Program-made: the position numbers and the translations under genes
Assembly: GCA_011525875.1 (NCBI GenBank)
Contig: WYBN01000009.1
Span: forward strand, 124,001 to 188,000
DNA length: 64,000 nt
Source: Melioribacteraceae bacterium
GTDB taxonomy: Bacteria > Bacteroidota > Ignavibacteria > Ignavibacteriales > Melioribacteraceae
Reading direction: 5' to 3'
Part shown: one piece after another, positions 1-64,000 of the stretch
How positions within the stretch are numbered: the first letter of the stretch is position 1
How the letters are laid out: each line of letters opens with the position of its first letter
Notes under the pieces: model-generated
What the model was told of the DNA's origin: nothing
Databases searched by the model: none
The model's input: only the letters and a program-made list of their open reading frames with translations

Positions 1-402
1 ACTTTAACTTTACTTTCCAATTGTATTACGCACGACGGTGTTATTATTATTGATGATTGTTATATTGAAGATGGAAGCAACTTTACGCATCATATGTCTG
101 AAAATCGAAATGAGATATATAAGCAGATTAAAAAAGCGGGAATGTTTATACTTGATGAGGCGATTGTTTCAAAAGAAGAGATTAAAAAATCCAATGAATT
201 CATTTTCAATCAAATCGAAAAACGATGTTTTGAGTTAATGCTTTTACATCCGGAAAAATCAAAATTATTTTCTGACTATGTTAACAGACAAAGATCTGAA
301 AATAGGATCCTCGAGAATTATGTTGTATGTGTTGTTTTTGTTATAAAAAAAATGAAGACGAACACCAACATTTTAAAAAAAATATCCGATGAGAAAAGAT
401 GA
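1..402 (+). CDS. Probable class I SAM-dependent methyltransferase, C-terminal part (5' end outside window)
   Basis: The reading frame is open from base 1 and stops at 402, so the gene begins upstream of the window. An internal ATG at 94 would give a 102-residue protein, but the residues before it (hydrophobic stretch, then GVIIIDDCYIEDG) look like the late beta-strand of a Rossmann-fold methyltransferase, where 'GG.liiDD' is common. The remaining ~100 residues are helical and charged and end in a strand-like VVCVVFVI segment, as in the last strand of these enzymes. The stop overlaps the start of the acetyltransferase by four bases (ATGA), implying translational coupling. The substrate cannot be told. 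The family call is tentative because the SAM-binding motif I lies outside the window. Confidence 0.45.
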   Translation, partial: TLTLLSNCITHDGVIIIDDCYIEDGSNFTHHMSENRNEIYKQIKKAGMFILDEAIVSKEEIKKSNEFIFNQIEKRCFELMLLHPEKSKLFSDYVNRQRSENRILENYVVCVVFVIKKMKTNTNILKKISDEKR

Positions 403-944
403 AAAGAATTTACTTTGAACCTTTTCCTCTGCTGGCAACAGAAAGACTGATTTTACGAAAACTTGAACCTGAAGACAGTAAATGTTTACAATCTCTTCGC
501 TCGGATGAACGAGTGAACAAATATCTTAACAGACCTTCAGATATAACCGCAAAGCAAGCTGATGAATTTATTGAAAAGATAAATAACGGTATTAAAAGAG
601 ACGATTGGATTTTCTGGGCAATATCTGTTAAAGGACAAAATGAATTAATTGGAACTATCTGCCTTTGGAATTTCAATGATGAAAAAACTGCTGCGGAAAT
701 TGGATATGAGCTGCATCCCGATTATCAAGGGCGGGGTTTTATGGGCGAAGCCGTACAAAAAGTTGTTGAATTCGGTTTGAATGAAATAAATTTAAGTATC
801 ATTAAAGCCCACACAAATAAAAATAATGATAAATCAACCGCACTTTTGAAGCGGAGCGGCTTTAGACTATCGAGTATGCGAGGGGAAATACGAGAAAAAG
901 ACGAGTCAATTTTTTTCATCAAGAAAATAGATGAGCAGTTTTAA
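399..944 (+). CDS. GNAT-family N-acetyltransferase (RimJ/RimL type)
   Basis: This 181-residue protein has the usual length and layout of RimJ/RimL-like acetyltransferases. The N-terminal 'TERLILRKL' motif (residues ~14-22) opens the domain. The acetyl-CoA pyrophosphate loop appears as 'HPDYQGRGFMGEA' (~106-118), and 'NDKSTALLKRSGF' near residue 150 is the typical C-terminal motif B. It would transfer an acetyl group from acetyl-CoA to an amine, often a protein N-terminus, an antibiotic or a small metabolite; the substrate is not predictable here. It is translationally coupled (ATGA overlap) to the truncated upstream gene. No membrane segment or signal peptide is seen. Confidence 0.85.
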   Translation: MKRIYFEPFPLLATERLILRKLEPEDSKCLQSLRSDERVNKYLNRPSDITAKQADEFIEKINNGIKRDDWIFWAISVKGQNELIGTICLWNFNDEKTAAEIGYELHPDYQGRGFMGEAVQKVVEFGLNEINLSIIKAHTNKNNDKSTALLKRSGFRLSSMRGEIREKDESIFFIKKIDEQF

Positions 945-1015
945 TTTTCACCCTAAAAGTTCACTTCTTACGAAACAGTTATCCAGCACGTTTGCATGAT
1001 TATTTTCTACATATC

Positions 1016-1047
1016 TTGAATTTTCATACTGCGGTTTTATAAATTTC
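1016..1047 (+). promoter_or_regulatory. Candidate Bacteroidota-type promoter for lapA-like/nagZ genes
   Basis: TTG at 1016-1018, a 21-bp spacer, then TAAATTTC at 1040-1047. This is one base off the TAnnTTTG -7 element used by the Bacteroidota primary sigma factor. The predicted transcript start (~1054) lies about 23 bases before the ATG at 1077, which also has a strong AAGGAG ribosome site. Confidence 0.4.
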
Positions 1048-1076
1048 ACATGCCAAATAAATAAAGGAGATAAAGT

Positions 1077-1322
1077 ATGAGCGGCAGCGACAAAACTGTT
1101 TTTAATGATAAAATAAATTCAGCTAAGAAAAAAATTAATTTTAAGCAGATGTTTAATATCTTGTTGATAACTTTGCTTTTAGTGTTCATACTACAAAACC
1201 TTGAAAATATCAGGGTTAAACTCCTTTTATTCTCGTTTGAAATGCCATTATTCATTCTGATAATTGTCTCTTTTTCAATAGGCTTTTTTTCGACGAAACT
1301 GATTTATAAAGAGAAAAAATAA
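1077..1322 (+). CDS. LapA-domain (DUF1049) small membrane protein
   Basis: An 81-residue protein with a charged N-terminus (~20 residues) and two transmembrane helices (about 24-42 and 51-71), the second followed by a lysine-rich tail. The first helix ends in 'FILQNLENIRVKLL', which matches the LapA/DUF1049 pattern (helix, 'QN', then a short amphipathic strand). In proteobacteria LapA takes part in lipopolysaccharide assembly; that role is family knowledge, not shown here. A strong ribosome site (AAGGAG, 1063-1068) fixes the start. Eight bases separate it from the downstream GH3 gene, so the two probably form an operon. Confidence 0.6.
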   Translation: MSGSDKTVFNDKINSAKKKINFKQMFNILLITLLLVFILQNLENIRVKLLLFSFEMPLFILIIVSFSIGFFSTKLIYKEKK

Positions 1323-1330
1323 AAGTAATC

Positions 1331-2404
1331 ATGGAGGGAAATACAAACAAATTGGAACCTACGCTTGAACAAAAGTTAGGGCAGTTGATTATTTCTGGAT
1401 TCAGAGGAACTCTAATCGATAATTCTTCTAAAGTTCTGAAATATCTCCGGCATAATCATCTAAGAAATCTCTGGCTGGTTGATAATGAAAGCCCCATGGC
1501 TTTCACCGAAGGAAATATCGAATCGTCAGATCAGTTAAAAAGACTTACTTCTAGCCTTCAGTCTTACGGGAACAACTCTCTAATGCTTGCAATTGATCTC
1601 GAAGGCGGAGAAGTAGTAAGACTAAAAGAAAAATATGGTTTTCCCAAAATAAATTCGCCTCAGTACTTTGGGAATTTGGACGATATTTCCGAAACAAGGC
1701 GGAATGCTTTAATGATAGCGGAATTATTAAATGTTCACGGTATTAACATGAACTTTGCCCCAGTAGTTGATGTGAACATTAATCCTGAATGCCCTGCAAT
1801 AGGAAAACGAGGAAGAAGTTTTTCCGGCTACCCAGAGAAAGTTTATCTCCATGCAAAGGAATTTATTTTAGCTCACCGCGAAAAAAATATAGCTACTTGC
1901 CTTAAACATTTTCCCGGTCACGGAAGCTCGGTAAATGATACCCATTTTGGCTTTGTTGATGTAACCGCTGCGTGGTCAAATACCGAATTGATCCCGTATG
2001 AAAAACTTATCGAAGATGGATTGGCAGATGCCGTTATGACAGCTCATGTTTTTAATAAAAATCTTGATGAAAAATATCCCGCAACATTATCGAAAAAAAT
2101 TTTAACTGGAATTCTAAGGGAAAAATTGGGATTCGATGGAGTTATATTTTCAGACGACCTGAATATGCGCGCTGTTTATGATTACTATTCGTATGAAGAA
2201 ACAATAGAACTTTCGTTTAACGCCGGAGTGGACGTGTTGCTTCAAGGCAATGTTATGAATTATAACCCTGAAATTATTGATCTTACCTTTTCAATAATTA
2301 AGAAATTGATCGAATCAGGGAAAATATCCGAACAAAGAATTGACGAATCATTCAATCGGGTTATAAAATTGAAAAAAAAATTTGGGATAAATTACTTGTC
2401 CTAA
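1331..2404 (+). CDS. nagZ: Glycoside hydrolase family 3, beta-N-acetylhexosaminidase (NagZ-like)
   Basis: 357 residues, the size of single-domain NagZ enzymes (~340) and without a signal peptide, so probably cytoplasmic. The family 3 fold is shown by 'AIDLEGGEVVRL', 'MNFAPVVDV', 'KHFPGHGSSVNDTH' (containing the catalytic Asp-X-His of NagZ) and 'FSDDLNM', whose aspartate is the nucleophile. NagZ removes N-acetylglucosamine from anhydromuropeptides during peptidoglycan recycling. The ATG at 1331 lacks a good upstream ribosome site; a GGAGGG lies just inside the frame at 1334-1339, so a slightly later non-ATG start is possible. NagB lies in the nearby minus operon, which would fit amino-sugar recycling. 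Confidence 0.85.
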   Translation: MEGNTNKLEPTLEQKLGQLIISGFRGTLIDNSSKVLKYLRHNHLRNLWLVDNESPMAFTEGNIESSDQLKRLTSSLQSYGNNSLMLAIDLEGGEVVRLKEKYGFPKINSPQYFGNLDDISETRRNALMIAELLNVHGINMNFAPVVDVNINPECPAIGKRGRSFSGYPEKVYLHAKEFILAHREKNIATCLKHFPGHGSSVNDTHFGFVDVTAAWSNTELIPYEKLIEDGLADAVMTAHVFNKNLDEKYPATLSKKILTGILREKLGFDGVIFSDDLNMRAVYDYYSYEETIELSFNAGVDVLLQGNVMNYNPEIIDLTFSIIKKLIESGKISEQRIDESFNRVIKLKKKFGINYLS

Positions 2405-2418
2405 AAGGGGTTAATCTT

Positions 2419-2450
2419 TTTCCAGGGCATGCATTTGCTTGCCCTGGAAA
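2419..2450. terminator. Stem-loop between convergent genes (bidirectional terminator candidate)
   Basis: An 11-bp perfect stem, TTTCCAGGGCA (2419-2429) with TGCCCTGGAAA (2440-2450), and a 10-base loop. It sits in the 52-bp gap between the ends of nagZ (+) and the diheme cytochrome gene (-). Neither strand has a U-tract after the stem, so classical intrinsic termination is not certain. Confidence 0.55.
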
Positions 2451-2456
2451 CTAAAA

Positions 2457-3437
2457 TCAATGTCTTGGCTTCCATCTGGTTGTCGAATTGTTTACCGGTT
2501 TTTGAGAAGTCAGATAATCATATATGGCGCTGAGATCGTCGTCCGTCATTTGGGCATACATTGACCATGGCATAACAGTATTGTAGTCTGTAATTTTCAC
2601 ACTTGCCAATTGAGTGCTGTCTGGATCAAATACTCTAAATCTTCCAATAAAATCTTCTTTGGACCAGCTTCCGATTCCCGTACTTTTGTCGGGCGTTATA
2701 TTACTGCTTTGCAATACGCCGCCGGGCATATTAAAAATTTGACCGCCGGCATTACTCATCCCTTCAACAAATTCACCGTTGACTGCCTGGGTATGGCAAT
2801 CAGTGCAGCCGCCAAGAGTTGCAAGATATTTCCCGTATTCAATTGAATTGTTTTTATCAGGTTCAGAAGCTGGAGTATAAGTTTTAACCGGCATTGTTTT
2901 TACTATCATATTTAACGGAAAATTCAATTCAGATTCTGGAACTTCATTTTCAATCGGCGATAGCGACCGTAAGTATGCAACAATTGAATATAAATCTTCT
3001 TCGGTAAGTTTATTATAATTTGTGTAAGGCATAATCGGGAAATAAGCTGAATTGGTTTTACTTACTCCTTGAACTATTGCTCTAATAATCTCGCCGTCGG
3101 TCCAAGAATTTAAAGCTGCAGGTGTAATATTCTTTGAATATATTGTCCCGGGAAGTCCCATATCCTCATTAAATACTTCTCCCCCTTTTCCAAGTGTTCC
3201 ATTGAGCGGCGGACCGGAAAATCTTGTCCAATCTCTTGTTGAGTGGCAGTCCATACAAACAGCCACATGATTAGCAAGATAGGCTCCCCGTTCAATTCTT
3301 TCAGGGGTTATTTCTATTGTTACATCCATTGGCGGGTCTACGTCGGGGTAGGTTGAATTAAAATATATTACAAACGCCCCAAGGGCTATAATTATTACAA
3401 CGAGAATTCCGCCAGCGAGTTTTAGAAATTTTTTCAT
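2457..3437 (-). CDS. Membrane-anchored diheme cytochrome c
   Basis: 326 residues with an N-terminal transmembrane anchor (about 5-26) and two class I cytochrome c domains facing the periplasm. The haem-binding sites are CMDCH (61-65) and CTDCH (211-215), each preceded by a 'GAYLA/GKYLA..' helix typical of this fold. 'FPIMPYTNY' and 'VMPWSMYAQM' supply likely methionine ligands. The two-domain layout resembles cytochrome subunits of membrane dehydrogenases (alcohol/aldose type), but no dehydrogenase gene is adjacent, so its partner is unknown. It is transcribed alone and ends convergently with nagZ. An isolated -7-like TATATTTG lies upstream (3485-3478, minus strand) without a clear -33 element. 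Confidence 0.85.
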   Translation of the reverse strand: MKKFLKLAGGILVVIIIALGAFVIYFNSTYPDVDPPMDVTIEITPERIERGAYLANHVAVCMDCHSTRDWTRFSGPPLNGTLGKGGEVFNEDMGLPGTIYSKNITPAALNSWTDGEIIRAIVQGVSKTNSAYFPIMPYTNYNKLTEEDLYSIVAYLRSLSPIENEVPESELNFPLNMIVKTMPVKTYTPASEPDKNNSIEYGKYLATLGGCTDCHTQAVNGEFVEGMSNAGGQIFNMPGGVLQSSNITPDKSTGIGSWSKEDFIGRFRVFDPDSTQLASVKITDYNTVMPWSMYAQMTDDDLSAIYDYLTSQKPVNNSTTRWKPRH

Positions 3438-3645
3438 TTGTTCTCCTTTTTTATTTTCGATGGCAATTTGACGAGAGCAAATATATTAAGTTACGGCATC
3501 TTATTATAATTTTTTTTTTGATAACAGCCCATTTTATGAAAATCTCGTAATTAAAAATTACCGTAAGCTATAGACTGTTAATTGAACTAATTAATATTTT
3601 TTTTATGTTAAACGTAAGCGAATTAATTTATAATAATAATACGGA

Positions 3646-4812
3646 ATGCCTTTTATGAAAATCGCGTTTTTTTTGATTTTTATCAGTATCGTTCTTTTTA
3701 TTTACGGGACGGTTAATTATTACCTTTTTCGGAGGGGATTACAGACAATCCCACAGGACTCAGTACTTAGGACTTACTATACGGCTTTGTTTATTTTTTT
3801 AGCTTCATCTTTCTGGATAGGGAGAATAAGCGAGAACTTTATTGATTCTGTAATTATTGAAGCTCTTATCTGGATCGGTTCATTCTGGCTCGCATTCATG
3901 CTTTATTTTACTCTCTTTGCTCTATTATTTGATCTTCTTCGTTTTATCGACTTGCTGACCGGTTTCATTCCCAATTTTATTACAGGCAATTATAACAGAG
4001 TAAAATTTTATTTTTTAATAGGCACTTTAATTATTTCGTCAATGACAGTCGCTTACGGTCATTTTAATTCGAAGAATATTAAAGTAACGGAATTGGAATT
4101 GGTTATTCCCAAAAGGATGGGGGAGATTGATTCGCTGAATGTCGTTGCTGTATCGGATATACATCTCGGCACCATTATCGGTAAATCTCGAATAGAGAAC
4201 GTTGTTTCCAAAATCAATTCACTTAATCCGGATATAGTGCTTCTTCCAGGCGATATTATAGACGAAGACCTCAAACCTGTTTTAAAATACAATATCGGCG
4301 GCTGCCTTTTAAATATTAGATCGAAATTTGGAGTTTATGCCGTTACCGGAAATCATGAATACATTGGCGGCGTTCAACCCGCAGTGAAGTACCTGGAAGA
4401 ACACGGTGTAACTTTACTTAGGGATGAATATAAATTAATTAACAACAGTTTTTATCTGATAGGGCGCGAAGATAAAAGCATTACACAATTCTCTGGTTCG
4501 AAAAGAAAAGAGCTTAACGAGATTGTTTTAGGAATGAGCAAAAATTATCCTTCCATTCTTCTTGATCATCAGCCGTATGATCTTCACTTAGCCGCAGAAA
4601 ATGGTATAGACTTGCAGCTATCGGGGCATACTCATCACGGGCAGTTGTGGCCTCTTAATTATATTACAGGCATGATTTACGAATTAAGCTGGGGTTATCT
4701 TAAAAAAGACAACACACATTATTACGTATCAAGCGGAGTTGGCGGCTGGGGGCCGCCGGTTCGAACCGGAAGCTACTCTGAAATCGTAAATATCAAAATT
4801 AAATTTGAATAA
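3646..4812 (+). CDS. Membrane-bound calcineurin-like metallophosphoesterase
   Basis: 388 residues: about four transmembrane helices in the first ~140 residues (about 4-21, 44-60, 71-98 and 121-138), then a metallophosphoesterase domain. The metal-binding motifs occur in order: 'SDIHLG' (D171, H173), 'LPGDIID', 'GNHE' and 'SGHTHHGQ'. This is the YkuE/YaeI-like arrangement in which a membrane segment places the phosphodiesterase at the membrane surface. Some relatives cleave lipid-linked UDP sugars or nucleotides; the substrate here is unknown. The start may be either of two ATGs nine bases apart (3646 or 3655). It converges on the DUF4954 gene with a gap of only 13 bases. Confidence 0.85.
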   Translation: MPFMKIAFFLIFISIVLFIYGTVNYYLFRRGLQTIPQDSVLRTYYTALFIFLASSFWIGRISENFIDSVIIEALIWIGSFWLAFMLYFTLFALLFDLLRFIDLLTGFIPNFITGNYNRVKFYFLIGTLIISSMTVAYGHFNSKNIKVTELELVIPKRMGEIDSLNVVAVSDIHLGTIIGKSRIENVVSKINSLNPDIVLLPGDIIDEDLKPVLKYNIGGCLLNIRSKFGVYAVTGNHEYIGGVQPAVKYLEEHGVTLLRDEYKLINNSFYLIGREDKSITQFSGSKRKELNEIVLGMSKNYPSILLDHQPYDLHLAAENGIDLQLSGHTHHGQLWPLNYITGMIYELSWGYLKKDNTHYYVSSGVGGWGPPVRTGSYSEIVNIKIKFE

Positions 4813-4825
4813 GCATGCGTTTGTT

Positions 4826-6724
4826 TTATATTTTCCTTTGAAGAAAAAAGAGCGTCTTTTCTGCCAATGCGTTTATTTGTTCAGATTCTTTTATTAGTTC
4901 AAGGACGAATTTGTTTTCTTCGTATTTACCCCTTACATTTTCAAAATCAGAGCTGCGGATTTCGTCGCCGCTGTCAATTCCAAAACCGATTTTACTTGTC
5001 TGATCAAATTCTTTCTCAGCATCTTTCATTATCATATTATTCAACTTAATACTGTTCTCGCGCCAATCTTTGATTAGCTGTGATAATTGTTCTGCCGTAA
5101 GCTTTTCAATTTTTGTGTTATATCTTTCTTCAATCAATTTGGCGCACCACGCCCATGAATATTTTTCAAAATTCGAATTGATAATCTCTATTTTTTCATC
5201 AACCAGCTTCAGATTCTTTATTTCTGCCCTGTTAATTGATGCGATCAAATCATCATAATTGTTTTTAGGTATTATCATTCCTGCCGCGTCTATCCAATCT
5301 TCGCTTAGTAATGCAGCGTCATATTTTAGAAGAACCGGGAGGTTTTCTGGATTGCCGGATTCAGAATTTTCCGAAATTCGTTTAATCAACTCATGCCCAA
5401 TGTAAATTTTTACAGCCATTTCATAATATTTGATGCATGTTTTCAATAACAGCCGCTTTATATGAAGCCCTTTGTAAATTACATATTCTTGATCTTTTCT
5501 GGCATTCTCAAGAAGCTCTTTCATTCTTGTCATGCCCCGGATAATTTTCTTGATGATATATGGATTAAAAAGTTCAAAGCGGATTTTATCGAATTTGATT
5601 GGATCTTTTCTCCTATCACGAGCCGCCCATTTAAGGCTGTCGCGGCGCGTACCGACAGTAAACATATTCATTGCTGGTGTCAGCAGGCTTTTACCGGTTT
5701 CTTCATTAATATAGGAGAAGGGGAATTCGCTTGAGTCGAAATTTGTATAGTGTTTGCCTATAACAACGCTGAAAGCGCCTACATGCGAAGGCCAAAGCAT
5801 ATATGAGAATGAACCGGTTTTAGATCCACGTTCGAGAATGCCTTGATGAAGCGGACCGAGCTTGTACATGTGGTTGCTCTGATTAGTACCGCTGCCTGCA
5901 TTATAAAACGAAAACATAGCGGCGATTAGTAATGAAGATTTGTGATGAGTTACTGTATAGGGTCCCGCGAAAATGCTTACAGCTTCACCGTGGAATGCTT
6001 CACAGTTAGCAAAAAATACGGAATTCTCAGCTGAATATTGTTTGCCAATTCTAACTCCCTGCCCAACAAAGCAATTATCAAGCAACACGCCGTCGCTGAT
6101 TGTTGAGCCCGATTGAATAATAAATTTCTTTGCGGAAACTCCGCTTTTTATTTCTATCGGGTCAAGATCACTGCTTAGTACTGTCCCATCGGATAAATAT
6201 GTTATGCCTTCAATTAATGCTTTGTTTTCGATCCACACGTTTTTTATTATGCCGCTGTGCTTAATAATTGAATCTTTTCCAATCAAACCAATTGAAGACT
6301 TTCTTGAATTACAATACTCTTGAATCAGATTTTCTAAGTTTTGGATAAATCTTTTGTCGTGTCTTGCAGTAACAAGCATATAGGCAATTTGTGATGACAT
6401 TACATCGTACATTGTAAGTTCGCGTCCACCGCCTTCATTAAAAACGCTAATGCTAATTCCATTTCCGAAACTTGTTTCCGCTTCTACAGAAAGAGTATTA
6501 ATGTTTTGTAAAAGCGCGCCGTCTTCTATAGTATAATTCGATAGATGAAATATTCGCTGCATCTTCACATTAGTTCCAATAAAAACTTGTCCGCTGAAAT
6601 TAACATCTTCAATTAATTCAGGTATAAAATTATGCGCCACATTAATTTCTTCCCAATCGGCTGCTTTGCAGCCATTGATCTTCAGCAGTTCAATCTCAGA
6701 GCTTAATAATTTTCTATAACTCAT
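4826..6724 (-). CDS. DUF4954-family protein with left-handed beta-helix region
   Basis: 632 residues, close to the usual length of DUF4954 proteins of Bacteroidota. The N-terminal ~370 residues carry isoleucine/valine/glycine-rich hexapeptide-like turns ('GLIGKDSIIKHSGIIKNVWI', 'GVLLDNCFVGQGVRIG'), as in acyl- and nucleotidyltransferase beta-helices. The rest is charged and helical. There is no signal peptide. The biochemical role is not established. It is the last gene of the minus-strand operon after nagB (58-bp gap), so a link to amino-sugar or envelope-precursor metabolism is possible but inferred only from position. I recognise the family from its N-terminal and hexapeptide patterns. Confidence 0.7.
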   Translation of the reverse strand: MSYRKLLSSEIELLKINGCKAADWEEINVAHNFIPELIEDVNFSGQVFIGTNVKMQRIFHLSNYTIEDGALLQNINTLSVEAETSFGNGISISVFNEGGGRELTMYDVMSSQIAYMLVTARHDKRFIQNLENLIQEYCNSRKSSIGLIGKDSIIKHSGIIKNVWIENKALIEGITYLSDGTVLSSDLDPIEIKSGVSAKKFIIQSGSTISDGVLLDNCFVGQGVRIGKQYSAENSVFFANCEAFHGEAVSIFAGPYTVTHHKSSLLIAAMFSFYNAGSGTNQSNHMYKLGPLHQGILERGSKTGSFSYMLWPSHVGAFSVVIGKHYTNFDSSEFPFSYINEETGKSLLTPAMNMFTVGTRRDSLKWAARDRRKDPIKFDKIRFELFNPYIIKKIIRGMTRMKELLENARKDQEYVIYKGLHIKRLLLKTCIKYYEMAVKIYIGHELIKRISENSESGNPENLPVLLKYDAALLSEDWIDAAGMIIPKNNYDDLIASINRAEIKNLKLVDEKIEIINSNFEKYSWAWCAKLIEERYNTKIEKLTAEQLSQLIKDWRENSIKLNNMIMKDAEKEFDQTSKIGFGIDSGDEIRSSDFENVRGKYEENKFVLELIKESEQINALAEKTLFFLQRKI

Positions 6725-6782
6725 TGCCTAATCCATGTAATTTATTACTGACTCTTGTTAATTCAGCTTGAATAATTACAAA

Positions 6783-7592
6783 CTAAACGGCAGGTAAATT
6801 TTTCAAAGCATGTTCTTCAATTTCCTTGAAGTATTTTACAGTGCCGACTTTTAATTCCATTGTAGAGTCTTCGTCGCAGGCGATAATTCCATGGGGATGG
6901 AGCTGCAGCATTGAAACTGTCCACATATGATTAACTCCTTCTTCCACTGCCGACCTTAATGCACGCGCTTTGTTGTACCCGCTTACGATAATTAAAACTT
7001 CACGAGCATCCATTACCGTTCCCACCCCGACTGTAAGAGCTGTTTTCGGAACTTTGTTTACCTCATTATCAAAGAATCTTGCATTTGCTGCACGTGTTTC
7101 GTATGTAAGTGTCTTTATTCTAGTACGAGAGGAGAGTGACGAGCCGGGTTCGTTAAAAGCAATATGTCCGTCAGCTCCGATGCCCCCTAAAAATAAATCA
7201 ATACCGCCGTAGGATTTTATCTTGTCTTCAAATTGCCTGCACTCAAGTTCTAAATTTTTTGCGTTGCCGTTTAGAATATTAACATTATCTCTGGGAATAT
7301 CTACATGACTGAGTAAATGGTGCCACATAAAATAATGATAGCTCTGCGGATGTTCTTCGGAGAGTTCAACATATTCATCCATATTAAAGGTTACTACATT
7401 TTGAAACGAGACTTTTCCCTCATTATGAATTGCAACAAGCTCCTCATACGTTCCAATTGGCGAAGAACCTGTAGGAAGACCAAGTACAAAAGGTTTTTGA
7501 GGAGTTGGCATTGCATTATTAATTTTCCATGCTATGTAGTGAGCGACCCATTTACTTAAAGAATGATAATTATCGTATATCAAAATTCTCAT
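6783..7592 (-). CDS. nagB: Glucosamine-6-phosphate deaminase
   Basis: 269 residues, matching NagB (266 in E. coli). It converts glucosamine 6-phosphate to fructose 6-phosphate and ammonia in the cytoplasm. The phosphate loop '[15 protein letters not shown]' (~39-53), the catalytic-aspartate strand 'FNMDEYV' (~69-75) and the active-site loop '[17 protein letters not shown]' (with the ring-opening histidine) are intact. A strong GGAGGAAAA ribosome site precedes the ATG. It is the third gene of the minus operon, 18 bases after the acyl-CoA synthetase. Together with the nearby NagZ it suggests recycling of cell-wall amino sugars; nagA is not in the window. Confidence 0.95.
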
Positions 7593-7610
7593 TTTTCCTC
7601 CAGAATTTTA

Positions 7611-9743
7611 TTAAATCATTATTTTTGTATCAGCGACAAAACAGCCCTTGCCATCTTCGAGAATGATTAACGGATTAATATCAAGTTCCTTAATCTGCGG
7701 GCAGTCTAATGCAAGCTGCGAAAGCCTGAATATACATTCTCTCAAAGAATTTATGTCTCTTTGCACTCTTCCTCTTGCGCCCGATAAAATCGCTGCCGCT
7801 TTTGTTTCGCCAATTAATTTTTCTACCGCTTTGTTATCGAGCGGCGCTATTCCGAAACTGACATCCTTGTAGATTTCCACAAATATTCCTCCCAAACCAA
7901 ACATGACCACCGCACCAAAAGTCGAATCGCGTTTTAACCCTAAAATTACTTCTTCGCCGGGCGGTATCATTTTTCTTATCAGCACTCCTTTAATACTGCA
8001 CTGTGGTTTAGCTTTCCGCACATTATCAACTATGCGGCTGTATGCTGCTTCGGCATCGTTTTTCGATTCAATATTTAATATCACTCCACCGACATCATAT
8101 TTATGAACAATATCCTCTGATATTATTTTCATAACAACAGGATAACCAAATTTTTCCGACAGACGAGCGGCTTCTTCACCTGATTGAACCAGTCCGCTTT
8201 TTAAAATTGGAAACTTGTAAGCCTCAAGAACTTTAGCTGCTTCCTCTTCCGGGAGATATTTTCTGCCGTTGCTTACTGCCTTATTCAGGATCGAATGTGC
8301 TTTTTCAATACTTACATCCCCATAAATTTTTAGCGGCTCTTGTTTTTGTTCAATCATTCTTTTGAATTGATAGGTTGAAGCAAAGGCAATGGGCATTGAT
8401 TCAGGCAGAATATAGTGCGGAATTTTATTTCTTTGAAGAATATCGATTCCTGCCGCCACATCGGTTTCCCCCATGAACGATGTGTATATAGGTTTCGAAA
8501 ACTGACTCGATATTCTGCTTATCTCGTGCGCAATGCTCTCAATTTCAGTCATTGACTGCGGCGTTAGTATTATGAAAACGCCATCAACATTATCGTCTTT
8601 AATTACACTTGAAATAGCAACGTTGTATCGGTCTGCCCTGGCATCTCCTATTACATCTACCGGATTATTAATATTCGCTGTTTTAGGTAAACTCTTTTTG
8701 AGTATTTCTGTTGTAGCGGGGTTAAACTTCGGTAATTCTAAACCGCATTTGATCGATGCATCTGTAGTTAGAACGCCAGGACCCCCAGCATTTGTTATTA
8801 TGGCAACTCTGTTTCCGGCTGGCAGCGGTTGATAGGTAAATGCTATTGCCTTATTAAACATCTCTTCTATATCATCGCAGCGAATAATACCTGCTTGTTT
8901 AAAAGCGGCATCACAAATCTCATCGCTTCCTGCCAGTGAGCCGGTATGAGATGCAGCTGCAGATGCGCCCGCCTTAGTCCTGCCTGATTTGATTGCAAGA
9001 ACCGGTTTCCCGGTTTCTTCTATTACCGTTTTGGCGGCTTTTACCAATGCAGATCCGTTACTGATTTCTTCGAGATATATGAGAATTACTTTTGTCTTAG
9101 GGTCGTCTTTTAGATAATATAGTAGGTCAATTTCACTGATATCTGCTTTATTTCCAATGCTTACAAATTTGGAAAATCCTATATGCTTTGCCCGCGCATA
9201 GTCAAGAACGGCAGTGCATAAAGCTCCGCTTTGTGAGATAAAAGCAATGTTACCTTCTTCAGGCATCTTTCTTGCAAATGATGCATCAAGATTAACAGCC
9301 GGGTCTGTATTAATTACGCCAAGACAATTAGGCCCGATAAACGACATCCCATATTTGCGCGCAATAGCTTTAATTTGTTCTTCCCTTTCAACTCCTTGTC
9401 CGCCTACTTCCTTAAAACCTGCCGAAATAATTATTGCCCCCTTGATTCCTTTCTGCCCGCATTGTTCTATAGCCATGTGCATTACTGAACTTGGATATAC
9501 AATTACCGCAACATCTACCGGATCTTCAATATCTACAACGTATTTATATGTCTTTATAGAAGAGATGTGTTTTTCACGTGGATTAACCGGGTAGACAACC
9601 CCTTTGTATTCAGCTTTAAGTATGTTTGTAAGAATATCACTCGGAACAGTGCCTTTAACTTTGTTTGCACCAAGCACGGCAATAGAGGTCGGAGAAAATA
9701 TTCTTTCAATGTTTTTCATTTTATCGAAAACATGATTGTCCAT
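7611..9743 (-). CDS. ADP-forming acetate/acyl-CoA synthetase, fused alpha-beta subunits
   Basis: 710 residues combining both parts of NDP-forming acyl-CoA synthetases. Order: CoA-binding Rossmann domain (about 10-130, 'SIAVLGANKVKG', 'FIGPNCLGV'), succinyl-CoA ligase-like domain (~150-290, 'ISQSGALCTAVLDYA'), the phospho-histidine segment 'ASHTGSLAGSD' (~263-273), a second ligase-like region, and a C-terminal ATP-grasp domain (~490-705, 'GYPVVMKIIS', 'LGLKRDSTFGAVVMFGLGG'). The reaction is acyl-CoA + ADP + Pi to acid + CoA + ATP, a substrate-level energy-conserving step in fermenters, or the reverse. A GGAGG site precedes the ATG. It follows the acyl carrier protein gene by 20 bases. The acyl substrate is not evident; acetate is the default guess. 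Confidence 0.88.
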   Translation of the reverse strand: MDNHVFDKMKNIERIFSPTSIAVLGANKVKGTVPSDILTNILKAEYKGVVYPVNPREKHISSIKTYKYVVDIEDPVDVAVIVYPSSVMHMAIEQCGQKGIKGAIIISAGFKEVGGQGVEREEQIKAIARKYGMSFIGPNCLGVINTDPAVNLDASFARKMPEEGNIAFISQSGALCTAVLDYARAKHIGFSKFVSIGNKADISEIDLLYYLKDDPKTKVILIYLEEISNGSALVKAAKTVIEETGKPVLAIKSGRTKAGASAAASHTGSLAGSDEICDAAFKQAGIIRCDDIEEMFNKAIAFTYQPLPAGNRVAIITNAGGPGVLTTDASIKCGLELPKFNPATTEILKKSLPKTANINNPVDVIGDARADRYNVAISSVIKDDNVDGVFIILTPQSMTEIESIAHEISRISSQFSKPIYTSFMGETDVAAGIDILQRNKIPHYILPESMPIAFASTYQFKRMIEQKQEPLKIYGDVSIEKAHSILNKAVSNGRKYLPEEEAAKVLEAYKFPILKSGLVQSGEEAARLSEKFGYPVVMKIISEDIVHKYDVGGVILNIESKNDAEAAYSRIVDNVRKAKPQCSIKGVLIRKMIPPGEEVILGLKRDSTFGAVVMFGLGGIFVEIYKDVSFGIAPLDNKAVEKLIGETKAAAILSGARGRVQRDINSLRECIFRLSQLALDCPQIKELDINPLIILEDGKGCFVADTKIMI

Positions 9744-9763
9744 TAGTCCTCCGTAAAGGTATT

Positions 9764-10006
9764 TTAAGCTAAAAATTGAGATATGAATTTTACGGCATCA
9801 GAAACCGTCTGAACCTCTAATGCTTTATCTTCAGGCATTTCAATCTGAAATTCTTCTTCGAAGGCGGCTACCAATTCAATACTTTGAAGCGAATCAGCAC
9901 CCAGATCAAAAATAAAATTGGCATCCTCGGCAATATTTTCTTCATTAACTTTCAAAACATTAGCGATTACCTTTTTAACTCGGTTTTGTACTTCGTGGCT
10001 ATCCAT
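9764..10006 (-). CDS. acpP: Acyl carrier protein
   Basis: 80 residues with the canonical helical acidic sequence and the phosphopantetheine attachment site 'LGADSLQSIELV' (Ser39). It carries acyl chains as thioesters. It is not next to fab genes, as the main fatty-acid ACP usually is, but leads an operon with an ADP-forming acyl-CoA synthetase, nagB and a DUF4954 protein. It may therefore be the main ACP relocated or a dedicated carrier. It is transcribed divergently from gpmI across a 234-bp intergenic region holding promoter candidates for both strands. Confidence 0.92.
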   Translation of the reverse strand: MDSHEVQNRVKKVIANVLKVNEENIAEDANFIFDLGADSLQSIELVAAFEEEFQIEMPEDKALEVQTVSDAVKFISQFLA

Positions 10007-10059
10007 AAAATTCCTCTTGTTTTGTTTGATTTATTTTGTAGGATGTGAATGCGAGTCAT

Positions 10060-10091
10060 TAAAAGTATCGATTAATTTTCCGATACTGCAA
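10060..10091 (-). promoter_or_regulatory. Candidate promoter for the acpP operon
   Basis: On the minus strand: TTG (10091-10089), 21-bp spacer, TACTTTTA (10067-10060). This is one mismatch from the Bacteroidota TAnnTTTG -7 element. The predicted start of transcription is ~45 bases before the acpP ATG. Confidence 0.35.
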
Positions 10092-10175
10092 GTTAGGATT
10101 AATTTATATAAAATAAAAGACATCATTAACTTTTTATAAATTTTACCGTATTAACTATTCAGTCTGAGCTCTATT

Positions 10176-10206
10176 TTGCGAAGCCCTCCAACCTTCGGTA
10201 TATTTA
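10176..10206 (+). promoter_or_regulatory. Candidate promoter for gpmI
   Basis: TTG (10176-10178) preceded by two further Ts, an exact 20-bp spacer, then TATATTTA (10199-10206). The -7 element differs from TAnnTTTG in its last base only. The ATG follows at 10241 with a CGGAGA ribosome site. Confidence 0.45.
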
Positions 10207-10240
10207 CTAACAAAAAATTATTGAATAGTACGGAGATAAA

Positions 10241-11869
10241 ATGTCGTTGAAGTTGAATAGACTTGATAATTTTGAATCACGGAAAGGGCCTCTTTTGTTA
10301 ATAATTATGGATGGTATTGGAATTGGAAGACGTGATGAATCAGATGCAGTTTTCTTAGCCAAAACACCTAATCTCGACAAACTTCTGAACACACCGCTTG
10401 TCACTTATTTGAAAGCACATGGTCCTGCAGTCGGACTTCCGAGCGAGGATGATATGGGGAACAGCGAAGTTGGGCATAATGCCATTGGCGCAGGACGTGT
10501 GTTTGACCAGGGGGCAAAATTGGTTAATAAATCAATCGAAAGTGGGGAGATTTTCAATTCCGGAAACTGGAAACGAATCATCAAGCAGAGTAAAAATAAC
10601 GCGACCGTTCATTTTATAGGGCTTCTCTCCGATGGAAATGTTCATTCGCATATAGACCAATTATTTGCTATGATTAACAGGTGTGCGCAGGAAGAAGTCA
10701 AAAAAGTGAGGCTGCACATCTTAGTCGATGGTCGCGATGTAGGCGAAAGAACCGCCTTAAATTATATTGAACCGACTGAGGCATTGCTAAAAGAAATCTC
10801 TTCAGTAAAAGGATTTAATTACAAAATAGCTTCGGGCGGCGGCAGGATGATAACAACTATGGATAGATATGAAGCCGATTGGTCGATAGTAGAACGAGGC
10901 TGGAAAGCTCATGTTCTTGGACATGCGAGGCATTTCCGTTCCGCCTCTGAAGCAATTCAAACAATGTACGACGAGGAACCTAAAATAATTGATCAATATC
11001 TCGAATCTTTTGTTATTGTTGATCAAGATGATATACCTGTAGGAACTATCGAAGACGGCGATGCTGTTGTTTTTTTTAACTTTAGAGGCGACCGCGCAAT
11101 CGAACTCACGCGTGCTTTTGAGGAAAAAGATTTTAATAAATTTGATAGAGTCAGGGTTCCTGAAGTTTTCTATGCCGGAATGATGGAATACGACGGCGAT
11201 CTTCATATACCCCAAAATTATTTAGTCCAACCGCCTGCTATTGATAGGTCTGTCAGCCAGTATATTTGCGCCGAAGGAATTACTTCTTTTGCTCTTTCAG
11301 AAACGCAAAAATTCGGGCATGTAACTTATTTCTGGAACGGAAATAAATCCGGTTATATTAATAAGAATTTAGAAACATATATTGAAATAACTTCAGATAA
11401 AATTACTTTCGATAAGGCTCCGCGAATGAAAGCCGATGAAATCACAGACAAAACGATTGAACTCTTGCGGTCGGGTAAATTCAAATTTGGAAGAATAAAT
11501 TATCCCAACGGTGATATGGTTGGCCATACGGGTAATATGGAAGCAGCCATAACTGCTGTTGAAGCCGTTGACGAAAGCTTAGGTAAACTGTTACAGCTGA
11601 TAGATGAACTTGACGGAGTTGCAATCATTACCGCAGACCATGGCAATGCCGACGAAATGTTTAATATAAAAAATGGAAAAAAAGAAATTAAGACGGCGCA
11701 CACCCTTAATCCTGTTCCGTTTGTTATTTATGATCCGAATTATTCGGGCGAATATCGAATTGCAGATTTAGAGAAAAGGGGATTGACGAATATCGCCGGC
11801 ACAATTTTAAATCTTCTCGGTTACAAAAATGTTGAAGATTACGATCAGTCACTAATAGAATTTTTATAA
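10241..11869 (+). CDS. gpmI: 2,3-bisphosphoglycerate-independent phosphoglycerate mutase
   Basis: 542 residues, slightly longer than the usual ~510 because of an N-terminal extension before 'GPLLLIIMDGIGIG'. It interconverts 3- and 2-phosphoglycerate in glycolysis and gluconeogenesis. The alkaline-phosphatase-like metal sites are visible: 'IMDGIG' (Asp24), the phosphorylated serine in 'DDMGNSEVGHNAIG' (Ser75), 'LLSDGNVHSH', 'FFNFRGDRA' and 'ITADHGNADEM'. Its own promoter candidate lies at 10176-10206, and a stem-loop follows the stop codon, so it may be monocistronic. Confidence 0.96.
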   Translation: MSLKLNRLDNFESRKGPLLLIIMDGIGIGRRDESDAVFLAKTPNLDKLLNTPLVTYLKAHGPAVGLPSEDDMGNSEVGHNAIGAGRVFDQGAKLVNKSIESGEIFNSGNWKRIIKQSKNNATVHFIGLLSDGNVHSHIDQLFAMINRCAQEEVKKVRLHILVDGRDVGERTALNYIEPTEALLKEISSVKGFNYKIASGGGRMITTMDRYEADWSIVERGWKAHVLGHARHFRSASEAIQTMYDEEPKIIDQYLESFVIVDQDDIPVGTIEDGDAVVFFNFRGDRAIELTRAFEEKDFNKFDRVRVPEVFYAGMMEYDGDLHIPQNYLVQPPAIDRSVSQYICAEGITSFALSETQKFGHVTYFWNGNKSGYINKNLETYIEITSDKITFDKAPRMKADEITDKTIELLRSGKFKFGRINYPNGDMVGHTGNMEAAITAVEAVDESLGKLLQLIDELDGVAIITADHGNADEMFNIKNGKKEIKTAHTLNPVPFVIYDPNYSGEYRIADLEKRGLTNIAGTILNLLGYKNVEDYDQSLIEFL

Positions 11870-11874
11870 GAATC

Positions 11875-11916
11875 TTCCAGATAATTACACTTGATTTTTG
11901 TGTTCAATTTCTGGAA
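11875..11916 (+). terminator. Stem-loop after gpmI (weak terminator candidate)
   Basis: TTCCAGA (11875-11881) pairs with TCTGGAA (11910-11916); an inner ACAC/GTGT pair can extend the structure. It starts six bases after the gpmI stop and is followed by TTTAG, a short T run only. Confidence 0.35.
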
Positions 11917-11952
11917 TTTAGTTCAAAGATATACTAAAGAAATTCAGGAACT

Positions 11953-12984
11953 ATGATAAAGAAAACATTATTGATCTTTCTGGCGGTTTCTTCTTTTTCG
12001 ATTGGACAAACAGTCGGCAAATATGCGGGAGAATTTATGGCTATCGGCGTCGGAGGCAGAGCGCTTGCAATGGGCGGCGCACAAGTTGCTGCAGTTAATG
12101 ATGTAACTGCCGGCTACTGGAACCCTGCCGCTCTTGCATTAATAAATTACCCCCAGTTTGCTTTAATGCATGAAGAACATTTCGGGGATCTGGTAAATTA
12201 TAATTATGCCGCCATAGCAATTCCGTACGGCAACAACATGAGTTTAGGATTTAGTGTTATCAGGCTGAGTGTTGACGGAATTCCCGATACGCGCAATGCC
12301 TTGATTGACGTAAAGACCGGACAGGTAATTTTTGATATAAATAATCCCAACGCCAAAATTGATCCATCAAGAGTAAAAGAATTCAGCAATACGGATTGGG
12401 CTTTTTACGGAACTTTTGCCAAAAAGCAAAGCCAGGATTTCTTTTGGGGCGCAAATATCAAAATCATTAATAGATCCATTGCCGAATACAACGCTCTCGG
12501 TATTGGTTTCGATGTGGGAGCAGTTTATACGCCTTATAATGATCTTTCTCTTGGGGCTAATATAATGGATGTAACAACGACCCTTGTCTCGTGGAGTGAA
12601 GGAAGAAATGAACTCATTTCACCAACCATGAAAATAGGCGCTGCATACGGATTAAACTTTTTAGGCGGAAGATTTATGCCGGCTCTCGATTTTGATATTA
12701 GATTTGAGAATCGACAATTCGCTTCTAATTTTAACCTGGGGCCTCTTAGTTTTGATATGCATGCAGGTCTGGAATTTGACTATAAAAATATTTTCGCCGT
12801 TAGAGCTGGATATAATGATGTGAAGCAGTTCTCATTAGGCGCAGGAGTCATGCTGCCCAAGTTAACCATTGATTATTCATTTGCTCGTATGGCTGAATCG
12901 CAATTAGAAAGATTACCAGACTCACACAGAATTTCACTGATACTTACTCTCGACGACCCCGGCTACAGAAGGGAAGGACAATAA
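11953..12984 (+). CDS. PorV/PorQ-family outer-membrane beta-barrel protein
   Basis: 343 residues with a signal peptide (about 1-18, cut near SIGQT) and a beta-barrel rich in alternating hydrophobic strands. The family signature directly follows the signal: 'GEFMAIGVGGRALAMGGA', then 'VNDVTAGYWNPAAL'. PorV-family proteins are FadL-like barrels; PorV itself shuttles type IX secretion substrates to the surface attachment complex. The paralogue family is large in Ignavibacteria, so this copy may have another role. It precedes a lipoprotein gene by seven bases and probably forms an operon with it. The window contains a T9SS cargo protein (23292-27389), consistent with such a system in the organism. 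Confidence 0.75.
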   Translation: MIKKTLLIFLAVSSFSIGQTVGKYAGEFMAIGVGGRALAMGGAQVAAVNDVTAGYWNPAALALINYPQFALMHEEHFGDLVNYNYAAIAIPYGNNMSLGFSVIRLSVDGIPDTRNALIDVKTGQVIFDINNPNAKIDPSRVKEFSNTDWAFYGTFAKKQSQDFFWGANIKIINRSIAEYNALGIGFDVGAVYTPYNDLSLGANIMDVTTTLVSWSEGRNELISPTMKIGAAYGLNFLGGRFMPALDFDIRFENRQFASNFNLGPLSFDMHAGLEFDYKNIFAVRAGYNDVKQFSLGAGVMLPKLTIDYSFARMAESQLERLPDSHRISLILTLDDPGYRREGQ

Positions 12985-12991
12985 TCAGCTA

Positions 12992-13552
12992 ATGCAAAAA
13001 TTCTTTGGCGCAAGGAATTTTATTCTTCTCATTCATGCAATAATTTTTTGCTCATGCGCGCCTTCTAAAATTACATTGGACAGAAGCCTGCTTTCTGCCG
13101 GTGTTTCCGTTTCGCATATTACAAAATTAGAGGTAAATATACCCAAAGGCTGGTCTTCTCCAGAAGCCGATGATGAAAAGTTTATTGATGTGTGGCTGGT
13201 AAAAAATGATTACTCATCGTCAATCCAGTTCATTCCAATTCAAATTGAGGATGTCAAAATGGAAAGCGCTAAAGAATCCTATTTAGAAATGATTGCCGCC
13301 GATATGAAAGAACTTGCCAAATTACGGCACGGCGTAGAGTTAAAATTTACGCCGAACAAAAAGCTACAATTAAACAATAAACAGTTTCTCGTATTCAATG
13401 CAATTTCTTCTGAAAAACTAATAGAACGGATTGCGGTTTTCACTTATGGTAATCTGTTTTACCAATCTGTACTTTCGATTCACAACCAACAAGGTTTACA
13501 TTCGTTCGACCCGGAAATACTTCATAATTCTGTGCTTAGTTCCATAAAATAA
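12992..13552 (+). CDS. Predicted lipoprotein of unknown function
   Basis: 186 residues. The N-terminus is a hydrophobic signal ending in a lipobox-like 'IIFCSCAPS', so the mature protein would be lipidated at a cysteine near residue 24. The remainder is a mixed alpha/beta domain without a motif I recognise; the pattern 'ITKLEVNIPKGWSS...' followed by strands loosely resembles PsbP/DUF1795-like domains, which is only an impression. It follows the PorV-like gene by seven bases, which suggests a joint envelope function. Confidence 0.6.
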   Translation: MQKFFGARNFILLIHAIIFCSCAPSKITLDRSLLSAGVSVSHITKLEVNIPKGWSSPEADDEKFIDVWLVKNDYSSSIQFIPIQIEDVKMESAKESYLEMIAADMKELAKLRHGVELKFTPNKKLQLNNKQFLVFNAISSEKLIERIAVFTYGNLFYQSVLSIHNQQGLHSFDPEILHNSVLSSIK

Positions 13553-13676
13553 ATCACCGGCATTTGTTATCTTTTCATCAGAAGTTAATGTGTGCTGGGA
13601 AAAATATATTAAGTACTTTATTTACAGCAACTTTTTTAGTTTTAATGCATCTTTTAGTTTAGTGAAGAGGGAAAAA

Positions 13677-14213
13677 ATGGCGGAAACAGTGAAAGATATC
13701 GTCGAATTCACTTTGATATATAACCGCTATAAGGTAAAGTTATATAACTATGTGATGAAAATGATTGGAAACAAGCTTCTGACGGAGGATATTGTTCAAA
13801 ACGCATTTTTGAAATTCTTTGAACAGATGAATCAAATAAGGAAATTAGATAGTTCGCAATTCTGGTTATTTAAAACTGCTCGGAACGAAGTCTTTACTCA
13901 TTACCGGAAAAAGAGTTCTCATGTAGACGAATTCAACGTCCTCAGCACTTATGATACAGACGTTGTTTCGGATTTTGATATTGCGCTTGATTATGAGAAA
14001 AAAGAACTTAAAGAATTAATCAAAAATGCTTTAGATACTCTGCCTGTCGAGCAAAAAGATGTTTTGCTTTTGAAAGAATACGGTGATTTGAGCTATGAGG
14101 AGATAGCATCTCTTCTTAATATTGAAGACAAGCTGGTTAAAAGCAGATTGTACAATGCAAGACAAAAACTATTGAAAGTTACAGCTCTTAAAATGATCAG
14201 AGAGAATTATTGA
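13677..14213 (+). CDS. ECF-type RNA polymerase sigma-70 factor
   Basis: 178 residues starting at the ATG at 13677, which follows a GAAGAGGG ribosome site. An in-frame ATG at 13590 would add 29 residues that do not resemble the family. Region 2 is 'YNRYKVKLYNYVMKMIGN...AEDIVQNAFLKFFEQ'-like, running to 'RNEVFTHYRKK'; region 4 is 'TLPVEQKDVLLLKEYGDLSY' plus a helix-turn-helix 'EEIASLLNIEDKLVKSRLYNARQKL'-type segment. It is the first gene of a three-gene operon (sigma, anti-sigma-like, TonB-domain lipoprotein). The trigger may be an envelope signal, inferred from the partners. Confidence 0.9.
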   Translation: MAETVKDIVEFTLIYNRYKVKLYNYVMKMIGNKLLTEDIVQNAFLKFFEQMNQIRKLDSSQFWLFKTARNEVFTHYRKKSSHVDEFNVLSTYDTDVVSDFDIALDYEKKELKELIKNALDTLPVEQKDVLLLKEYGDLSYEEIASLLNIEDKLVKSRLYNARQKLLKVTALKMIRENY

Positions 14214-14222
14214 GGAAATAAA

Positions 14223-14690
14223 ATGAATACAGATCAAATAAAATTATTGATTGACAAATATTTTGACGGCGAGCTTGAGAAAAATCTTGAACCGCTTTTA
14301 TTTACAAGCCTTTCATCCGATGAAGAAGCCCGCGAGCACTTTTTGCATATGAATAGAACCAGGTTTGCGATTCATGAAAGCGACTCAGAATTTCCGCAGT
14401 CCTTAGAACAAAGAATACTCTATTCGATAGAGGGAGCCGCGCAACGGGAATTTGTTTTTATTCCACAAAAAAAACTTCCTTTGTTTTTTTCCTATTCGCT
14501 CGCAGTATTGCTCCTCATCGCGTCTTTATTCTTTTATTCACAAACTATAGAATACCGGCAGGATTTGAATTCAACAATGGTCAAAGTCCGCCAGCAGGAT
14601 AATCTAATTGAAATGCTGATGAACAGCCTTCCCGAAGCAGAAGTAATTAGAGAAAGAGATAACGAAATAATTATCAAAGCAAATATTTGA
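14223..14690 (+). CDS. Putative anti-sigma factor, single-pass membrane protein
   Basis: 155 residues: a cytoplasmic N-terminal region of ~85 residues containing 'LIDKYFDGEL', as in anti-sigma domains; one transmembrane helix (about 86-107); and a short periplasmic coiled-coil-like tail. The HxxxCxxC zinc motif of ZAS proteins is absent, so it would be a zinc-free type. It starts nine bases after the sigma factor stop, and such pairing is the main reason for the call. The gene downstream begins nine bases after its stop. Confidence 0.6.
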   Translation: MNTDQIKLLIDKYFDGELEKNLEPLLFTSLSSDEEAREHFLHMNRTRFAIHESDSEFPQSLEQRILYSIEGAAQREFVFIPQKKLPLFFSYSLAVLLLIASLFFYSQTIEYRQDLNSTMVKVRQQDNLIEMLMNSLPEAEVIRERDNEIIIKANI

Positions 14691-14698
14691 GGTGTGAA

Positions 14699-15436
14699 AT
14701 GAAAAGTAACTTTTTAATTGCCGTATTAATTACCGCATCATTTATAGGCTGTAAAGACAAAGAAATAGAAGTCATACCAAATTATGATGCCGAGTATGCA
14801 GATGTTAAAAGTTCTTCAGTCTACCGGGAAAATCCGCCGGATAAACTTACCGAAATTTATGAATCGATGAATCGGGCGGTCAAACCGGATGAAAATCGTG
14901 AGATTACTAAATATGTTATCTATTTAGGTGAGAGCGGAAGCGTTGATAAAGTAAAAATACAGCATGATAATATTTCGGATACGGATTTGAGCAACATCAA
15001 AATAATGGAGAAGCTCAAGTTCGAACCATTTATTATCGATAATAAACCTGCGAAAGTGCGGTTTGAAATTTATCTTTCGCCAAGTAAAGCTGACGAAAGC
15101 TCAGAATCTGAAAGTGTTTTTTTTGTAGCAGTAGAAGAGATGCCTGAACCTGTCGGCGGAATGGCAGCTATTCAGGCGAAGATAACCTACCCGGAGATAG
15201 CAAAACGTGCAGGGATTCAAGGGCGTGTTTTCATTAAAGCATTTATTGACGAGAACGGGAGTGTAATCCAGACTGAAGTAATTAGGGGCATAGGCGCAGG
15301 CTGCGATGAGGCTGCGATAGCAGCAATCAAACAAACTAAATTTAAACCCGGCATGCAGCGCGGCGAACGGGTTAAAGTTCAAGTTACCGTTCCAATTTTA
15401 TTTAAGTTGACAGAAGGACCCTTAAAAGAAAACTGA
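14699..15436 (+). CDS. Lipoprotein with C-terminal TonB domain and a second TonB-like repeat
   Basis: 245 residues from the ATG at 14699 (GAGGTG upstream). The signal ends in 'ASFIGC', predicting lipidation at Cys18, so there is no transmembrane helix of the kind that ties TonB to ExbBD. Residues ~148-236 are a clear TonB C-terminal domain ('YPEIAKRAGIQGRVFIKAFI', 'AIKQTKFKPG'). Residues ~68-126 resemble a degenerate copy of the same fold ('GSVDKVKIQHDN', 'KLKFEPFIIDNKPAKVRFEI'). A periplasm-facing lipoprotein could sense or scaffold rather than energise. It is the third gene of the ECF sigma operon and converges on a TonB-dependent receptor. Confidence 0.8.
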   Translation: MKSNFLIAVLITASFIGCKDKEIEVIPNYDAEYADVKSSSVYRENPPDKLTEIYESMNRAVKPDENREITKYVIYLGESGSVDKVKIQHDNISDTDLSNIKIMEKLKFEPFIIDNKPAKVRFEIYLSPSKADESSESESVFFVAVEEMPEPVGGMAAIQAKITYPEIAKRAGIQGRVFIKAFIDENGSVIQTEVIRGIGAGCDEAAIAAIKQTKFKPGMQRGERVKVQVTVPILFKLTEGPLKEN

Positions 15437-15571
15437 TACAGAAATATTTTCAAGCAAAAATCTTTAGCTCTAAACTTGAAAGCAGCTCCAAAATGCGGCA
15501 AGTAAAGTAATGCTGTCCGGAATAAATTTAATCATACAGCTTGCTTCGCTGGTTCAGTGAATATAGCTTCT

Positions 15572-17392
15572 TCAATCAATCTGCAGCGAGAACTTCAGTC
15601 CAGCCGATAAGCATCGGCCTGGCAATGGCACATCTGCAAAATCTTTATAAGAAATGTTAAAAAGATTCAAAGCTTTTATCCAAAAATCAAAAAGTTGAAA
15701 ATTCTTTTTTAATTGCATATCAACAATAAAGTGACTCCCGGAATTATATCTTTCTTCGTAGCGGAAATTCCAATTCTGCGAAATTCCTAATGTTAAATTA
15801 CCCGAGACTCCTGCAGCAGCTTGATGCTTTAAGTGATCAAGCGTGTAGCGCGATTCTAATCCCCGTGTGATTTTATCTGAGGTTAAGTATGTGTAACCGA
15901 ATGTTATATTTTTAACAAATCCGGCGTCTGAATTAAGGCTGCAGCTAAAGTTAATCTCCGCCCCAGATGTTTTTGCTTCGGCAATATTTTCAACAGTCCA
16001 CTTAAACTTTTCGTTTTGTCTTACCCAGTCAATAATATTTTCTCCTTCCCTCATAAATACAGAAATTGTCAGATCAATTTTCGTGGTGCGGTATCTTAAT
16101 CCCGTTTCGTAATTTATCACTTCTTCGGGTCTTAAATCCGGATTGCCTTGTGTAACAGGATCGTTATAAAACAATTCTGTGTAAGTCGGGATACGAAATG
16201 CTTTGCCGGCGGAAAAAAATATTTTTGTATTATCCGAAAGATTTACTCCCGCATCGAGTCCCGGGAATATTTTCCAGCCGTAACCTGAATAATCAGAAAC
16301 AAAACCGCCCAGGTTAATATTCAAACCACTATACGGCTCAAGAACTTGTTCAAAAAAAACACCTTTTTTTTCTCTGCTTCTTATGCCGAGGTTTGTGCTG
16401 ATTAATTTGTCTTTATTATACTCAAATCCGATTACAGTTGAGCCGAAAGTTGAAACAAAACTTGCCTGAAATTCAGCCCCGTATGAATTTGATTCGTGTA
16501 AATTCATATAAAATTCAGGGTTGTCTTTGTCGAGCATAAATTTATCGTTGTTATTTCGCCAGAATAATTTTGGCGATAAATCGACGCCGCCTGTTTCAAA
16601 ACCTCCACTTAGAGTCAAAATCTTTGTTGTTACCCTCTCCGCCTGTTTAGGGAAACGAATTGAATAAAAACTATTTGCGCCAAAATCATTATCAGAATAA
16701 CCAAACATTAAATTCAGGCGAGCTTTGCTAAGATTTACTGCCGAGGAATAATTAAAAGTAAGTCTATCGTAGCCTGTATTGAACCGGTATCCATCAGAGC
16801 GGCTTTTTTCAAATGTTATACTGTTCGAAATATTGGAAAAAATATAAGCTGCAGAAATTAAACCGTTCGCATATCCGGATTCTCCGCCCGCCAGACTTAA
16901 TGTCATTTTATTTATAAAATCCGTTTTTGTGATAAAGTTTATAACTCCGCTGAATGCATTAGAGCCAAATGACTTGGAAGCCTGACCTTTCACGATTTCA
17001 ATTCTCTCGATGTCTTCAACCGTAATAGGAATGTTCAAGTTATGATGACCTGTCTGCGGATCAATTATTTTTGTGCCGTTAATCATTACAAGCGATTGTT
17101 CGAATGTGCCTCCTCTTATTGCGAGATCAGACTGCATTCCATTTGCGCCCCGCTGTTTTAAATCTACCCCCGCTATGTAGTTAATTAGTTCATGCACGGA
17201 ATTAACCGGTAAATTTTCCAATTCAGCTGAGGTTAATACCAGCACGTTTCTTGTCAGCTCATTTACTATTGAAGGGGTTCTTCCGGAGGTTACGATAATA
17301 TCATCAAGCTTATATTCATTTTGAGCAAAAATTTTAGTGAATGGAATCAAACAAAATAAGATAATATAAAGCGGCAGAATCTTATTGTTCAT
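15572..17392 (-). CDS. TonB-dependent outer-membrane receptor (BtuB/Cir-like)
   Basis: About 606 residues from the ATG at 17392, chosen because GGAGAA sits just upstream and a normal signal peptide ('ILPLYIILFCLIPFTKIFAQ') follows; the frame is open 21 residues further. Next comes a TonB-box-like 'YKLDDIIVTSGR', the plug domain (~40-150; 'ELINYIAGVDLKQRG', 'LAIRGGTFEQSLVMING', 'IERIEIVKGQASKSFGSNAF') and a 22-strand-type barrel with the family motif 'YTELFYNDPVTQGNPDLRPEE'. It imports a chelate or cofactor across the outer membrane. The size and motifs are BtuB-like, but no cobalamin riboswitch is seen upstream. It converges with the TonB-domain lipoprotein gene. Confidence 0.9.
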   Translation of the reverse strand: MNNKILPLYIILFCLIPFTKIFAQNEYKLDDIIVTSGRTPSIVNELTRNVLVLTSAELENLPVNSVHELINYIAGVDLKQRGANGMQSDLAIRGGTFEQSLVMINGTKIIDPQTGHHNLNIPITVEDIERIEIVKGQASKSFGSNAFSGVINFITKTDFINKMTLSLAGGESGYANGLISAAYIFSNISNSITFEKSRSDGYRFNTGYDRLTFNYSSAVNLSKARLNLMFGYSDNDFGANSFYSIRFPKQAERVTTKILTLSGGFETGGVDLSPKLFWRNNNDKFMLDKDNPEFYMNLHESNSYGAEFQASFVSTFGSTVIGFEYNKDKLISTNLGIRSREKKGVFFEQVLEPYSGLNINLGGFVSDYSGYGWKIFPGLDAGVNLSDNTKIFFSAGKAFRIPTYTELFYNDPVTQGNPDLRPEEVINYETGLRYRTTKIDLTISVFMREGENIIDWVRQNEKFKWTVENIAEAKTSGAEINFSCSLNSDAGFVKNITFGYTYLTSDKITRGLESRYTLDHLKHQAAAGVSGNLTLGISQNWNFRYEERYNSGSHFIVDMQLKKNFQLFDFWIKALNLFNISYKDFADVPLPGRCLSAGLKFSLQID

Positions 17393-17561
17393 CATTTCTC
17401 CAAAATGTAAAATAGTTATAAAAGTCCGAGATGATAATTCTCCAGGACATAGCAATTTGTTTTCCTAAAAAAAATAATTTGTTTGTAAGTTTATCTTCCG
17501 GGGCAGTTATATTGCATAACTGCAGAAACCGGTTGACGTTTGATCAAAGAGCAGCGATAAA

Positions 17562-18935
17562 CTATAGATGAAGTATATCGTTATATAAAATGAACGCCAT
17601 CAAGATCAGAAGTATAATAAATCCGAAATTCTGAATAGCAATTTTCAACTTAATTGGCAGTTCGCGCTTGATAATTCCTTCGATTAGAATCACTACAAAA
17701 TGTCCGCCGTCAAGCACGGGGAACGGCATTATATTAATAATTGCGAGAGTTAAACTCAGCATTGCGATAAATCTGAGGAACGGGACAATACCAAGATCGG
17801 CAGAATGAGCCGCAAATTGTGCAATGCGCACGGGCCCGCCGAATGCAGAACCAAATTCGATATCACCTCTAATAACTGAGCCAAGGGAACTGAAGGTGAG
17901 ATTTGTATAAAGTATTATGTCTTCTATTCCTAATGAGATTGATTCGAAAAACCCGTAAGTTTCAAATTCAACAATACCTGTGTATGCATCGCCTATCCTA
18001 ATTCCGATCTTACCGTCTATCCCGGGAATAACGGAAGTTTTTACTGTATCTTCCCCTCTTAGAATTACTAAAGGTATCTCTTTATTTTTATTTGAAGAAA
18101 TTATTTCAATAGCCTTAGCGCTCGAATATAATTTTTGATAGTCAATGGAAAGGAATATGTCAAATTTTGCTATTCCGGCATCGCCAGCAGGCGAGTCTTC
18201 AAATACTTCGCTTACCATTGGCAGCGTTTCCCCTAACGGAAGAAAAATTTGTTTCTGCTGAGAAGCATCAGTCAACAATTTGCCGTCAATACTAAAAGCA
18301 ACAATTTCACCGCCCCTTTCGATCTTAATATTCTTATCGACTCCCATTTTATCAAGGAGAAGAAGATTTATAGTCTGTTCCCAATTATCAACTTCAACTT
18401 CGTTAATCTCCAATATTTTGTCGCCTGATTGAAAGCCGGCTTCTTCGGCAAAACTATCTTTCTGAACTTCACCGAGAGTAGTCGTCATAAAAACCTGCTT
18501 GCCCTGAAAGAAATTAATTCCGGCAAAGACAACCAATGTCAGAGTCAAATTCATCATCACGCCTGCTGTAATAACAAATAATTTCTGAATAGTAGATTTG
18601 GAGCGAAATTCATAAGGCTGGGGTTCTTTATTTACAAAACTCTTATCCATACTCTCGTCTACCATTCCAGAAATTTTCACATATCCTCCGAGAGGGAGAA
18701 GAGAAATCCGGTAATCGGTATGACCCTGCATATCAATTTCGGCGGGCAGATTCCCGAAGGTAAAACCGTTGATTTTATTCCATCCAATCAATCTTTTACC
18801 GAAACCGATCGCAAAAACTTCGGTACGCATTTTGCAAATTTTTGCTGCGATGAAGTGACCGAATTCATGTATAAAAACCAGGATGCCAATTGTTATGATA
18901 AAATATATTGTCGAATTGAAGAATTCCATTTTCAC
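17562..18935 (-). CDS. rseP: RIP metalloprotease RseP (site-2 protease)
   Basis: 457 residues, normal for RseP. The zinc site HEFGH lies at residues 23-27 in the first transmembrane helix, and the third ligand is in 'FPVLDGGH' near the C-terminus. Two PDZ domains lie between ('GEVQKDSFAEEAGFQSGDKI' and 'EDSPAGDAGIAKFDIFLSI'). It cuts transmembrane anti-sigma factors and leftover signal peptides in the inner membrane. It starts three bases after the dxr stop, giving the common dxr-rseP order. A membrane anti-sigma-like protein encoded at 14223-14690 could be one of its substrates, which is only an inference. Confidence 0.95.
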   Translation of the reverse strand: MKMEFFNSTIYFIITIGILVFIHEFGHFIAAKICKMRTEVFAIGFGKRLIGWNKINGFTFGNLPAEIDMQGHTDYRISLLPLGGYVKISGMVDESMDKSFVNKEPQPYEFRSKSTIQKLFVITAGVMMNLTLTLVVFAGINFFQGKQVFMTTTLGEVQKDSFAEEAGFQSGDKILEINEVEVDNWEQTINLLLLDKMGVDKNIKIERGGEIVAFSIDGKLLTDASQQKQIFLPLGETLPMVSEVFEDSPAGDAGIAKFDIFLSIDYQKLYSSAKAIEIISSNKNKEIPLVILRGEDTVKTSVIPGIDGKIGIRIGDAYTGIVEFETYGFFESISLGIEDIILYTNLTFSSLGSVIRGDIEFGSAFGGPVRIAQFAAHSADLGIVPFLRFIAMLSLTLAIINIMPFPVLDGGHFVVILIEGIIKRELPIKLKIAIQNFGFIILLILMAFILYNDILHL

Positions 18936-18938
18936 CTG

Positions 18939-20078
18939 TTATAAATTTTGAGCGAATTCTCTCGTTCTACGATCACAATCAAATATAGTTTCCAAATCCG
19001 GCATATTATGATTATCTACTTCGTCAAGAGATTTTTTAATTATTACTGGTATATCGGGGAAACCGATACGCCCGTTAAGAAATTTACTTACGGCTATTTC
19101 ATTTGCGGCATTCAAAACGCATGGCGCCGTGCCGCCGTGTTCCATTACATCATAAGCTAATTTTAAGCATTCAAATTTATTAAAATCCGGCTCAAAAAAC
19201 GTCAACTCTTTTATTTTCCTCAAATCCGTGCTCAAAAATCTTAAATTAAACCTTTCAGGGTAAGTTAGTGCATATTGTATTGGAAGTTTCATATCCGGCA
19301 GTCCTAGCTGAGCTTTTATAGAACCGTCAATAAATTCGACCATGGAGTGTATAATTGACTGAGGATGAATTACAACTTCAATCTTTGATTTGTCTAAGTT
19401 AAATAGCCAGTGGGCTTCAATCACTTCGAGTCCTTTATTCATCATCGTAGCCGAATCGATTGTAATTTTGCTGCCCATTTCCCAGTTGGGATGCGCAAGT
19501 GCATCAGCAACAGTAATATTCTTGAATTCATTCAAAGGTTTTTTATGAAATGGTCCGCCGGAAGCCGTTAGAATCAGTTTTAGAATTGAGCTTGGTTTTT
19601 CCCCCGTCAGGCATTGAAATATTGCACTGTGTTCCGAATCGACGGGGATTATTTCGGAGTTATGAGACTTCAGAAGCTTATTAATGATCTCTCCAGCAAC
19701 GACGAGTGTCTCTTTATTTGCAAGAGCTATCCTTTTACCTCTTTTAATTCCTTCAATTGTCGGCGCAAGTCCTGCAAACCCGACAAGTGAAGAAACTAGA
19801 ATATCATAATCCGAGTTTTTTGCTGCTTCAAGAATTCCTTTTTCGCCTGAAAGTAATTCAGCTTTTCCTTTGTAACTATTCTTAAATTCGACAAATTTAT
19901 TTTGATCCCCGATTACGACAACTTCAGGTTCAAATTCTAATACTTGTCCTCTCAGGCTTTCAATATTGGAATTAACGGTTAAACCCGTTACGCGAAAATC
20001 ATTCTTTAATTTGCTAAGAACATTTAACGTATTAACGCCTATCGAACCTGTTGAACCAAGAATAAATACTTTTTTCAT
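18939..20078 (-). CDS. dxr: 1-deoxy-D-xylulose 5-phosphate reductoisomerase
   Basis: 379 residues from the ATG at 20078 (a GTG directly before it is an alternative). It is the second enzyme of the MEP isoprenoid pathway and makes 2-C-methylerythritol 4-phosphate with NADPH. The nucleotide site 'ILGSTGSIG', 'ALANKETLVVAGE', the metal site 'IPVDSEHSAIFQCL' (Asp and two Glu), 'LTASGGPF', 'HPNWEMGSKITIDSATMMNKG' (split over the substrate loop) and 'VIHPQSIIHSMVEF' are all present. It is first in an operon with rseP. A 22-bp imperfect palindrome lies directly upstream. Confidence 0.96.
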   Translation of the reverse strand: MKKVFILGSTGSIGVNTLNVLSKLKNDFRVTGLTVNSNIESLRGQVLEFEPEVVVIGDQNKFVEFKNSYKGKAELLSGEKGILEAAKNSDYDILVSSLVGFAGLAPTIEGIKRGKRIALANKETLVVAGEIINKLLKSHNSEIIPVDSEHSAIFQCLTGEKPSSILKLILTASGGPFHKKPLNEFKNITVADALAHPNWEMGSKITIDSATMMNKGLEVIEAHWLFNLDKSKIEVVIHPQSIIHSMVEFIDGSIKAQLGLPDMKLPIQYALTYPERFNLRFLSTDLRKIKELTFFEPDFNKFECLKLAYDVMEHGGTAPCVLNAANEIAVSKFLNGRIGFPDIPVIIKKSLDEVDNHNMPDLETIFDCDRRTREFAQNL

Positions 20079-20090
20079 CACACCCGCATA

Positions 20091-20112
20091 GAGATTTGAT
20101 TCATCAAACCTC
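20091..20112. promoter_or_regulatory. Imperfect palindrome just upstream of dxr
   Basis: Ten-base arms GAGATTTGAT and ATCAAACCTC with a 2-base centre; nine of ten pairs match. It ends 13 bases before the dxr ATG, so it could be an operator or a leader hairpin. No regulator is indicated. Confidence 0.3.
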
Positions 20113-20245
20113 TTAATTAGTTAAAATCTCCAGGATTGAATAATCTACCGCTGAAAATTACAAATTAATAATCAAAAGAATACATTTTCATTAATTTGAA
20201 AATATCAGCATATTGGAGAAGATTATTTCTATCGAATGATACCAA

Positions 20246-20839
20246 ATGCCAAAATATTTAATTAAAATATTACTTATTATGTTGTTTGCAGCCACATTGC
20301 AGAATAACGCACAATCCAACAGCCACAACGCAGCATTTACGAAGACACAAGTTCGAGTAAACTATCTAAATAATTATGACAGGGAAAGCCTAAATGATTT
20401 TTGGTCTGCAAAACACGGCGCCGGAGTAATTTATTCAACACCGTTTTATGCAGGCAATATCTCGCTTGGTGTCGAGTATTTACCATTCAGCGGAAGGATA
20501 GATAAATATCCGGACTTCCAATCATTATTTATCAGTTTGACTTGGTACGAAAAAATATTACTACCCTTAAACTCAAGCCTTGGTATTGGTGTTAAGGGAG
20601 GAAGTTTTATGATGATATTTGACGATGAAACACTTACGGAATTCGAAGGCACTGAAAGCGAAATTGCACTATCGCCGCTGGTCAACTTTGAACTCGGTAT
20701 TTCACAGTATTTTTCGTTATATGCCGAAGCAAATTTTATTTCAGTTTTAACGGCGAAAAGAATAAAACTTTTTAATTTATCCGGCGGTATCTCATACAAT
20801 TGCAATACGCCGGCTTGGCTGCTAAGAATCTTAAAATGA
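20246..20839 (+). CDS. Small exported beta-barrel-like protein, unknown function
   Basis: 197 residues with a signal peptide (about 1-23, ending '...QNNAQS'). The mature part alternates hydrophobic strands and aromatic residues ('GVIYSTPFYAGNISLGVEYL', 'SLGIGVKGGSFMMIF') in a pattern of outer-membrane barrels of ~8 strands, and the C-terminus ends in short strands. No family is recognised. Its stop codon overlaps the start of the next gene by four bases (ATGA), so it is translationally coupled to the TonB-plug receptor-like protein. Confidence 0.6.
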   Translation: MPKYLIKILLIMLFAATLQNNAQSNSHNAAFTKTQVRVNYLNNYDRESLNDFWSAKHGAGVIYSTPFYAGNISLGVEYLPFSGRIDKYPDFQSLFISLTWYEKILLPLNSSLGIGVKGGSFMMIFDDETLTEFEGTESEIALSPLVNFELGISQYFSLYAEANFISVLTAKRIKLFNLSGGISYNCNTPAWLLRILK

Positions 20840-22770
20840 AATTAACACTAAAAATATTAATTTTTTCGGCATCAGTTATTTTTCCGCAGTATGCCGGCTA
20901 TCACCTGAACTCGCATTCAATTTCGGGAGAATTAATTAAGGCAGCGGGTGTTGTTCATTTAGCCGATGTGATAAAATTAAATCCACGTTGGCACAGCTAT
21001 TCCATAGATGGATATAACTCATATATTTCGGCGAACAATCTATCGCCTTATCAAAGGCAGAACTTTACGGTTCTTGTTGATAATCAAAAAGTTTATCTCA
21101 ACCATTTGGGATACAGCAATATTGATCTGCTTCCTTTTTCCGCCGATCAAATTGACAGTGTGGTTTTTGTCAACTCGCCTATAGTGTTGAACGGCGAGTT
21201 CTCTTCAAACGGGCTGATACATATTATTTTGAAAAAGCCGGTAGAGGGGCTTTCAATTTCGGCTGTTCAAAATATCGGCAATGAAACCGGCGACCCCGGG
21301 CCTTATGCATTCACTCCCTATAAAACACCTAATGTTGACAAACTCTCTTATAATGCCGGATTAAATTTAACTACAACGGGTGACGGCTGGTGGTTTTCAT
21401 CTGACTTTAAATACCGTGAAACCTATGTCACAAATAAAAAAATTTTCATGCGAATTAAGAATTTAAGCCCAAATGAAAAAGCGCAGCTTCTTGGCGCTTC
21501 ATTCAGATTGAGCACAAATATATTTAACGGCAACCATTCTTTTTTTTTCGGTTACTCCCAGCATGATGATTTTTTCTTCTTCCGCCCGTATGGGAACGAA
21601 CTTCCGGTGCAGAGAATTTTTAAGCATATAGGCATAGACGGCAATTTCGATATTAACCAAGAAATTACTGTGAGATATGAACTCACCGAAGGATTAAACG
21701 ATTTTATTGAACGCAGCAATAAGATTAATTTGAATTTTGATTTGAAATCTTATTCCCTTTCCGGCAAGCTGGAAGGGATTTTCAAGCGAGGTCATTTTAA
21801 GGCTTTGGTCGGAATATCTTTATTAAAACACGACGGTTATAGAAGCGGTTATAATAATGATATTAAATTCCGCTTTATGAATTTATATTCGATTTTAAAT
21901 TACCGGCTTAATAAAAATTATTACCAGACAATTGGTTATTACGGGGTTAAGAACAGAGAAAAGCTTGTTCACAAAGGTTTTTTTAATAACTCGTGGCAAA
22001 TAGACAATCAAAATTCAATTGCATTTGATCTGTCCTTCTCCCAGAGTCATTTTAATGAAAATATAAATTACTGGGTGTGGACGCAGAGCGGCGCAGATAT
22101 TCTTTTTCCTGATCTCCTCGATTACGAGTTTACGCTCAACAAAAGCGCATTCTCTGCATTCGCTATAGATTTGAGTTATATTTTTTCATATCAAAAATAT
22201 AAAGTTGTATTTGGAAGCAATTATCGTTTTTTCAAAGATTATTATCTTGAAACCCCGATCTATACTTATAATAACAACAACGAGACTTATTCCTCTTTAT
22301 TTGCTTTGAGCGAAAACGAAAGACTAAATACCGCCGGACTTTATACCGAGTTTTCCCACGCCTTATCCAGAATTTTTTCTTATGAATTGATTTATAATTT
22401 CATTAAAACATTAAACGGCACTAATAATTTCAAAGAGAAATGGAAGGAATTTCCCGGGCATAAAATAAATTTCAGAATCAATATAAACACTTCACAAAAT
22501 TTTGGCATCTGGACTAATTTTCGTTATCAGTCCTCAACTCAATGGCTGGAATATAAATACATCGAAGCCCAGTCTTACGGCAAGTACAAAAACAAAATTG
22601 ATGCAGACTTTTTTATAGATCTTTCGTTTCAGAAATGGCTTTGGGAAAGACGGATATGGCTGAATCTTCTATTCATGAATATTTTGGGCCGGCAGGAGTA
22701 TTCCCATCCGCTCGGCGCTTATTCTGATTTTAGAATGCTGCTGCAGATAAATCTTTATTTGAATTTATAA
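20836..22770 (+). CDS. TonB-dependent receptor-like outer-membrane protein with plug domain
   Basis: About 644 residues from the ATG at 20836 (the frame is open 12 residues upstream). A signal peptide is followed by a plug-like region (~20-135; 'VVHLADVIKLNPRW', 'FTVLVDNQKVYL', 'ADQIDSVVFVNSPIVLNGEF', 'GLIHIILKKP') and a long aromatic-rich barrel ending in '..LLQINLYLNL'. The plug pattern is like TonB receptors, but I see no carboxypeptidase-like N-domain and no obvious TonB box, so it may be a divergent or TonB-independent member. It sits in an envelope operon between a small barrel protein and a short membrane protein. Confidence 0.65.
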   Translation: MKLTLKILIFSASVIFPQYAGYHLNSHSISGELIKAAGVVHLADVIKLNPRWHSYSIDGYNSYISANNLSPYQRQNFTVLVDNQKVYLNHLGYSNIDLLPFSADQIDSVVFVNSPIVLNGEFSSNGLIHIILKKPVEGLSISAVQNIGNETGDPGPYAFTPYKTPNVDKLSYNAGLNLTTTGDGWWFSSDFKYRETYVTNKKIFMRIKNLSPNEKAQLLGASFRLSTNIFNGNHSFFFGYSQHDDFFFFRPYGNELPVQRIFKHIGIDGNFDINQEITVRYELTEGLNDFIERSNKINLNFDLKSYSLSGKLEGIFKRGHFKALVGISLLKHDGYRSGYNNDIKFRFMNLYSILNYRLNKNYYQTIGYYGVKNREKLVHKGFFNNSWQIDNQNSIAFDLSFSQSHFNENINYWVWTQSGADILFPDLLDYEFTLNKSAFSAFAIDLSYIFSYQKYKVVFGSNYRFFKDYYLETPIYTYNNNNETYSSLFALSENERLNTAGLYTEFSHALSRIFSYELIYNFIKTLNGTNNFKEKWKEFPGHKINFRININTSQNFGIWTNFRYQSSTQWLEYKYIEAQSYGKYKNKIDADFFIDLSFQKWLWERRIWLNLLFMNILGRQEYSHPLGAYSDFRMLLQINLYLNL

Positions 22771-22787
22771 ATTAACCCGGTGAAAAA

Positions 22788-23267
22788 ATGAAATACATAT
22801 TTATTGCAATTATATTTTGTTCTGTTTCGATTTCAGCGCAGCATTTAATCAGAATAAAAGAAGCGCCAAAGACTTTTTCTTTTCAATCGGACGAATTGGT
22901 CAACGGCACGAGCAATATAGCAAGCATTAATAATGAGAGAATTGTCAGTCCCCATTATTTGGCATTGAGTAATTTGAAATTTATGAACCAGGTTAATAAT
23001 ATTAATTACGATTTGATTATCAACCGAGATTTGACTCTCAATCAAGCAAAATTTTATATTCTCGGAAGAATAGAAAGCGGCGCAAAGAAAGAGGGGTTAG
23101 ATTTCAATACGAATCAAGAAGGAAATGATGAAGGAGATAAAACTAATTACAGCAGCGTATATTATTTTATAGGAGCCGCAGCATTAGCAGTTATTTTTTA
23201 TTTAGTTTGGGTTGAAACCGACGACGAACCTCAGGCTAAAACATTCGGCTATCCGGTTAAACCATAA
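22788..23267 (+). CDS. Exported protein with C-terminal membrane helix, unknown function
   Basis: 159 residues with a signal peptide (about 1-18, cut after '..SISAQ'), a polar middle and one transmembrane helix near the C-terminus (about 126-144, 'VYYFIGAAALAVIFYLVWV') followed by a short charged tail. This leaves the middle in the periplasm, held by the C-terminal helix. No known domain is recognised. It lies 17 bases after the receptor-like gene and 24 before the large T9SS cargo gene, so it probably belongs to the same operon. Confidence 0.6.
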   Translation: MKYIFIAIIFCSVSISAQHLIRIKEAPKTFSFQSDELVNGTSNIASINNERIVSPHYLALSNLKFMNQVNNINYDLIINRDLTLNQAKFYILGRIESGAKKEGLDFNTNQEGNDEGDKTNYSSVYYFIGAAALAVIFYLVWVETDDEPQAKTFGYPVKP

Positions 23268-23291
23268 ATTTATCATTAGAGTGAAACGGCT

Positions 23292-26200
23292 ATGTATAAA
23301 AAATCACTATTAATTACGGCAATAATTTTTGTTTCTCTTTCTTTAAAAGCGCAGACAATCAGCGCTCCGTTATTGCTTTCGCCCGCTAACAATTCACGTT
23401 ATGTTAAAACTCAAAAACTTACTCTTTCTTGGCTGAAAGTAGAAGGCTACGGATCCTATCAGGTGCAGATTAGCCTTACCCCGGGTTTCGAACCGGAAAA
23501 TTTAGTATTCAGCACAGTGCGTGCCGGGGAAAGCGTTACCGCTCCCGGGTTAGCTCAGGAAACACTTCATTATTGGCGTGTTCGCGTTAATGCCGATCAA
23601 TCTGATTGGTCGGAAATATGGAAGTTCACCACTACCAGTAATCCGGTTAAAGTTCAGCTTATCTTTCCTGAAGATGGAATAAATAACATTAATACCGCTA
23701 TCGTAGAATTTTTGTGGTCGTCTGATTCAGCCAACACGAATTTTAATTTTCAGCTTTCAACGGATTCCGAATTTTCAGATACACTGCGAAATATTTTTAC
23801 CGAGGATAATTTTTTGGAACTGACAAATCTTTCAAATGGTTTTATTCACTATTGGCGGATAAGACCTTTTAACGTTGACGGTATACCTGGCGAATGGTCG
23901 GAGACTTCTTCTTTCAAAACAAAATTGAGTAAACCTTTACTCACCTATCCGGGTAATTTTTTTAATAATCAGGATACTTCTCTTGTTTTCCGCTGGAATA
24001 GGGTTAATACAGCAAGTATCTACAGAGTTGAATTGTCGTCGGGAAAATCCTTTGATGACAGCCTGATAATTACTTCACGTTCTACTGTTTATAATCAACT
24101 TAAGATCGATTCGTTAATGCATGATTCAATTTATTATTGGCGCGTTCAGGCGACAAATGCTTTTAATGATTCCAGCAGTTGGTCTGATCCTTTCTCATTC
24201 AAAACGCACTTAAAAGGTCCCGGGATAATTTCACCCCAAAATAATGCGATGAATACCGATACCAGCCTTACAATGAAGTGGCAGAATTTAGGCTTGGATT
24301 ATATTTACCGGGTTCAGCTCGCCGAAGATTCAAATTATTTCTGGAAAGTATATGCCGACCACCTGCTCGGCGATTCGGTAAAAGTAAGCGGCTTAAAGTA
24401 TAATCAGGATTATTACCTTCGTGTAAACATAAGGGATAATATAGGCGATACGAGCGCTTGGTCGAACAAAACAAAGTTCACAACAAAATTATCCAGCCCG
24501 CAATTTTTATTTCCCCCCGCCGACAGCGTAATGCTGTATCAAAAGATCAAATTGACGTGGACTATAATTAAAGGAGCTGAGCTTTACGATTTTGACATTG
24601 CGTATGATTCTCTTTTTGCCGGCATGGTTTTCAGCAGAACACTAAAGGACACAGTTCTTTTGATTGACAGCCTGCTTAACGGAAAAGATTATTACTGCAG
24701 AGTTAAAGCTTTTAACAGCAAGGGACAGCGGAGCGATTATTCTTCTGTTCATAAATTCTCGACTTTCGTGCTTCCGTTTACGACTAAGAAAATTGCATCA
24801 ACAATTAATTTTTCTAAAAACGCCACCGATTCAGTTTATTCTATGGAGTTATTCAATTCCGGTTCAGAGCCATTAATTTTTTCTTCCATTTTCGCAAAAC
24901 CCGATTCGGTTCTATACACAGATGTTAATGAATTAGTTATTAATTCTAAAGAAACTAAGTATATTAATATTTATGCCGATACGTCGAAAGTAGATACAGG
25001 CAGATATGAAACGACGCTGAATATCGTTAATCTGAGGGGCGAGAATATTGAAGATACTGTTAAACTTGGATTAAGTTACAGAGCCTTGAAAGCAGCGGCA
25101 TCTTTAAGTTCCGATTCTCTTTTCTTCGATACTACGCATTCAACAAATCCGGCTTATCAAAAATTTTTTCTAAGCAACAGAAAAGGAAATTACACCCTTC
25201 TCATCGATAAGATTTTTATTGAAGGACGCGATACTTCATCGTTCAAATTATTGAATAAACCCGAATACCTTAATGCGGGCGATTCAGTGCAGATAAGCAT
25301 AAGTTTTAAGCCGTATGTTCAGGATTCTAATTTTGCTTCAGTAGTTATAATTACGAATGCATATCCGAATAATATGATTGAGATACCATTGACAGGTATC
25401 GGCAGAGGCGGGGATATCGATCAAAAAACATTTAATGAACTGGCGTTGTTTAACGATCTGCCTTTTGAAACATTATCCTCTAACAATAGAAAATTCAAAA
25501 TGCGAAATTCCGGAAAAGCGCGGCTGGATTATTCGATAAGTTTTGTGGAGAATTATTTTAAGCTTGGCAAAACAACCACAAATAGTTTTAAGCTGCAGAG
25601 CGGAGATTCGCTCGAATTTGAACTGCAGTATATTACTCCGGACTTTAAAGAGCAGAATATTGATACGATGATAATAATTCATAATGGTGTAGGTAAATCG
25701 CCATACAAATTTGAATTGCGGGGAGGTTTTGACAGCCTTGCATCTACTCAAAATATATTAAACTCAATTACTGTTGACGGAAAAAAATTTCCTCTTGAGG
25801 ATTTTGTTGCCGATCAATCAGCATCTATTCAAGCGCGCATTGAGAATGATATTTTAAAGGATTTGCAAAATCTCGAGTTTAAGCTTAATTATTACAAAGG
25901 CGGTCCGGGGAAAAAATTAACGGCTCAGCAGCCCGCCAAAAATACTTTCATAATTCCGGCTGTTGAAATAACCCCGAATGGTTTGCTGATACAAGGCGAA
26001 CTCTATTCAAAAGGAATGGCAGGAAGCCCTGCCGATTCGATGTTAATATTCGAGCCGGTAGAAATACAAACGGCGCTTTATGATTTTCAAACACCGGAGG
26101 TGATAATTCCCAAATCTGTTCCCGCACCAAATCCCGCTGATGCCGATGTAAAATGGGTTATGTTCGGATTTAATTACGGCAATGTTATAGCCGATACAGC

Positions 26201-27389
26201 TTTCAACTTCTTCGGCGGCGTTAGAAAAATGCAGGACGGCGATTGGATTGTTTACGAATATGATGAATCCATCCCAAATTCTTTCAGAAAATTCAATGAG
26301 TATTACCTTGAGCCGGGGAAAGCTTATTTCATTGCTCAATCAATTAAGAACGAGGTTAAACTTTCTTATAAGTATAAAGAACTGGTTCTTTCTAGAAAGC
26401 TGAAGGATAATATAATTTCTTTTACGCAAAACGGTTGGAAAGCCATCTCTAATCCGTATAATTTTGATGTGGAAGTTGATTCAAATATTGTGCTGTATAA
26501 GTATGACACACAGAGAAAAAGCTACAAATTGACCAATATAATGAAACCCGGCGAGGGCTATTTTATTTCTCCCGAAGTTGCCGAAATTAAATTAAAAACC
26601 TACGGTCAATATTTCCCGGGGGCACTTCCAAAATTTATTTCCGATGCAGGCTGGCATATTGATATTGAATTTTCAAACGGATTGAAATCTGAGAATGTGT
26701 TGTTTACCCACAAACCAAAAAGCTCTATGGAAGTACTCAACAAAAAATATCCCGACAGAATACTCAAAGCTCCTTCGCTTGATAGGAGTTTAGAGGTTTA
26801 CCTGCTTAATTCGGAGTCGGGCGAAAAATTCTATGCTGCCGCAGGCAATAATGCCGAAGGAAATGTGTGGGAGTTAAATATCAGAACGGAAAAACCCGCC
26901 TCTCTTTCTTCTATCGTATCAATATTTGGAAACATACCCGAAAATTTAGAAGCGGTTTTGATGTGCATTAATTCAAACGAGGTTTTCAACCTCAAAACAG
27001 AATCAAATCTATTTTTAAATTCCGGAGAAAGATTTGTTCTCATCATCGGCTCAAAAAACTTTGTAGACAAAATGATTAATAACTTTAACGGTTTTTCGGT
27101 CAAGGAATTTTCGTTGTCTCAAAATTATCCCAACCCGTTTAATCCAGCAACCAAGATTAAATATTCAGTTCCGTCGGCAGAAAGCCCCAAAATTTTATCC
27201 GCTGTTCCGGTTGTACTAAAAGTATATGACATTCTCGGTAGGGAAGTAGCAACGCTGGTAAATGAAAACAAAGCCCCGGGAAATTATGAAGTAACCTTCA
27301 CAGCAGATAAACTTGCAAGCGGCGTTTATTTCTATGAACTGCGCTCAGGTTCATTTTCCTCGGTGAAGAAATTGATGCTGCTGAAATAG
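23292..27389 (+). CDS. Large surface protein with fibronectin III-like repeats and T9SS type A sorting domain
   Basis: 1365 residues. After a signal peptide (to ~20) come about five fibronectin III-like repeats of ~95 residues (~22-490), each marked by a 'YYWRV'-like strand ('HYWRVRVNADQSDWS', 'YYWRVQATNAFNDSSSWS'). Next is an Ig-like region resembling ASPM/Hydin or DUF1573 domains (~495-770; 'SFKPYVQDSNFASVVIITNA'), then beta-rich domains. The last ~90 residues are the type IX sorting domain: 'LSQNYPNPFNPATKIKYSVP', 'KVYDILGREVATLVNE', 'ASGVYFYELRSG' and 'KKLMLLK'. It should be exported by T9SS and fixed to or released from the surface, probably for adhesion. A strong terminator follows. Confidence 0.9.
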   Translation: MYKKSLLITAIIFVSLSLKAQTISAPLLLSPANNSRYVKTQKLTLSWLKVEGYGSYQVQISLTPGFEPENLVFSTVRAGESVTAPGLAQETLHYWRVRVNADQSDWSEIWKFTTTSNPVKVQLIFPEDGINNINTAIVEFLWSSDSANTNFNFQLSTDSEFSDTLRNIFTEDNFLELTNLSNGFIHYWRIRPFNVDGIPGEWSETSSFKTKLSKPLLTYPGNFFNNQDTSLVFRWNRVNTASIYRVELSSGKSFDDSLIITSRSTVYNQLKIDSLMHDSIYYWRVQATNAFNDSSSWSDPFSFKTHLKGPGIISPQNNAMNTDTSLTMKWQNLGLDYIYRVQLAEDSNYFWKVYADHLLGDSVKVSGLKYNQDYYLRVNIRDNIGDTSAWSNKTKFTTKLSSPQFLFPPADSVMLYQKIKLTWTIIKGAELYDFDIAYDSLFAGMVFSRTLKDTVLLIDSLLNGKDYYCRVKAFNSKGQRSDYSSVHKFSTFVLPFTTKKIASTINFSKNATDSVYSMELFNSGSEPLIFSSIFAKPDSVLYTDVNELVINSKETKYINIYADTSKVDTGRYETTLNIVNLRGENIEDTVKLGLSYRALKAAASLSSDSLFFDTTHSTNPAYQKFFLSNRKGNYTLLIDKIFIEGRDTSSFKLLNKPEYLNAGDSVQISISFKPYVQDSNFASVVIITNAYPNNMIEIPLTGIGRGGDIDQKTFNELALFNDLPFETLSSNNRKFKMRNSGKARLDYSISFVENYFKLGKTTTNSFKLQSGDSLEFELQYITPDFKEQNIDTMIIIHNGVGKSPYKFELRGGFDSLASTQNILNSITVDGKKFPLEDFVADQSASIQARIENDILKDLQNLEFKLNYYKGGPGKKLTAQQPAKNTFIIPAVEITPNGLLIQGELYSKGMAGSPADSMLIFEPVEIQTALYDFQTPEVIIPKSVPAPNPADADVKWVMFGFNYGNVIADTAFNFFGGVRKMQDGDWIVYEYDESIPNSFRKFNEYYLEPGKAYFIAQSIKNEVKLSYKYKELVLSRKLKDNIISFTQNGWKAISNPYNFDVEVDSNIVLYKYDTQRKSYKLTNIMKPGEGYFISPEVAEIKLKTYGQYFPGALPKFISDAGWHIDIEFSNGLKSENVLFTHKPKSSMEVLNKKYPDRILKAPSLDRSLEVYLLNSESGEKFYAAAGNNAEGNVWELNIRTEKPASLSSIVSIFGNIPENLEAVLMCINSNEVFNLKTESNLFLNSGERFVLIIGSKNFVDKMINNFNGFSVKEFSLSQNYPNPFNPATKIKYSVPSAESPKILSAVPVVLKVYDILGREVATLVNENKAPGNYEVTFTADKLASGVYFYELRSGSFSSVKKLMLLK

Positions 27390-27416
27390 CATCAAAACAT
27401 TATAAGTAATTTGGAT

Positions 27417-27443
27417 AAGCCGTTCTTTTAGGACGGCTTTTTT
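27417..27443 (+). terminator. Intrinsic terminator after the T9SS surface protein gene
   Basis: AAGCCGTTC (27417-27425), loop TTTTA, GGACGGCTT (27431-27439; one G-U pair), followed by a T-run to 27443. This is a textbook rho-independent terminator 28 bases after the stop codon. It separates the envelope operon from the sigma54 activator gene. Confidence 0.9.
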
Positions 27444-27486
27444 AATCGAAAGTTTTTATTTTTACGCAACAAATAATTATATTTTT

Positions 27487-28821
27487 ATGTCAATTGACAA
27501 CAAGCTTAAAGACCATATATTAGAATCAATCGGCGAGGGAGTTTTCACCGTTGATAAAAATTTTAAGATAAATTTCTTCAACAAAGCCGCCGAAAAAATT
27601 ACCGGATATTCAAGAGACGAGGTAAACGGTAGATTTTGCAAGCATGTATTTAAATCGGAACTTTGCTTTACAGATTGCCCGATAGGTATAGCGCTTAAAT
27701 CGAAAAAAACAATATATGATTTTGAATCCGACATTTGTACAAAATCAGGTGATCAAAAACCGATTAGAATGAACTCCGCTGTTCTTTATAATGAAAATGG
27801 CGACCCAACCGGGGGTATAATTACGTTCAGAGATATTTCGGAACTTGCTGTACTCAAAAAAAATCTGGAAAAGGATACCCAATTCCACGGCATTATAGGG
27901 CACAGTAAAGCAATGAGGGAAATATTTGAACTTATCCGTGAAATATCCGACTCTGATGCACCCGTGTTTATTCACGGCGAATCCGGCACCGGCAAAGAAA
28001 TGATAGTTAATGCTATTCAAGCGACTAGTAGAAGATGCAATCAACCTTTTATAAAAGTTAATTGCTCCGTCTTTCCAAGCAATTTGCTTGCAAGTGAGTT
28101 GTTCGGTCATGTAAAAGGCGCATTCACCGATGCAATAAAAGACAGACCAGGTAGATTTGAAGTTTCCGATAAAGGCACTATCTTTCTTGACGAAGTCGCC
28201 GAGATGCCTTTGCAAATGCAGCTGCAGTTATTAAGAGTGCTGCAAGAAGGCTCTTTTGAGCGGGTCGGCGAGTCCATAACAAGGAAGGTTGATACGCGCG
28301 TTATTGCAGCTACAAATATTAATATTGAAGAAGCTCTTGAAAGCGGAACCTTCCGCGAAGACCTTTATTATCGCTTGAGCGTAATTCCGATTGAAGTACC
28401 ACCTCTGCGCAGCCGGATGGAAGATTTGATTCCTCTCGTTAATCACTTCCTTAAGAAATTTTCGCTAATATATAAAAAGGAAATCAAAGAGATTGATGAC
28501 AAAGCTCTTGAAATCCTTCTCAGTTATAAATGGCCCGGAAATATAAGAGAACTTGAAAACGTGATCGAATATGCTTTTGTTAGGTCAGCTGATGCCGGCA
28601 CTTTGGAAGCATCAAAACTTCCCCCGATTGTACGTTTGAACCAAATAAAAAATACTGATGCTTTCGACAGAAAGGTTTTAGCGGAAAGATTTTCCGATAC
28701 TCCCAAAATCCTTTCTCTGCTTGAGAAGCATCAGTGGAATAAAACGAAGGTTGCCGAAGAACTCGGAATCGGAAGAACCACTCTCTGGCGTAAACTTAAG
28801 AGCCTGGGTCTTCACGAATAA
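27487..28821 (+). CDS. Sigma54-dependent transcriptional activator, PAS-AAA+-Fis
   Basis: 444 residues. Residues ~8-120 are a PAS sensor domain, with cysteines at 51, 60, 64 and 84 that suggest a redox, Fe-S or metal sensor. The AAA+ domain (~133-365) has Walker A 'GESGTGKE' (164-171), the sigma54-contact loop as GAFTDA (211-216; consensus GAFTGA), Walker B 'GTIFLDEVAEMP' and the arginine-finger region 'FREDLYYRLSVIPIEVPPLRSR'. The C-terminus is a Fis helix-turn-helix (~417-442, 'KTKVAEELGIGRTTLWRKL'). There is no receiver domain, so the signal is sensed directly by PAS. Two palindromes and a sigma54 promoter directly downstream indicate that it controls the cytochrome-rhodanese genes. Confidence 0.92.
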   Translation: MSIDNKLKDHILESIGEGVFTVDKNFKINFFNKAAEKITGYSRDEVNGRFCKHVFKSELCFTDCPIGIALKSKKTIYDFESDICTKSGDQKPIRMNSAVLYNENGDPTGGIITFRDISELAVLKKNLEKDTQFHGIIGHSKAMREIFELIREISDSDAPVFIHGESGTGKEMIVNAIQATSRRCNQPFIKVNCSVFPSNLLASELFGHVKGAFTDAIKDRPGRFEVSDKGTIFLDEVAEMPLQMQLQLLRVLQEGSFERVGESITRKVDTRVIAATNINIEEALESGTFREDLYYRLSVIPIEVPPLRSRMEDLIPLVNHFLKKFSLIYKKEIKEIDDKALEILLSYKWPGNIRELENVIEYAFVRSADAGTLEASKLPPIVRLNQIKNTDAFDRKVLAERFSDTPKILSLLEKHQWNKTKVAEELGIGRTTLWRKLKSLGLHE

Positions 28822-28826
28822 TTTCT

Positions 28827-28842
28827 GTTTCAACCGTTTCAA
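28827..28842. repeat. Pair of direct half-sites GTTTCAA
   Basis: GTTTCAA occurs at 28827-28833 and 28836-28842, five bases after the activator gene. The heptamer is the half-site of the palindrome at 28934-28952, so these may be weaker binding positions for the same activator. Confidence 0.4.
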
Positions 28843-28852
28843 ATCTTATTTC

Positions 28853-28873
28853 GGTGAAACAAATCGTTTCACC
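28853..28873. promoter_or_regulatory. Palindromic enhancer site 1 for the sigma54 activator
   Basis: A perfect 8-bp inverted repeat, GGTGAAAC-AAATC-GTTTCACC. Its centre is about 154 bases upstream of the transcription start predicted from the sigma54 promoter, a usual position for enhancer-binding proteins. Confidence 0.7.
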
Positions 28874-28933
28874 CCTACATAACCTTAGATAAAACAATCT
28901 GTTACAAACATCCGCAAGGTTCGTTCAATTGTC

Positions 28934-28952
28934 TTGAAACATTTCGTTTCAA
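28934..28952. promoter_or_regulatory. Palindromic enhancer site 2 for the sigma54 activator
   Basis: A perfect 7-bp inverted repeat, TTGAAAC-ATTTC-GTTTCAA, sharing the TGAAAC-N5-GTTTCA core and the 5-bp spacer with site 1. The centre-to-centre distance to site 1 is 80 bp, and it lies about 74 bases upstream of the predicted transcription start. Confidence 0.7.
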
Positions 28953-28991
28953 ATAAACAATAAATATCCCGCATTATAATAACTAAATAAC

Positions 28992-29006
28992 TGGCACTAC
29001 AGTTGC
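28992..29006 (+). promoter_or_regulatory. Sigma54 (-24/-12) promoter of the multiheme cytochrome gene
   Basis: TGGCAC (28992-28997), five bases, TTGC (29003-29006). This matches the sigma54 consensus TGGCAC-N5-TTGC exactly, with correct GG-GC spacing. The predicted start is ~29017, 26 bases before the ATG at 29043. Confidence 0.88.
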
Positions 29007-29042
29007 GACTGTTCTTTCACAAAATAAGATACAGGTATTGTA

Positions 29043-30434
29043 ATGAAAAAAATTCTCTTTCAATCACTAATCATCATCGGAGCATTTATCATTTTTACGG
29101 GTTGTGCCGAAGACAAGAATGATAATAATTCAACTGTGGAGCCAGGCGAAGTTGCGAAGGTAAATTCGTGCGAAGGTTGTCATACAAATTATACTCATCT
29201 TAAAGCTGTTTACACACCCGATCCGCCTTCCGACGGCGGCGCTGGATGCGGCGGAGATGCGCCGCACTATGAACCTTATGACAGAGTTTACATGGGAGGC
29301 GATGGCTATCAAGCTTACAAGAATGGCATTCACGGAAGTATGAGTTGCACTACCTGCCATAACGGGGTTGATGGAACCGATGACAAAGACGTTGCTCACT
29401 CAAATGATTTTATTAAACACCCTTCCTTAAGAGCGGAAGAAAAATGTGGAACTTGCCACCCAACGATTGTTAACAGGGCTGCTAACAGTCTTCACACTCA
29501 GGGCTGGGGACAAAAGAATATGGTTATCAAAAGAAGCGGAGCCGGTAATCATCCAACGGAATTCGGAAATCTTTCCGAACTTATGCAGGAAGGATATAAT
29601 CATAATTGTGCGAGATGCCATGGTACTTGCGGCGACTGTCACATTGTACGCCCGAAATCAGCGGGAGGAGGGTTATACAAAGGACACGAGTTCAGAAAAA
29701 CCCCTGACATGCTGGATAATTGTGTAGGATGCCATATCAGCCGAGGCGGACACGCTTACTTAGGGCAAGCTCCAGGAACAAAACCTGACGTTCATCTCAC
29801 TAAAGCCGGATATACTTGTATAAGCTGTCATACGGCTAATGAACTTCACGGCGACGGTCAGATTTATGAAACAAGGTATGCCATGCCGCTTCTTCCAAAA
29901 TGCGAGGATTGCCATTCCGGATTGGATAATGCTAATCTTTATCATACAGTGCATATTAATTCTTTCAATTGCTATACATGCCATTCGCAGGATTATAACA
30001 ATTGCGGCAGCTGCCATGTTAACGGTGTGGGAGCTAGAATTCCGGCACATCAGAAATTTAAAATAGCAGTTAATCCGATACCTCACCTCCGGCAGTATAG
30101 ACTGTCGACCGTGAGAGAAGCCCTTTCCGCGCCTGACAGTTGGAAAGAATATGGCGTGGATAATCTATCGAATTTTGATGTAGCCCCGACTTACAAATAC
30201 ACAACGCCTCATAATATTCAGAGATGGACATCGAGAACTACTGTAGATGAAGTAATTGATTCTAATCATCCTAATTGCGCTCAAGCATGTCATATTGTTA
30301 AAAATTCCGGCGGCGAATTCGTCAATAAAGAATTGTACTTGTTTGATTCAGATCTCTATGACTGGGAAAAAAATGCAAACAAAAATATTATCGTAGATGG
30401 AAGACTGCCCTCGAGATGGGGATTAAATAAATAA
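29043..30434 (+). CDS. Multiheme c-type cytochrome lipoprotein (ten CXXCH plus one CX3CH)
   Basis: 463 residues with a lipoprotein signal ('IIFTGC', lipidated Cys21). Canonical haem sites start at residues 43, 102, 135, 189, 196, 227, 259, 287, 310 and 321. Sites 4 and 5 are separated by two residues (CARCH-GT-CGDCH, 189-200). A further C-AQA-CH at 412-417 is a CX3CH motif, a known rarer haem-attachment variant. The protein should face the periplasm or be surface-exposed and carry electrons, possibly as a reductase. I do not recognise a named family. It is expressed from the sigma54 promoter at 28992-29006 and is followed after 37 bases by a tandem rhodanese lipoprotein. A lysine for a NrfA-type CXXCK site is not seen. 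Confidence 0.9.
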   Translation: MKKILFQSLIIIGAFIIFTGCAEDKNDNNSTVEPGEVAKVNSCEGCHTNYTHLKAVYTPDPPSDGGAGCGGDAPHYEPYDRVYMGGDGYQAYKNGIHGSMSCTTCHNGVDGTDDKDVAHSNDFIKHPSLRAEEKCGTCHPTIVNRAANSLHTQGWGQKNMVIKRSGAGNHPTEFGNLSELMQEGYNHNCARCHGTCGDCHIVRPKSAGGGLYKGHEFRKTPDMLDNCVGCHISRGGHAYLGQAPGTKPDVHLTKAGYTCISCHTANELHGDGQIYETRYAMPLLPKCEDCHSGLDNANLYHTVHINSFNCYTCHSQDYNNCGSCHVNGVGARIPAHQKFKIAVNPIPHLRQYRLSTVREALSAPDSWKEYGVDNLSNFDVAPTYKYTTPHNIQRWTSRTTVDEVIDSNHPNCAQACHIVKNSGGEFVNKELYLFDSDLYDWEKNANKNIIVDGRLPSRWGLNK

Positions 30435-30471
30435 CAAATAAATAACACAACCATAAATAAAAGGAGTAACT

Positions 30472-31461
30472 ATGCAATTACGTAAATTATTTTATCTGAT
30501 GATGATACTGCCAATTTTGTTCTTAAGTCAAGCTTGTAGCGATGACAAATCAACAGACCCGGCAGAAGTAATTAATGAAGCCGAAGTGTTGGCAAAATAC
30601 ATCGAGGAAAATATCGGTGTGGCGAATGTTCAATCTATGGTCACGGCAAGCACAGTTTATAACAAAATTATTACCGGCGCTACCGACCAATTTGTAATGG
30701 ATATCCGCGCCGCTGCTGATTATGCAAACGGTCATATTCAAGGTGCTGTAAATGTCAGTTTGAAAGATATCGTTACATATTATGAGACAAACAACTTAAG
30801 CAGCTACGCTTCCGTTGTTATCGCTTGCTATACGGGTCAAACCGCCGGTTATGCAACGGCTCTATTAAGAATGCTCGGCTATAATAACGTAGCTGACCTT
30901 AAATGGGGAATGTGCAGCTGGAACGATCAGTGTGCAAACGGCTGGAAAAATGCTATCGGCAATAACTTCGCAAGCCAATTTGTTAATGCTCCAACCTCTA
31001 AGAATGCACCCGGCGATCTTCCTAAATTAAGTACGGGGAAGAAACAAGCCGCTGATATTCTTAAGATCAGAATTCAGGAATTATTAGCTTCAGCGGATCC
31101 ATTTGGCGATGCTAAAGTTACGGCTGCCTCCGTTTTCGCTAATTTGACCGGATATTATATTGTTAATTATTGGCCTCAAAATCATTATGAATTGGGTCAC
31201 ATACCCGGGGCTATTCAATATGCTAATTCGCCAAGCGATTTCGCCTTCAGCGCTGCTCTGAATACTTTACCGGTTGATAAACCCATTGCGATTTACTGCT
31301 ATACAGGCCAAACATCAGCCCACATGTCGGCTTATTTAAGAGTTTTGGGCTATGATGCTAAATCTTTATTGTTTGGCGTTAACACTATGTACTATGACCT
31401 TCTGCCGGCAAACAAATTTGCTGTTGAGACAGAAGTACACAATTATCCATTAGCGCCATAA
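30472..31461 (+). CDS. Exported tandem rhodanese-domain lipoprotein
   Basis: 329 residues with a lipobox ('FLSQAC', Cys22). Domain 1 (~45-155) has 'VMDIRAAADYANGHIQGAVN' and active-site loop CYTGQTA (Cys119). Domain 2 (~190-325) has 'HYELGHIPGAIQYAN' and CYTGQTS (Cys276), but the usual Asp-X-Arg before the GHIPGA segment is replaced by Asn-Tyr-Trp. Both catalytic cysteines are kept, so both domains could carry a persulfide. Rhodaneses transfer sulfane sulfur between donors such as thiosulfate or polysulfide and an acceptor. Its position 37 bases behind the multiheme cytochrome, with an AGGAG ribosome site and no other promoter seen, points to joint sigma54 control and extracytoplasmic sulfur chemistry (inference). 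Confidence 0.9.
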   Translation: MQLRKLFYLMMILPILFLSQACSDDKSTDPAEVINEAEVLAKYIEENIGVANVQSMVTASTVYNKIITGATDQFVMDIRAAADYANGHIQGAVNVSLKDIVTYYETNNLSSYASVVIACYTGQTAGYATALLRMLGYNNVADLKWGMCSWNDQCANGWKNAIGNNFASQFVNAPTSKNAPGDLPKLSTGKKQAADILKIRIQELLASADPFGDAKVTAASVFANLTGYYIVNYWPQNHYELGHIPGAIQYANSPSDFAFSAALNTLPVDKPIAIYCYTGQTSAHMSAYLRVLGYDAKSLLFGVNTMYYDLLPANKFAVETEVHNYPLAP

Positions 31462-31473
31462 TTATTATTTAAT

Positions 31474-31498
31474 AATGAGCCCCATAACGGGGCTCATT
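31474..31498. terminator. Perfect stem-loop after the rhodanese gene
   Basis: AATGAGCCCC (31474-31483), loop ATAAC, GGGGCTCATT (31489-31498), a 10-bp perfect stem 12 bases after the stop codon. It is followed by As rather than Ts on the + strand, so it is not a classical intrinsic terminator for these genes. It may instead protect the 3' end or act with Rho. Confidence 0.55.
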
Positions 31499-31515
31499 AA
31501 AAAAACGATATTAAA

Positions 31516-31962
31516 ATGAGCGAGATGTTAGGAAATCATTATTTTATGGCAAGGAAGTACCCTGAAGCGCTGCTTGAGCTGCTGCCGTGTTTCTATGATA
31601 ATCCCAAAAATAATTTCATAAAACGTAAACTCATAATCTGTTATACTCAAGTAGGAAAAATAAACGAGGCATTTGATTTATTCGTCGATCTTGTGAAAGG
31701 AAATATTACGGCAATTACCAGTATTGACCCGGCAAAAGATGATTGCCCCTGCCCCGAACTTGTGAATAATATTGAGAAATTTGCAATTCCAGAAACGCTG
31801 GATTATTACGTTTTAGCCGGTATGCTTTGGCTCTATTGCGATCCGGGTCATTCACTCAAATATTTTGAGACCGCAGAGCGAATTTCGCCGGAAAGTAAAA
31901 AAATCCAGGATGTGATATTATCCATAAAATCTTTTATTAAATCGCATCAAACAGTGAGTTAG
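31516..31962 (+). CDS. TPR-like small protein, unknown function
   Basis: 148 residues, no signal peptide. The helical pattern 'HYFMARKYPEALLELLPCFYDNP...RKLIICYTQVGKINEAFDLFVDLV'-like and the later '..LAGMLWLYCDPGHSLKYFETAERISPE' resemble tetratricopeptide repeats (about three). A 'DDCPCPEL' segment near residue 75 contributes two close cysteines. It starts 54 bases after the rhodanese gene, beyond a stem-loop, so it may be a read-through member of the sigma54 unit or separately expressed. Role unknown. Confidence 0.6.
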   Translation: MSEMLGNHYFMARKYPEALLELLPCFYDNPKNNFIKRKLIICYTQVGKINEAFDLFVDLVKGNITAITSIDPAKDDCPCPELVNNIEKFAIPETLDYYVLAGMLWLYCDPGHSLKYFETAERISPESKKIQDVILSIKSFIKSHQTVS

Positions 31963-32087
31963 TGAACTCAGCACAAACCCCCTGAATTATTACACTAAAC
32001 AACATCCGTCTAAAATTATTTTATTAGTGATATTTATGTTAATTTTGCACTAACTTTTTTATAGAATTTTTGCTACTTAGATACTAA

Positions 32088-32912
32088 ATGCTTGGCGCCG
32101 TACATACTTTAAATATATTTTTGCCGGTTCTTTACGCGGCATCCTTTGCAGTTTATTATTCGGATTTTATTAAGCAGAAAAATTTTCTTTATAATTCCAA
32201 AAGAATCTTTCTTTTTATCACTCTGGTGCTGCATACCTTTTATTTGTTAGCCCGAACAATTGAGTTCAACCATCCGCCAATAACAAACAAATACGAAATT
32301 TTCACTGTGCTTTCATTTGCCATAGCTTTCAGTTATTTTGTGCTGGAACTGTTATCCGATATACGCGGCACAGGTGTTTTTATAATCTCATTTGCTCTTG
32401 TGTTTCAAGTTATATCCTCACTTCTTATCGAAGACTTAATAGAAGTAAAAGAAGTGTTAAGAAACAGATTACTCGGTCTGCATGTAATCAGCGCTTTGCT
32501 TGGGTATTCAGGATTTATTATGTCGGCGGTTTACGGTCTCCTTTTTACGAGCTTATACAAAGAAATAAAATTGAACAAGTTCGGTTTAATCTTCGAACGC
32601 CTTCCAAGTCTGGAAACTTTGGAGAAACTGAGTTTTTATTCCGTTGTTATCGGGTTTGTACTTCTTACTTTTTCAATTATAATCGGAATTATATGGCTGC
32701 CCGAAGCCTTCCCGAATTTTAGTTTTTTTGACCCTAAACTGATTTCTACATTTATTGTATGGTTTGTTTTCGGTTTCGGAATAGTTATGAAAACATTTTT
32801 TGGGTGGTATGGGAAAAAAGTAATTAAGTTCTTTCTTGCCGGTTTTATTTTAATGCTGCTCTCGATGTTTTTGTTTAATATTCTCGCTGATAGTTTTCAT
32901 TCGTTTTATTGA
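32088..32912 (+). CDS. CcsA/HemX-family membrane protein
   Basis: 274 residues, about eight transmembrane helices. It belongs to the cytochrome c assembly family (CcsA/CcmC/HemX). The helix with 'LLGLHVISALLGYSGFIMSAVYGLLF' carries the conserved histidine, and 'GIIWLPEAFPNFSFFDPKLISTFIVW' corresponds to the tryptophan-rich WWDPKE region of haem-handling proteins, here degenerate. Its position 30 bases before hemA is typical of HemX, proposed to affect glutamyl-tRNA reductase level or haem handling. It is shorter than full CcsA, so HemX-like is the better call. Confidence 0.75.
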   Translation: MLGAVHTLNIFLPVLYAASFAVYYSDFIKQKNFLYNSKRIFLFITLVLHTFYLLARTIEFNHPPITNKYEIFTVLSFAIAFSYFVLELLSDIRGTGVFIISFALVFQVISSLLIEDLIEVKEVLRNRLLGLHVISALLGYSGFIMSAVYGLLFTSLYKEIKLNKFGLIFERLPSLETLEKLSFYSVVIGFVLLTFSIIIGIIWLPEAFPNFSFFDPKLISTFIVWFVFGFGIVMKTFFGWYGKKVIKFFLAGFILMLLSMFLFNILADSFHSFY

Positions 32913-32942
32913 AAGAGTGTTTATAGAAAGAAAGTTATTTAA

Positions 32943-34229
32943 ATGAATTTAATCGGTATTTCCATAAATCACAGAACGGCTTCAATAGAGCTCCGCGAAG
33001 CACTTCATCTCTCCAGCGATGAAATAACAGAGTTGACTGCGCTGCTCAAACATTCCGCTCTTTCATCGGGCTTTATACTTTCAACATGCAATCGTACGGA
33101 AATATTTGGATTTACTAAGGACGGCAAATACAATTTTGAATCACTACTAAACCCATTGCTTAGCTTTAAGAAAATTAATGGACTCAGTCCTGAAAATTTC
33201 GACAAGTTTTTTTCATGCAGTGCGGTCAAGCATATATTCAAAGTTGCCTCAGGGATCGACTCTCTATTAATAGGCGATAGTCAAATACTCGGGCAAATAA
33301 AAGAAGCGTTTCAAACTTCAGAGGATTTATCGTTTATTGACAGTCTAACAAAGAGACTTTTTGATAGTGCGGTGAAAGCCGGAAGACGGGCAATAAAAGA
33401 AACTTTTATCGGGCAGGGCGCCGTAACGATAAGTTTCGCAGCCGTTCAGGTAGTACAGAAAATATTTTCAAATCTTGATTCAAAAACGGCGCTCGTAATC
33501 GGAGCAGGCGAGACAGGCGAACTTGCCGCAACCCATCTGAGCGAAAAGGGTATACACAAACTTGTAATCACCAATAGAACTCTGGAGAAAGCTGAAGCGC
33601 TTGCAAGAAAACTTAATGCGGAATCTATTGCCTTTGAGAACATAACGGATAACCTGCATTTATTTGATATAGTTTTTAGCGCTACCAGCTCACAAAGCTT
33701 TATTATAGGCAAAGGCAGCGTTGTGCAGATGATGAAAAAAAGAAGAGGCACGCCAGTTTGCCTAATGGATATAGCTTTACCAAGAGATATTGATCCGTCG
33801 GTACGGGAGCTTGAGAATGTCTTCTATCACGATATTGATTCTTTGAATGTTATTGTGAAGCAAAACTTGAAAAAACGCGAATCCGAATTGTCAAAAGTCG
33901 ATAAAATTATCATAGAAGAAATGATAAACTTTTTCAGCTGGTACAACACGCTTGAGGTTATACCTACAATAGTATCAGTCAGAGATTTTTTTGAATCGAT
34001 TGCAAATGATGAGCTTTCTAAAATTAAACACAAAGTAACGGAAGCAGATTATGAAAAAGTTGAAGATATGACCCGTCGTCTGCTCGGACGTTTGCTGCAT
34101 TATCCAACAATACGCTTAAAAGAAATTGCAGAACTTGGCAAGAATCCGCAGGAAGTTATAAATCACTCTGTTACGGTAAAAAATTTATTTAATCTAAACG
34201 AAAATAGCATTACAACCGATGAATCATAA
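32943..34229 (+). CDS. hemA: Glutamyl-tRNA reductase
   Basis: 428 residues, normal length. It reduces glutamyl-tRNA to glutamate-1-semialdehyde with NADPH, the first committed step of C5 haem synthesis. The catalytic cysteine (Cys49) lies in 'STCNRTE', substrate-loop residues in 'GIDSLLIGDSQILGQIKEA', and the NADPH site is 'IGAGETGELAATHL'. The C-terminal dimerisation helices end with 'RRLLGRLLHYPTIRLKEIA'. It follows the HemX-like gene by 30 bases. The last enzyme-level partner, HemL, is encoded at the far end of the cluster. Confidence 0.97.
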   Translation: MNLIGISINHRTASIELREALHLSSDEITELTALLKHSALSSGFILSTCNRTEIFGFTKDGKYNFESLLNPLLSFKKINGLSPENFDKFFSCSAVKHIFKVASGIDSLLIGDSQILGQIKEAFQTSEDLSFIDSLTKRLFDSAVKAGRRAIKETFIGQGAVTISFAAVQVVQKIFSNLDSKTALVIGAGETGELAATHLSEKGIHKLVITNRTLEKAEALARKLNAESIAFENITDNLHLFDIVFSATSSQSFIIGKGSVVQMMKKRRGTPVCLMDIALPRDIDPSVRELENVFYHDIDSLNVIVKQNLKKRESELSKVDKIIIEEMINFFSWYNTLEVIPTIVSVRDFFESIANDELSKIKHKVTEADYEKVEDMTRRLLGRLLHYPTIRLKEIAELGKNPQEVINHSVTVKNLFNLNENSITTDES

Positions 34230-34298
34230 ATTTTAAATCACTCTTTAATTCTTTTCGAATTATAATTATTTTATTTAATAAAAGATTTGGGATTCTGT

Positions 34299-35243
34299 TT
34301 GAATAAAAAAAATACTTTAATTATTGGCACAAGGTCAAGTGATTTGGCTCTTTGGCAGGCAAAATTTGTAAAAAAACAACTTGAAGCCAGAGTCAAAAAT
34401 CTCAGTGTTGAATTAAAACTGATAACTACGAAAGGCGATAAGATTATTGATGTCGCCCTTTCGAAAATCGGCGATAAAGGACTTTTTACAAAGGAACTTG
34501 AAATTGCATTGCTCTCAAAAAAAATTGATATTGCAGTTCACAGCCTTAAGGATTTGCAGACCGATATTCCTGCAGGATTAAAACTCGCCGCAGTGACTAA
34601 GAGGCATGATGTTGAGGATGTATTGATAGCAAGAAAAAAAGGCGTAACTGTAGAAACGCTTTCCGAAAATGCAACTGTAGCAACCGGCTCTTTGAGAAGA
34701 CGCTGCCAATTAAAGCACATCCGTCCAGATTTAAACATAGTAGAACTGCGCGGAAACGTGCCTACCCGGATAAAGAAATTTTTAGACTCGGATTGGGATG
34801 CGATAATTCTTGCACGCGCCGGAGTTGAAAGATTGAATCTTCGAAAATATATTTCGAGTGTAATTCCGAAGGAAATTTTACTGCCCGCTGTCGGACAGGG
34901 CGCTTTAGGAATAGAAATCCGAAGCAACGATGAATTTACCCTGGAGATTGTCCAATCGATACATGACACTAAAACATTTGAGGCGGTTTCAGCAGAGAGA
35001 GCGCTGCTGAAAAAATTAGAGGGCGGCTGTCAGGTTCCGATCGGAGCGTTCGCCGAGGTTAAATCGAACGGCTTGTATCTCGATGCAATCGTCGGTTCGG
35101 TTGACGGTTCAATTACTTTTAGAAAAAAAATGCGTGGGAAGATTACTGAAGCCGGGAAATTAGGTAGACGGTTAGCGGATGATCTGCTCAAAGCAGGAGC
35201 AAAAGAAATTTTAGAAGATATCTACAAATTAGTGAGACGGTAA
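34299..35243 (+). CDS. hemC: Hydroxymethylbilane synthase (porphobilinogen deaminase)
   Basis: About 314 residues. It polymerises four porphobilinogens to hydroxymethylbilane. Motifs: 'IIGTRSSDLALWQAKFV', 'GDKGLFTKELE', 'AVHSLKDLQTDIPAG', 'ATGSLRRRCQL', 'LRGNVPTRIKK', and the dipyrromethane-cofactor cysteine in 'EGGCQVPIGAFA'. No ATG is available. The TTG at 34299 has GGGA six bases upstream and gives the family's normal start; a TTG at 34287 is the alternative. Four bases separate its stop from hemD. Confidence 0.96.
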   Translation: MNKKNTLIIGTRSSDLALWQAKFVKKQLEARVKNLSVELKLITTKGDKIIDVALSKIGDKGLFTKELEIALLSKKIDIAVHSLKDLQTDIPAGLKLAAVTKRHDVEDVLIARKKGVTVETLSENATVATGSLRRRCQLKHIRPDLNIVELRGNVPTRIKKFLDSDWDAIILARAGVERLNLRKYISSVIPKEILLPAVGQGALGIEIRSNDEFTLEIVQSIHDTKTFEAVSAERALLKKLEGGCQVPIGAFAEVKSNGLYLDAIVGSVDGSITFRKKMRGKITEAGKLGRRLADDLLKAGAKEILEDIYKLVRR

Positions 35244-35247
35244 AAAA

Positions 35248-36033
35248 GTGAGCAAACCTTTAGAAAACAAATTGATCGTAATTACAAGGAGTTTTGATCA
35301 ATCTCCGGTTGAAATGAAACTCCTGAGCGATAACGGCGCAAAGGTAATTCCTTTGCCGACTATTAAGATCGTTCCGGTGGAAGATTATACGGAATTCTAT
35401 AACCAGATAAGAAAGATAAAACGTTTTGATTATATCATCTTCACCTCCGCTAATGCAGTAAATATGTTTCAAGACAAACTGGATGAGAAGGAACTCGAAA
35501 TCGATTACTCGAGATTGAAAGTTGTCGTCGTAGGCAGAAGAACTTCCGCTGCATGTTACGAAAGGAATATTCCCGTTGATATTATTCCCCAGGAGTTCAG
35601 TGCTTCGGGCGTGATAGAGGAATTGGATCAGTTCAATATCGAAGGAAGAAATTTTTTCATACCAGGCTCAAATATTTCACGGGACGAGTTGACAGAAAGC
35701 CTTATTGATGCCGGAGCGGGCGCGACTTTCATTCCGATATATCAAACTGTTAAGCCGGATGTTGAAGATATTCATAGCGAACTGGGGATATTAAAGAGCA
35801 ATGTTCCGGATATTTTTATATTCACAAGCCCGTCATCATTCAAGAATTATTTAGAACTGCTGGAAATTAAGGATCCTGTAAAATATTTCAGCGCAGCTGA
35901 AATTGCCGTTATCGGAAAGACTACAAGAAGAGAAATTGAAGAAGCCGGATTGAGGGCGGCATTCTATCCTAAAGAGCATACTGTTGAAGCGATAGTTCAT
36001 GCAATTATTGCCCGCTATGAAGTTGAAGACTAA
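35248..36033 (+). CDS. hemD: Uroporphyrinogen-III synthase
   Basis: 261 residues, two-lobed HemD fold. It closes and inverts ring D of hydroxymethylbilane. Sequence conservation in this family is weak; recognisable are 'IVITRSFDQSPVEMKLLSDNGA'-type start, 'YIIFTSANAVNMF', 'VVVVGRRTSAAC', 'IPGSNISRDELTESL', 'PDIFIFTSPSSFKNYL' and 'AVIGKTTRREIEEAG'. Position between hemC and hemE confirms the call. It starts with GTG, four bases after hemC. Confidence 0.93.
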   Translation: MSKPLENKLIVITRSFDQSPVEMKLLSDNGAKVIPLPTIKIVPVEDYTEFYNQIRKIKRFDYIIFTSANAVNMFQDKLDEKELEIDYSRLKVVVVGRRTSAACYERNIPVDIIPQEFSASGVIEELDQFNIEGRNFFIPGSNISRDELTESLIDAGAGATFIPIYQTVKPDVEDIHSELGILKSNVPDIFIFTSPSSFKNYLELLEIKDPVKYFSAAEIAVIGKTTRREIEEAGLRAAFYPKEHTVEAIVHAIIARYEVED

Positions 36034-36042
36034 GGAGGCGAG

Positions 36043-37092
36043 TTGAAAAAATTAAAGAATGATTTGTTTATTAGAGCATGCAAGAGGAAAAAAACTGACA
36101 GAACCCCGATCTGGATGATGCGGCAGGCAGGCAGATACCTTCCCGAATACCGGGCTGTGAGGGCTAAAGCAGATTTTATTACGATGTGCAAGACTCCGGA
36201 ACTTGCCGCCGAAGTAACTATTCAGCCGGTTGATATACTTGATGTTGATGCGGCTATTATCTTTTCGGATATCCTGGTTGTTCCCATGGCAATGGGCATG
36301 GATTTGGAAATGAAGGAAAGTGTCGGTCCGGTTTTTCATAAACCAATAAGGAATGAAGCCGATGCTTCCTCTCTAAAAAGTATTGATCCTTTCAAAGACT
36401 TGAAATATGTGCTAGATGCAGTTACGCTGACAAAAAAAAACTTGGACAACCGTGTTCCTCTTATAGGTTTCAGCGGGTCGCCATGGACCCTTCTTGCCTA
36501 TATGGTCGAAGGAAAAGGAAGCAAGAATTTTTCGGAAGTAAAAAAACTTATATACAGCCAGCCCGGCATTGCCCATAAACTGCTGGAAAAGATTTCTGAA
36601 GTCATAGCCGAATACCTCTCTGCTAAAATCGAGTGCGGATGCGACGCAATTCAAATCTTTGATACCTGGGGTGGAATTCTTCCCCAAAAGGATTTTTATG
36701 AGTTCTCTCTTAACTACGTTGAAAAAATTATCTCAAGTATCAAAAGGAAACAAGAGCCGGTAATATTCTTTGCGAAGGGAGTTAACTATAAGCCTAAGAA
36801 ACTGGCAAAATGCGGCGCTGATGTAATTGGTTTTGATTGGACTGCTGACTTATCGCAGTTGAGGAATGAAATCGGCAACAAAACTGCATTACAAGGTAAT
36901 CTTGATCCGAATGTTTTGTACTCTTCGCATGAAATCATTGCAAGGCGCGCAAAAGCGGTTTTGAAATCTTTCGGTAAAGGAAACGGTCATATATTTAATC
37001 TCGGACACGGTATATTGCCAGACGTCCCGCCCGAAAACGCTAAATTTTTAGTTGATTATGTTAAAAAAGAAAGCATTAAATATCACGGATGA
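36043..37092 (+). CDS. hemE: Uroporphyrinogen decarboxylase
   Basis: 349 residues, standard size. It removes four acetate carboxyls from uroporphyrinogen III to give coproporphyrinogen III. Signature 'PIWMMRQAGRYLPEYR', active-site 'IIFSDILVVPMAMGM', 'FSGSPWTLLAYMVEGKGSK', 'IFDTWGGILP' and 'ALQGNLDPNVLY' with C-terminal 'FNLGHGILPDVPPEN' are present. It begins with TTG, but a very strong AAGGAGG ribosome site (36034-36039) precedes it. It is nine bases behind hemD. Confidence 0.97.
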   Translation: MKKLKNDLFIRACKRKKTDRTPIWMMRQAGRYLPEYRAVRAKADFITMCKTPELAAEVTIQPVDILDVDAAIIFSDILVVPMAMGMDLEMKESVGPVFHKPIRNEADASSLKSIDPFKDLKYVLDAVTLTKKNLDNRVPLIGFSGSPWTLLAYMVEGKGSKNFSEVKKLIYSQPGIAHKLLEKISEVIAEYLSAKIECGCDAIQIFDTWGGILPQKDFYEFSLNYVEKIISSIKRKQEPVIFFAKGVNYKPKKLAKCGADVIGFDWTADLSQLRNEIGNKTALQGNLDPNVLYSSHEIIARRAKAVLKSFGKGNGHIFNLGHGILPDVPPENAKFLVDYVKKESIKYHG

Positions 37093-37125
37093 TCATGATG
37101 TTACTTGCTTTGAATAGGAGTTATA

Positions 37126-38502
37126 ATGTTCGACATAAACTTAGACCTTGTAAAAAAATATGACAGACCCGGCCCGCGTTATACAAGCTATCCGACGGCA
37201 CCGCAGTTTCACGGTCAATTTACTCGGGTTGATTATCTAAACGAAATAATAAAAACAAACGCCGCAATAAATACACCTGATCTCTCATTGTATTTTCATA
37301 TACCTTTCTGCGATACGCTTTGCTACTTCTGCGGCTGCAATATGATAATTTCCCGGAACCGCGAAAGAATAAGTGCCTATATCCGATACATGAAAAAGGA
37401 AATCAATTTACTCAACAATTACATTAAGCCGGAAAGAAAAGTAACACAGCTTCACTGGGGCGGTGGAACGCCTACCCACCTTAAACCGGAGGAGATTTCG
37501 GAATTATCATCTTATATTTTGCAGAATTTTAATTTCAGCGATCATGCGGAGAACGGATGCGAAATTGATCCGCGTGAATTAACGAAAGAACATTTAGCTG
37601 CTTTGCGCCAAGGAGGCTTCAACAGAATCAGCATGGGAGTGCAGGATTTTGACGAAAGAGTTCAGAAAGCTGTTAACAGAATTCAACCCGAGGAAATGAC
37701 ACGCAAGGTTGTTCATTGGATAAGGGAATTGAATTTCGACAGCATCAATCTCGATTTGATCTACGGGCTTCCTTTTCAGACAGTTGATGAATTCTCAAAA
37801 ACTATTGAAAAGATTATTGAAATATCACCCGATAGAATTGCATTGTTTAATTATGCTCATGTCCCATGGATGAAAAAACACATGAACTTAATTAGACCCG
37901 CGGATATACCCTCGCCCGAAGAAAAGCTCGAGATACTTAAAATGTCGATATCAAAACTTACGGATGCAGGCTATGTATTTATTGGCATGGATCATTTTGC
38001 CAAACCGGATGACGATCTATCAAAAGCCCTTGCCGAAAAAAGACTTTATAGAAATTTTCAGGGGTATAGCACAAATTCAGGAGCCGATCTATACGCACTC
38101 GGAATTACAAGCATCAGCCAGCTTGGTGAGGTATACGCCCAAAACATGAAAACCGAGAAAGAGTATTACGATTCGCTCGATTCTTCCACTCTGCCCATCA
38201 CAAAAGGTTACAGGCTTAATAAAGACGATATAATCCGCAAGCATGTAATAATGAAAATCATGTGTGATTTTGAACTTGACTTTGCCGCCGTTGAGGAAAA
38301 GTTTAATATTGATTTTGAGAATTATTTTGCATGGGGGTTGAATAATCTCGGTGAATTAATTGATGACAACCTGGTTAAGATCGACAGCGGTAAATTGACG
38401 GTAAGTGAAATGGGGAGGCTTTTGATTAGAAACGTAGCAATGAATTTTGACGGATTTATCGAACGAAAAGAAGACACTGCCAAATACTCGAGAACAGTCT
38501 GA
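37126..38502 (+). CDS. hemN: Oxygen-independent coproporphyrinogen III oxidase (radical SAM)
   Basis: 458 residues. It decarboxylates two propionates of coproporphyrinogen III to give protoporphyrinogen IX without oxygen. The radical SAM cluster is CX3CX2C at Cys62, 66 and 69, with the extra Cys71 of the HemN family. The N-terminal 'YDRPGPRYTSYPTA' segment is specific to true HemN and absent from the haem chaperone HemW. 'RISMGVQDFDERVQKAVNRIQ' and 'IYGLPFQTVDEF' complete the picture. A stronger AGGAG site lies before the ATG. It is the last of the tightly linked hem genes. Confidence 0.96.
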   Translation: MFDINLDLVKKYDRPGPRYTSYPTAPQFHGQFTRVDYLNEIIKTNAAINTPDLSLYFHIPFCDTLCYFCGCNMIISRNRERISAYIRYMKKEINLLNNYIKPERKVTQLHWGGGTPTHLKPEEISELSSYILQNFNFSDHAENGCEIDPRELTKEHLAALRQGGFNRISMGVQDFDERVQKAVNRIQPEEMTRKVVHWIRELNFDSINLDLIYGLPFQTVDEFSKTIEKIIEISPDRIALFNYAHVPWMKKHMNLIRPADIPSPEEKLEILKMSISKLTDAGYVFIGMDHFAKPDDDLSKALAEKRLYRNFQGYSTNSGADLYALGITSISQLGEVYAQNMKTEKEYYDSLDSSTLPITKGYRLNKDDIIRKHVIMKIMCDFELDFAAVEEKFNIDFENYFAWGLNNLGELIDDNLVKIDSGKLTVSEMGRLLIRNVAMNFDGFIERKEDTAKYSRTV

Positions 38503-38527
38503 TTCTTTTTCAATTATTTAAAAATAC

Positions 38528-39742
38528 TTAATCGCCTGGTTTCTCTTTCCTCGGCTGTGAAGTAAAAAACTCCTTATAAAACCGCTGGGTATAACTATCC
38601 ACTAATTGATCCACTCTTGTTTTGCTGTTCGATTTTACAATAATTCCCGCATGAAATTTTTTCTTTAATTTCCAATAAACTTCAGCATCATCAAAATCGT
38701 TCAAGTCGGGGAATTCTTGTTTGGCTAAAGAAAGTATTATTCCCGCATACTCATTTTTTATGGATGGTAGCTGGTACTTCTCTTCTTTAGTCAGTATCTC
38801 GAGTTTTGCCCATTCAGCCCAATAATTAATTCCCGCTGCGGCTTCAATAAGCTCTGCAATGTGCGCGCCCCCGACGCGGGCTGAAGTTTCAAGAAAATAA
38901 AATTTGTTCTCTTTTTTTGATTTTATAAATTCGGTATGGGAAATTCCTCTAACCAGTCCGAGGGTTTTAATCACTTTTTCGTTTAGCTCTAATAAAGCAG
39001 TTTCGTCTTCACTGCCGCGCAGAATAGTTTTGCTCGTAAACACTCTTCCGTCATGCGCAACTTCCAGGGGGGGTTTTCCGTATTCGTGGGCAATTGCAAA
39101 CTTAATCTCCCTGTCATTGACAATGCTGTCAACGTGAAAAATATCGCCTTCAATAAATTTCTCTGCAAGATAAAATGATTGTTGATCTCCGAGTTTATGA
39201 ATGGTCTCCCAGCATTCGTCACGGTTGTTCACTTTATTTATTCCAATTGCGCCAGCCTGAAGTCTCGGTTTTATTACCAGAGGAAATCCCGTTTGTGAAA
39301 TGAACTTATCTAATTCTTCGTAATTAAGTATATGGATAAAAGCAGGAACCGGAATTCCTTCTTCAAAAGCGCGGGTTCTCATAGCAAGTTTATCGCGGAA
39401 GTAACGTGCGGTTGAATCGCCCATGCCGGGTATACGCAGATGTTCTCTTAATGCGGCGGCTTTCTCAACGTCGAAATCATCAAGAGCAACAATTCTGTCT
39501 ATTATTACATTACGCGCCAGATAGCTCACGCCGTAAATCACATCCTTCATATTCCATTCTTTATCATTATCTTGAATATAGAAAATATCATCAATCGCTT
39601 CGCGGGGCCACTCAGCATTTGAAAGACTTTGCGATGTAAGCAGTAAAACACGGCATCCGTCCCGTTTTGCCTGCCGCATGAATTCATGACCTTTTTCGTA
39701 ACTCGAAATACATAGAACTGTCTTTGGCTCTCTATCCGGCAT
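38528..39742 (-). CDS. ATP-grasp domain protein of unknown specificity
   Basis: About 404 residues from the ATG at 39742, which has AAGG upstream; the frame is open 22 residues further (TTG at 39808). Motifs of ATP-grasp ligases appear in order: 'AALREHLRIPGMGDSTARYFRDK', 'TGFPLVIKPRLQAGAIGINKV', 'EKFIEGDIFHVDSIV', and the metal site 'YFLETSARVGGAHIAELIEAAAG'. These enzymes join a carboxylate to an amine with ATP. The pattern resembles carboxylate-amine ligases of the carnosine synthase/BioD-like class, but the substrate is unknown. It lies on the opposite strand between hemN and hemG, which breaks the haem cluster. Confidence 0.85.
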   Translation of the reverse strand: MPDREPKTVLCISSYEKGHEFMRQAKRDGCRVLLLTSQSLSNAEWPREAIDDIFYIQDNDKEWNMKDVIYGVSYLARNVIIDRIVALDDFDVEKAAALREHLRIPGMGDSTARYFRDKLAMRTRAFEEGIPVPAFIHILNYEELDKFISQTGFPLVIKPRLQAGAIGINKVNNRDECWETIHKLGDQQSFYLAEKFIEGDIFHVDSIVNDREIKFAIAHEYGKPPLEVAHDGRVFTSKTILRGSEDETALLELNEKVIKTLGLVRGISHTEFIKSKKENKFYFLETSARVGGAHIAELIEAAAGINYWAEWAKLEILTKEEKYQLPSIKNEYAGIILSLAKQEFPDLNDFDDAEVYWKLKKKFHAGIIVKSNSKTRVDQLVDSYTQRFYKEFFTSQPRKEKPGD

Positions 39743-39908
39743 ATGCAACCTTAATATTGTATGCTCAAATTTAAGAGCTTTAGTCCGTATTGCAAAGGCT
39801 TTATACAAAAAATTCTAACCGTAAAAAAATATCTCCATGCTGGATGTTTATACAAACTCTCTTAATTTTGATTTTATTAAATTTGTTTACTTAATAAAAC
39901 AGTTTTAT

Positions 39909-41279
39909 ATGGAAGATAGAAAAATATTAATTCTTGGCGCCGGCATTTCGGGTCTGGCAACCGCATACTGGCTTGAAAAAGACGGGTTTGACGTAACGAT
40001 TCTGGAATCCAAACCAGTGCCGGGCGGTGCGATGGAGACTGCCAATGAATGTGGATTTCTAATTGATTACGGACCGAACAGCGGGTTGGAAACAACCCCG
40101 TTGATAAGCCGCTTAGCTGAAGAAATCGGCTTAAAGGAACAGATGATTTACGCAAACGAAACTTCAAGCAAAAGATATATTTTGAGGAATTCACAACTCT
40201 ATTCACTTCCCACTTCTCCTGGCGCTTTTATATCCACAAAGTTGTTCTCTACAAAAGCAAAGTTCAGAATTTTGAAAGAGCCTTTTATATCGAAATCGGA
40301 AGACGGGTATTATCAAAGCATTGCGGATTTTGTGAGAAGAAGACTTGGCAACGAATTTCTTGATTATGCCATAGACCCTTTCGTTTCAGGCGTTTTTGCT
40401 GGAGATCCGGAACGGTTGAGCGTTAAATCGGCATTCCCAAAACTTTACCGTCTCGAAGAAGTTTACGGCGGTCTCGTAAAAGGTATGATTAAAGGGGCAA
40501 AGGAGAGGAAGCGGCGTCCGGAACAATCAAAGCAGTCGGCTAAAATGTTTTCGTTTTATAATGGCATGCAGAGTTTTCCTAATGCAATTGCAAAAAAATT
40601 GAAAGGTAAAATCATTTTCAACGCAGTTGTCGAGAATATTTCTAAAACAGAAAGCGGCTATAAAGTTTTATTCTCACATAAAGGCATCAATCAAAAAATG
40701 GAATCACCTCTGATTCTTTCAACTCTGCCTTCGCATATTCTTTCAAAGATTGTGAAAGATTTTGACAATAAACTTGCAGATCATCTTAATGAAATATTCT
40801 ACCCGAAAGTAATGGTTCTATATTTAGGATTTGATAAACATGCGGTAAAAAGACCTTTAGACGGTTTCGGTTTCTTAATTCCAACAAAAGAAAATCGAAA
40901 TTTTCTCGGTGCTATTTGGACATCGACAATATTCCCCAACCGAGCCGCTGAAGATAAAGCGGCGTTCACCTTGTTCGTAGGTGGAGCTAAGGATTCTAAT
41001 CCTCTTAATGGCGATACAGAAGGAGTTATAAAAAATATTATTGAGCAATTCAAGGAAATAATGAGGATCGAAGCTGAACCGGTTCTGATTAAAACCAAAA
41101 TATGGGATAAGTCAATACCTCAGTATAATCTCGGTTATATCGAACATGAAAAGTATTTCGACCTTTTCGAAAAGACTAACCATGGATTCTTTCTCAGCGG
41201 AAATTTTAGAGGGGGAATTTCCGTGGGAGACTGTATTAAAAATTCAGAAATAGTCGCCGAAAAGATTAAGGGAAATTAA
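39909..41279 (+). CDS. hemG: Protoporphyrinogen oxidase, FAD-dependent (HemY type)
   Basis: 456 residues from the ATG at 39909; the frame is open 24 residues upstream, but the FAD motif 'ILILGAGISGLATAYWLEKD' follows this ATG as expected. It oxidises protoporphyrinogen IX to protoporphyrin IX. 'GPNSGLETTPLISRLAEEIGL', 'DPFVSGVFAGDPERLSVKSAFPKL' and the C-terminal 'HGFFLSGNFRGGISVGDCIKN' are typical of HemY-type oxidases. The HemY type uses molecular oxygen, in contrast to the oxygen-independent HemN next to it. It is divergent from the ATP-grasp gene. Confidence 0.93.
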   Translation: MEDRKILILGAGISGLATAYWLEKDGFDVTILESKPVPGGAMETANECGFLIDYGPNSGLETTPLISRLAEEIGLKEQMIYANETSSKRYILRNSQLYSLPTSPGAFISTKLFSTKAKFRILKEPFISKSEDGYYQSIADFVRRRLGNEFLDYAIDPFVSGVFAGDPERLSVKSAFPKLYRLEEVYGGLVKGMIKGAKERKRRPEQSKQSAKMFSFYNGMQSFPNAIAKKLKGKIIFNAVVENISKTESGYKVLFSHKGINQKMESPLILSTLPSHILSKIVKDFDNKLADHLNEIFYPKVMVLYLGFDKHAVKRPLDGFGFLIPTKENRNFLGAIWTSTIFPNRAAEDKAAFTLFVGGAKDSNPLNGDTEGVIKNIIEQFKEIMRIEAEPVLIKTKIWDKSIPQYNLGYIEHEKYFDLFEKTNHGFFLSGNFRGGISVGDCIKNSEIVAEKIKGN

Positions 41280-41453
41280 CAGTTATTTATTTAAGAATTA
41301 TGACATACATATGCATAATTGCAGCGGTGAGTGACGCAGAAAGCAAATAGTTTTTATACAATAAAAAATGATTGCGAAGAATTATTATATCCCTTAGCTC
41401 AGAAAAAACTTTAGGGAAATAATTCACAGTCCGCGATTCAATAAGGAGTTTAT

Positions 41454-42425
41454 ATGGCACAATATCCGGTTCAAAGGTTAAGGAGATTAAGATATAATTC
41501 TATCCTCCGCGAAATGGTAATGGAGACTAAGTTATCGAAGGAGGACTTGATCTATCCAATGTTCGTATGTCCGGGCACAAACATAAAAAATGAGGTTAAA
41601 TCCATGCCCGGTGTTTTTCAGCTATCTATTGATAATGCGGTTAAAGAATGTAATGAAATTGTTAACCAGGGAATTTCCGCGGTTATACTCTTTGGAATTC
41701 CCGAAAAAAAAGATGCGGTTGGCTCTGAAGCATATAACGACGAAGGTATTATTCAAAGAGCCGTAAGGGAAATTAAATCCAAAGTAAAAAATTTGCTTGT
41801 GGTAACCGACGTCTGTTTATGCGAATATACCGACCACGGTCATTGCGGGATATTATCAGGCGAGGATATTTTAAACGATGAAACAGTAAACCTACTGGCA
41901 CGAGAAGCAGTTTCACACGCAAAAGCCGGCGCCGACATAATCGCTCCCTCTGATATGATGGACGGAAGAGTATCGGTTATCAGAAAAGCTCTGGATTATA
42001 AAGGATTCACAAAAATTCCGATAATGAGCTATGCAGTTAAATACGCTTCGGGTTATTACGGTCCGTTCCGTGATGCTGCAGAATCAACACCTTCCTTCGG
42101 CGATAGAAAATCGCATCAGATGAATATCGGAAATATCAACGAAGCATTGCGTGAAGCGGAAAGTGATATCGAAGAAGGAGCCGATATTATAATGGTTAAG
42201 CCTGCCGGCGCCTACCTTGATGTTATTAAAGCGGTTAAAGATAATTTCGGAATGCCGACAGCTGCTTATCAAGTCAGCGGTGAGTACTCAATGATAAAAG
42301 CAGCAGGCAGACTCGGGTGGATTGACGAAGAACGCGTTATGCTGGAGTCATTAATTGCAATTAAGCGAGCAGGTGCAGATTTAATTCTCACTTATTTTGC
42401 AAAAGATGCGGCAAAACTTCTCTAA
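41454..42425 (+). CDS. hemB: Delta-aminolevulinic acid dehydratase (porphobilinogen synthase), zinc type
   Basis: 323 residues. It condenses two aminolevulinates to porphobilinogen. The zinc-binding cysteines 121, 123 and 131 lie in '[14 protein letters not shown]', marking the zinc-dependent class rather than the magnesium type. The Schiff-base lysines are in '[19 protein letters not shown]' (~Lys196) and '[12 protein letters not shown]' (~Lys249). A strong AAGGAG ribosome site precedes the ATG. A 174-bp leader after hemG suggests a separate promoter. It is followed by hemL after 83 bases. Confidence 0.97.
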
Positions 42426-42508
42426 ATGATTTTGAGTGTCATCTTACTAAACTGCTATTTAGAATAATAATATAATTTGAACCAGAACAAAAGAAACTGG
42501 AGAATTGA

Positions 42509-43798
42509 ATGAATATTGAAAACAGCAAAAATTTATTTGAACAAGCTCAGAAGCGTATTCCAGGCGGAGTAAATTCACCCGTAAGGGCTTTTAAATCCGT
42601 CGGTGGCAACCCGTTATTTATGAGGAAAGGAATGGGTTCAAAAATGATTGACGCCGACGGTAATGAATATATCGATTATATAGGAAGCTGGGGTCCTCAT
42701 ATATTCGGGCATAATCCGCCTTTTATTAAAGAAGCTTTACTTAATCAGTTAGAAAACGGAGTAAGTTTCGGGGCGCCGACGGAAATTGAAATAAGAATGG
42801 CTGAACTTATTGCCGAACTTGTTCCTTCGGTTGAAATGGTTAGAATGGTAAACAGCGGCACTGAAGCAACCATGAGTGCGATAAGGGCTGCGCGCGGATT
42901 TACCGGCAGAGAAAAATTTATAAAATTTGAAGGCTGCTATCACGGTCATGCAGATTATTTTTTAATTAAAACCGGTTCCGGCGCTTTAACTCTCGGCGTT
43001 CCTACGAGTCCGGGCGTGACAAAAGGAAACGCAGCCGATACATTGACTGCTGATTATAACGATCTTGATTCAGTAAAAAAAATATTGCAGCGTAATAAAA
43101 ATGAAATTGCAGCGATAATAATAGAACCAATTGCCGGCAATATGGGCGTTGTGAAAATGGCTGACCAATTTGCTATAGGGATACGCGAACTATGTGACGA
43201 AGAGAATATTGTGCTGATTTTTGACGAAGTGATGACAGGTTTCAGAGTGGCAAAAGGAGGAGCTCAGGAAATTCTTGGGATTAAACCCGACCTTTCTACT
43301 TTCGGAAAGATCATAGGAGGAGGCTTGCCTGTAGGCGCATTCGGGGGAAGAAAAGAAATTATGGAAAGGATTGCTCCATCCGGACCGATATATCAAGCAG
43401 GTACATTAAGCGGCAATCCGCTTGCTATGTCCGCAGGTTTTGCCGCATTGAACCAAATTAAAAACAATCCCGCCATTTACGCAGAGCTTGAAAAAAAATC
43501 ATCTTATCTGGAAAGCGGATTTAAAGAAAATCTAAAAAAAATAGGCAAAAATTATGCGATGAACCGTACCGGCTCAATGATGTGCATGTTCTTTGTCGAA
43601 GAAGACGTAACAGATTTCAAATCCGCATTCAAATCCAATACAAAACTATACGGAAAATACTTTCATGAAATGCTGAAGCGCGGTATCTACCTCGCGCCCG
43701 CGCAGTTTGAAGCGCTTTTTGTATCAGCAGCGCATACAGAAGAAGAGCTGAACAAAACCATCAAATCACATTACGAGGCGCTGAAAACCGTTACATAA
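42509..43798 (+). CDS. hemL: Glutamate-1-semialdehyde 2,1-aminomutase
   Basis: 429 residues, PLP-dependent. It converts glutamate-1-semialdehyde to 5-aminolevulinate, the second C5 step, after HemA. Motifs: '[13 protein letters not shown]', '[17 protein letters not shown]', '[13 protein letters not shown]', '[13 protein letters not shown]', '[13 protein letters not shown]', and the PLP lysine in '[18 protein letters not shown]'. Located at the end of the haem cluster and converging on sppA with eight bases between the genes. With hemA it shows that the organism uses the C5 and not the ALA-synthase route. Confidence 0.97.
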
Positions 43799-43806
43799 AA
43801 TTTCTA

Positions 43807-45576
43807 TCAATCAACGGTAAAATCAAACGGAAGTTTTGTTTGATAAATTGAATTATTCAAAATCTTGGCAATGCGTTCGTAATATGTATATGCTTCGCCC
43901 AGTTTTAACTTTGTGAAATAAAGTTCTGTTTCGCTGAATATTATTTCGAACAATTTATCAAACGGATTTTTCCTAAAAGGATACTCAACGATTTGATAGT
44001 TATCTATATTTGATTTTGCCGCGGCAATTTCAACTGCTTCAATCAATCCGCCTATTTCATCAACCAGCCCTGTTTTCTTTGCATCGATTCCGCTCCATAT
44101 TCTTCCTTGGGCAATTTTTTCTACTTCGTTCATTGCCATGTTTCTGCCGGCTGAAACTCTTTGTAAAAAAGTAGAATATATACTGTCTATCTCTTCAACT
44201 ATCAAGTTTTTTTCAAACGAGGTTAACGGGCGTGTTAATGTAAACATATCTGAATGACGCCCTGTTTTGACTCGGTCGAATGTTATTCCCAATTTATCGT
44301 CAAAGAAATTTTTTGTATTGGGAATGATTCCGAATACGCCGATAGACCCTGTCAAAGTTGTCGGGTTTGCCACAATCGAATCGGCAGGGCACGAAATATA
44401 ATATCCGCCCGAAGCCGCCATACTTCCCATTGAAACTATTACGGGTTTTTCTTTGCGGGTTAAACTTAATTCACGCCAGAGCGCATCGGAGGTGAATGCA
44501 GAGCCGCCGCCGGAGTTTACTCTGAAGACAACCGCTTTTATGTTTTTATTTTCCCGTACACGCTTAAATTCTTTTGAGATATTTTCCCTGCCTATATTTT
44601 GACTGCCTCCTTTTCCTTCAATTATATCGCCGGCAGCGTAAATTATTGCTATCCTGTTTTTTGAATAAGTCTCTTTGACAGGAACTTTTGAGTATTTGGG
44701 CAGAGAAATATATTTTATCTCTTGCGAACCATCCTCGGTTGAATATTGCTTCATTAAACTTATGAACTCGTCAAAATAAAGAAGACTATCGGCTAATTTA
44801 AAATTAAATGCATCCATAGAATTTTTTACAAATCCGTTATCTGCAGCACGGTGCAGTTCCTCAAAACCTATACCGCGTGAAGCAGAAATTTCACTCAGCA
44901 AATAGTTGTAGTAAGAATTTACTAAATCCGAAAGCTGTTTTCTGTTGGCTTCGCTAAGTTTATCGGATTCAAAAATTTCAACTGCGCTTTTATACTTACC
45001 GGACTTAAAAATCTGCGCTTCGATACCAAGTTTATCGAGCGTTTTCTTAAAGAATGTCATCTCAATGGACAAGCCTCTAAAATCAAACATCCCTTTTGGT
45101 GCGAGAAAAATTTTATCTGCGGCGCTTGCCAAATAATAAGCGCGGAATGACACATTTGTTCCATGAGCAAATATGAATTTGCCTGATTCTTTAAAGTACT
45201 TTAGTGCATTTCTAATTTCTTCAACGGTTGAATAACTCCCGATATAAATATTGTCGAGATCGAGATAAATTCCTTTTATATTTTCATCGGATTTAGCGCG
45301 GCGTATGGTTCTGATTATGTCATTCAATCCGAGTGTTTCTTGGAATGACGAAAAATCAAAACCAAATTCAGACCCGGGATAATAACCCGATCTATCGGGG
45401 ACATCGTAATTCAATTCGATTTTCAAAACAGAATTCGGAGAGATTGTTACTTTACCCTCTGAACTAAACATAGCCGTTAAAACCAGCATGAATAAAATCA
45501 CGCCAAAAATTATAAAAGCGAACGCAAAAATACCTCCTACGAAGGAAGCTAAGGCGTATTTGAAAAATTCTTTCAT
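43807..45576 (-). CDS. sppA: Signal peptide peptidase SppA, long (67K) type
   Basis: 589 residues, the double-domain SppA size. It cuts remnant signal peptides in the inner membrane. An N-terminal transmembrane helix (about 10-35) is followed by two crotonase-like halves. The catalytic lysine is in 'FKSGKYKSAVEIFES' in the N-terminal half and the serine in 'VSMGSMAASGGYYIS' in the C-terminal half, next to 'FRVNSGGGSAFTSDALW'. It stands alone on the minus strand, convergent with hemL and divergent from the peptidase gene. Confidence 0.94.
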   Translation of the reverse strand: MKEFFKYALASFVGGIFAFAFIIFGVILFMLVLTAMFSSEGKVTISPNSVLKIELNYDVPDRSGYYPGSEFGFDFSSFQETLGLNDIIRTIRRAKSDENIKGIYLDLDNIYIGSYSTVEEIRNALKYFKESGKFIFAHGTNVSFRAYYLASAADKIFLAPKGMFDFRGLSIEMTFFKKTLDKLGIEAQIFKSGKYKSAVEIFESDKLSEANRKQLSDLVNSYYNYLLSEISASRGIGFEELHRAADNGFVKNSMDAFNFKLADSLLYFDEFISLMKQYSTEDGSQEIKYISLPKYSKVPVKETYSKNRIAIIYAAGDIIEGKGGSQNIGRENISKEFKRVRENKNIKAVVFRVNSGGGSAFTSDALWRELSLTRKEKPVIVSMGSMAASGGYYISCPADSIVANPTTLTGSIGVFGIIPNTKNFFDDKLGITFDRVKTGRHSDMFTLTRPLTSFEKNLIVEEIDSIYSTFLQRVSAGRNMAMNEVEKIAQGRIWSGIDAKKTGLVDEIGGLIEAVEIAAAKSNIDNYQIVEYPFRKNPFDKLFEIIFSETELYFTKLKLGEAYTYYERIAKILNNSIYQTKLPFDFTVD

Positions 45577-45682
45577 ATTAAAACCAAATTTTTAGCTAAA
45601 TAATTATATTGTACCGGTTAAAATAACTATAAAATGTATTTAATTAGCACAGCTTTAATTCAATAACTTCTTGGGATCAAAA

Positions 45683-47884
45683 ATGAAAAAGAATTTATAC
45701 CTGCCATTATTGGCGTCATTACTATTTTTCTTCAGTTCAAATCTTGACGCTCAGAAAGAAAAATTCAAATATGCAGATTTGATGTCTTTCGGTTCCGGAC
45801 CTCAAATAACCAAACCCGGTTTGGATATTATTAGTTGGGTTGATGACAAAAATTATCTCGTTTCAAAACCGGTTAATAGTTCTAATGCGAAGTCAATTAT
45901 TAAAGTCAACGCCGAAACTAACCAGGAAGAAGTACTTATTGATGCTGACGCATTCAAACTTCTTACAAAAGAAAAATTCGCACTTAATCAAGTATTGGAT
46001 AAAACCGGTGATTATAACATTTTCCTTTTTCAAAAAGACAATGACATTTTTTATTTGAACAGGAGTGAAAAAAACTTTAAACAATTGACAGATGATAAAT
46101 TAGAGAAAAAAAACCCTATGCTTTCACCCGACGGGAAGAAGATTGCCTATACAAAATCCAACAATCTTTTCGTGTTTCAAATCGAAGATATGAGAGAAGA
46201 GCAGGTTACATTTGACGGAAGCGAGACAATTCTGAACGGCTATGCTTCATGGGTTTATTATGAAGAAATACTGGGCAGAGCTTCCCGTTACCGCGCATTC
46301 TATTGGTCGCATGACAGCAGAAAGATTGCCTTTATGCGTTTTGATGAAACAAATGTGCCGCTTTTCCCCTTAACAATCTTCGACGAAGTGCATCCTGAAA
46401 TCGAATGGCAGCGTTATCCAAAAGCCGGAGATCCGAACCCGTCCGTTAAAATTGCCGTATATCATACGGAAGAAAACAAAACTGTATGGTTAGACACTGA
46501 CGAAGAAAGCAATAATTATCTCGCGTGGGTTTACTGGTCCCCGGATGATTCCAAACTTTTATATCAGTGGATTAACCGGGGGTGGAATAATCTAAAAATA
46601 TTTTCTGCAGACCCCTTCACTGGCAAGTCAACCGAAATATATGACGAAAAACAAAATACTTGGGTTATGTTCTTTGACGATATATATTTTCTAAAAGATC
46701 ACAGCGGTTTAATCATTAGAAGCAGCAAGGATAATTTCTACAACCTGTATTACTATGATTATGAAGGCAAATTGATTTCGAAATTAACCGATAATGATTT
46801 CAACGTTGACGGACTTGATTATATTGACGAAGCAAAGGGAGAATTATACTTTCACGCCCATGGCATGCCGACGTGGGATAAACATTTCTATAAAATAAAA
46901 CTGGACGGTTCAAATCAAACTAAGTTAACGAACGAAAGCGCAACGCACGATTGTAAGGTTTCATTAAGCGGTTCTTATATTATTGATAGATTCAGCTCGG
47001 CAGCCAGCCCGGCAAAAGTCGTGCTACTTGACGGCAGCGGTAATTTTTTACGTTTGCTTGACGATACCGAAGGAAAGGATTTTGATAATTATGATTTAGG
47101 CAGAACGGAAATGTTCACAATGAAGAATGATACAGGTCTTGATCTGCCCGTAAAATGGATTCTTCCTTCGGATTTTGACAGCACAAAAAAATATCCGGTG
47201 TTATTTTCTGTTTATGCCGGACCGGAAGTAAAAGAAGTTAGGAATCAGTTTGCTTTTGCTAAATCAGGGTTCTATTTCGCTAATAACGATATTATTTATG
47301 TTAACTGCGATACGCGGGCATCGATCCATTTCGGTAAACATATATTCGGACAGATACACAAAAATCTTGGACGTTACGAAATTGATGATCTAATTTCGTT
47401 GGGCAAAAGAATCAAGCAGCTTCCTTTTATTGATCCCGGCAAAATTGGTATTGCCGGAGGGAGTTACGGCGGGTATGCAGTTCTGATGGCATTAGCAAGG
47501 GGCGAGGGAACTTTTAATTTTGGCATATCCGAATTTCCTGTAACTGATTGGCGGCTTTACGATAATGCTTATACCGAAAGATTTATGGACAAGCCCGATG
47601 AAAATGCAGAAGGATATAGTTTTGGTTCGGTGATTAGTCATCTCAATAATTATGAAAGCGGTTTGCTGATTATTCACGGAACTATGGATGATAATGTGCA
47701 CATGCAGAATACAATTCAAATAGTTGATTGGCTGACAGATAATAACAAGGATTTTGAATTGATGCTTTACCCGAACTCGAGGCACGGCATAGGATTTCCC
47801 AAAATGCATCATTCACAAAGAATGAAAATGAAATTCTGGTTCAATAATCTATTGAATAAGAATTTTGATCCACTAACGGATTGA
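45683..47884 (+). CDS. Secreted S9B-family prolyl dipeptidyl peptidase (DPP IV-like)
   Basis: 733 residues from the ATG at 45683 (an upstream TTG would add four). A signal peptide (to ~24, '..SNLDAQ') directs export. The beta-propeller domain spans ~30-480, with the S9B motif 'DWVYEEE'-like region seen as 'SWVYYEEILGRASRYRAFYWSHDS' providing the N-terminus-binding glutamates. The alpha/beta-hydrolase domain holds the catalytic serine in 'GIAGGSYGGYAVLM', Asp in 'IIHGTMDDNVH' and His in 'PNSRHGI'. It removes X-Pro dipeptides from peptides in the periplasm or outside. Such peptidases are common in Bacteroidota. Confidence 0.93.
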   Translation: MKKNLYLPLLASLLFFFSSNLDAQKEKFKYADLMSFGSGPQITKPGLDIISWVDDKNYLVSKPVNSSNAKSIIKVNAETNQEEVLIDADAFKLLTKEKFALNQVLDKTGDYNIFLFQKDNDIFYLNRSEKNFKQLTDDKLEKKNPMLSPDGKKIAYTKSNNLFVFQIEDMREEQVTFDGSETILNGYASWVYYEEILGRASRYRAFYWSHDSRKIAFMRFDETNVPLFPLTIFDEVHPEIEWQRYPKAGDPNPSVKIAVYHTEENKTVWLDTDEESNNYLAWVYWSPDDSKLLYQWINRGWNNLKIFSADPFTGKSTEIYDEKQNTWVMFFDDIYFLKDHSGLIIRSSKDNFYNLYYYDYEGKLISKLTDNDFNVDGLDYIDEAKGELYFHAHGMPTWDKHFYKIKLDGSNQTKLTNESATHDCKVSLSGSYIIDRFSSAASPAKVVLLDGSGNFLRLLDDTEGKDFDNYDLGRTEMFTMKNDTGLDLPVKWILPSDFDSTKKYPVLFSVYAGPEVKEVRNQFAFAKSGFYFANNDIIYVNCDTRASIHFGKHIFGQIHKNLGRYEIDDLISLGKRIKQLPFIDPGKIGIAGGSYGGYAVLMALARGEGTFNFGISEFPVTDWRLYDNAYTERFMDKPDENAEGYSFGSVISHLNNYESGLLIIHGTMDDNVHMQNTIQIVDWLTDNNKDFELMLYPNSRHGIGFPKMHHSQRMKMKFWFNNLLNKNFDPLTD

Positions 47885-48061
47885 ACTGGATTATTTAGAA
47901 TGAAAAAAATAACAAAACTTTATGGCAGGAATACTCGGCCGTCTTTTGGGTATAAAACAGAGTTGAAAAATATACAAGGATGATTAAAAGTAAATTCTGT
48001 TAGGAACGAGAATTTACTGGAAATTCCATTCTTCTTTAACATAACAATACGCCAACTCGGT

Positions 48062-49336
48062 TTAGGAATGCAGATTAGAGATTATTTGTTCATCCCAAAG
48101 TAAATGCTCGTAAGATTCCCGGCTGCGCGTAAGGAAAAATTTATCTTTATCAATAATAATTTCCGGAGCTCTTCTTCTGGCGTTATAATTTGATGCCATT
48201 ACCATACCATAAGCGCCGGCTGAAAGCACTGCCAGTAAATCACCCTGCTCTAATTTTGAAATGACGCGGTTCTTTGCAATAAAATCTCCGCTTTCACAAA
48301 CAGGTCCAACTATATCCGCAATAATATCTTCATTATTATTTTTAATCACCGGTTGAGTATGATGGTAAGCGTTGTAAATACTCGGGCGTAATAAATCGTT
48401 CATAGCTGCATCAACAACAATAAAATTTTTATTCATATTCTCTTTTAAGTAAAGAACTTCTGCAACAAGTGCTCCTCCGTTAGCCGTAAGAAAACGCCCA
48501 GGTTCAAAAAATATGTCACAATCAATCTGCTTGAATAATGGAATCAATTTTTCGGCAAGCTGCAAAGGCGTGAAAAGTTCTTCATCGTTATATAAAACGC
48601 CCATTCCGCCGCCAATATCAAAGTGATTAATTGTAATGCCGGCAGTTTTTAAATTCTCGATCAATCCGATCATTTTTGAAACTGCTTCGAGATAGGGAGT
48701 AATTGAAGTTATTTGCGAGCCGATATGCATATCAACTCCGCTGATTTCTATATTTTTAAGCTTACTGCATTCAATGTATATTTCCATAGCGTCAGCTGCG
48801 CTAATCCCGAATTTATTTTCTGCAAGACCGGTAGAAATGTATGGATGGGTTTGGGGATCGACATCGGGATTGACCCTTAGAGCGACCTGAGCTTTTTTGC
48901 CAAGATCGCCGGCAATTCTATTAATCAAATAAACTTCATGTAATGATTCCGCCTTTATCATCAACACTCCCAATTCAATGCCTGCTTTGATCTCATCCTT
49001 CGTTTTTCCTACTCCGGTTAAAAGGAGTCTTTGCGGATCAGCTCCGATTTTGAGTGCGCGGTAAAGCTCGCCAAGCGAGTTTACATCAATTCCGCTGCCG
49101 AGATCATAAAAAATTTTAATCACATTCAAGTTGAAATTGGATTTTGCCGCAAAGAAAATTTTGTGATTGATTGACTTAAATGCGTTTGCAAATTCCAAAT
49201 ATCTGTCGGCAAAAAATTTTTTGCTGTACACATAAACCGGCGTTCCAAATTTGCCGGCTATCGACTTCAGGCTCACTCCCTCGCAATAAAGTTCATTGTT
49301 TTTGTATTGGAAATAATCAGAAGGAAAGTATTTCAT
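48062..49336 (-). CDS. lysA: Diaminopimelate decarboxylase
   Basis: 424 residues from the ATG at 49336, which follows a GGAAA site; the frame is open 26 residues upstream, but these do not resemble the family. It makes lysine from meso-diaminopimelate. The PLP lysine is in 'FFAAKSNFN', the glycine loop in 'FDIGGGMGVLY', 'EPGRFLTANGGALVAEV', 'GPVCESGDFIAKNR' and 'SAGAYGMVMASNYNARRRAPE' are intact. Transcribed divergently from leuS. No lysine riboswitch pattern is evident in the 206-bp upstream region. Confidence 0.95.
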   Translation of the reverse strand: MKYFPSDYFQYKNNELYCEGVSLKSIAGKFGTPVYVYSKKFFADRYLEFANAFKSINHKIFFAAKSNFNLNVIKIFYDLGSGIDVNSLGELYRALKIGADPQRLLLTGVGKTKDEIKAGIELGVLMIKAESLHEVYLINRIAGDLGKKAQVALRVNPDVDPQTHPYISTGLAENKFGISAADAMEIYIECSKLKNIEISGVDMHIGSQITSITPYLEAVSKMIGLIENLKTAGITINHFDIGGGMGVLYNDEELFTPLQLAEKLIPLFKQIDCDIFFEPGRFLTANGGALVAEVLYLKENMNKNFIVVDAAMNDLLRPSIYNAYHHTQPVIKNNNEDIIADIVGPVCESGDFIAKNRVISKLEQGDLLAVLSAGAYGMVMASNYNARRRAPEIIIDKDKFFLTRSRESYEHLLWDEQIISNLHS

Positions 49337-49480
49337 AAATTTTCCAGGCAATGTTTTCGATAATTTTGACTGTAAAAATACAAAATAATTTAGTGATGTT
49401 TTGAAATGAAGCATTATAAGAAAAACTCTTGAAATAATTGATTTTATTAGTTTTTGTCACTAGACAAGGATTTTCATTTC

Positions 49481-49511
49481 TTGCTTAACCAATGCTATTT
49501 GCATATTTTTG
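49481..49511 (+). promoter_or_regulatory. Bacteroidota-type promoter for leuS
   Basis: TTG (49481-49483), exact 20-bp spacer, TATTTTTG (49504-49511), a full match to the TAnnTTTG -7 element. The predicted start (~49518) lies 25 bases before the leuS ATG. Confidence 0.6.
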
Positions 49512-49542
49512 ACACGCTTTTTGAAAAAAAATATGACTATTT

Positions 49543-52011
49543 ATGAAATATCCTTTTAATGAAGTAGAACAGAAATGGCAAAAGTATTGGGACGAAGAGA
49601 AAGTTAACAAGACAGATCTTTCTGGTATAGAGAAAAAACTATACTGCCTGGTAATGTTTATATATCCTTCCGGCTCCAAGCTGCACTGCGGGCACTGGTA
49701 TAATTATGGACCGACTGATTCATGGGCGAGATTCAAAAAACTTCAGGGTTACAATGTCTTTGAACCAATGGGATACGACGCATTCGGGCTGCCGGCTGAA
49801 AATTACGCCATCAAAACCGGAATTCATCCTCAAGACAGTACAATAAAGAATATCGAAGATATACGCGCTCAACTAAAAAGAATGGGCTGTATGTACGATT
49901 GGGATGCGGAGCTTATGACTTGTGTGCCGGAATATTACAAGTGGAATCAATGGTTGTTTTTGCAGTTGTATAAAAGGGGATTGGCTTATAAAAAATATGC
50001 GCCTGTTAATTGGGATCCGGTTGACCAAACGGTGCTTGCAAACGAACAGGTGCTGCCCGACGGTACGGCGGAGCGCTCCGGGGCTAAAGTGATAAAAAAA
50101 ATGCTTGCGCAATGGAATTTTAAAATAACAGAATATGCCGAAGAACTGCTCTCAGGACTTGATAATATTGATTGGCCCGAAAAGACAAAGCTGATGCAGA
50201 AGAACTGGATAGGGAAGAGTACGGGCGCTGAAGTAAAATTTACTATCGAAGGCTCTGGTGAATCTTTCAAAGTATTTACCACAAGACCGGATACATTATT
50301 TGGGGTTACTTATGTTGTACTTGCTCCTGAGAGCGAACTAGTTGGAAAGATTACTAAACCTGAAAATAAAAAAATTGTTGATGAATACATTCAATCTGTG
50401 CAGTCCCTCTCCGAAATTGAAAGAACATCGACGGCGAAAGAAAAAACAGGCGTTCCTACAGGCGCATTGGCAATTAATCCCGTAAATGATGAAAGAATCC
50501 CGGTTTGGGTTGCCGATTATGTGCTCGCCAGCTACGGAACCGGGTGTGTTATGGCTGTTCCCGGACATGATGAACGTGATTTTGAATTTGCTAATAAATT
50601 CAGCCTCCCAATAAGGAAAGTCATACTTGAAGGCGGTAAAAAACTTGAAGATGAATTAACGGAAGCCTTCACGGAAATCGGTACGATGGTAAATTCTGGG
50701 GATTTTACGGGATTGCAATCTGATGATGGAATAGAAAAAATTACAGATTGGCTGGAAGAAAAAGGATGCGGCGAACGTAAAGTTAATTTCAGACTGCGCG
50801 ACTGGCTGATCTCGCGTCAACGATATTGGGGAACACCTATACCAATTATTTACTGCGAAAATTGCGGCGAGGTTCCTGTACCAGAAGATCAACTGCCGGT
50901 TGAATTACCTTATGAAGTTGACTTCCGTCCCGGCGGCGGTTCCCCTCTGGCTCGAAATGAAAATTTTCTGAATGCTTCATGCCCAAAGTGCGGCGCTAAC
51001 GCAAAACGAGACGCCGATACAATGGATACATTCGTCGATTCGTCCTGGTATTATCTTAGATTCTTAAATCGGGAATTCAGTGATGCCATATTCGATTCGC
51101 AGCTCGGTAATAACTGGACTCCTGTCGATATGTATGTAGGCGGCGCGGAACATGCAACAATGCACTTACTCTATGCGAGATTTATACATAAATTCCTTAG
51201 AGATATCGGTCTAATAAACAGCGATGAACCGTTTAAGAAACTTATTCACCAAGGCACCATTACAAATAAAGGCGCTAAGATGTCTAAGTCCAAAGGCAAC
51301 GTAGTTAATCCCGATATTTTTATTGATAATTACGGCTCTGATGTCTTTAGAATGTATTTGATGTTTATGGGACCCTATGAACTCGGTGGAGATTGGAGCG
51401 ATAAAGGAATTGTCGGCGTTGATCGTTTTGTTCAACGCGTGTATTCTTTGTTCAAAACTCACGAAACTCTTTCTGTCGAGCAGGCGCCAGATCAAATTTT
51501 CGAAATTGAAAAATTGAAAGATCCCGAGAAAAATGTTTACAGGAATGTAAATCAAACATTACAGAAATTCGAGACTGAAATAGAACATTTCAAATTCAAC
51601 ACGGCATTAGCATCTTTAATGGAACTGCTCAACGAATTGCAAAAAGACCTTTCCAATTCGAGTGATGAGATTAAAAAATATTCGCTGCAGAGATTTGCAA
51701 AAATGCTTGCGCCGCTTGCTCCTCATTTGGCTGAGGAATGCTGGCAGATTCTCGGAAATAAAATTACGATTTTTGAAAATCCCGACTGGTACAAAGTTGA
51801 CCCAAAAGCCTTAATACAGGAAGAAGCCATTGTTGTAGTTCAAGTTAATGGAAAAGTTAGAGCAAAGTTGAATATTCAAATCGACTTGGGAGAAGAAAAA
51901 GTTAAAGGGCTGGTTTGGAACGACGAAAAAGTTAAAACACATACCGCTGGAAAGCAGGTAGTAAAAGAAATTTATGTTAAGAACAAAATTTATAATATAG
52001 TTGTGAAGTAG
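49543..52011 (+). CDS. leuS: Leucyl-tRNA synthetase
   Basis: 822 residues, normal for bacterial LeuRS. It charges tRNA-Leu. The class I HIGH-type motif appears as 'SKLHCGHWYNY', and the KMSKS motif as 'KGAKMSKSKGN'. The CP1 editing domain includes the threonine-rich 'FKVFTTRPDTLFGVTYVVLAP' and 'AVPGHDERDFEFA'. A zinc-type pair 'CENCGEVPVP...CPKCG' is present in the connective region. It has its own promoter (49481-49511) and is followed by serS after 41 bases. Confidence 0.98.
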   Translation: MKYPFNEVEQKWQKYWDEEKVNKTDLSGIEKKLYCLVMFIYPSGSKLHCGHWYNYGPTDSWARFKKLQGYNVFEPMGYDAFGLPAENYAIKTGIHPQDSTIKNIEDIRAQLKRMGCMYDWDAELMTCVPEYYKWNQWLFLQLYKRGLAYKKYAPVNWDPVDQTVLANEQVLPDGTAERSGAKVIKKMLAQWNFKITEYAEELLSGLDNIDWPEKTKLMQKNWIGKSTGAEVKFTIEGSGESFKVFTTRPDTLFGVTYVVLAPESELVGKITKPENKKIVDEYIQSVQSLSEIERTSTAKEKTGVPTGALAINPVNDERIPVWVADYVLASYGTGCVMAVPGHDERDFEFANKFSLPIRKVILEGGKKLEDELTEAFTEIGTMVNSGDFTGLQSDDGIEKITDWLEEKGCGERKVNFRLRDWLISRQRYWGTPIPIIYCENCGEVPVPEDQLPVELPYEVDFRPGGGSPLARNENFLNASCPKCGANAKRDADTMDTFVDSSWYYLRFLNREFSDAIFDSQLGNNWTPVDMYVGGAEHATMHLLYARFIHKFLRDIGLINSDEPFKKLIHQGTITNKGAKMSKSKGNVVNPDIFIDNYGSDVFRMYLMFMGPYELGGDWSDKGIVGVDRFVQRVYSLFKTHETLSVEQAPDQIFEIEKLKDPEKNVYRNVNQTLQKFETEIEHFKFNTALASLMELLNELQKDLSNSSDEIKKYSLQRFAKMLAPLAPHLAEECWQILGNKITIFENPDWYKVDPKALIQEEAIVVVQVNGKVRAKLNIQIDLGEEKVKGLVWNDEKVKTHTAGKQVVKEIYVKNKIYNIVVK

Positions 52012-52052
52012 TTGATATTTATCTTGAGAAATTCTTATGCATTGGAGAAATA

Positions 52053-53330
52053 ATGCTTGATATAAAATTCATTAGGGAAAATCCGGAACTGGTCAAAAAA
52101 GGATTGACTGATAAAAACGCAACTGTTATTGTCGATGAAATTTTAGAGCTTGATTTTAACAGACGCAATATTATTGTTAAGAACGAAGAATTAAAATCGA
52201 AGAAGAATAAAGTTTCTGCAGAAATACCCAAACTGAAAAAAGCAGGGCAGGATACAACTGTAATATTTGCAGAAATGAAAAGTCTCGGCGATGAAATAGC
52301 TGCTCTTGATAATCAACTCCGTGAGATTGACGAGAATATCGATAATATTCTTCGTCATACACCCAACATTGCGCATTCGTCCGTACCGGTTGGCAGAACT
52401 GCAGAAGAAAATGTTGAAGTGCGCCGCTGGCTCCCGGAAGGGTTTTCTTTTGAGAGTGACTTCAAAGTATTGGATCATATTGAACTTGGAAAGAAACTTG
52501 GCATTCTGGATTTTGAAAGGGGGGCAAAAATTTCGGGTTCGGGATTTCCCCTTTATACATCGAAAGGTGCTACACTTGAGCGCTCGCTGATTAATTTTAT
52601 GCTGGACTATCATCTTGCGCATCACAATTACATCGAAGTTCTGCCGCCTATTCTTGTCAGCCGTGAATCAATGAGAGGAACAGGTCAAATCCCTAAAATG
52701 GAAGAAGATATGTATCTGATTGAAAAAGACGGTCTATATCCCATTCCAACTGCAGAAGTGCCTATCACAAACATCCATCGTGACGAAATGCTTTCCGAGG
52801 ATGAACTGACTATAAATTATGTTGGTTACTCACCGTGCTTCAGACGAGAAGCGGGTTCTTACGGTAAAGAATCGAAGGGTTTTCTCCGCGTTCATCAATT
52901 CAATAAAGTTGAAATGGTAAAATTTTCCAAACCCGAAAATTCTTATGACGAACTTGAAAATCTCGTTAAAGACGCCGAAGATATTTTACAGGCTCTAAAT
53001 ATTCCATATAGAATAATATTGCTTTGTACGGGAGATTTAAGTTTTTCCGCTGCTAAATGTTATGACATAGAAACATGGTCTCCCGCTGAAAACAGATGGC
53101 TCGAAGCGTCGTCTTGCAGCAACTTTGAATCTTTTCAGGCGAGAAGAGCAAATATTAAATACAAAAGAAAAGCAGACAAAAAATCTGAGTTTGTTCATAC
53201 TTTAAATGGGTCGGGGTTAGCGACAAGCAGGCTGATGGTTTCCTTGCTGGAAAACAATCAAACTCCCGAAGGGAAGGTTGTTGTTCCGCAGGTTCTACAG
53301 AAGTATACTTTGTTTAAGATAATCGGGTAA
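52053..53330 (+). CDS. serS: Seryl-tRNA synthetase
   Basis: 425 residues. The N-terminal ~110 residues form the tRNA-binding coiled coil ('LKSKKNKVSAEIPKLKKAGQ'), followed by the class II catalytic core with motif 2 'CFRREAGSYGKESKGFLRVHQF' and motif 3 'NGSGLATSRLMVSLLENNQ'. It charges tRNA-Ser and serves selenocysteine tRNA where present. Located 41 bases behind leuS and probably cotranscribed. Confidence 0.98.
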   Translation: MLDIKFIRENPELVKKGLTDKNATVIVDEILELDFNRRNIIVKNEELKSKKNKVSAEIPKLKKAGQDTTVIFAEMKSLGDEIAALDNQLREIDENIDNILRHTPNIAHSSVPVGRTAEENVEVRRWLPEGFSFESDFKVLDHIELGKKLGILDFERGAKISGSGFPLYTSKGATLERSLINFMLDYHLAHHNYIEVLPPILVSRESMRGTGQIPKMEEDMYLIEKDGLYPIPTAEVPITNIHRDEMLSEDELTINYVGYSPCFRREAGSYGKESKGFLRVHQFNKVEMVKFSKPENSYDELENLVKDAEDILQALNIPYRIILLCTGDLSFSAAKCYDIETWSPAENRWLEASSCSNFESFQARRANIKYKRKADKKSEFVHTLNGSGLATSRLMVSLLENNQTPEGKVVVPQVLQKYTLFKIIG

Positions 53331-53404
53331 ATTTTTTCTTTCGAATTTTCCGGCTGGAACTTTTTTAATTTATTAATGCTTCTTATCTGAAAGAAGATTA
53401 TTTG

Positions 53405-55183
53405 ATGGGCAGTTTACTTCAGCTTAATAAATATCTATTTCGTTATAAAACGAAACTTGTGTTGGGAATTAGTTTTATTCTCGTTTCAAACGCAGCCGGT
53501 GTTTTGATTCCGCTTTTCATAAAAGATGCTATCGACGGACTGAGAACAGTTTTTAGCAATATAACTGTATATGACTCCGCAAAAGTTTACGATATAGTTT
53601 TGAACAATGGTATATTGATTTTTATAGCCGCGGTTGTGAGCGGATTTTTCAGATTTCTAATCCGGCAGACTATTATAGTTGTTTCAAGAGAAATAGAATA
53701 CGACATACGTCAAGATTTTTGGACTCATATTCAAAGGCTTCCGCTGAGATTCTTCCAAAATAATTCCACCGGAAACATCATGGCACATGCAACGAACGAT
53801 ATCGGAGCGGTGCGGATGTATGTGGGCCCTGCGGTAATGTATTCTATTGATACTATTTCTACTTTTATAATCGTAATTGCATTGATGATTACAATCAATA
53901 TTCCTTTAACAATCTATACTTTACTGCCGCTGCCAATACTCTCTTTTTTTGTATATAAACTAAGCAAGAGGATTCATAAAAAATTTACATTAATACAGGA
54001 GAAATTTTCCGAATTGACAACAAAAGCACAAGAAAGCTTTTCGGGAATCCGTGTTATCAAATCATACGTTAAAGAACAGAATGAAGTTGACGCGTTCAAT
54101 AAACTAAGCAACGAATACTTAATTAGAAATATGGATAAGGTTAAGATACAGGCTTTATTTATGCCGCTGCTCTATCTTATTGCCGGCACTTCTGTAATTA
54201 TCGTAATAATTCTTGGCGGCAGCATGGTGATCAACGGAACTCTTAGTTTGGGTGAAATAACAGCTTTTGTGGTTTTTCTCGGGTATCTTATCTGGCCTAC
54301 TATTGCTTTCGGCTGGGTTGCAAATATTATACAGCAGGCTGATGCCAGCATGAAACGTCTTGATAAGATAATGAATGAAAAATATGAAATAGAAGATTCT
54401 GCTAAAACGGATTTTTCCATTACTGATATTAATGGGGAGATTGAATTTGAAAATGTTTCGTTTAAGTATAACGACGGCTCCGACTACGTGTTAAGGAATA
54501 TTAATCTGAAAATTCCATGCGGTTCCACCATTGCAATAATAGGTCACACCGGCGAAGGTAAATCCACCATGGTAAATTTAATAGCGCGGCTTTATGATAT
54601 TAAAGAAGGAACAATAAAAATTGATGGGAATCCAATCAATACTATTCCGCTTAAGATTTTGAGAAAAAGCATCGGACTTGTCCCGCAAGAGACATTTCTT
54701 TTCTCCGAAACCTTAGCAAATAATATACTTTACGGTGTTAATCAAAAAGACAAGGAGCTTGTAAAAAAATACTCGTCTGTGGCTATGCTCGATAAAGATG
54801 TTGATGATTTTCCAAACGGTTACGATACAATGATTGGCGAAAGGGGTATTACTTTATCCGGCGGGCAGAAACAGAGGACGTGCCTTGCGCGGGCTCTTGC
54901 CGTTGAACCGAGGGTGCTTATTCTAGATGATTCGTTTTCGGCGATAGACACAGGAACTGAAGAAGGGATTCTGAAAAACCTATCATCGTATTTTGCAGGC
55001 AGAACAAGTATTTTGATAAGCCACAGAATCTCGACAATAAGGAATGCAGATAAAATAATTGTGCTTGATAAGGGAAGAATAGTTGAAGAAGGCTTGCACG
55101 ATGAATTGGTCGCACTCGGCGGTATTTATGCGGATATTCACTTAAAACAGCTGCTGGAAGAAGAACTCGAAGAAATAAATTAA
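53405..55183 (+). CDS. ABC exporter half-transporter with degenerate Walker B (subunit A)
   Basis: 592 residues: six transmembrane helices (~18-310), then an ATPase domain (~340-590). Walker A 'GHTGEGKST', signature 'LSGGQKQR', Walker B 'VLILDDSFSAID' and the H-loop 'ISHRIS' are present. The usual catalytic glutamate after Walker B is aspartate here, which is the mark of the inactive ATP site in heterodimeric exporters (TM287/288, LmrCD types). The partner follows after 24 bases. The pair probably exports lipids or drugs; the substrate is unknown. Confidence 0.92.
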   Translation: MGSLLQLNKYLFRYKTKLVLGISFILVSNAAGVLIPLFIKDAIDGLRTVFSNITVYDSAKVYDIVLNNGILIFIAAVVSGFFRFLIRQTIIVVSREIEYDIRQDFWTHIQRLPLRFFQNNSTGNIMAHATNDIGAVRMYVGPAVMYSIDTISTFIIVIALMITINIPLTIYTLLPLPILSFFVYKLSKRIHKKFTLIQEKFSELTTKAQESFSGIRVIKSYVKEQNEVDAFNKLSNEYLIRNMDKVKIQALFMPLLYLIAGTSVIIVIILGGSMVINGTLSLGEITAFVVFLGYLIWPTIAFGWVANIIQQADASMKRLDKIMNEKYEIEDSAKTDFSITDINGEIEFENVSFKYNDGSDYVLRNINLKIPCGSTIAIIGHTGEGKSTMVNLIARLYDIKEGTIKIDGNPINTIPLKILRKSIGLVPQETFLFSETLANNILYGVNQKDKELVKKYSSVAMLDKDVDDFPNGYDTMIGERGITLSGGQKQRTCLARALAVEPRVLILDDSFSAIDTGTEEGILKNLSSYFAGRTSILISHRISTIRNADKIIVLDKGRIVEEGLHDELVALGGIYADIHLKQLLEEELEEIN

Positions 55184-55207
55184 GTTAAAAAATTATTAAT
55201 AGTAATA

Positions 55208-56995
55208 ATGACTGAAAACAGAGAAGACGAGATATTAGGTAAAGCATACGATTCCAACTTGATGAAACGGCTTTTGAGTTATGTCAAACCCTATGCACGC
55301 TATGTCGTTTTTGCAATTCTGCTAAATATTGTCGTAGCAGCGTTAGGACCGGTAAGACCATATCTTACTAAGATAGCTATTGACGACTATATAGTGGAAA
55401 GTAATTTCAATGGTTTGCTGCTCATAGGTTTATTATTGGTTGCTTCTTTAATATTTCAAGCAGTTATTCAGTATTTTCTAACTTATTATACCCAGCTCAT
55501 GGGTCAAAAAATTATTTACGACCTACGCACAAAATTATTCAATCACATTCAGAAGTTAGCGCTGCGTTTTTTTGACAGAACACCGATTGGCAGAACGGTT
55601 ACAAGAGTTACGAATGATATCGAATCACTCAATGAATTGTTCTCATCGGGAATTGTTATGGTTTTCAGCGATATATTCATAATACTGTGGATATTGGTTT
55701 TTATGTTTTTTATGTCATGGGAACTGTCTTTGGTAGCCTTGTCCGTTCTACCCGTATTGGTTTATGCAACTTTTTTGTTCCGCCGCAAAGTACGCGATGC
55801 CTACAGAGATGTAAGGAAACACCTCGCAAGATTAAACTCATACATGCAGGAGCATATCGGCGGAATGAATGTGGTTCAAATATTCACAAAAGAAAATGAA
55901 GAGCTGCAAAAATTTTCGAAAATAAATACCGATCATAAACAGGCAAACATCAACTCTATTTTTTATTATGCAGTTTTCTACCCATTTGTTGAAATTCTTT
56001 CATCAGCCGCAGTGGCGCTAATAATATGGTACGGCGGCGGAAACGTGATTCAGGGAACGCTTACAATAGGGGTTCTCTTTGCGTTTATTCAATATACCGA
56101 AATGTTTTTTAGACCCGTGCGAGATCTTTCGGAAAAATATAATATTATGCAGACCGCAATGGCTTCTTCGGAAAGAATTTTCAAACTTTTTGACGATAAC
56201 ACGATGATACAGAACCCTGAGCATCCCGAGCGTTTGAATAAAGTTAAAGGAAAAATCGAGTTTCAAAACGTTTGGTTTGCTTATAACCCCGAGGAATATG
56301 TTCTGAAGGATGTTTCATTCAAAATAAACCCGGGTGAAACAGTTGCAATAGTGGGGCACACAGGAGCTGGTAAAACAAGCATAATTAATATTCTAACTCG
56401 TTTTTACGATATTCAGAAAGGTTCGATTCTCTTCGACGGATTAAACATTGCCGCCTTGGATAAAAGGGAATTGCGGAAGCATATTTCTATAGTTCTGCAG
56501 GACGTTTATCTTTTTGCTGGAACTATTAAAACCAATATTAGCCTCAACTCCCCGGATATTTCCGAAGAACGCATCGTTGAAGCCGCACGAACTGTCGGGG
56601 CTTATGATTTCATTTCAAAACTTTCAGACGGGTTCGACTCGGAAGTAAAAGAAAAAGGGGCGACATTAAGTGTGGGGCAAAAACAATTAATCTCATTTGC
56701 AAGAGCGCTCGCTTATGATCCTAAAATTCTAATTCTTGATGAAGCGACTTCAAGCGTAGATACGGAAACGGAAAAACTGATACAGCAGGCAATATTAAAA
56801 CTACTAAAGGGGAGGACTTCTATTGTAATTGCGCACAGACTTTCGACAATTCAAAATTCCGACAAGATTATTGTGATGCATAAAGGCGAGATAAAGGAAA
56901 TGGGAACTCACAGGGAACTGCTCGCAAAACGTGATATCTATTTCAAGTTATATCAACTTCAGTATAAAGATCAGGAAATTACAAAAACAGCTTGA
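55208..56995 (+). CDS. ABC exporter half-transporter, catalytic partner (subunit B)
   Basis: 595 residues: six-helix membrane domain (~25-325) and ATPase domain (~350-585). Walker A 'GHTGAGKTS' and Walker B 'ILILDEATSSVD' with a normal glutamate and H-loop 'IAHRLS' are present. The signature is LSVGQ instead of LSGGQ. This signature would pair with the aspartate-bearing Walker B of the other subunit in the degenerate ATP site, whereas the intact site would use the partner's LSGGQ. This complementarity supports a heterodimer. Confidence 0.92.
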   Translation: MTENREDEILGKAYDSNLMKRLLSYVKPYARYVVFAILLNIVVAALGPVRPYLTKIAIDDYIVESNFNGLLLIGLLLVASLIFQAVIQYFLTYYTQLMGQKIIYDLRTKLFNHIQKLALRFFDRTPIGRTVTRVTNDIESLNELFSSGIVMVFSDIFIILWILVFMFFMSWELSLVALSVLPVLVYATFLFRRKVRDAYRDVRKHLARLNSYMQEHIGGMNVVQIFTKENEELQKFSKINTDHKQANINSIFYYAVFYPFVEILSSAAVALIIWYGGGNVIQGTLTIGVLFAFIQYTEMFFRPVRDLSEKYNIMQTAMASSERIFKLFDDNTMIQNPEHPERLNKVKGKIEFQNVWFAYNPEEYVLKDVSFKINPGETVAIVGHTGAGKTSIINILTRFYDIQKGSILFDGLNIAALDKRELRKHISIVLQDVYLFAGTIKTNISLNSPDISEERIVEAARTVGAYDFISKLSDGFDSEVKEKGATLSVGQKQLISFARALAYDPKILILDEATSSVDTETEKLIQQAILKLLKGRTSIVIAHRLSTIQNSDKIIVMHKGEIKEMGTHRELLAKRDIYFKLYQLQYKDQEITKTA

Positions 56996-57011
56996 TGAGC
57001 TGTGCAAAGAA

Positions 57012-57278
57012 TTATTTTATAATTCTCTGCAACTCTTCGTTTAAGCTTGCTGCAAGTTCATTTTGTGTTAAGTCAACCAATTCAATCTTAGCAGATTTAA
57101 CAAGAATTTCCGGGGCATCGCCTTCGCCCATTACGTATTTGTAAATATTGTAAGCCATCCTGTAGCGATCGCCTGCGACAGGTATGTTGCTTTCAAATTT
57201 TTCTAAAATCGAATATACCTGCTTTTCGATTGATTCGGGATTTGCAGGTTTTACTTTTGGCGGAGGTAAAGTACTCAT
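57012..57278 (-). CDS. Small conserved-looking protein of unknown function
   Basis: 88 residues from the ATG at 57278 (frame open 14 residues upstream). The N-terminus is proline/lysine-rich ('STLPPPKVKPANPESIE'), followed by three to four amphipathic helices ('QVYSILEKFESN', 'RYRMAYNIYKYVMGEGD', 'LTQNELAASLNEELQRIIK'). No signal peptide or known domain is seen. It converges with the ABC pair, with 16 bases between the stops. The composition and start context suggest a genuine gene, but without a recognised family. Confidence 0.5.
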   Translation of the reverse strand: MSTLPPPKVKPANPESIEKQVYSILEKFESNIPVAGDRYRMAYNIYKYVMGEGDAPEILVKSAKIELVDLTQNELAASLNEELQRIIK

Positions 57279-57347
57279 TATAATTCTCAATTTATTTAAA
57301 TCACTGTATAAAATTAGCAAAGCCGCACATTTAACTCAATAGTTTAA

Positions 57348-57378
57348 TTGAATCGGTGGCAATTAATAACTAAATTTG
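57348..57378 (+). promoter_or_regulatory. Bacteroidota-type promoter for the glycosyltransferase/waaA pair
   Basis: TTG (57348-57350), exact 20-bp spacer, TAAATTTG (57371-57378), a full -7 match. Predicted start ~57385, shortly before the ATG at 57407. Confidence 0.6.
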
Positions 57379-57406
57379 ATTCCATTTTATTGAGTAAAAC
57401 CCTTTA

Positions 57407-58417
57407 ATGCTTGTTTTGGACAAAAAAATATTAGTTATCCGTTTAAGTTCACTTGGTGATGTTTTGCTGACAACGCCGATTCTTCGTTCGATTAAAAAGA
57501 AATTTCCGGGGCTACAAATTGATTTTGTTGTTAAACCCGCTTTCAAGCAAGCATTAAGCCTGAATCAAAACATAACCAATATTTATGAATACACCCCCGA
57601 TACGTACAAATACTTGGTAAAGATATTAAAAGAAAACAATTATAACTTCGCTTTGGATTTACAAAATAATATCCGTTCGCGACAGGTATTAAGCAAATTA
57701 AGAATAAACCGGAGGTCGCTGAAGAAACCTGTTGTCAAAAAATTACTTCTGGTGAAATTCAAGATTAATCTGTTCAAAAAAATAATAACAATTCCTCAGA
57801 GATATGCCGCCGCATTTGATGAAAATATTTTGGATGGGAAAGGTCTTGATCTTTTTATACCGCGAAGCATTAAACCGTCGGTGGAATTTAGTAAAAACAA
57901 TATTGGATTTGCACCTGGGGCTAAGCATTTCACTAAAAGATGGCCTAAGGAATATTTTATCGAACTCGGCAAAAAATTAGCTGGAACCGGCTATAGAATT
58001 ATTTTATTCGGTGGCAGCGCCGACAAACATCTATGTAATGAAATAACCAAAGAAATTGCAGGCTCAATGAATTTATGCAGCGACGATGATCTCTTTTTTA
58101 CCTCCATTAATATGAAAGCATGCGGCTGCATTATTACAAATGATTCAGGTCTAATGCATACCGCTGTGGCGCTTAATGTGCCTGTATTTGCAATATTCGG
58201 CTCTACCGTTAAAGAGTTCGGTTTCGCTCCTTTTGGAAGCGTAAACGTTGTAGTTGAAAATCAGGGACTCGAATGCAGGCCTTGCAGCCATATCGGCAGG
58301 AAATCATGTCCACAAAAACATTTTAATTGTATGAAAAAATTAACTCCTGATTTTATATTTGATGAACTAATTAAATTCATTTTGGAAAATGAAAGGCATC
58401 TGGCGCTTAATATATAG
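57407..58417 (+). CDS. Glycosyltransferase family 9 (lipopolysaccharide heptosyltransferase-like)
   Basis: 336 residues. The N-terminal 'ILVIRLSSLGDVLLTTPILRSIKKKFPG' is the GT9 signature. The C-terminal half has the nucleotide-sugar region 'IGFAPGAKHFTKRWPKEYFIEL' and 'IITNDSGLMHTAVALNVPVFAIFGST', followed by a cysteine-rich 'LECRPCSHIGRKSC' often seen in this family. It adds heptose or another sugar to the lipid A-Kdo core. The next gene (waaA) begins 28 bases before its stop, so the two are coupled. Confidence 0.93.
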   Translation: MLVLDKKILVIRLSSLGDVLLTTPILRSIKKKFPGLQIDFVVKPAFKQALSLNQNITNIYEYTPDTYKYLVKILKENNYNFALDLQNNIRSRQVLSKLRINRRSLKKPVVKKLLLVKFKINLFKKIITIPQRYAAAFDENILDGKGLDLFIPRSIKPSVEFSKNNIGFAPGAKHFTKRWPKEYFIELGKKLAGTGYRIILFGGSADKHLCNEITKEIAGSMNLCSDDDLFFTSINMKACGCIITNDSGLMHTAVALNVPVFAIFGSTVKEFGFAPFGSVNVVVENQGLECRPCSHIGRKSCPQKHFNCMKKLTPDFIFDELIKFILENERHLALNI

Positions 58418-59666
58418 TTTTATTGTATTTCCGCTTTTATTCGTTTTTATGAAAACGGCTTCGTTATTCAATGCTAAGATAAGACGCGGAATAAGAAAAC
58501 GGAAAAAGCTGTTTGAAAATCTTATAATTAATACTACCGGTCTCGATAGAAAGAAAAAATTAATTTGGTTTCATTCAGCCTCGCTCGGAGAATTCGAGCA
58601 GGCAAAACCTATAATCGAAAAGTTGTACAAGGAGAGAAAAGTGAATATCCTTGTAACATTTTTCTCGCCATCAGGTTATGAAAATTCACTAAACTATCCA
58701 TACGCCGATCTAATTTCCTATCTTCCTCTCGATACAACTTTTAACATTAGAAGGTTTGTACTAATTGCAAAACCTGCACTTGTTATTTTAATGCGCTACG
58801 ATATATGGCCTAATCTTATCTGGCATTTGAGCGGCAGAAAAATTCCTTGTTTAATTGTTGACGCAACTATGAGGGAAAATTCGAAACGCAGACTGCCGGT
58901 AGCGCTCGGATTTCATAAGGCGGTTTATAAATACTTTACAAAAATACTAACCGTTTCGCATGACGATTTGGAAAACTTCAAGCGCTTTGACGTTAACGAG
59001 CAGAAACTCAAAGTTGTTGGGGATACCAGATTTGACCGGGTATATCAGAAGAGTTTGCTCGCAAGGGAGAAGAAATTGTTTTCAGACGGTTTCTTTTACG
59101 GGAAAAAAGTATTCGTATTCGGAAGCTCATGGGAATCCGACGAAGATGTGATTTTGCCGGCGTCGATTAAAATGCTTAAGTATGATAAGGATTTTTTGAT
59201 CATAATTGCTCCACACGAACCTACAGTAGTTCATATTGAAAAAATTGAGAATTATTTTCGAAACTATGCAAAGACAATCAGATTTTCTTATTTGAATAAT
59301 TACAAGGACGAGAGGGTCATTATAATCGATTCGATAGGTGTACTTCTTACTTTGTATTATTATGCGGATGCTGCTTATGTCGGCGGCAGTTTTAAACAAG
59401 GTATTCACAATGTGCTTGAACCTGCGGTTTACGGAATACCCGTTCTCTTCGGACCCAAAATTGAAAACAGCCGCGAAGCAAAATTTCTTTCCAACAACAA
59501 CGGCGGAATAATTATAAAGAACAAGAAAAGCGCTTTCAGGGTTATTCGCTCTTTATTTATTAATGATAATCTGAGAAAAGAACTCGGCAAAAAATCTAAA
59601 CAGTTTGTCCTGAACAATATTGGAGCGACAGAAAAAATAATTAAGGAGATCGCTAATTATTTATAA
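58389..59666 (+). CDS. waaA: 3-deoxy-D-manno-octulosonic acid transferase
   Basis: 425 residues with an N-terminal membrane-associated helix and GT-B fold. It attaches Kdo to lipid A at the inner membrane. Motifs: 'LIWFHSASLGEFEQAKPII' with the catalytic glutamate, 'LVILMRYDIWPNLIWHL', 'GDTRFDRVYQ', 'FVFGSSWESDEDVILPA', 'IIAPHEP', and 'AYVGGSFKQGIHNVLEPAVYGIPVLFGPK'. It overlaps the GT9 gene by 29 bases. Together they point to an LPS-bearing outer membrane. Confidence 0.94.
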   Translation: MKGIWRLIYSFIVFPLLFVFMKTASLFNAKIRRGIRKRKKLFENLIINTTGLDRKKKLIWFHSASLGEFEQAKPIIEKLYKERKVNILVTFFSPSGYENSLNYPYADLISYLPLDTTFNIRRFVLIAKPALVILMRYDIWPNLIWHLSGRKIPCLIVDATMRENSKRRLPVALGFHKAVYKYFTKILTVSHDDLENFKRFDVNEQKLKVVGDTRFDRVYQKSLLAREKKLFSDGFFYGKKVFVFGSSWESDEDVILPASIKMLKYDKDFLIIIAPHEPTVVHIEKIENYFRNYAKTIRFSYLNNYKDERVIIIDSIGVLLTLYYYADAAYVGGSFKQGIHNVLEPAVYGIPVLFGPKIENSREAKFLSNNNGGIIIKNKKSAFRVIRSLFINDNLRKELGKKSKQFVLNNIGATEKIIKEIANYL

Positions 59667-59680
59667 CTGACGCAAAAAAG

Positions 59681-59688
59681 TATTTTTG
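59681..59688 (+). promoter_or_regulatory. Candidate -7 element of the pckA promoter
   Basis: TATTTTTG is a full match to the TAnnTTTG element, with the ATG at 59724 and a start predicted near 59695. The -33 position has no clear TTG, so the call is weak. Confidence 0.35.
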
Positions 59689-59723
59689 CTATTAAGTGTT
59701 TAATTAAAGTTAAAGGGAGAAAA

Positions 59724-61325
59724 ATGAGAACTAAAGAAGAAGTGTATAGACAGCTTAGCGAGCAAGGCATAAGAAATATCAACAATATTTTCTACAATTT
59801 GACTACGCCCGCTCTCTACGAACAAGCTATAAGGCGAAGAGAAGCCTCAATTGCTAAATCCGGTCCGCTTGTTGTCCGTACCGGACAGCATACCGGACGA
59901 AGCCCTAATGACAAGTTCATCGTTGAAGAACCTTCGAGCCAAGACCATATTTGGTGGGGTAAAGTGAATAAGCCAATAAACGATAAAGCATTTTATAGGA
60001 TTTACGGAAAGATGCTCGCTTATATTCAAAACAAGGATTTATACATTCAGGACTGCTATGCCGGAGCGGATATCAATTACAGGCTGCCGATAAGGGTTAT
60101 TACCGAAACGGCATGGCATAATTTATTTGCACGGAATCTTTTCGTAAAAGTTGAATCATCCGAAGAACTGAGAGACCACAAACCCGAATTTACAATTTTG
60201 TACATGCCCTCGCTTCAGGCTTATCCGGAAGCCGATGAAACAAATTCACCTGTGTTCGTAATTGTAAACTTCGGCAGAAAGCTTGTATTGATTGGCGGAA
60301 CAAGTTATGCCGGCGAAATAAAAAAATCCGTTTTTACGATTATGAATTATCTTCTTCCTTTAAGAAATGTAATGTCGATGCATTGTTCTGCTAATATCGG
60401 AGCGAACGGAGACACTGCCGTACTGTTCGGATTGTCGGGAACAGGCAAAACCACTTTATCAGCCGACCCCTCGCGAAGGTTGATCGGAGACGACGAACAC
60501 GGATGGAGCGACGATGGAATCTTTAATTATGAAGGCGGCTGCTATGCAAAAGTGATTAAACTATCGGCGGAAGCCGAACCGGATATTTACGAATGTACAA
60601 GAAAATTCGGCACTGTGCTCGAAAATGTTGCCATGAACACCGATACGCGAATCCTTGACCTGAATGACGACTCTTTAACTGAAAACACAAGGGCAGCTTA
60701 TCCACTGACACATATAAAAAATATTGAACCGAGCGGTATCGGAGGGCATCCTAAAAACATAATAATGCTGACTGCAGATGCATTCGGTGTACTTCCTCCT
60801 ATTGCAAAACTTTCTACCGAACAGGCTATGTATCATTTTATTTCCGGCTATACTGCAAAAGTAGCAGGAACAGAAAAAGGCGTTACTGAACCTAAAGCAA
60901 CATTCAGCACTTGTTTCGGCGCACCGTTTATGGCATTGAAACCTTCAGTTTATGCGGGGTTGCTTGGCGAAAAAATTGCAAAGCATAAATCAAAATGCTG
61001 GTTGATAAATACCGGCTGGTCTGGCGGTCCCTATGGCGTCGGCTCACGAATAAAAATTTCTTACACGCGCGCCATGTTAAGCGCCGCTCTTCAAGGCAAG
61101 CTTAATAACGTCGAAACATTCACCGATCCGATATTTGGTCTTCAAGTCCCTGTAATAATTGACGGCGTGCCGCAGGATGTAATGAACCCGAGAAATACTT
61201 GGCAGAATAAAGACAGCTATGATGAAGCCGCAAAAAAATTAGCAAAAATGTTTCATGAAAATTTTAAAGATTATGAAAAAGATGTGCCTGATGTAATAAA
61301 AAATGCGGGACCTGTTTTCAAATAA
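59724..61325 (+). CDS. pckA: Phosphoenolpyruvate carboxykinase (ATP)
   Basis: 533 residues, the normal size of the ATP-dependent enzyme. It interconverts oxaloacetate + ATP and phosphoenolpyruvate + CO2. Substrate-binding 'VVRTGQHTGRSPNDKFIV', kinase-1a 'FGLSGTGKTTLSAD', metal-binding 'LIGDDEHGWSDDG' and the adenine-binding 'NTGWSGGPYGVGSRIKIS' are all present. In fermenting or anaerobic bacteria it may run in the carboxylating direction. Transcribed alone; the ribosome site is AAGGGAG. Confidence 0.97.
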   Translation: MRTKEEVYRQLSEQGIRNINNIFYNLTTPALYEQAIRRREASIAKSGPLVVRTGQHTGRSPNDKFIVEEPSSQDHIWWGKVNKPINDKAFYRIYGKMLAYIQNKDLYIQDCYAGADINYRLPIRVITETAWHNLFARNLFVKVESSEELRDHKPEFTILYMPSLQAYPEADETNSPVFVIVNFGRKLVLIGGTSYAGEIKKSVFTIMNYLLPLRNVMSMHCSANIGANGDTAVLFGLSGTGKTTLSADPSRRLIGDDEHGWSDDGIFNYEGGCYAKVIKLSAEAEPDIYECTRKFGTVLENVAMNTDTRILDLNDDSLTENTRAAYPLTHIKNIEPSGIGGHPKNIIMLTADAFGVLPPIAKLSTEQAMYHFISGYTAKVAGTEKGVTEPKATFSTCFGAPFMALKPSVYAGLLGEKIAKHKSKCWLINTGWSGGPYGVGSRIKISYTRAMLSAALQGKLNNVETFTDPIFGLQVPVIIDGVPQDVMNPRNTWQNKDSYDEAAKKLAKMFHENFKDYEKDVPDVIKNAGPVFK

Positions 61326-61454
61326 AAATAATTTATTGCATGTTAATAGAAAGGGAATAATAAGGAGGCGGGAGCATCTTTAAGCTGAAACTCTGTTTAA
61401 TTTCATTGATTTATTGCCTATATTTTGCCCGTTCCGATAATTACTACTTTTTAG

Positions 61455-64000
61455 ATGACTGAAAAAAGATTAAATAAGCAGAAGGACTTGGATATTAATT
61501 CGAGAGTTATTCTTGAATCCATGCCGATCGGCATTCTTTTATTCGATGCTGAAGGCGTAATAACTTATAGTAATGAGAACTTTCGAATATTTGTCAGCGA
61601 ACACTTGGGAGCGGACTTCGACACAAAATCAAATTTGTTTTCTTCTGGCATTATCGATTCACTCGGCTGCAAACACGAAATAAAAAATATTATTGAAGGC
61701 GAACCGTTTGAAAAACTCGTTAAGGATTTCAAGGCATTAGATGATTCTATAATAAAGATATATTTAAAAGGCTCTCCTGTATTCGATGATGAAATCCCGA
61801 AGGGCGGAATTTTGATAGTCGAGGATATTAAACCGGGTGACGAAAATATAACTTCCGGCAAGCCTGATTCAAGATTTATTGAATGTATCACCGATTTCTA
61901 TTTTGTCATTGACAAAGCAGGCGAAATATTGCAGAGGTCATCCGGCGACAAAAACATTTTCCTAAAAAAATATTTCTCAAAAAAAAACAAAAACTTTCTT
62001 GAATACTTTTCGGGTGAAACAAAAAAACTGATTACTTCGCTGATTACTTCTTCAGAAGAAATTAATGAGAACAAAACGAAACCTGTTCAACTGGACAAGA
62101 AGGATTCAAAAAGCGTATATGAATTTTCCGCCGTTCCACTGACCGGATCATCAGACCTGTTAGTTTTAATCCGCGATGCCTCAGAGCCGATGCACCTGCT
62201 TAAAGACTATGAGAATGAATTAAGCGAACTGCGTCAATATTTTGATATTACCAGCGCTATTTTAGATGCGGTAATAAATATGGACATGCATGGAAACATA
62301 ACTTTTTGGAATGATTCATCCGCAAGACTTTTCGGCTATTCAAGAAGCGAGATATTCGGTAAATTTATAGGAAAGATTATATCAGCGATAGATAAAAATT
62401 ATTTTAAGATTCTTCTTGACGAATTGAAGGAAAACAATTCTTGGAAAGGCGAATTCTGGATTGAGACCGCCAGCGGCGGGCAGGAGCTTTTATCAACGCG
62501 CATGGCTATATCCGGAGGTGATGAAAAATTTATTGTGATTCTTTGCTCGAGCATCACTGAACGCGCTAAAATTGAAAAGGAATTACGCGAATCCGAAGAA
62601 AGATTCAGAAATATTGTCACTAACACGCGCGAGTTTATCTGTACTTTTAATTTAGAAGGAAAACTCCTTTACGTTAATCCTTTCTTTGTCAGTCAATTTG
62701 GCTACTCGCAGGAAGAACTGCTCTCAATGAATCTTAATCAGCTTCTCAGTCCCGAGGAAAACGAAGATTTTAATTTCGAAGGAATATTAAAGAAGCCAAG
62801 CGCTTTTTTAGAATTATCTTTACGCAAAAAAGACGGAAGTAAAGTTTACGCCCTGGCTAATTTTACATCTGTTGATAATTCAGTGAACACTCCCGGCTAC
62901 TATGCCGCAGTTTTTACGGATATTACCGAAAAGAGAGAAGTTGAGAAAGATATACTGATGATACGCACCGTATTTGAAGCTTCTCAGGACGGGATTGCCG
63001 TTGAAAGCAAAAGGAAGTATCTTCTTGCTAACGACACATTTGCGCGAATGTTTGGCTATGACTCTGCCGAAGAAGTAGTAGGTATGGATCCTCTGGATTT
63101 TGTTCACATTGATTACTACCGCATTGTTGCCGATCAAATAAAAGCCATTGAACAAGATCAGACGAAAAGCGCACGTTATGATTTTGTTGGAATTAGAAAG
63201 GACGGTTCTTTATTTGATGTTGAAAAATCAATCTCTTCTTACAAAACAAAGGATGGGTTGTTTATAGTATCAACATTCAGAGATGTTACCAAAGAAAAGA
63301 AAACCCTTAAAGACCTTGAGGTATCGGAGGAGAGATACAGAAGCGTTACCGAGAATATTAACGACAGCGTCTGGTCTGCCGAAGAAATTAACGGAAGCAT
63401 TAAAGTTGTCTTCTTCAGCGAAGCAATAAAAAAAATATCCGGATATTCGCCTCAGTCATTTATCGACGATCAAAGACTATGGCTGCGAATCATTCACCCG
63501 GATGACGTAAATAATGCAGTAAAAAAATTGAGGGGAATTTATAAGGACCCGGCAAGGTCGTCAGATGAAATCGAATATAGAATAATCAATTCAATCGGTA
63601 ATATTATCTGGATCAAAAACAAAGTCAACATTATAAGAAAAGACGATGGCAGGGTTAAAAAAGTCTTTGGTTTAATCAGCGATATAACTTTGAGCCGCAA
63701 AGCGGAAGAAGATTTGCGGAAATCTAAAGAAGAACTGCAGGTACTTAATGAGACTAAAGACAGGTTTATTTCAATCATTTCACACGACTTAAGAACCCCT
63801 TTCAGTTCGATTTTAGGTTTTACAGATATGCTCTTAAGCGACAGGAATATGCCTGAAGACAGACAGGTTCAGTATATGAGCTTCATACAAGAATCCGCTA
63901 AAAACATGCTGTCTTTAGTCAACAGTCTGCTCGACTGGACGAGACTTCAAACAGGAAAAATCAATTTCGCTCCGCAAAGAATCAACGCAAGATACGTTGT
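61455..64000 (+). CDS. Multi-PAS sensor histidine kinase (3' end outside window)
   Basis: At least 848 residues from the ATG at 61455, still open at the right edge. No transmembrane helix is visible, so it is probably cytoplasmic. PAS or PAS-like domains begin near residues 15, 135, 262, 383, 501 and 627; the clearest carry 'FWNDSSARLFGYSRSEIFGK', 'YVNPFFVSQFGYSQEEL', 'ANDTFARMFGYDSAEEVVG' and a PAC-type 'IIWIKNKVNIIRKDDGR'. The HisKA helix follows with the phosphorylated histidine in 'FISIISHDLRTPFSSILGF' (His777). The ATPase domain would lie beyond the window. The response regulator and signal are unknown. Confidence 0.9.
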   Translation, partial: MTEKRLNKQKDLDINSRVILESMPIGILLFDAEGVITYSNENFRIFVSEHLGADFDTKSNLFSSGIIDSLGCKHEIKNIIEGEPFEKLVKDFKALDDSIIKIYLKGSPVFDDEIPKGGILIVEDIKPGDENITSGKPDSRFIECITDFYFVIDKAGEILQRSSGDKNIFLKKYFSKKNKNFLEYFSGETKKLITSLITSSEEINENKTKPVQLDKKDSKSVYEFSAVPLTGSSDLLVLIRDASEPMHLLKDYENELSELRQYFDITSAILDAVINMDMHGNITFWNDSSARLFGYSRSEIFGKFIGKIISAIDKNYFKILLDELKENNSWKGEFWIETASGGQELLSTRMAISGGDEKFIVILCSSITERAKIEKELRESEERFRNIVTNTREFICTFNLEGKLLYVNPFFVSQFGYSQEELLSMNLNQLLSPEENEDFNFEGILKKPSAFLELSLRKKDGSKVYALANFTSVDNSVNTPGYYAAVFTDITEKREVEKDILMIRTVFEASQDGIAVESKRKYLLANDTFARMFGYDSAEEVVGMDPLDFVHIDYYRIVADQIKAIEQDQTKSARYDFVGIRKDGSLFDVEKSISSYKTKDGLFIVSTFRDVTKEKKTLKDLEVSEERYRSVTENINDSVWSAEEINGSIKVVFFSEAIKKISGYSPQSFIDDQRLWLRIIHPDDVNNAVKKLRGIYKDPARSSDEIEYRIINSIGNIIWIKNKVNIIRKDDGRVKKVFGLISDITLSRKAEEDLRKSKEELQVLNETKDRFISIISHDLRTPFSSILGFTDMLLSDRNMPEDRQVQYMSFIQESAKNMLSLVNSLLDWTRLQTGKINFAPQRINARYV

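What the first reader, a model, noticed from the sequence alone, without database searches (positions are those of the whole stretch)
28853..28952. Two palindromes with the core TGAAAC-N5-GTTTCA form a likely upstream activating sequence
The two sites have 8- and 7-bp perfect arms, the same 5-bp spacer and a common core. They lie 80 bp apart at about -154 and -74 of the sigma54 start. Two extra GTTTCAA half-sites occur at 28827-28842. This gives a specific testable operator for a regulator whose family usually has unknown sites.
Basis: seen in the sequence. Interest (0 to 1): 0.55.

Follow-up and report, generated by a model that had tools for sequence, protein, structure and literature searches.

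The report
Conserved enhancer of a cytochrome operon
Two short palindromes in front of a multi-heme cytochrome operon are very probably the docking sites of the activator protein encoded next door; the same arrangement recurs in related bacteria, and a sister group of activators goes with a one-letter variant of the site.

Summary
TGAAAC-N5-GTTTCA occurs twice in the held 2.28 Mb genome (81% complete), at 28855-28871 and 28935-28951, 80 bp apart; the second starts 57 bp before a -24/-12 sigma54 element.

Of 28 orthologous cytochrome promoters with usable upstream DNA (the window's included), 28 carry the proximal palindrome (11 exact, 15 with one mismatch, 2 with two), 55-60 bp from the -24 element in 27. 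A second site lies 79-81 bp further up in 11 of 26. Homologues of the adjacent PAS/AAA+/Fis-HTH gene that face other targets keep the site with 0-2 mismatches.

Classed by motif alone, residue 429 sorts 74 of 77; the next column by information, 425, sorts 67. In 8 of 9 genomes with both paralogues, each has its own form in the majority. On the tree the residue switches once.

This is a new, well-supported operator of a known kind. Binding, signal and regulon were not tested experimentally.

The parts
27487..28821 (+). PAS + sigma54-AAA+ + Fis-type HTH activator (bEBP), GAFTDA at 211, recognition helix GIGRTTLWRKLK with G429 just before it
   Evidence: Pfam/NCBIfam; alignment of 41 homologues; GAFTDA and G429 positions; model pLDDT 84.8 with helices 419-426 and 430-439
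28827..28841 (+). Two direct GTTTCA half-sites (28827-28832, 28836-28841), 9 bp apart
   Evidence: sequence; a pair of GTTTCA half-sites 9-10 bp apart stands upstream of the proximal site in 13 of 26 promoters, the window's included
28853..28873 (.). Distal palindrome GGTGAAAC-N5-GTTTCACC (core 28855-28871), about -154
   Evidence: distal site of 2 mismatches or fewer at 79-81 bp from the proximal one in 11 of 26 promoters
28890..28906 (.). Weak palindrome TAAAAC-N5-GTTACA (2 mismatches); function doubtful
   Evidence: conservation not tested
28934..28952 (.). Proximal palindrome TTGAAAC-N5-GTTTCAA (core 28935-28951), about -74
   Evidence: 0-2 mismatches in 28 of 28 promoters, the window's included
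28992..29007 (+). sigma54 -24/-12 promoter TGGCACTACAGTTGCG
   Evidence: sequence; such an element begins 55-60 bp after the start of the proximal palindrome in 27 of 28 promoters; sigma54 gene in the genome
29043..30434 (+). Target: lipoprotein-like multiheme cytochrome c (10 CxxCH + 1 CxxxCH)
   Evidence: cysteine 21 and the cysteines and histidines of all 11 motifs invariant in 18 aligned orthologues
30472..31461 (+). Rhodanese-domain protein (two stretches), next in the presumed operon (37-bp gap)
   Evidence: Pfam, gap
31516..31962 (+). Small TPR-like protein (MSEMLGN...), frequent partner of these regulators

Best explanation
The two palindromes, with the upstream half-sites, are the upstream activating sequence (enhancer) of the cytochrome operon. 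Dimers of the PAS-type activator encoded at 27487-28821 bind the palindromes through their Fis-type HTH, with arms of 6 bp spaced by 5 bp. They assemble into an AAA+ ring there, loop over the AT-rich stretch of about 40 bp and remodel sigma54-RNA polymerase held at 28992-29007. This switches on the cytochrome, the rhodanese and probably the TPR gene when the PAS domain (with conserved cysteines) senses its unknown, possibly redox- or sulfur-related signal. Shown computationally: the sites, their conservation and spacing, the promoter, the gene order, and the match between recognition helix and half-site across the family. Inferred: direct binding, oligomerisation, looping, activation (rather than repression), the signal, and operon length.
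For: Unique pair in the genome. Present in 28 of 28 usable orthologous promoters, at a nearly fixed distance from the -24 element. Where 354-945 bp separate regulator and cytochrome (G002, G034, G010, G004, G033) the site stays with the promoter, not with the regulator's stop codon. In G045 the regulator homologue is on another contig but both palindromes (1 and 0 mismatches) remain at the cytochrome. Where the regulator faces another target, TGAAAC-type palindromes of 0-2 mismatches are still there: a cysteine-desulfurase-like gene in G028 and a gene that begins alike in G038; a TPR gene plus multiheme cytochromes in G007, G008 and G009; a TPR gene in G048; TPR plus cytochrome genes in four KSB1-labelled MAGs, L136, L138, L141, L186. 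Unbiased 6-mer count downstream of 43 G/S regulators: GTTTCA is first, 129 occurrences in 37 of 43 loci, 5.8 expected; downstream of 35 N/D/H regulators GTTGCA is first, 112 in 34 of 35 loci, 5.8 expected. Residue 429 sorts the motif in 74 of 77 and lies directly before the recognition helix in the model. sigma54 is encoded.
Against: No binding or expression data. The residue class changes once on the tree; the majority-motif label changes at least 4 times there, because of noisy rows. Three regulators disagree (L073, L116, L160). The distal palindrome is recognisable (2 mismatches or fewer) in only 14 of 26 promoters. The Calditrichota-labelled L146 has no better site than a 2-mismatch palindrome. 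The proximal site centre at about -74 is nearer than the 100-250 bp usual in Clostridiales (PMC6615313, passage). A -24/-12 element and a palindrome of at most 3 mismatches were search criteria, so their presence there is partly by selection, which chose the palindrome alone, shows the same by eye. Many of the regulators are close relatives, so counts are not independent.
Confidence: 0.9

Rival explanations
1. The palindromes are operators of a different transcription factor, or of the adjacent protein acting as a repressor, and only happen to lie near a sigma54 promoter.
For: 14 of 40 G-class regulator genes examined carry a palindrome of 2 mismatches or fewer 9-68 bp before their own start codon, with no sigma54 element matched, which looks like repression of the regulator's own promoter, so the protein may also repress.
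Against: Half-site sequence goes together with the recognition helix of this very protein; two paralogues in one genome have different sites; sites sit at a nearly fixed distance upstream of a sigma54 element, not over it.
Confidence: 0.06
2. Chance palindromes or a structural element (hairpin, terminator) of the transcript from the regulator gene.
For: Single exact palindromes are not rare in the family (41 of 79 genomes have one; the reversed control is in 29 of 79 by my count).
Against: 0 in 100 shuffles; present in 28 of 28 promoters whose surroundings differ by eye; no terminator-like site in 28700-29100; the site stays with the promoter when the regulator is distant.
Confidence: 0.01
3. 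The site is bound by this regulator, but the functional unit is mainly the proximal palindrome; distal palindrome and half-sites are accessory. (Compatible with the best explanation.)
For: Proximal site 28 of 28; distal palindrome of 2 mismatches or fewer only 14 of 26; many promoters have direct half-sites instead.
Against: 22 of 26 promoters have at least one exact half-site 60-110 bp upstream of the proximal site (my count), and in the window the distal palindrome has the longer arms.
Confidence: 0.35

Closest known systems
NtrC-family enhancers (e.g. NtrC, recalled site TGCACC-N5-GGTGCA)
   Same: Two 6-bp arms with a 5-bp spacer, sites upstream of a -24/-12 promoter, Fis-type HTH, AAA+ activator (NtrC side recalled)
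   Different: Different half-site; N-terminal PAS instead of a phosphorylated receiver; the NtrC helix and site are recalled, not compared here
DVU2106 / orp operons of Desulfovibrio vulgaris (PMC3897727, passages; PMC4641369, passages)
   Same: One-component activator with the GAFTDA variant, palindromic sites upstream of sigma54 promoters, own gene expressed from a sigma70 promoter
   Different: Target is the orange-protein system; IHF sites lie between enhancer and promoter there, while a strict IHF consensus was matched here near one promoter only (G064; none in the window); the DVU2106 site sequence was not seen
DVU3142 and the octaheme cytochrome (Ohc) operon (PMC4641369, section 10)
   Same: A one-component activator predicted to control a neighbouring multiheme cytochrome operon from a sigma54 promoter
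   Different: GAFTGA rather than GAFTDA; Ohc complex with different genes; motif not given in the text read
PrdR and the TGT-N10-12-ACA group (PMC6615313, passages)
   Same: Best NCBIfam profile hit of the window regulator is PrdR (357 bits, cutoff 795)
   Different: Below the cutoff; half-sites TGT/ACA with a 10-12 bp spacer, not TGAAAC-N5-GTTTCA

Membership tests
bEBP (sigma54 enhancer-binding protein) | sigma54-interaction AAA+ domain | tested here: met
   PF00158, 225 bits, cutoff 20.2; best fold match 1ny5 (sigma54 activator), Z 30.4, 250 residues, rmsd 1.8
bEBP (sigma54 enhancer-binding protein) | GAFTGA loop or a tolerated variant | tested here: met
   GAFTDA in the window protein and in 64 of 78 regulators; PMC4641369 lists GAFTDA among variants that would keep activity (passage)
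bEBP (sigma54 enhancer-binding protein) | Fis-type HTH at the C terminus | tested here: met
   PF02954, 47.7 bits, cutoff 22
bEBP (sigma54 enhancer-binding protein) | sigma54 in the same genome and a -24/-12 promoter at the target | tested here: met
   PF04552 hit, 199.7 bits; element at 28992-29007, recurring in the orthologous promoters
bEBP (sigma54 enhancer-binding protein) | ATPase activity, ring formation, DNA binding in vitro | not testable with these tools
   needs purified protein
Upstream activating sequence of this regulator | Conserved upstream of orthologous targets at a constrained distance from the promoter | tested here: met
   28 of 28 usable, 55-60 bp in 27; G001 not usable, G005 only a 3-mismatch site
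Upstream activating sequence of this regulator | Sequence varies with the DNA-binding domain of the regulator | tested here: met
   74 of 77 by residue 429, but a single switch of the residue class on the tree
Upstream activating sequence of this regulator | Bound by the regulator | not testable with these tools
   needs EMSA or footprint
PrdR equivalog | NCBIfam NF041552 cutoff 795 bits | tested here: not met
   357 bits
TGT-N10-12-ACA enhancer group (NifA/FhlA/PrdR type) | TGT and ACA half-sites with 10-12 bp between | tested here: not met
   core is TGAAAC-N5-GTTTCA; its ends are TGA and TCA in most of the 28 sites

The most novel reading that the evidence does not exclude
The residue capping the recognition helix (position 429: Gly/Ser versus Asn/Asp/His) is a specificity switch that changes base 3 of the half-site from A to C (TGAAAC to TGCAAC), and so keeps apart the regulons of paralogous cytochrome activators that coexist in one cell.
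Probability: 0.4. Interest if true: 0.65.

Novelty: new member of a known kind. Interest (0 to 1): 0.5.

Why it matters
It gives a defined operator, promoter and candidate activator for multiheme cytochrome operons in a group known mostly from metagenome-assembled genomes (Ignavibacteria and neighbours); my paper searches (listings) turned up nothing on a sigma54 activator of such genes there. It also offers a two-state test of how this HTH type reads DNA: one residue, one base, in paralogues within the same genome. Searches with the two half-sites can now suggest which cytochrome operons go with which regulator.

Tried and rejected
The strict N/D/H-class pattern (GCAAC-N5-GTTGCA plus -24/-12 within 33-58 bp) hit 0 of 391 genomes: that class more often has half-sites, or palindromes without a strict sigma54 match at that distance, so its architecture is not the same. 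A de novo count of perfect 6-bp inverted repeats was less clear. In 42 G-class loci, spacer 3 gave 20 loci (5.2 in shuffles), spacers 4 and 5 gave 16 each (7.0, 6.8), spacers 1 and 9 gave 15 each (6.6, 7.0); in 35 N/D/H loci spacer 5 was highest with 19 (4.4). Spacer-3 hits in the G class are probably the same sites read one base in (GAAACA-N3-TGTTTC), but I did not count that separately. Independent origins of the switch were sought and not found: one independent pair only (quick tree, last 60 residues cut). The grouping was defined by the residue itself; one search repeats the test with motif-defined classes (1 tie dropped: L183; the scanned stretch was widened to the cytochrome start in five loci). 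Four unrelated regulators (L088-2201, L092+7003, L200+12716, L203+2167) were dropped before the counts of 78; copies with the same last 120 residues were merged, close relatives were not. In one search four of the nine genome pairs lie in one G genome by handle; five (G051, G046, G033, G062, G068) were paired by me through a shared accession series and equal contig lengths; the stretch was widened in three loci. In one search two of 30 orthologue genomes were left out: G001 (5 bp of upstream DNA) and G005 (broken gene, wrong start taken by the script). G005 was checked afterwards: a 3-mismatch site before a TGGCAC-N5-TTG element, no exact half-site, and no close regulator at E <= 1e-120. In the IHF scan the G001 hits come from a wrong stretch (index slip) and do not count. 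The cytochrome structure model was too poor to use (pLDDT 37.5). One class-wide hit, G358, is unassigned: it lies over a thioredoxin-like ORF before a small cytochrome-like ORF. The motif was not seen in print: paper searches (listings only), with text searches of PMC4641369 and PMC6615313; searches were for background.

Full report
WHAT IS THERE. Between the stop codon of a regulator gene (27487-28821) and the start of a cytochrome gene (29043) lie 221 bp. They hold, in order, two direct GTTTCA half-sites (28827, 28836), a palindrome TGAAACAAATCGTTTCA (28855-28871), a weak palindrome (28890-28906), a second palindrome TGAAACATTTCGTTTCA (28935-28951) and a sigma54-type element TGGCACTACAGTTGCG (28992-29007). 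The exact motif occurs only here in the held genome (2.28 Mb, 81% complete; 2 matches, reversed control 0) and never in 100 shuffles of the window. With one mismatch allowed the genome has 24 against 11 control sites, so relaxed matches elsewhere are mostly noise.

THE REGULATOR. The upstream gene encodes PAS, sigma54-AAA+ and Fis-type HTH domains. The loop that touches sigma54 reads GAFTDA, as in 64 of 78 relatives, a variant that PMC4641369 lists among those expected to keep activity (passage). The PAS domain has cysteines 51 and 64 invariant in 41 aligned relatives and cysteine 60 in at least 90%. The model (pLDDT 84.8) puts the last two helices at 419-426 and 430-439; the AAA+ domain matches the sigma54 activator 1ny5 (Z 30.4, 250 residues, rmsd 1.8). 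The genome encodes sigma54.

CONSERVATION. The cytochrome has full-length or nearly full-length orthologues in 30 of 79 family genomes including its own (in one, G005, the gene is in two pieces). In 25 of the 30 the regulator lies upstream in the same fetched stretch. In G053, G063 and G001 the contig starts about 141, 117 and 5 bp before the cytochrome; in G045 the regulator homologue is on another contig; in G005 none was found at E <= 1e-120. In 28 promoters (the window's included; G001 and G005 left out) a palindrome of 0, 1 or 2 mismatches (11, 15 and 2 promoters) stands upstream of a -24/-12 element. The distance from palindrome start to -24 start is 55-60 bp in 27 and 69 in G010. The three bases of each arm next to the spacer, AAC and GTT, are invariant in all 28. 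The script required a sigma54 match and at most 3 mismatches, which picks the palindrome without a promoter, gives the same picture by eye. A distal palindrome of 2 mismatches or fewer is found in 14 of the 26 with enough DNA, 11 of them at 79-81 bp. Exact GTTTCA/TGAAAC half-sites stand 60-110 bp upstream of the proximal site in 22 of 26, and as a direct pair 9-10 bp apart in 13 of 26 (my counts).

SPECIFICITY OF THE PATTERN. The pair of exact palindromes 48-78 bp apart occurs in 3 of 391 sampled class genomes, each time before this cytochrome (G000, G010, G030). One palindrome plus a sigma54 element occurs in 16 of 391, reversed control 0: 14 before this cytochrome, one in G028 between a regulator homologue and a cysteine-desulfurase-like gene, one (G358) unassigned. 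In the own genome the only match to that strict pattern is this one, so the regulon may be one operon; in D. vulgaris most such regulators have one to four (PMC4641369, section 6). Exact single palindromes without context are in 41 of 79 family genomes, the reversed control in 29 (my count), so they mean little alone.

THE SITE BELONGS TO THE REGULATOR. Regulator homologues without this cytochrome still have TGAAAC-type palindromes of 0-2 mismatches: G008, G007 and G009 (a TPR gene plus 8-15-heme cytochromes), G048 (TPR, then ORFs that resemble CcsB and HemA by eye), G028 (a 491-residue cysteine-desulfurase-like protein) and G038 (a gene that begins alike and runs off the contig). Using the small TPR-like gene as a probe, 75 loci were fetched from named genomes; labels include Melioribacteraceae, Ignavibacteriales, Bacteroidetes, KSB1, Calditrichota, Chlorobiota and Neomarinimicrobiota, and some repeat loci already held. 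With the earlier loci they gave 82 distinct regulators, 78 after four unrelated ones were dropped.

TWO HALF-SITES, TWO HELICES. Downstream of 43 regulators with Gly or Ser before the recognition helix, the most enriched 6-mer is GTTTCA/TGAAAC (129 occurrences in 37 of 43 loci, 5.8 expected from the same loci). Downstream of 35 with Asn, Asp or His it is GTTGCA/TGCAAC (112 in 34 of 35, 5.8 expected). Counting all four letters at base 3, the 42 Gly regulators have A 130, C 7, G 20, T 7; 17 Asn A 6, C 58, G 2, T 0; 16 Asp A 3, C 50, G 0, T 0; 2 His A 1, C 9, G 0, T 1; 1 Ser A 3, C 1. When regulators are classed by motif alone (77; one tie dropped), residue 429 sorts 74, the next column by information (425) 67. 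The three exceptions are L116 (regulator not at its target), L073 (also uses TGGAAC) and L160 (mixed). In nine genomes that hold both kinds, the Gly paralogue has the A form in the majority in 9 of 9, and the Asn/Asp paralogue the C form in 8 of 9. This argues against genome composition as the cause. It does not rule out shared ancestry: on a tree built without the HTH, the residue class changes once, and the majority-motif label at least 4 times because of noisy rows. Causality of residue 429 is therefore a proposal. NtrC, as I recall, has Gly at this place and a TGCACC half-site, so the rule cannot be universal.

OWN-PROMOTER SITES. Within 200 bp upstream of 40 Gly-class regulator genes there are 39 TGAAAC half-sites against 4, 5 and 4 of the C, G and T forms; 14 of the 40 have a palindrome of 2 mismatches or fewer 9-68 bp before the assumed start codon, and no sigma54 element was matched (the Ser regulator L191 has one at -199). 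This suggests self-repression in a subset. The window gene has no such palindrome, and the 17 Asn and 16 Asp regulators do not show an excess of their own form (1 and 1).

MECHANISM. The best reading is ordinary enhancer action: dimers on two palindromes, an AAA+ ring, a loop over a 40-bp stretch of 80% AT, opening of sigma54-polymerase. The genes switched on are a lipoprotein-like cytochrome with 11 heme motifs, a rhodanese-domain protein and probably the TPR gene. A CcsB/cytochrome-assembly gene and hemA, hemC, a hemD-like gene (below cutoff), hemE and hemN follow in the same direction with gaps of 4-125 bp, so heme supply may be co-expressed, which is inference. Rhodanese here, and cysteine desulfurase plus a sulfur-transport protein fused to rhodanese beside the G028 homologue, hint at sulfur chemistry as signal or purpose.

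NOVELTY. The kind of thing is known. The motif, its pairing with this PAS regulator and the A/C split were not found in the papers searched (listings, plus passages or sections of PMC4641369 and PMC6615313; passages of PMC3897727 and PMC11407668 were read for background). Most subscription papers are outside that library.

Noticed in passing
window 31516-31962; L130-L204: A small TPR-like protein (starts MSEMLGN, conserved CPC-type stretch) is a frequent partner of these activators, often the first gene after the enhancer, before a split-Soret-like or 7-15-heme cytochrome; no NCBIfam family and only a sub-threshold TPR hit for the window copy.
   Followed up: partly
window 27487-28821, residues 51, 60, 64: Conserved cysteines in the PAS domain, a possible redox or metal sensor.
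   Followed up: no
L114 (G028:C4): A homologous regulator with a perfect site precedes a cysteine-desulfurase-like gene and sits beside sulfur-transport genes, one fused to a rhodanese domain.
   Followed up: partly
L092 (G010:C76): Two sets of palindromes with a sigma54 element between regulator and cytochrome: one directly after the regulator, one at the cytochrome.
   Followed up: no
L061 (G005:C34): Cytochrome gene in two pieces, site decayed to 3 mismatches, no close regulator found in that genome: a possible case of joint loss, or an assembly fault.
   Followed up: partly
window 32088-38502: Cytochrome-assembly gene followed by hemA, hemC, hemD-like, hemE, hemN in one direction behind the cytochrome operon.
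   Followed up: partly
L079, L080, L081 upstream of the regulator: Perfect TGAAAC-N5-GTTTCA 62-68 bp before the regulator's own start, without a sigma54 element: likely self-repression.
   Followed up: partly
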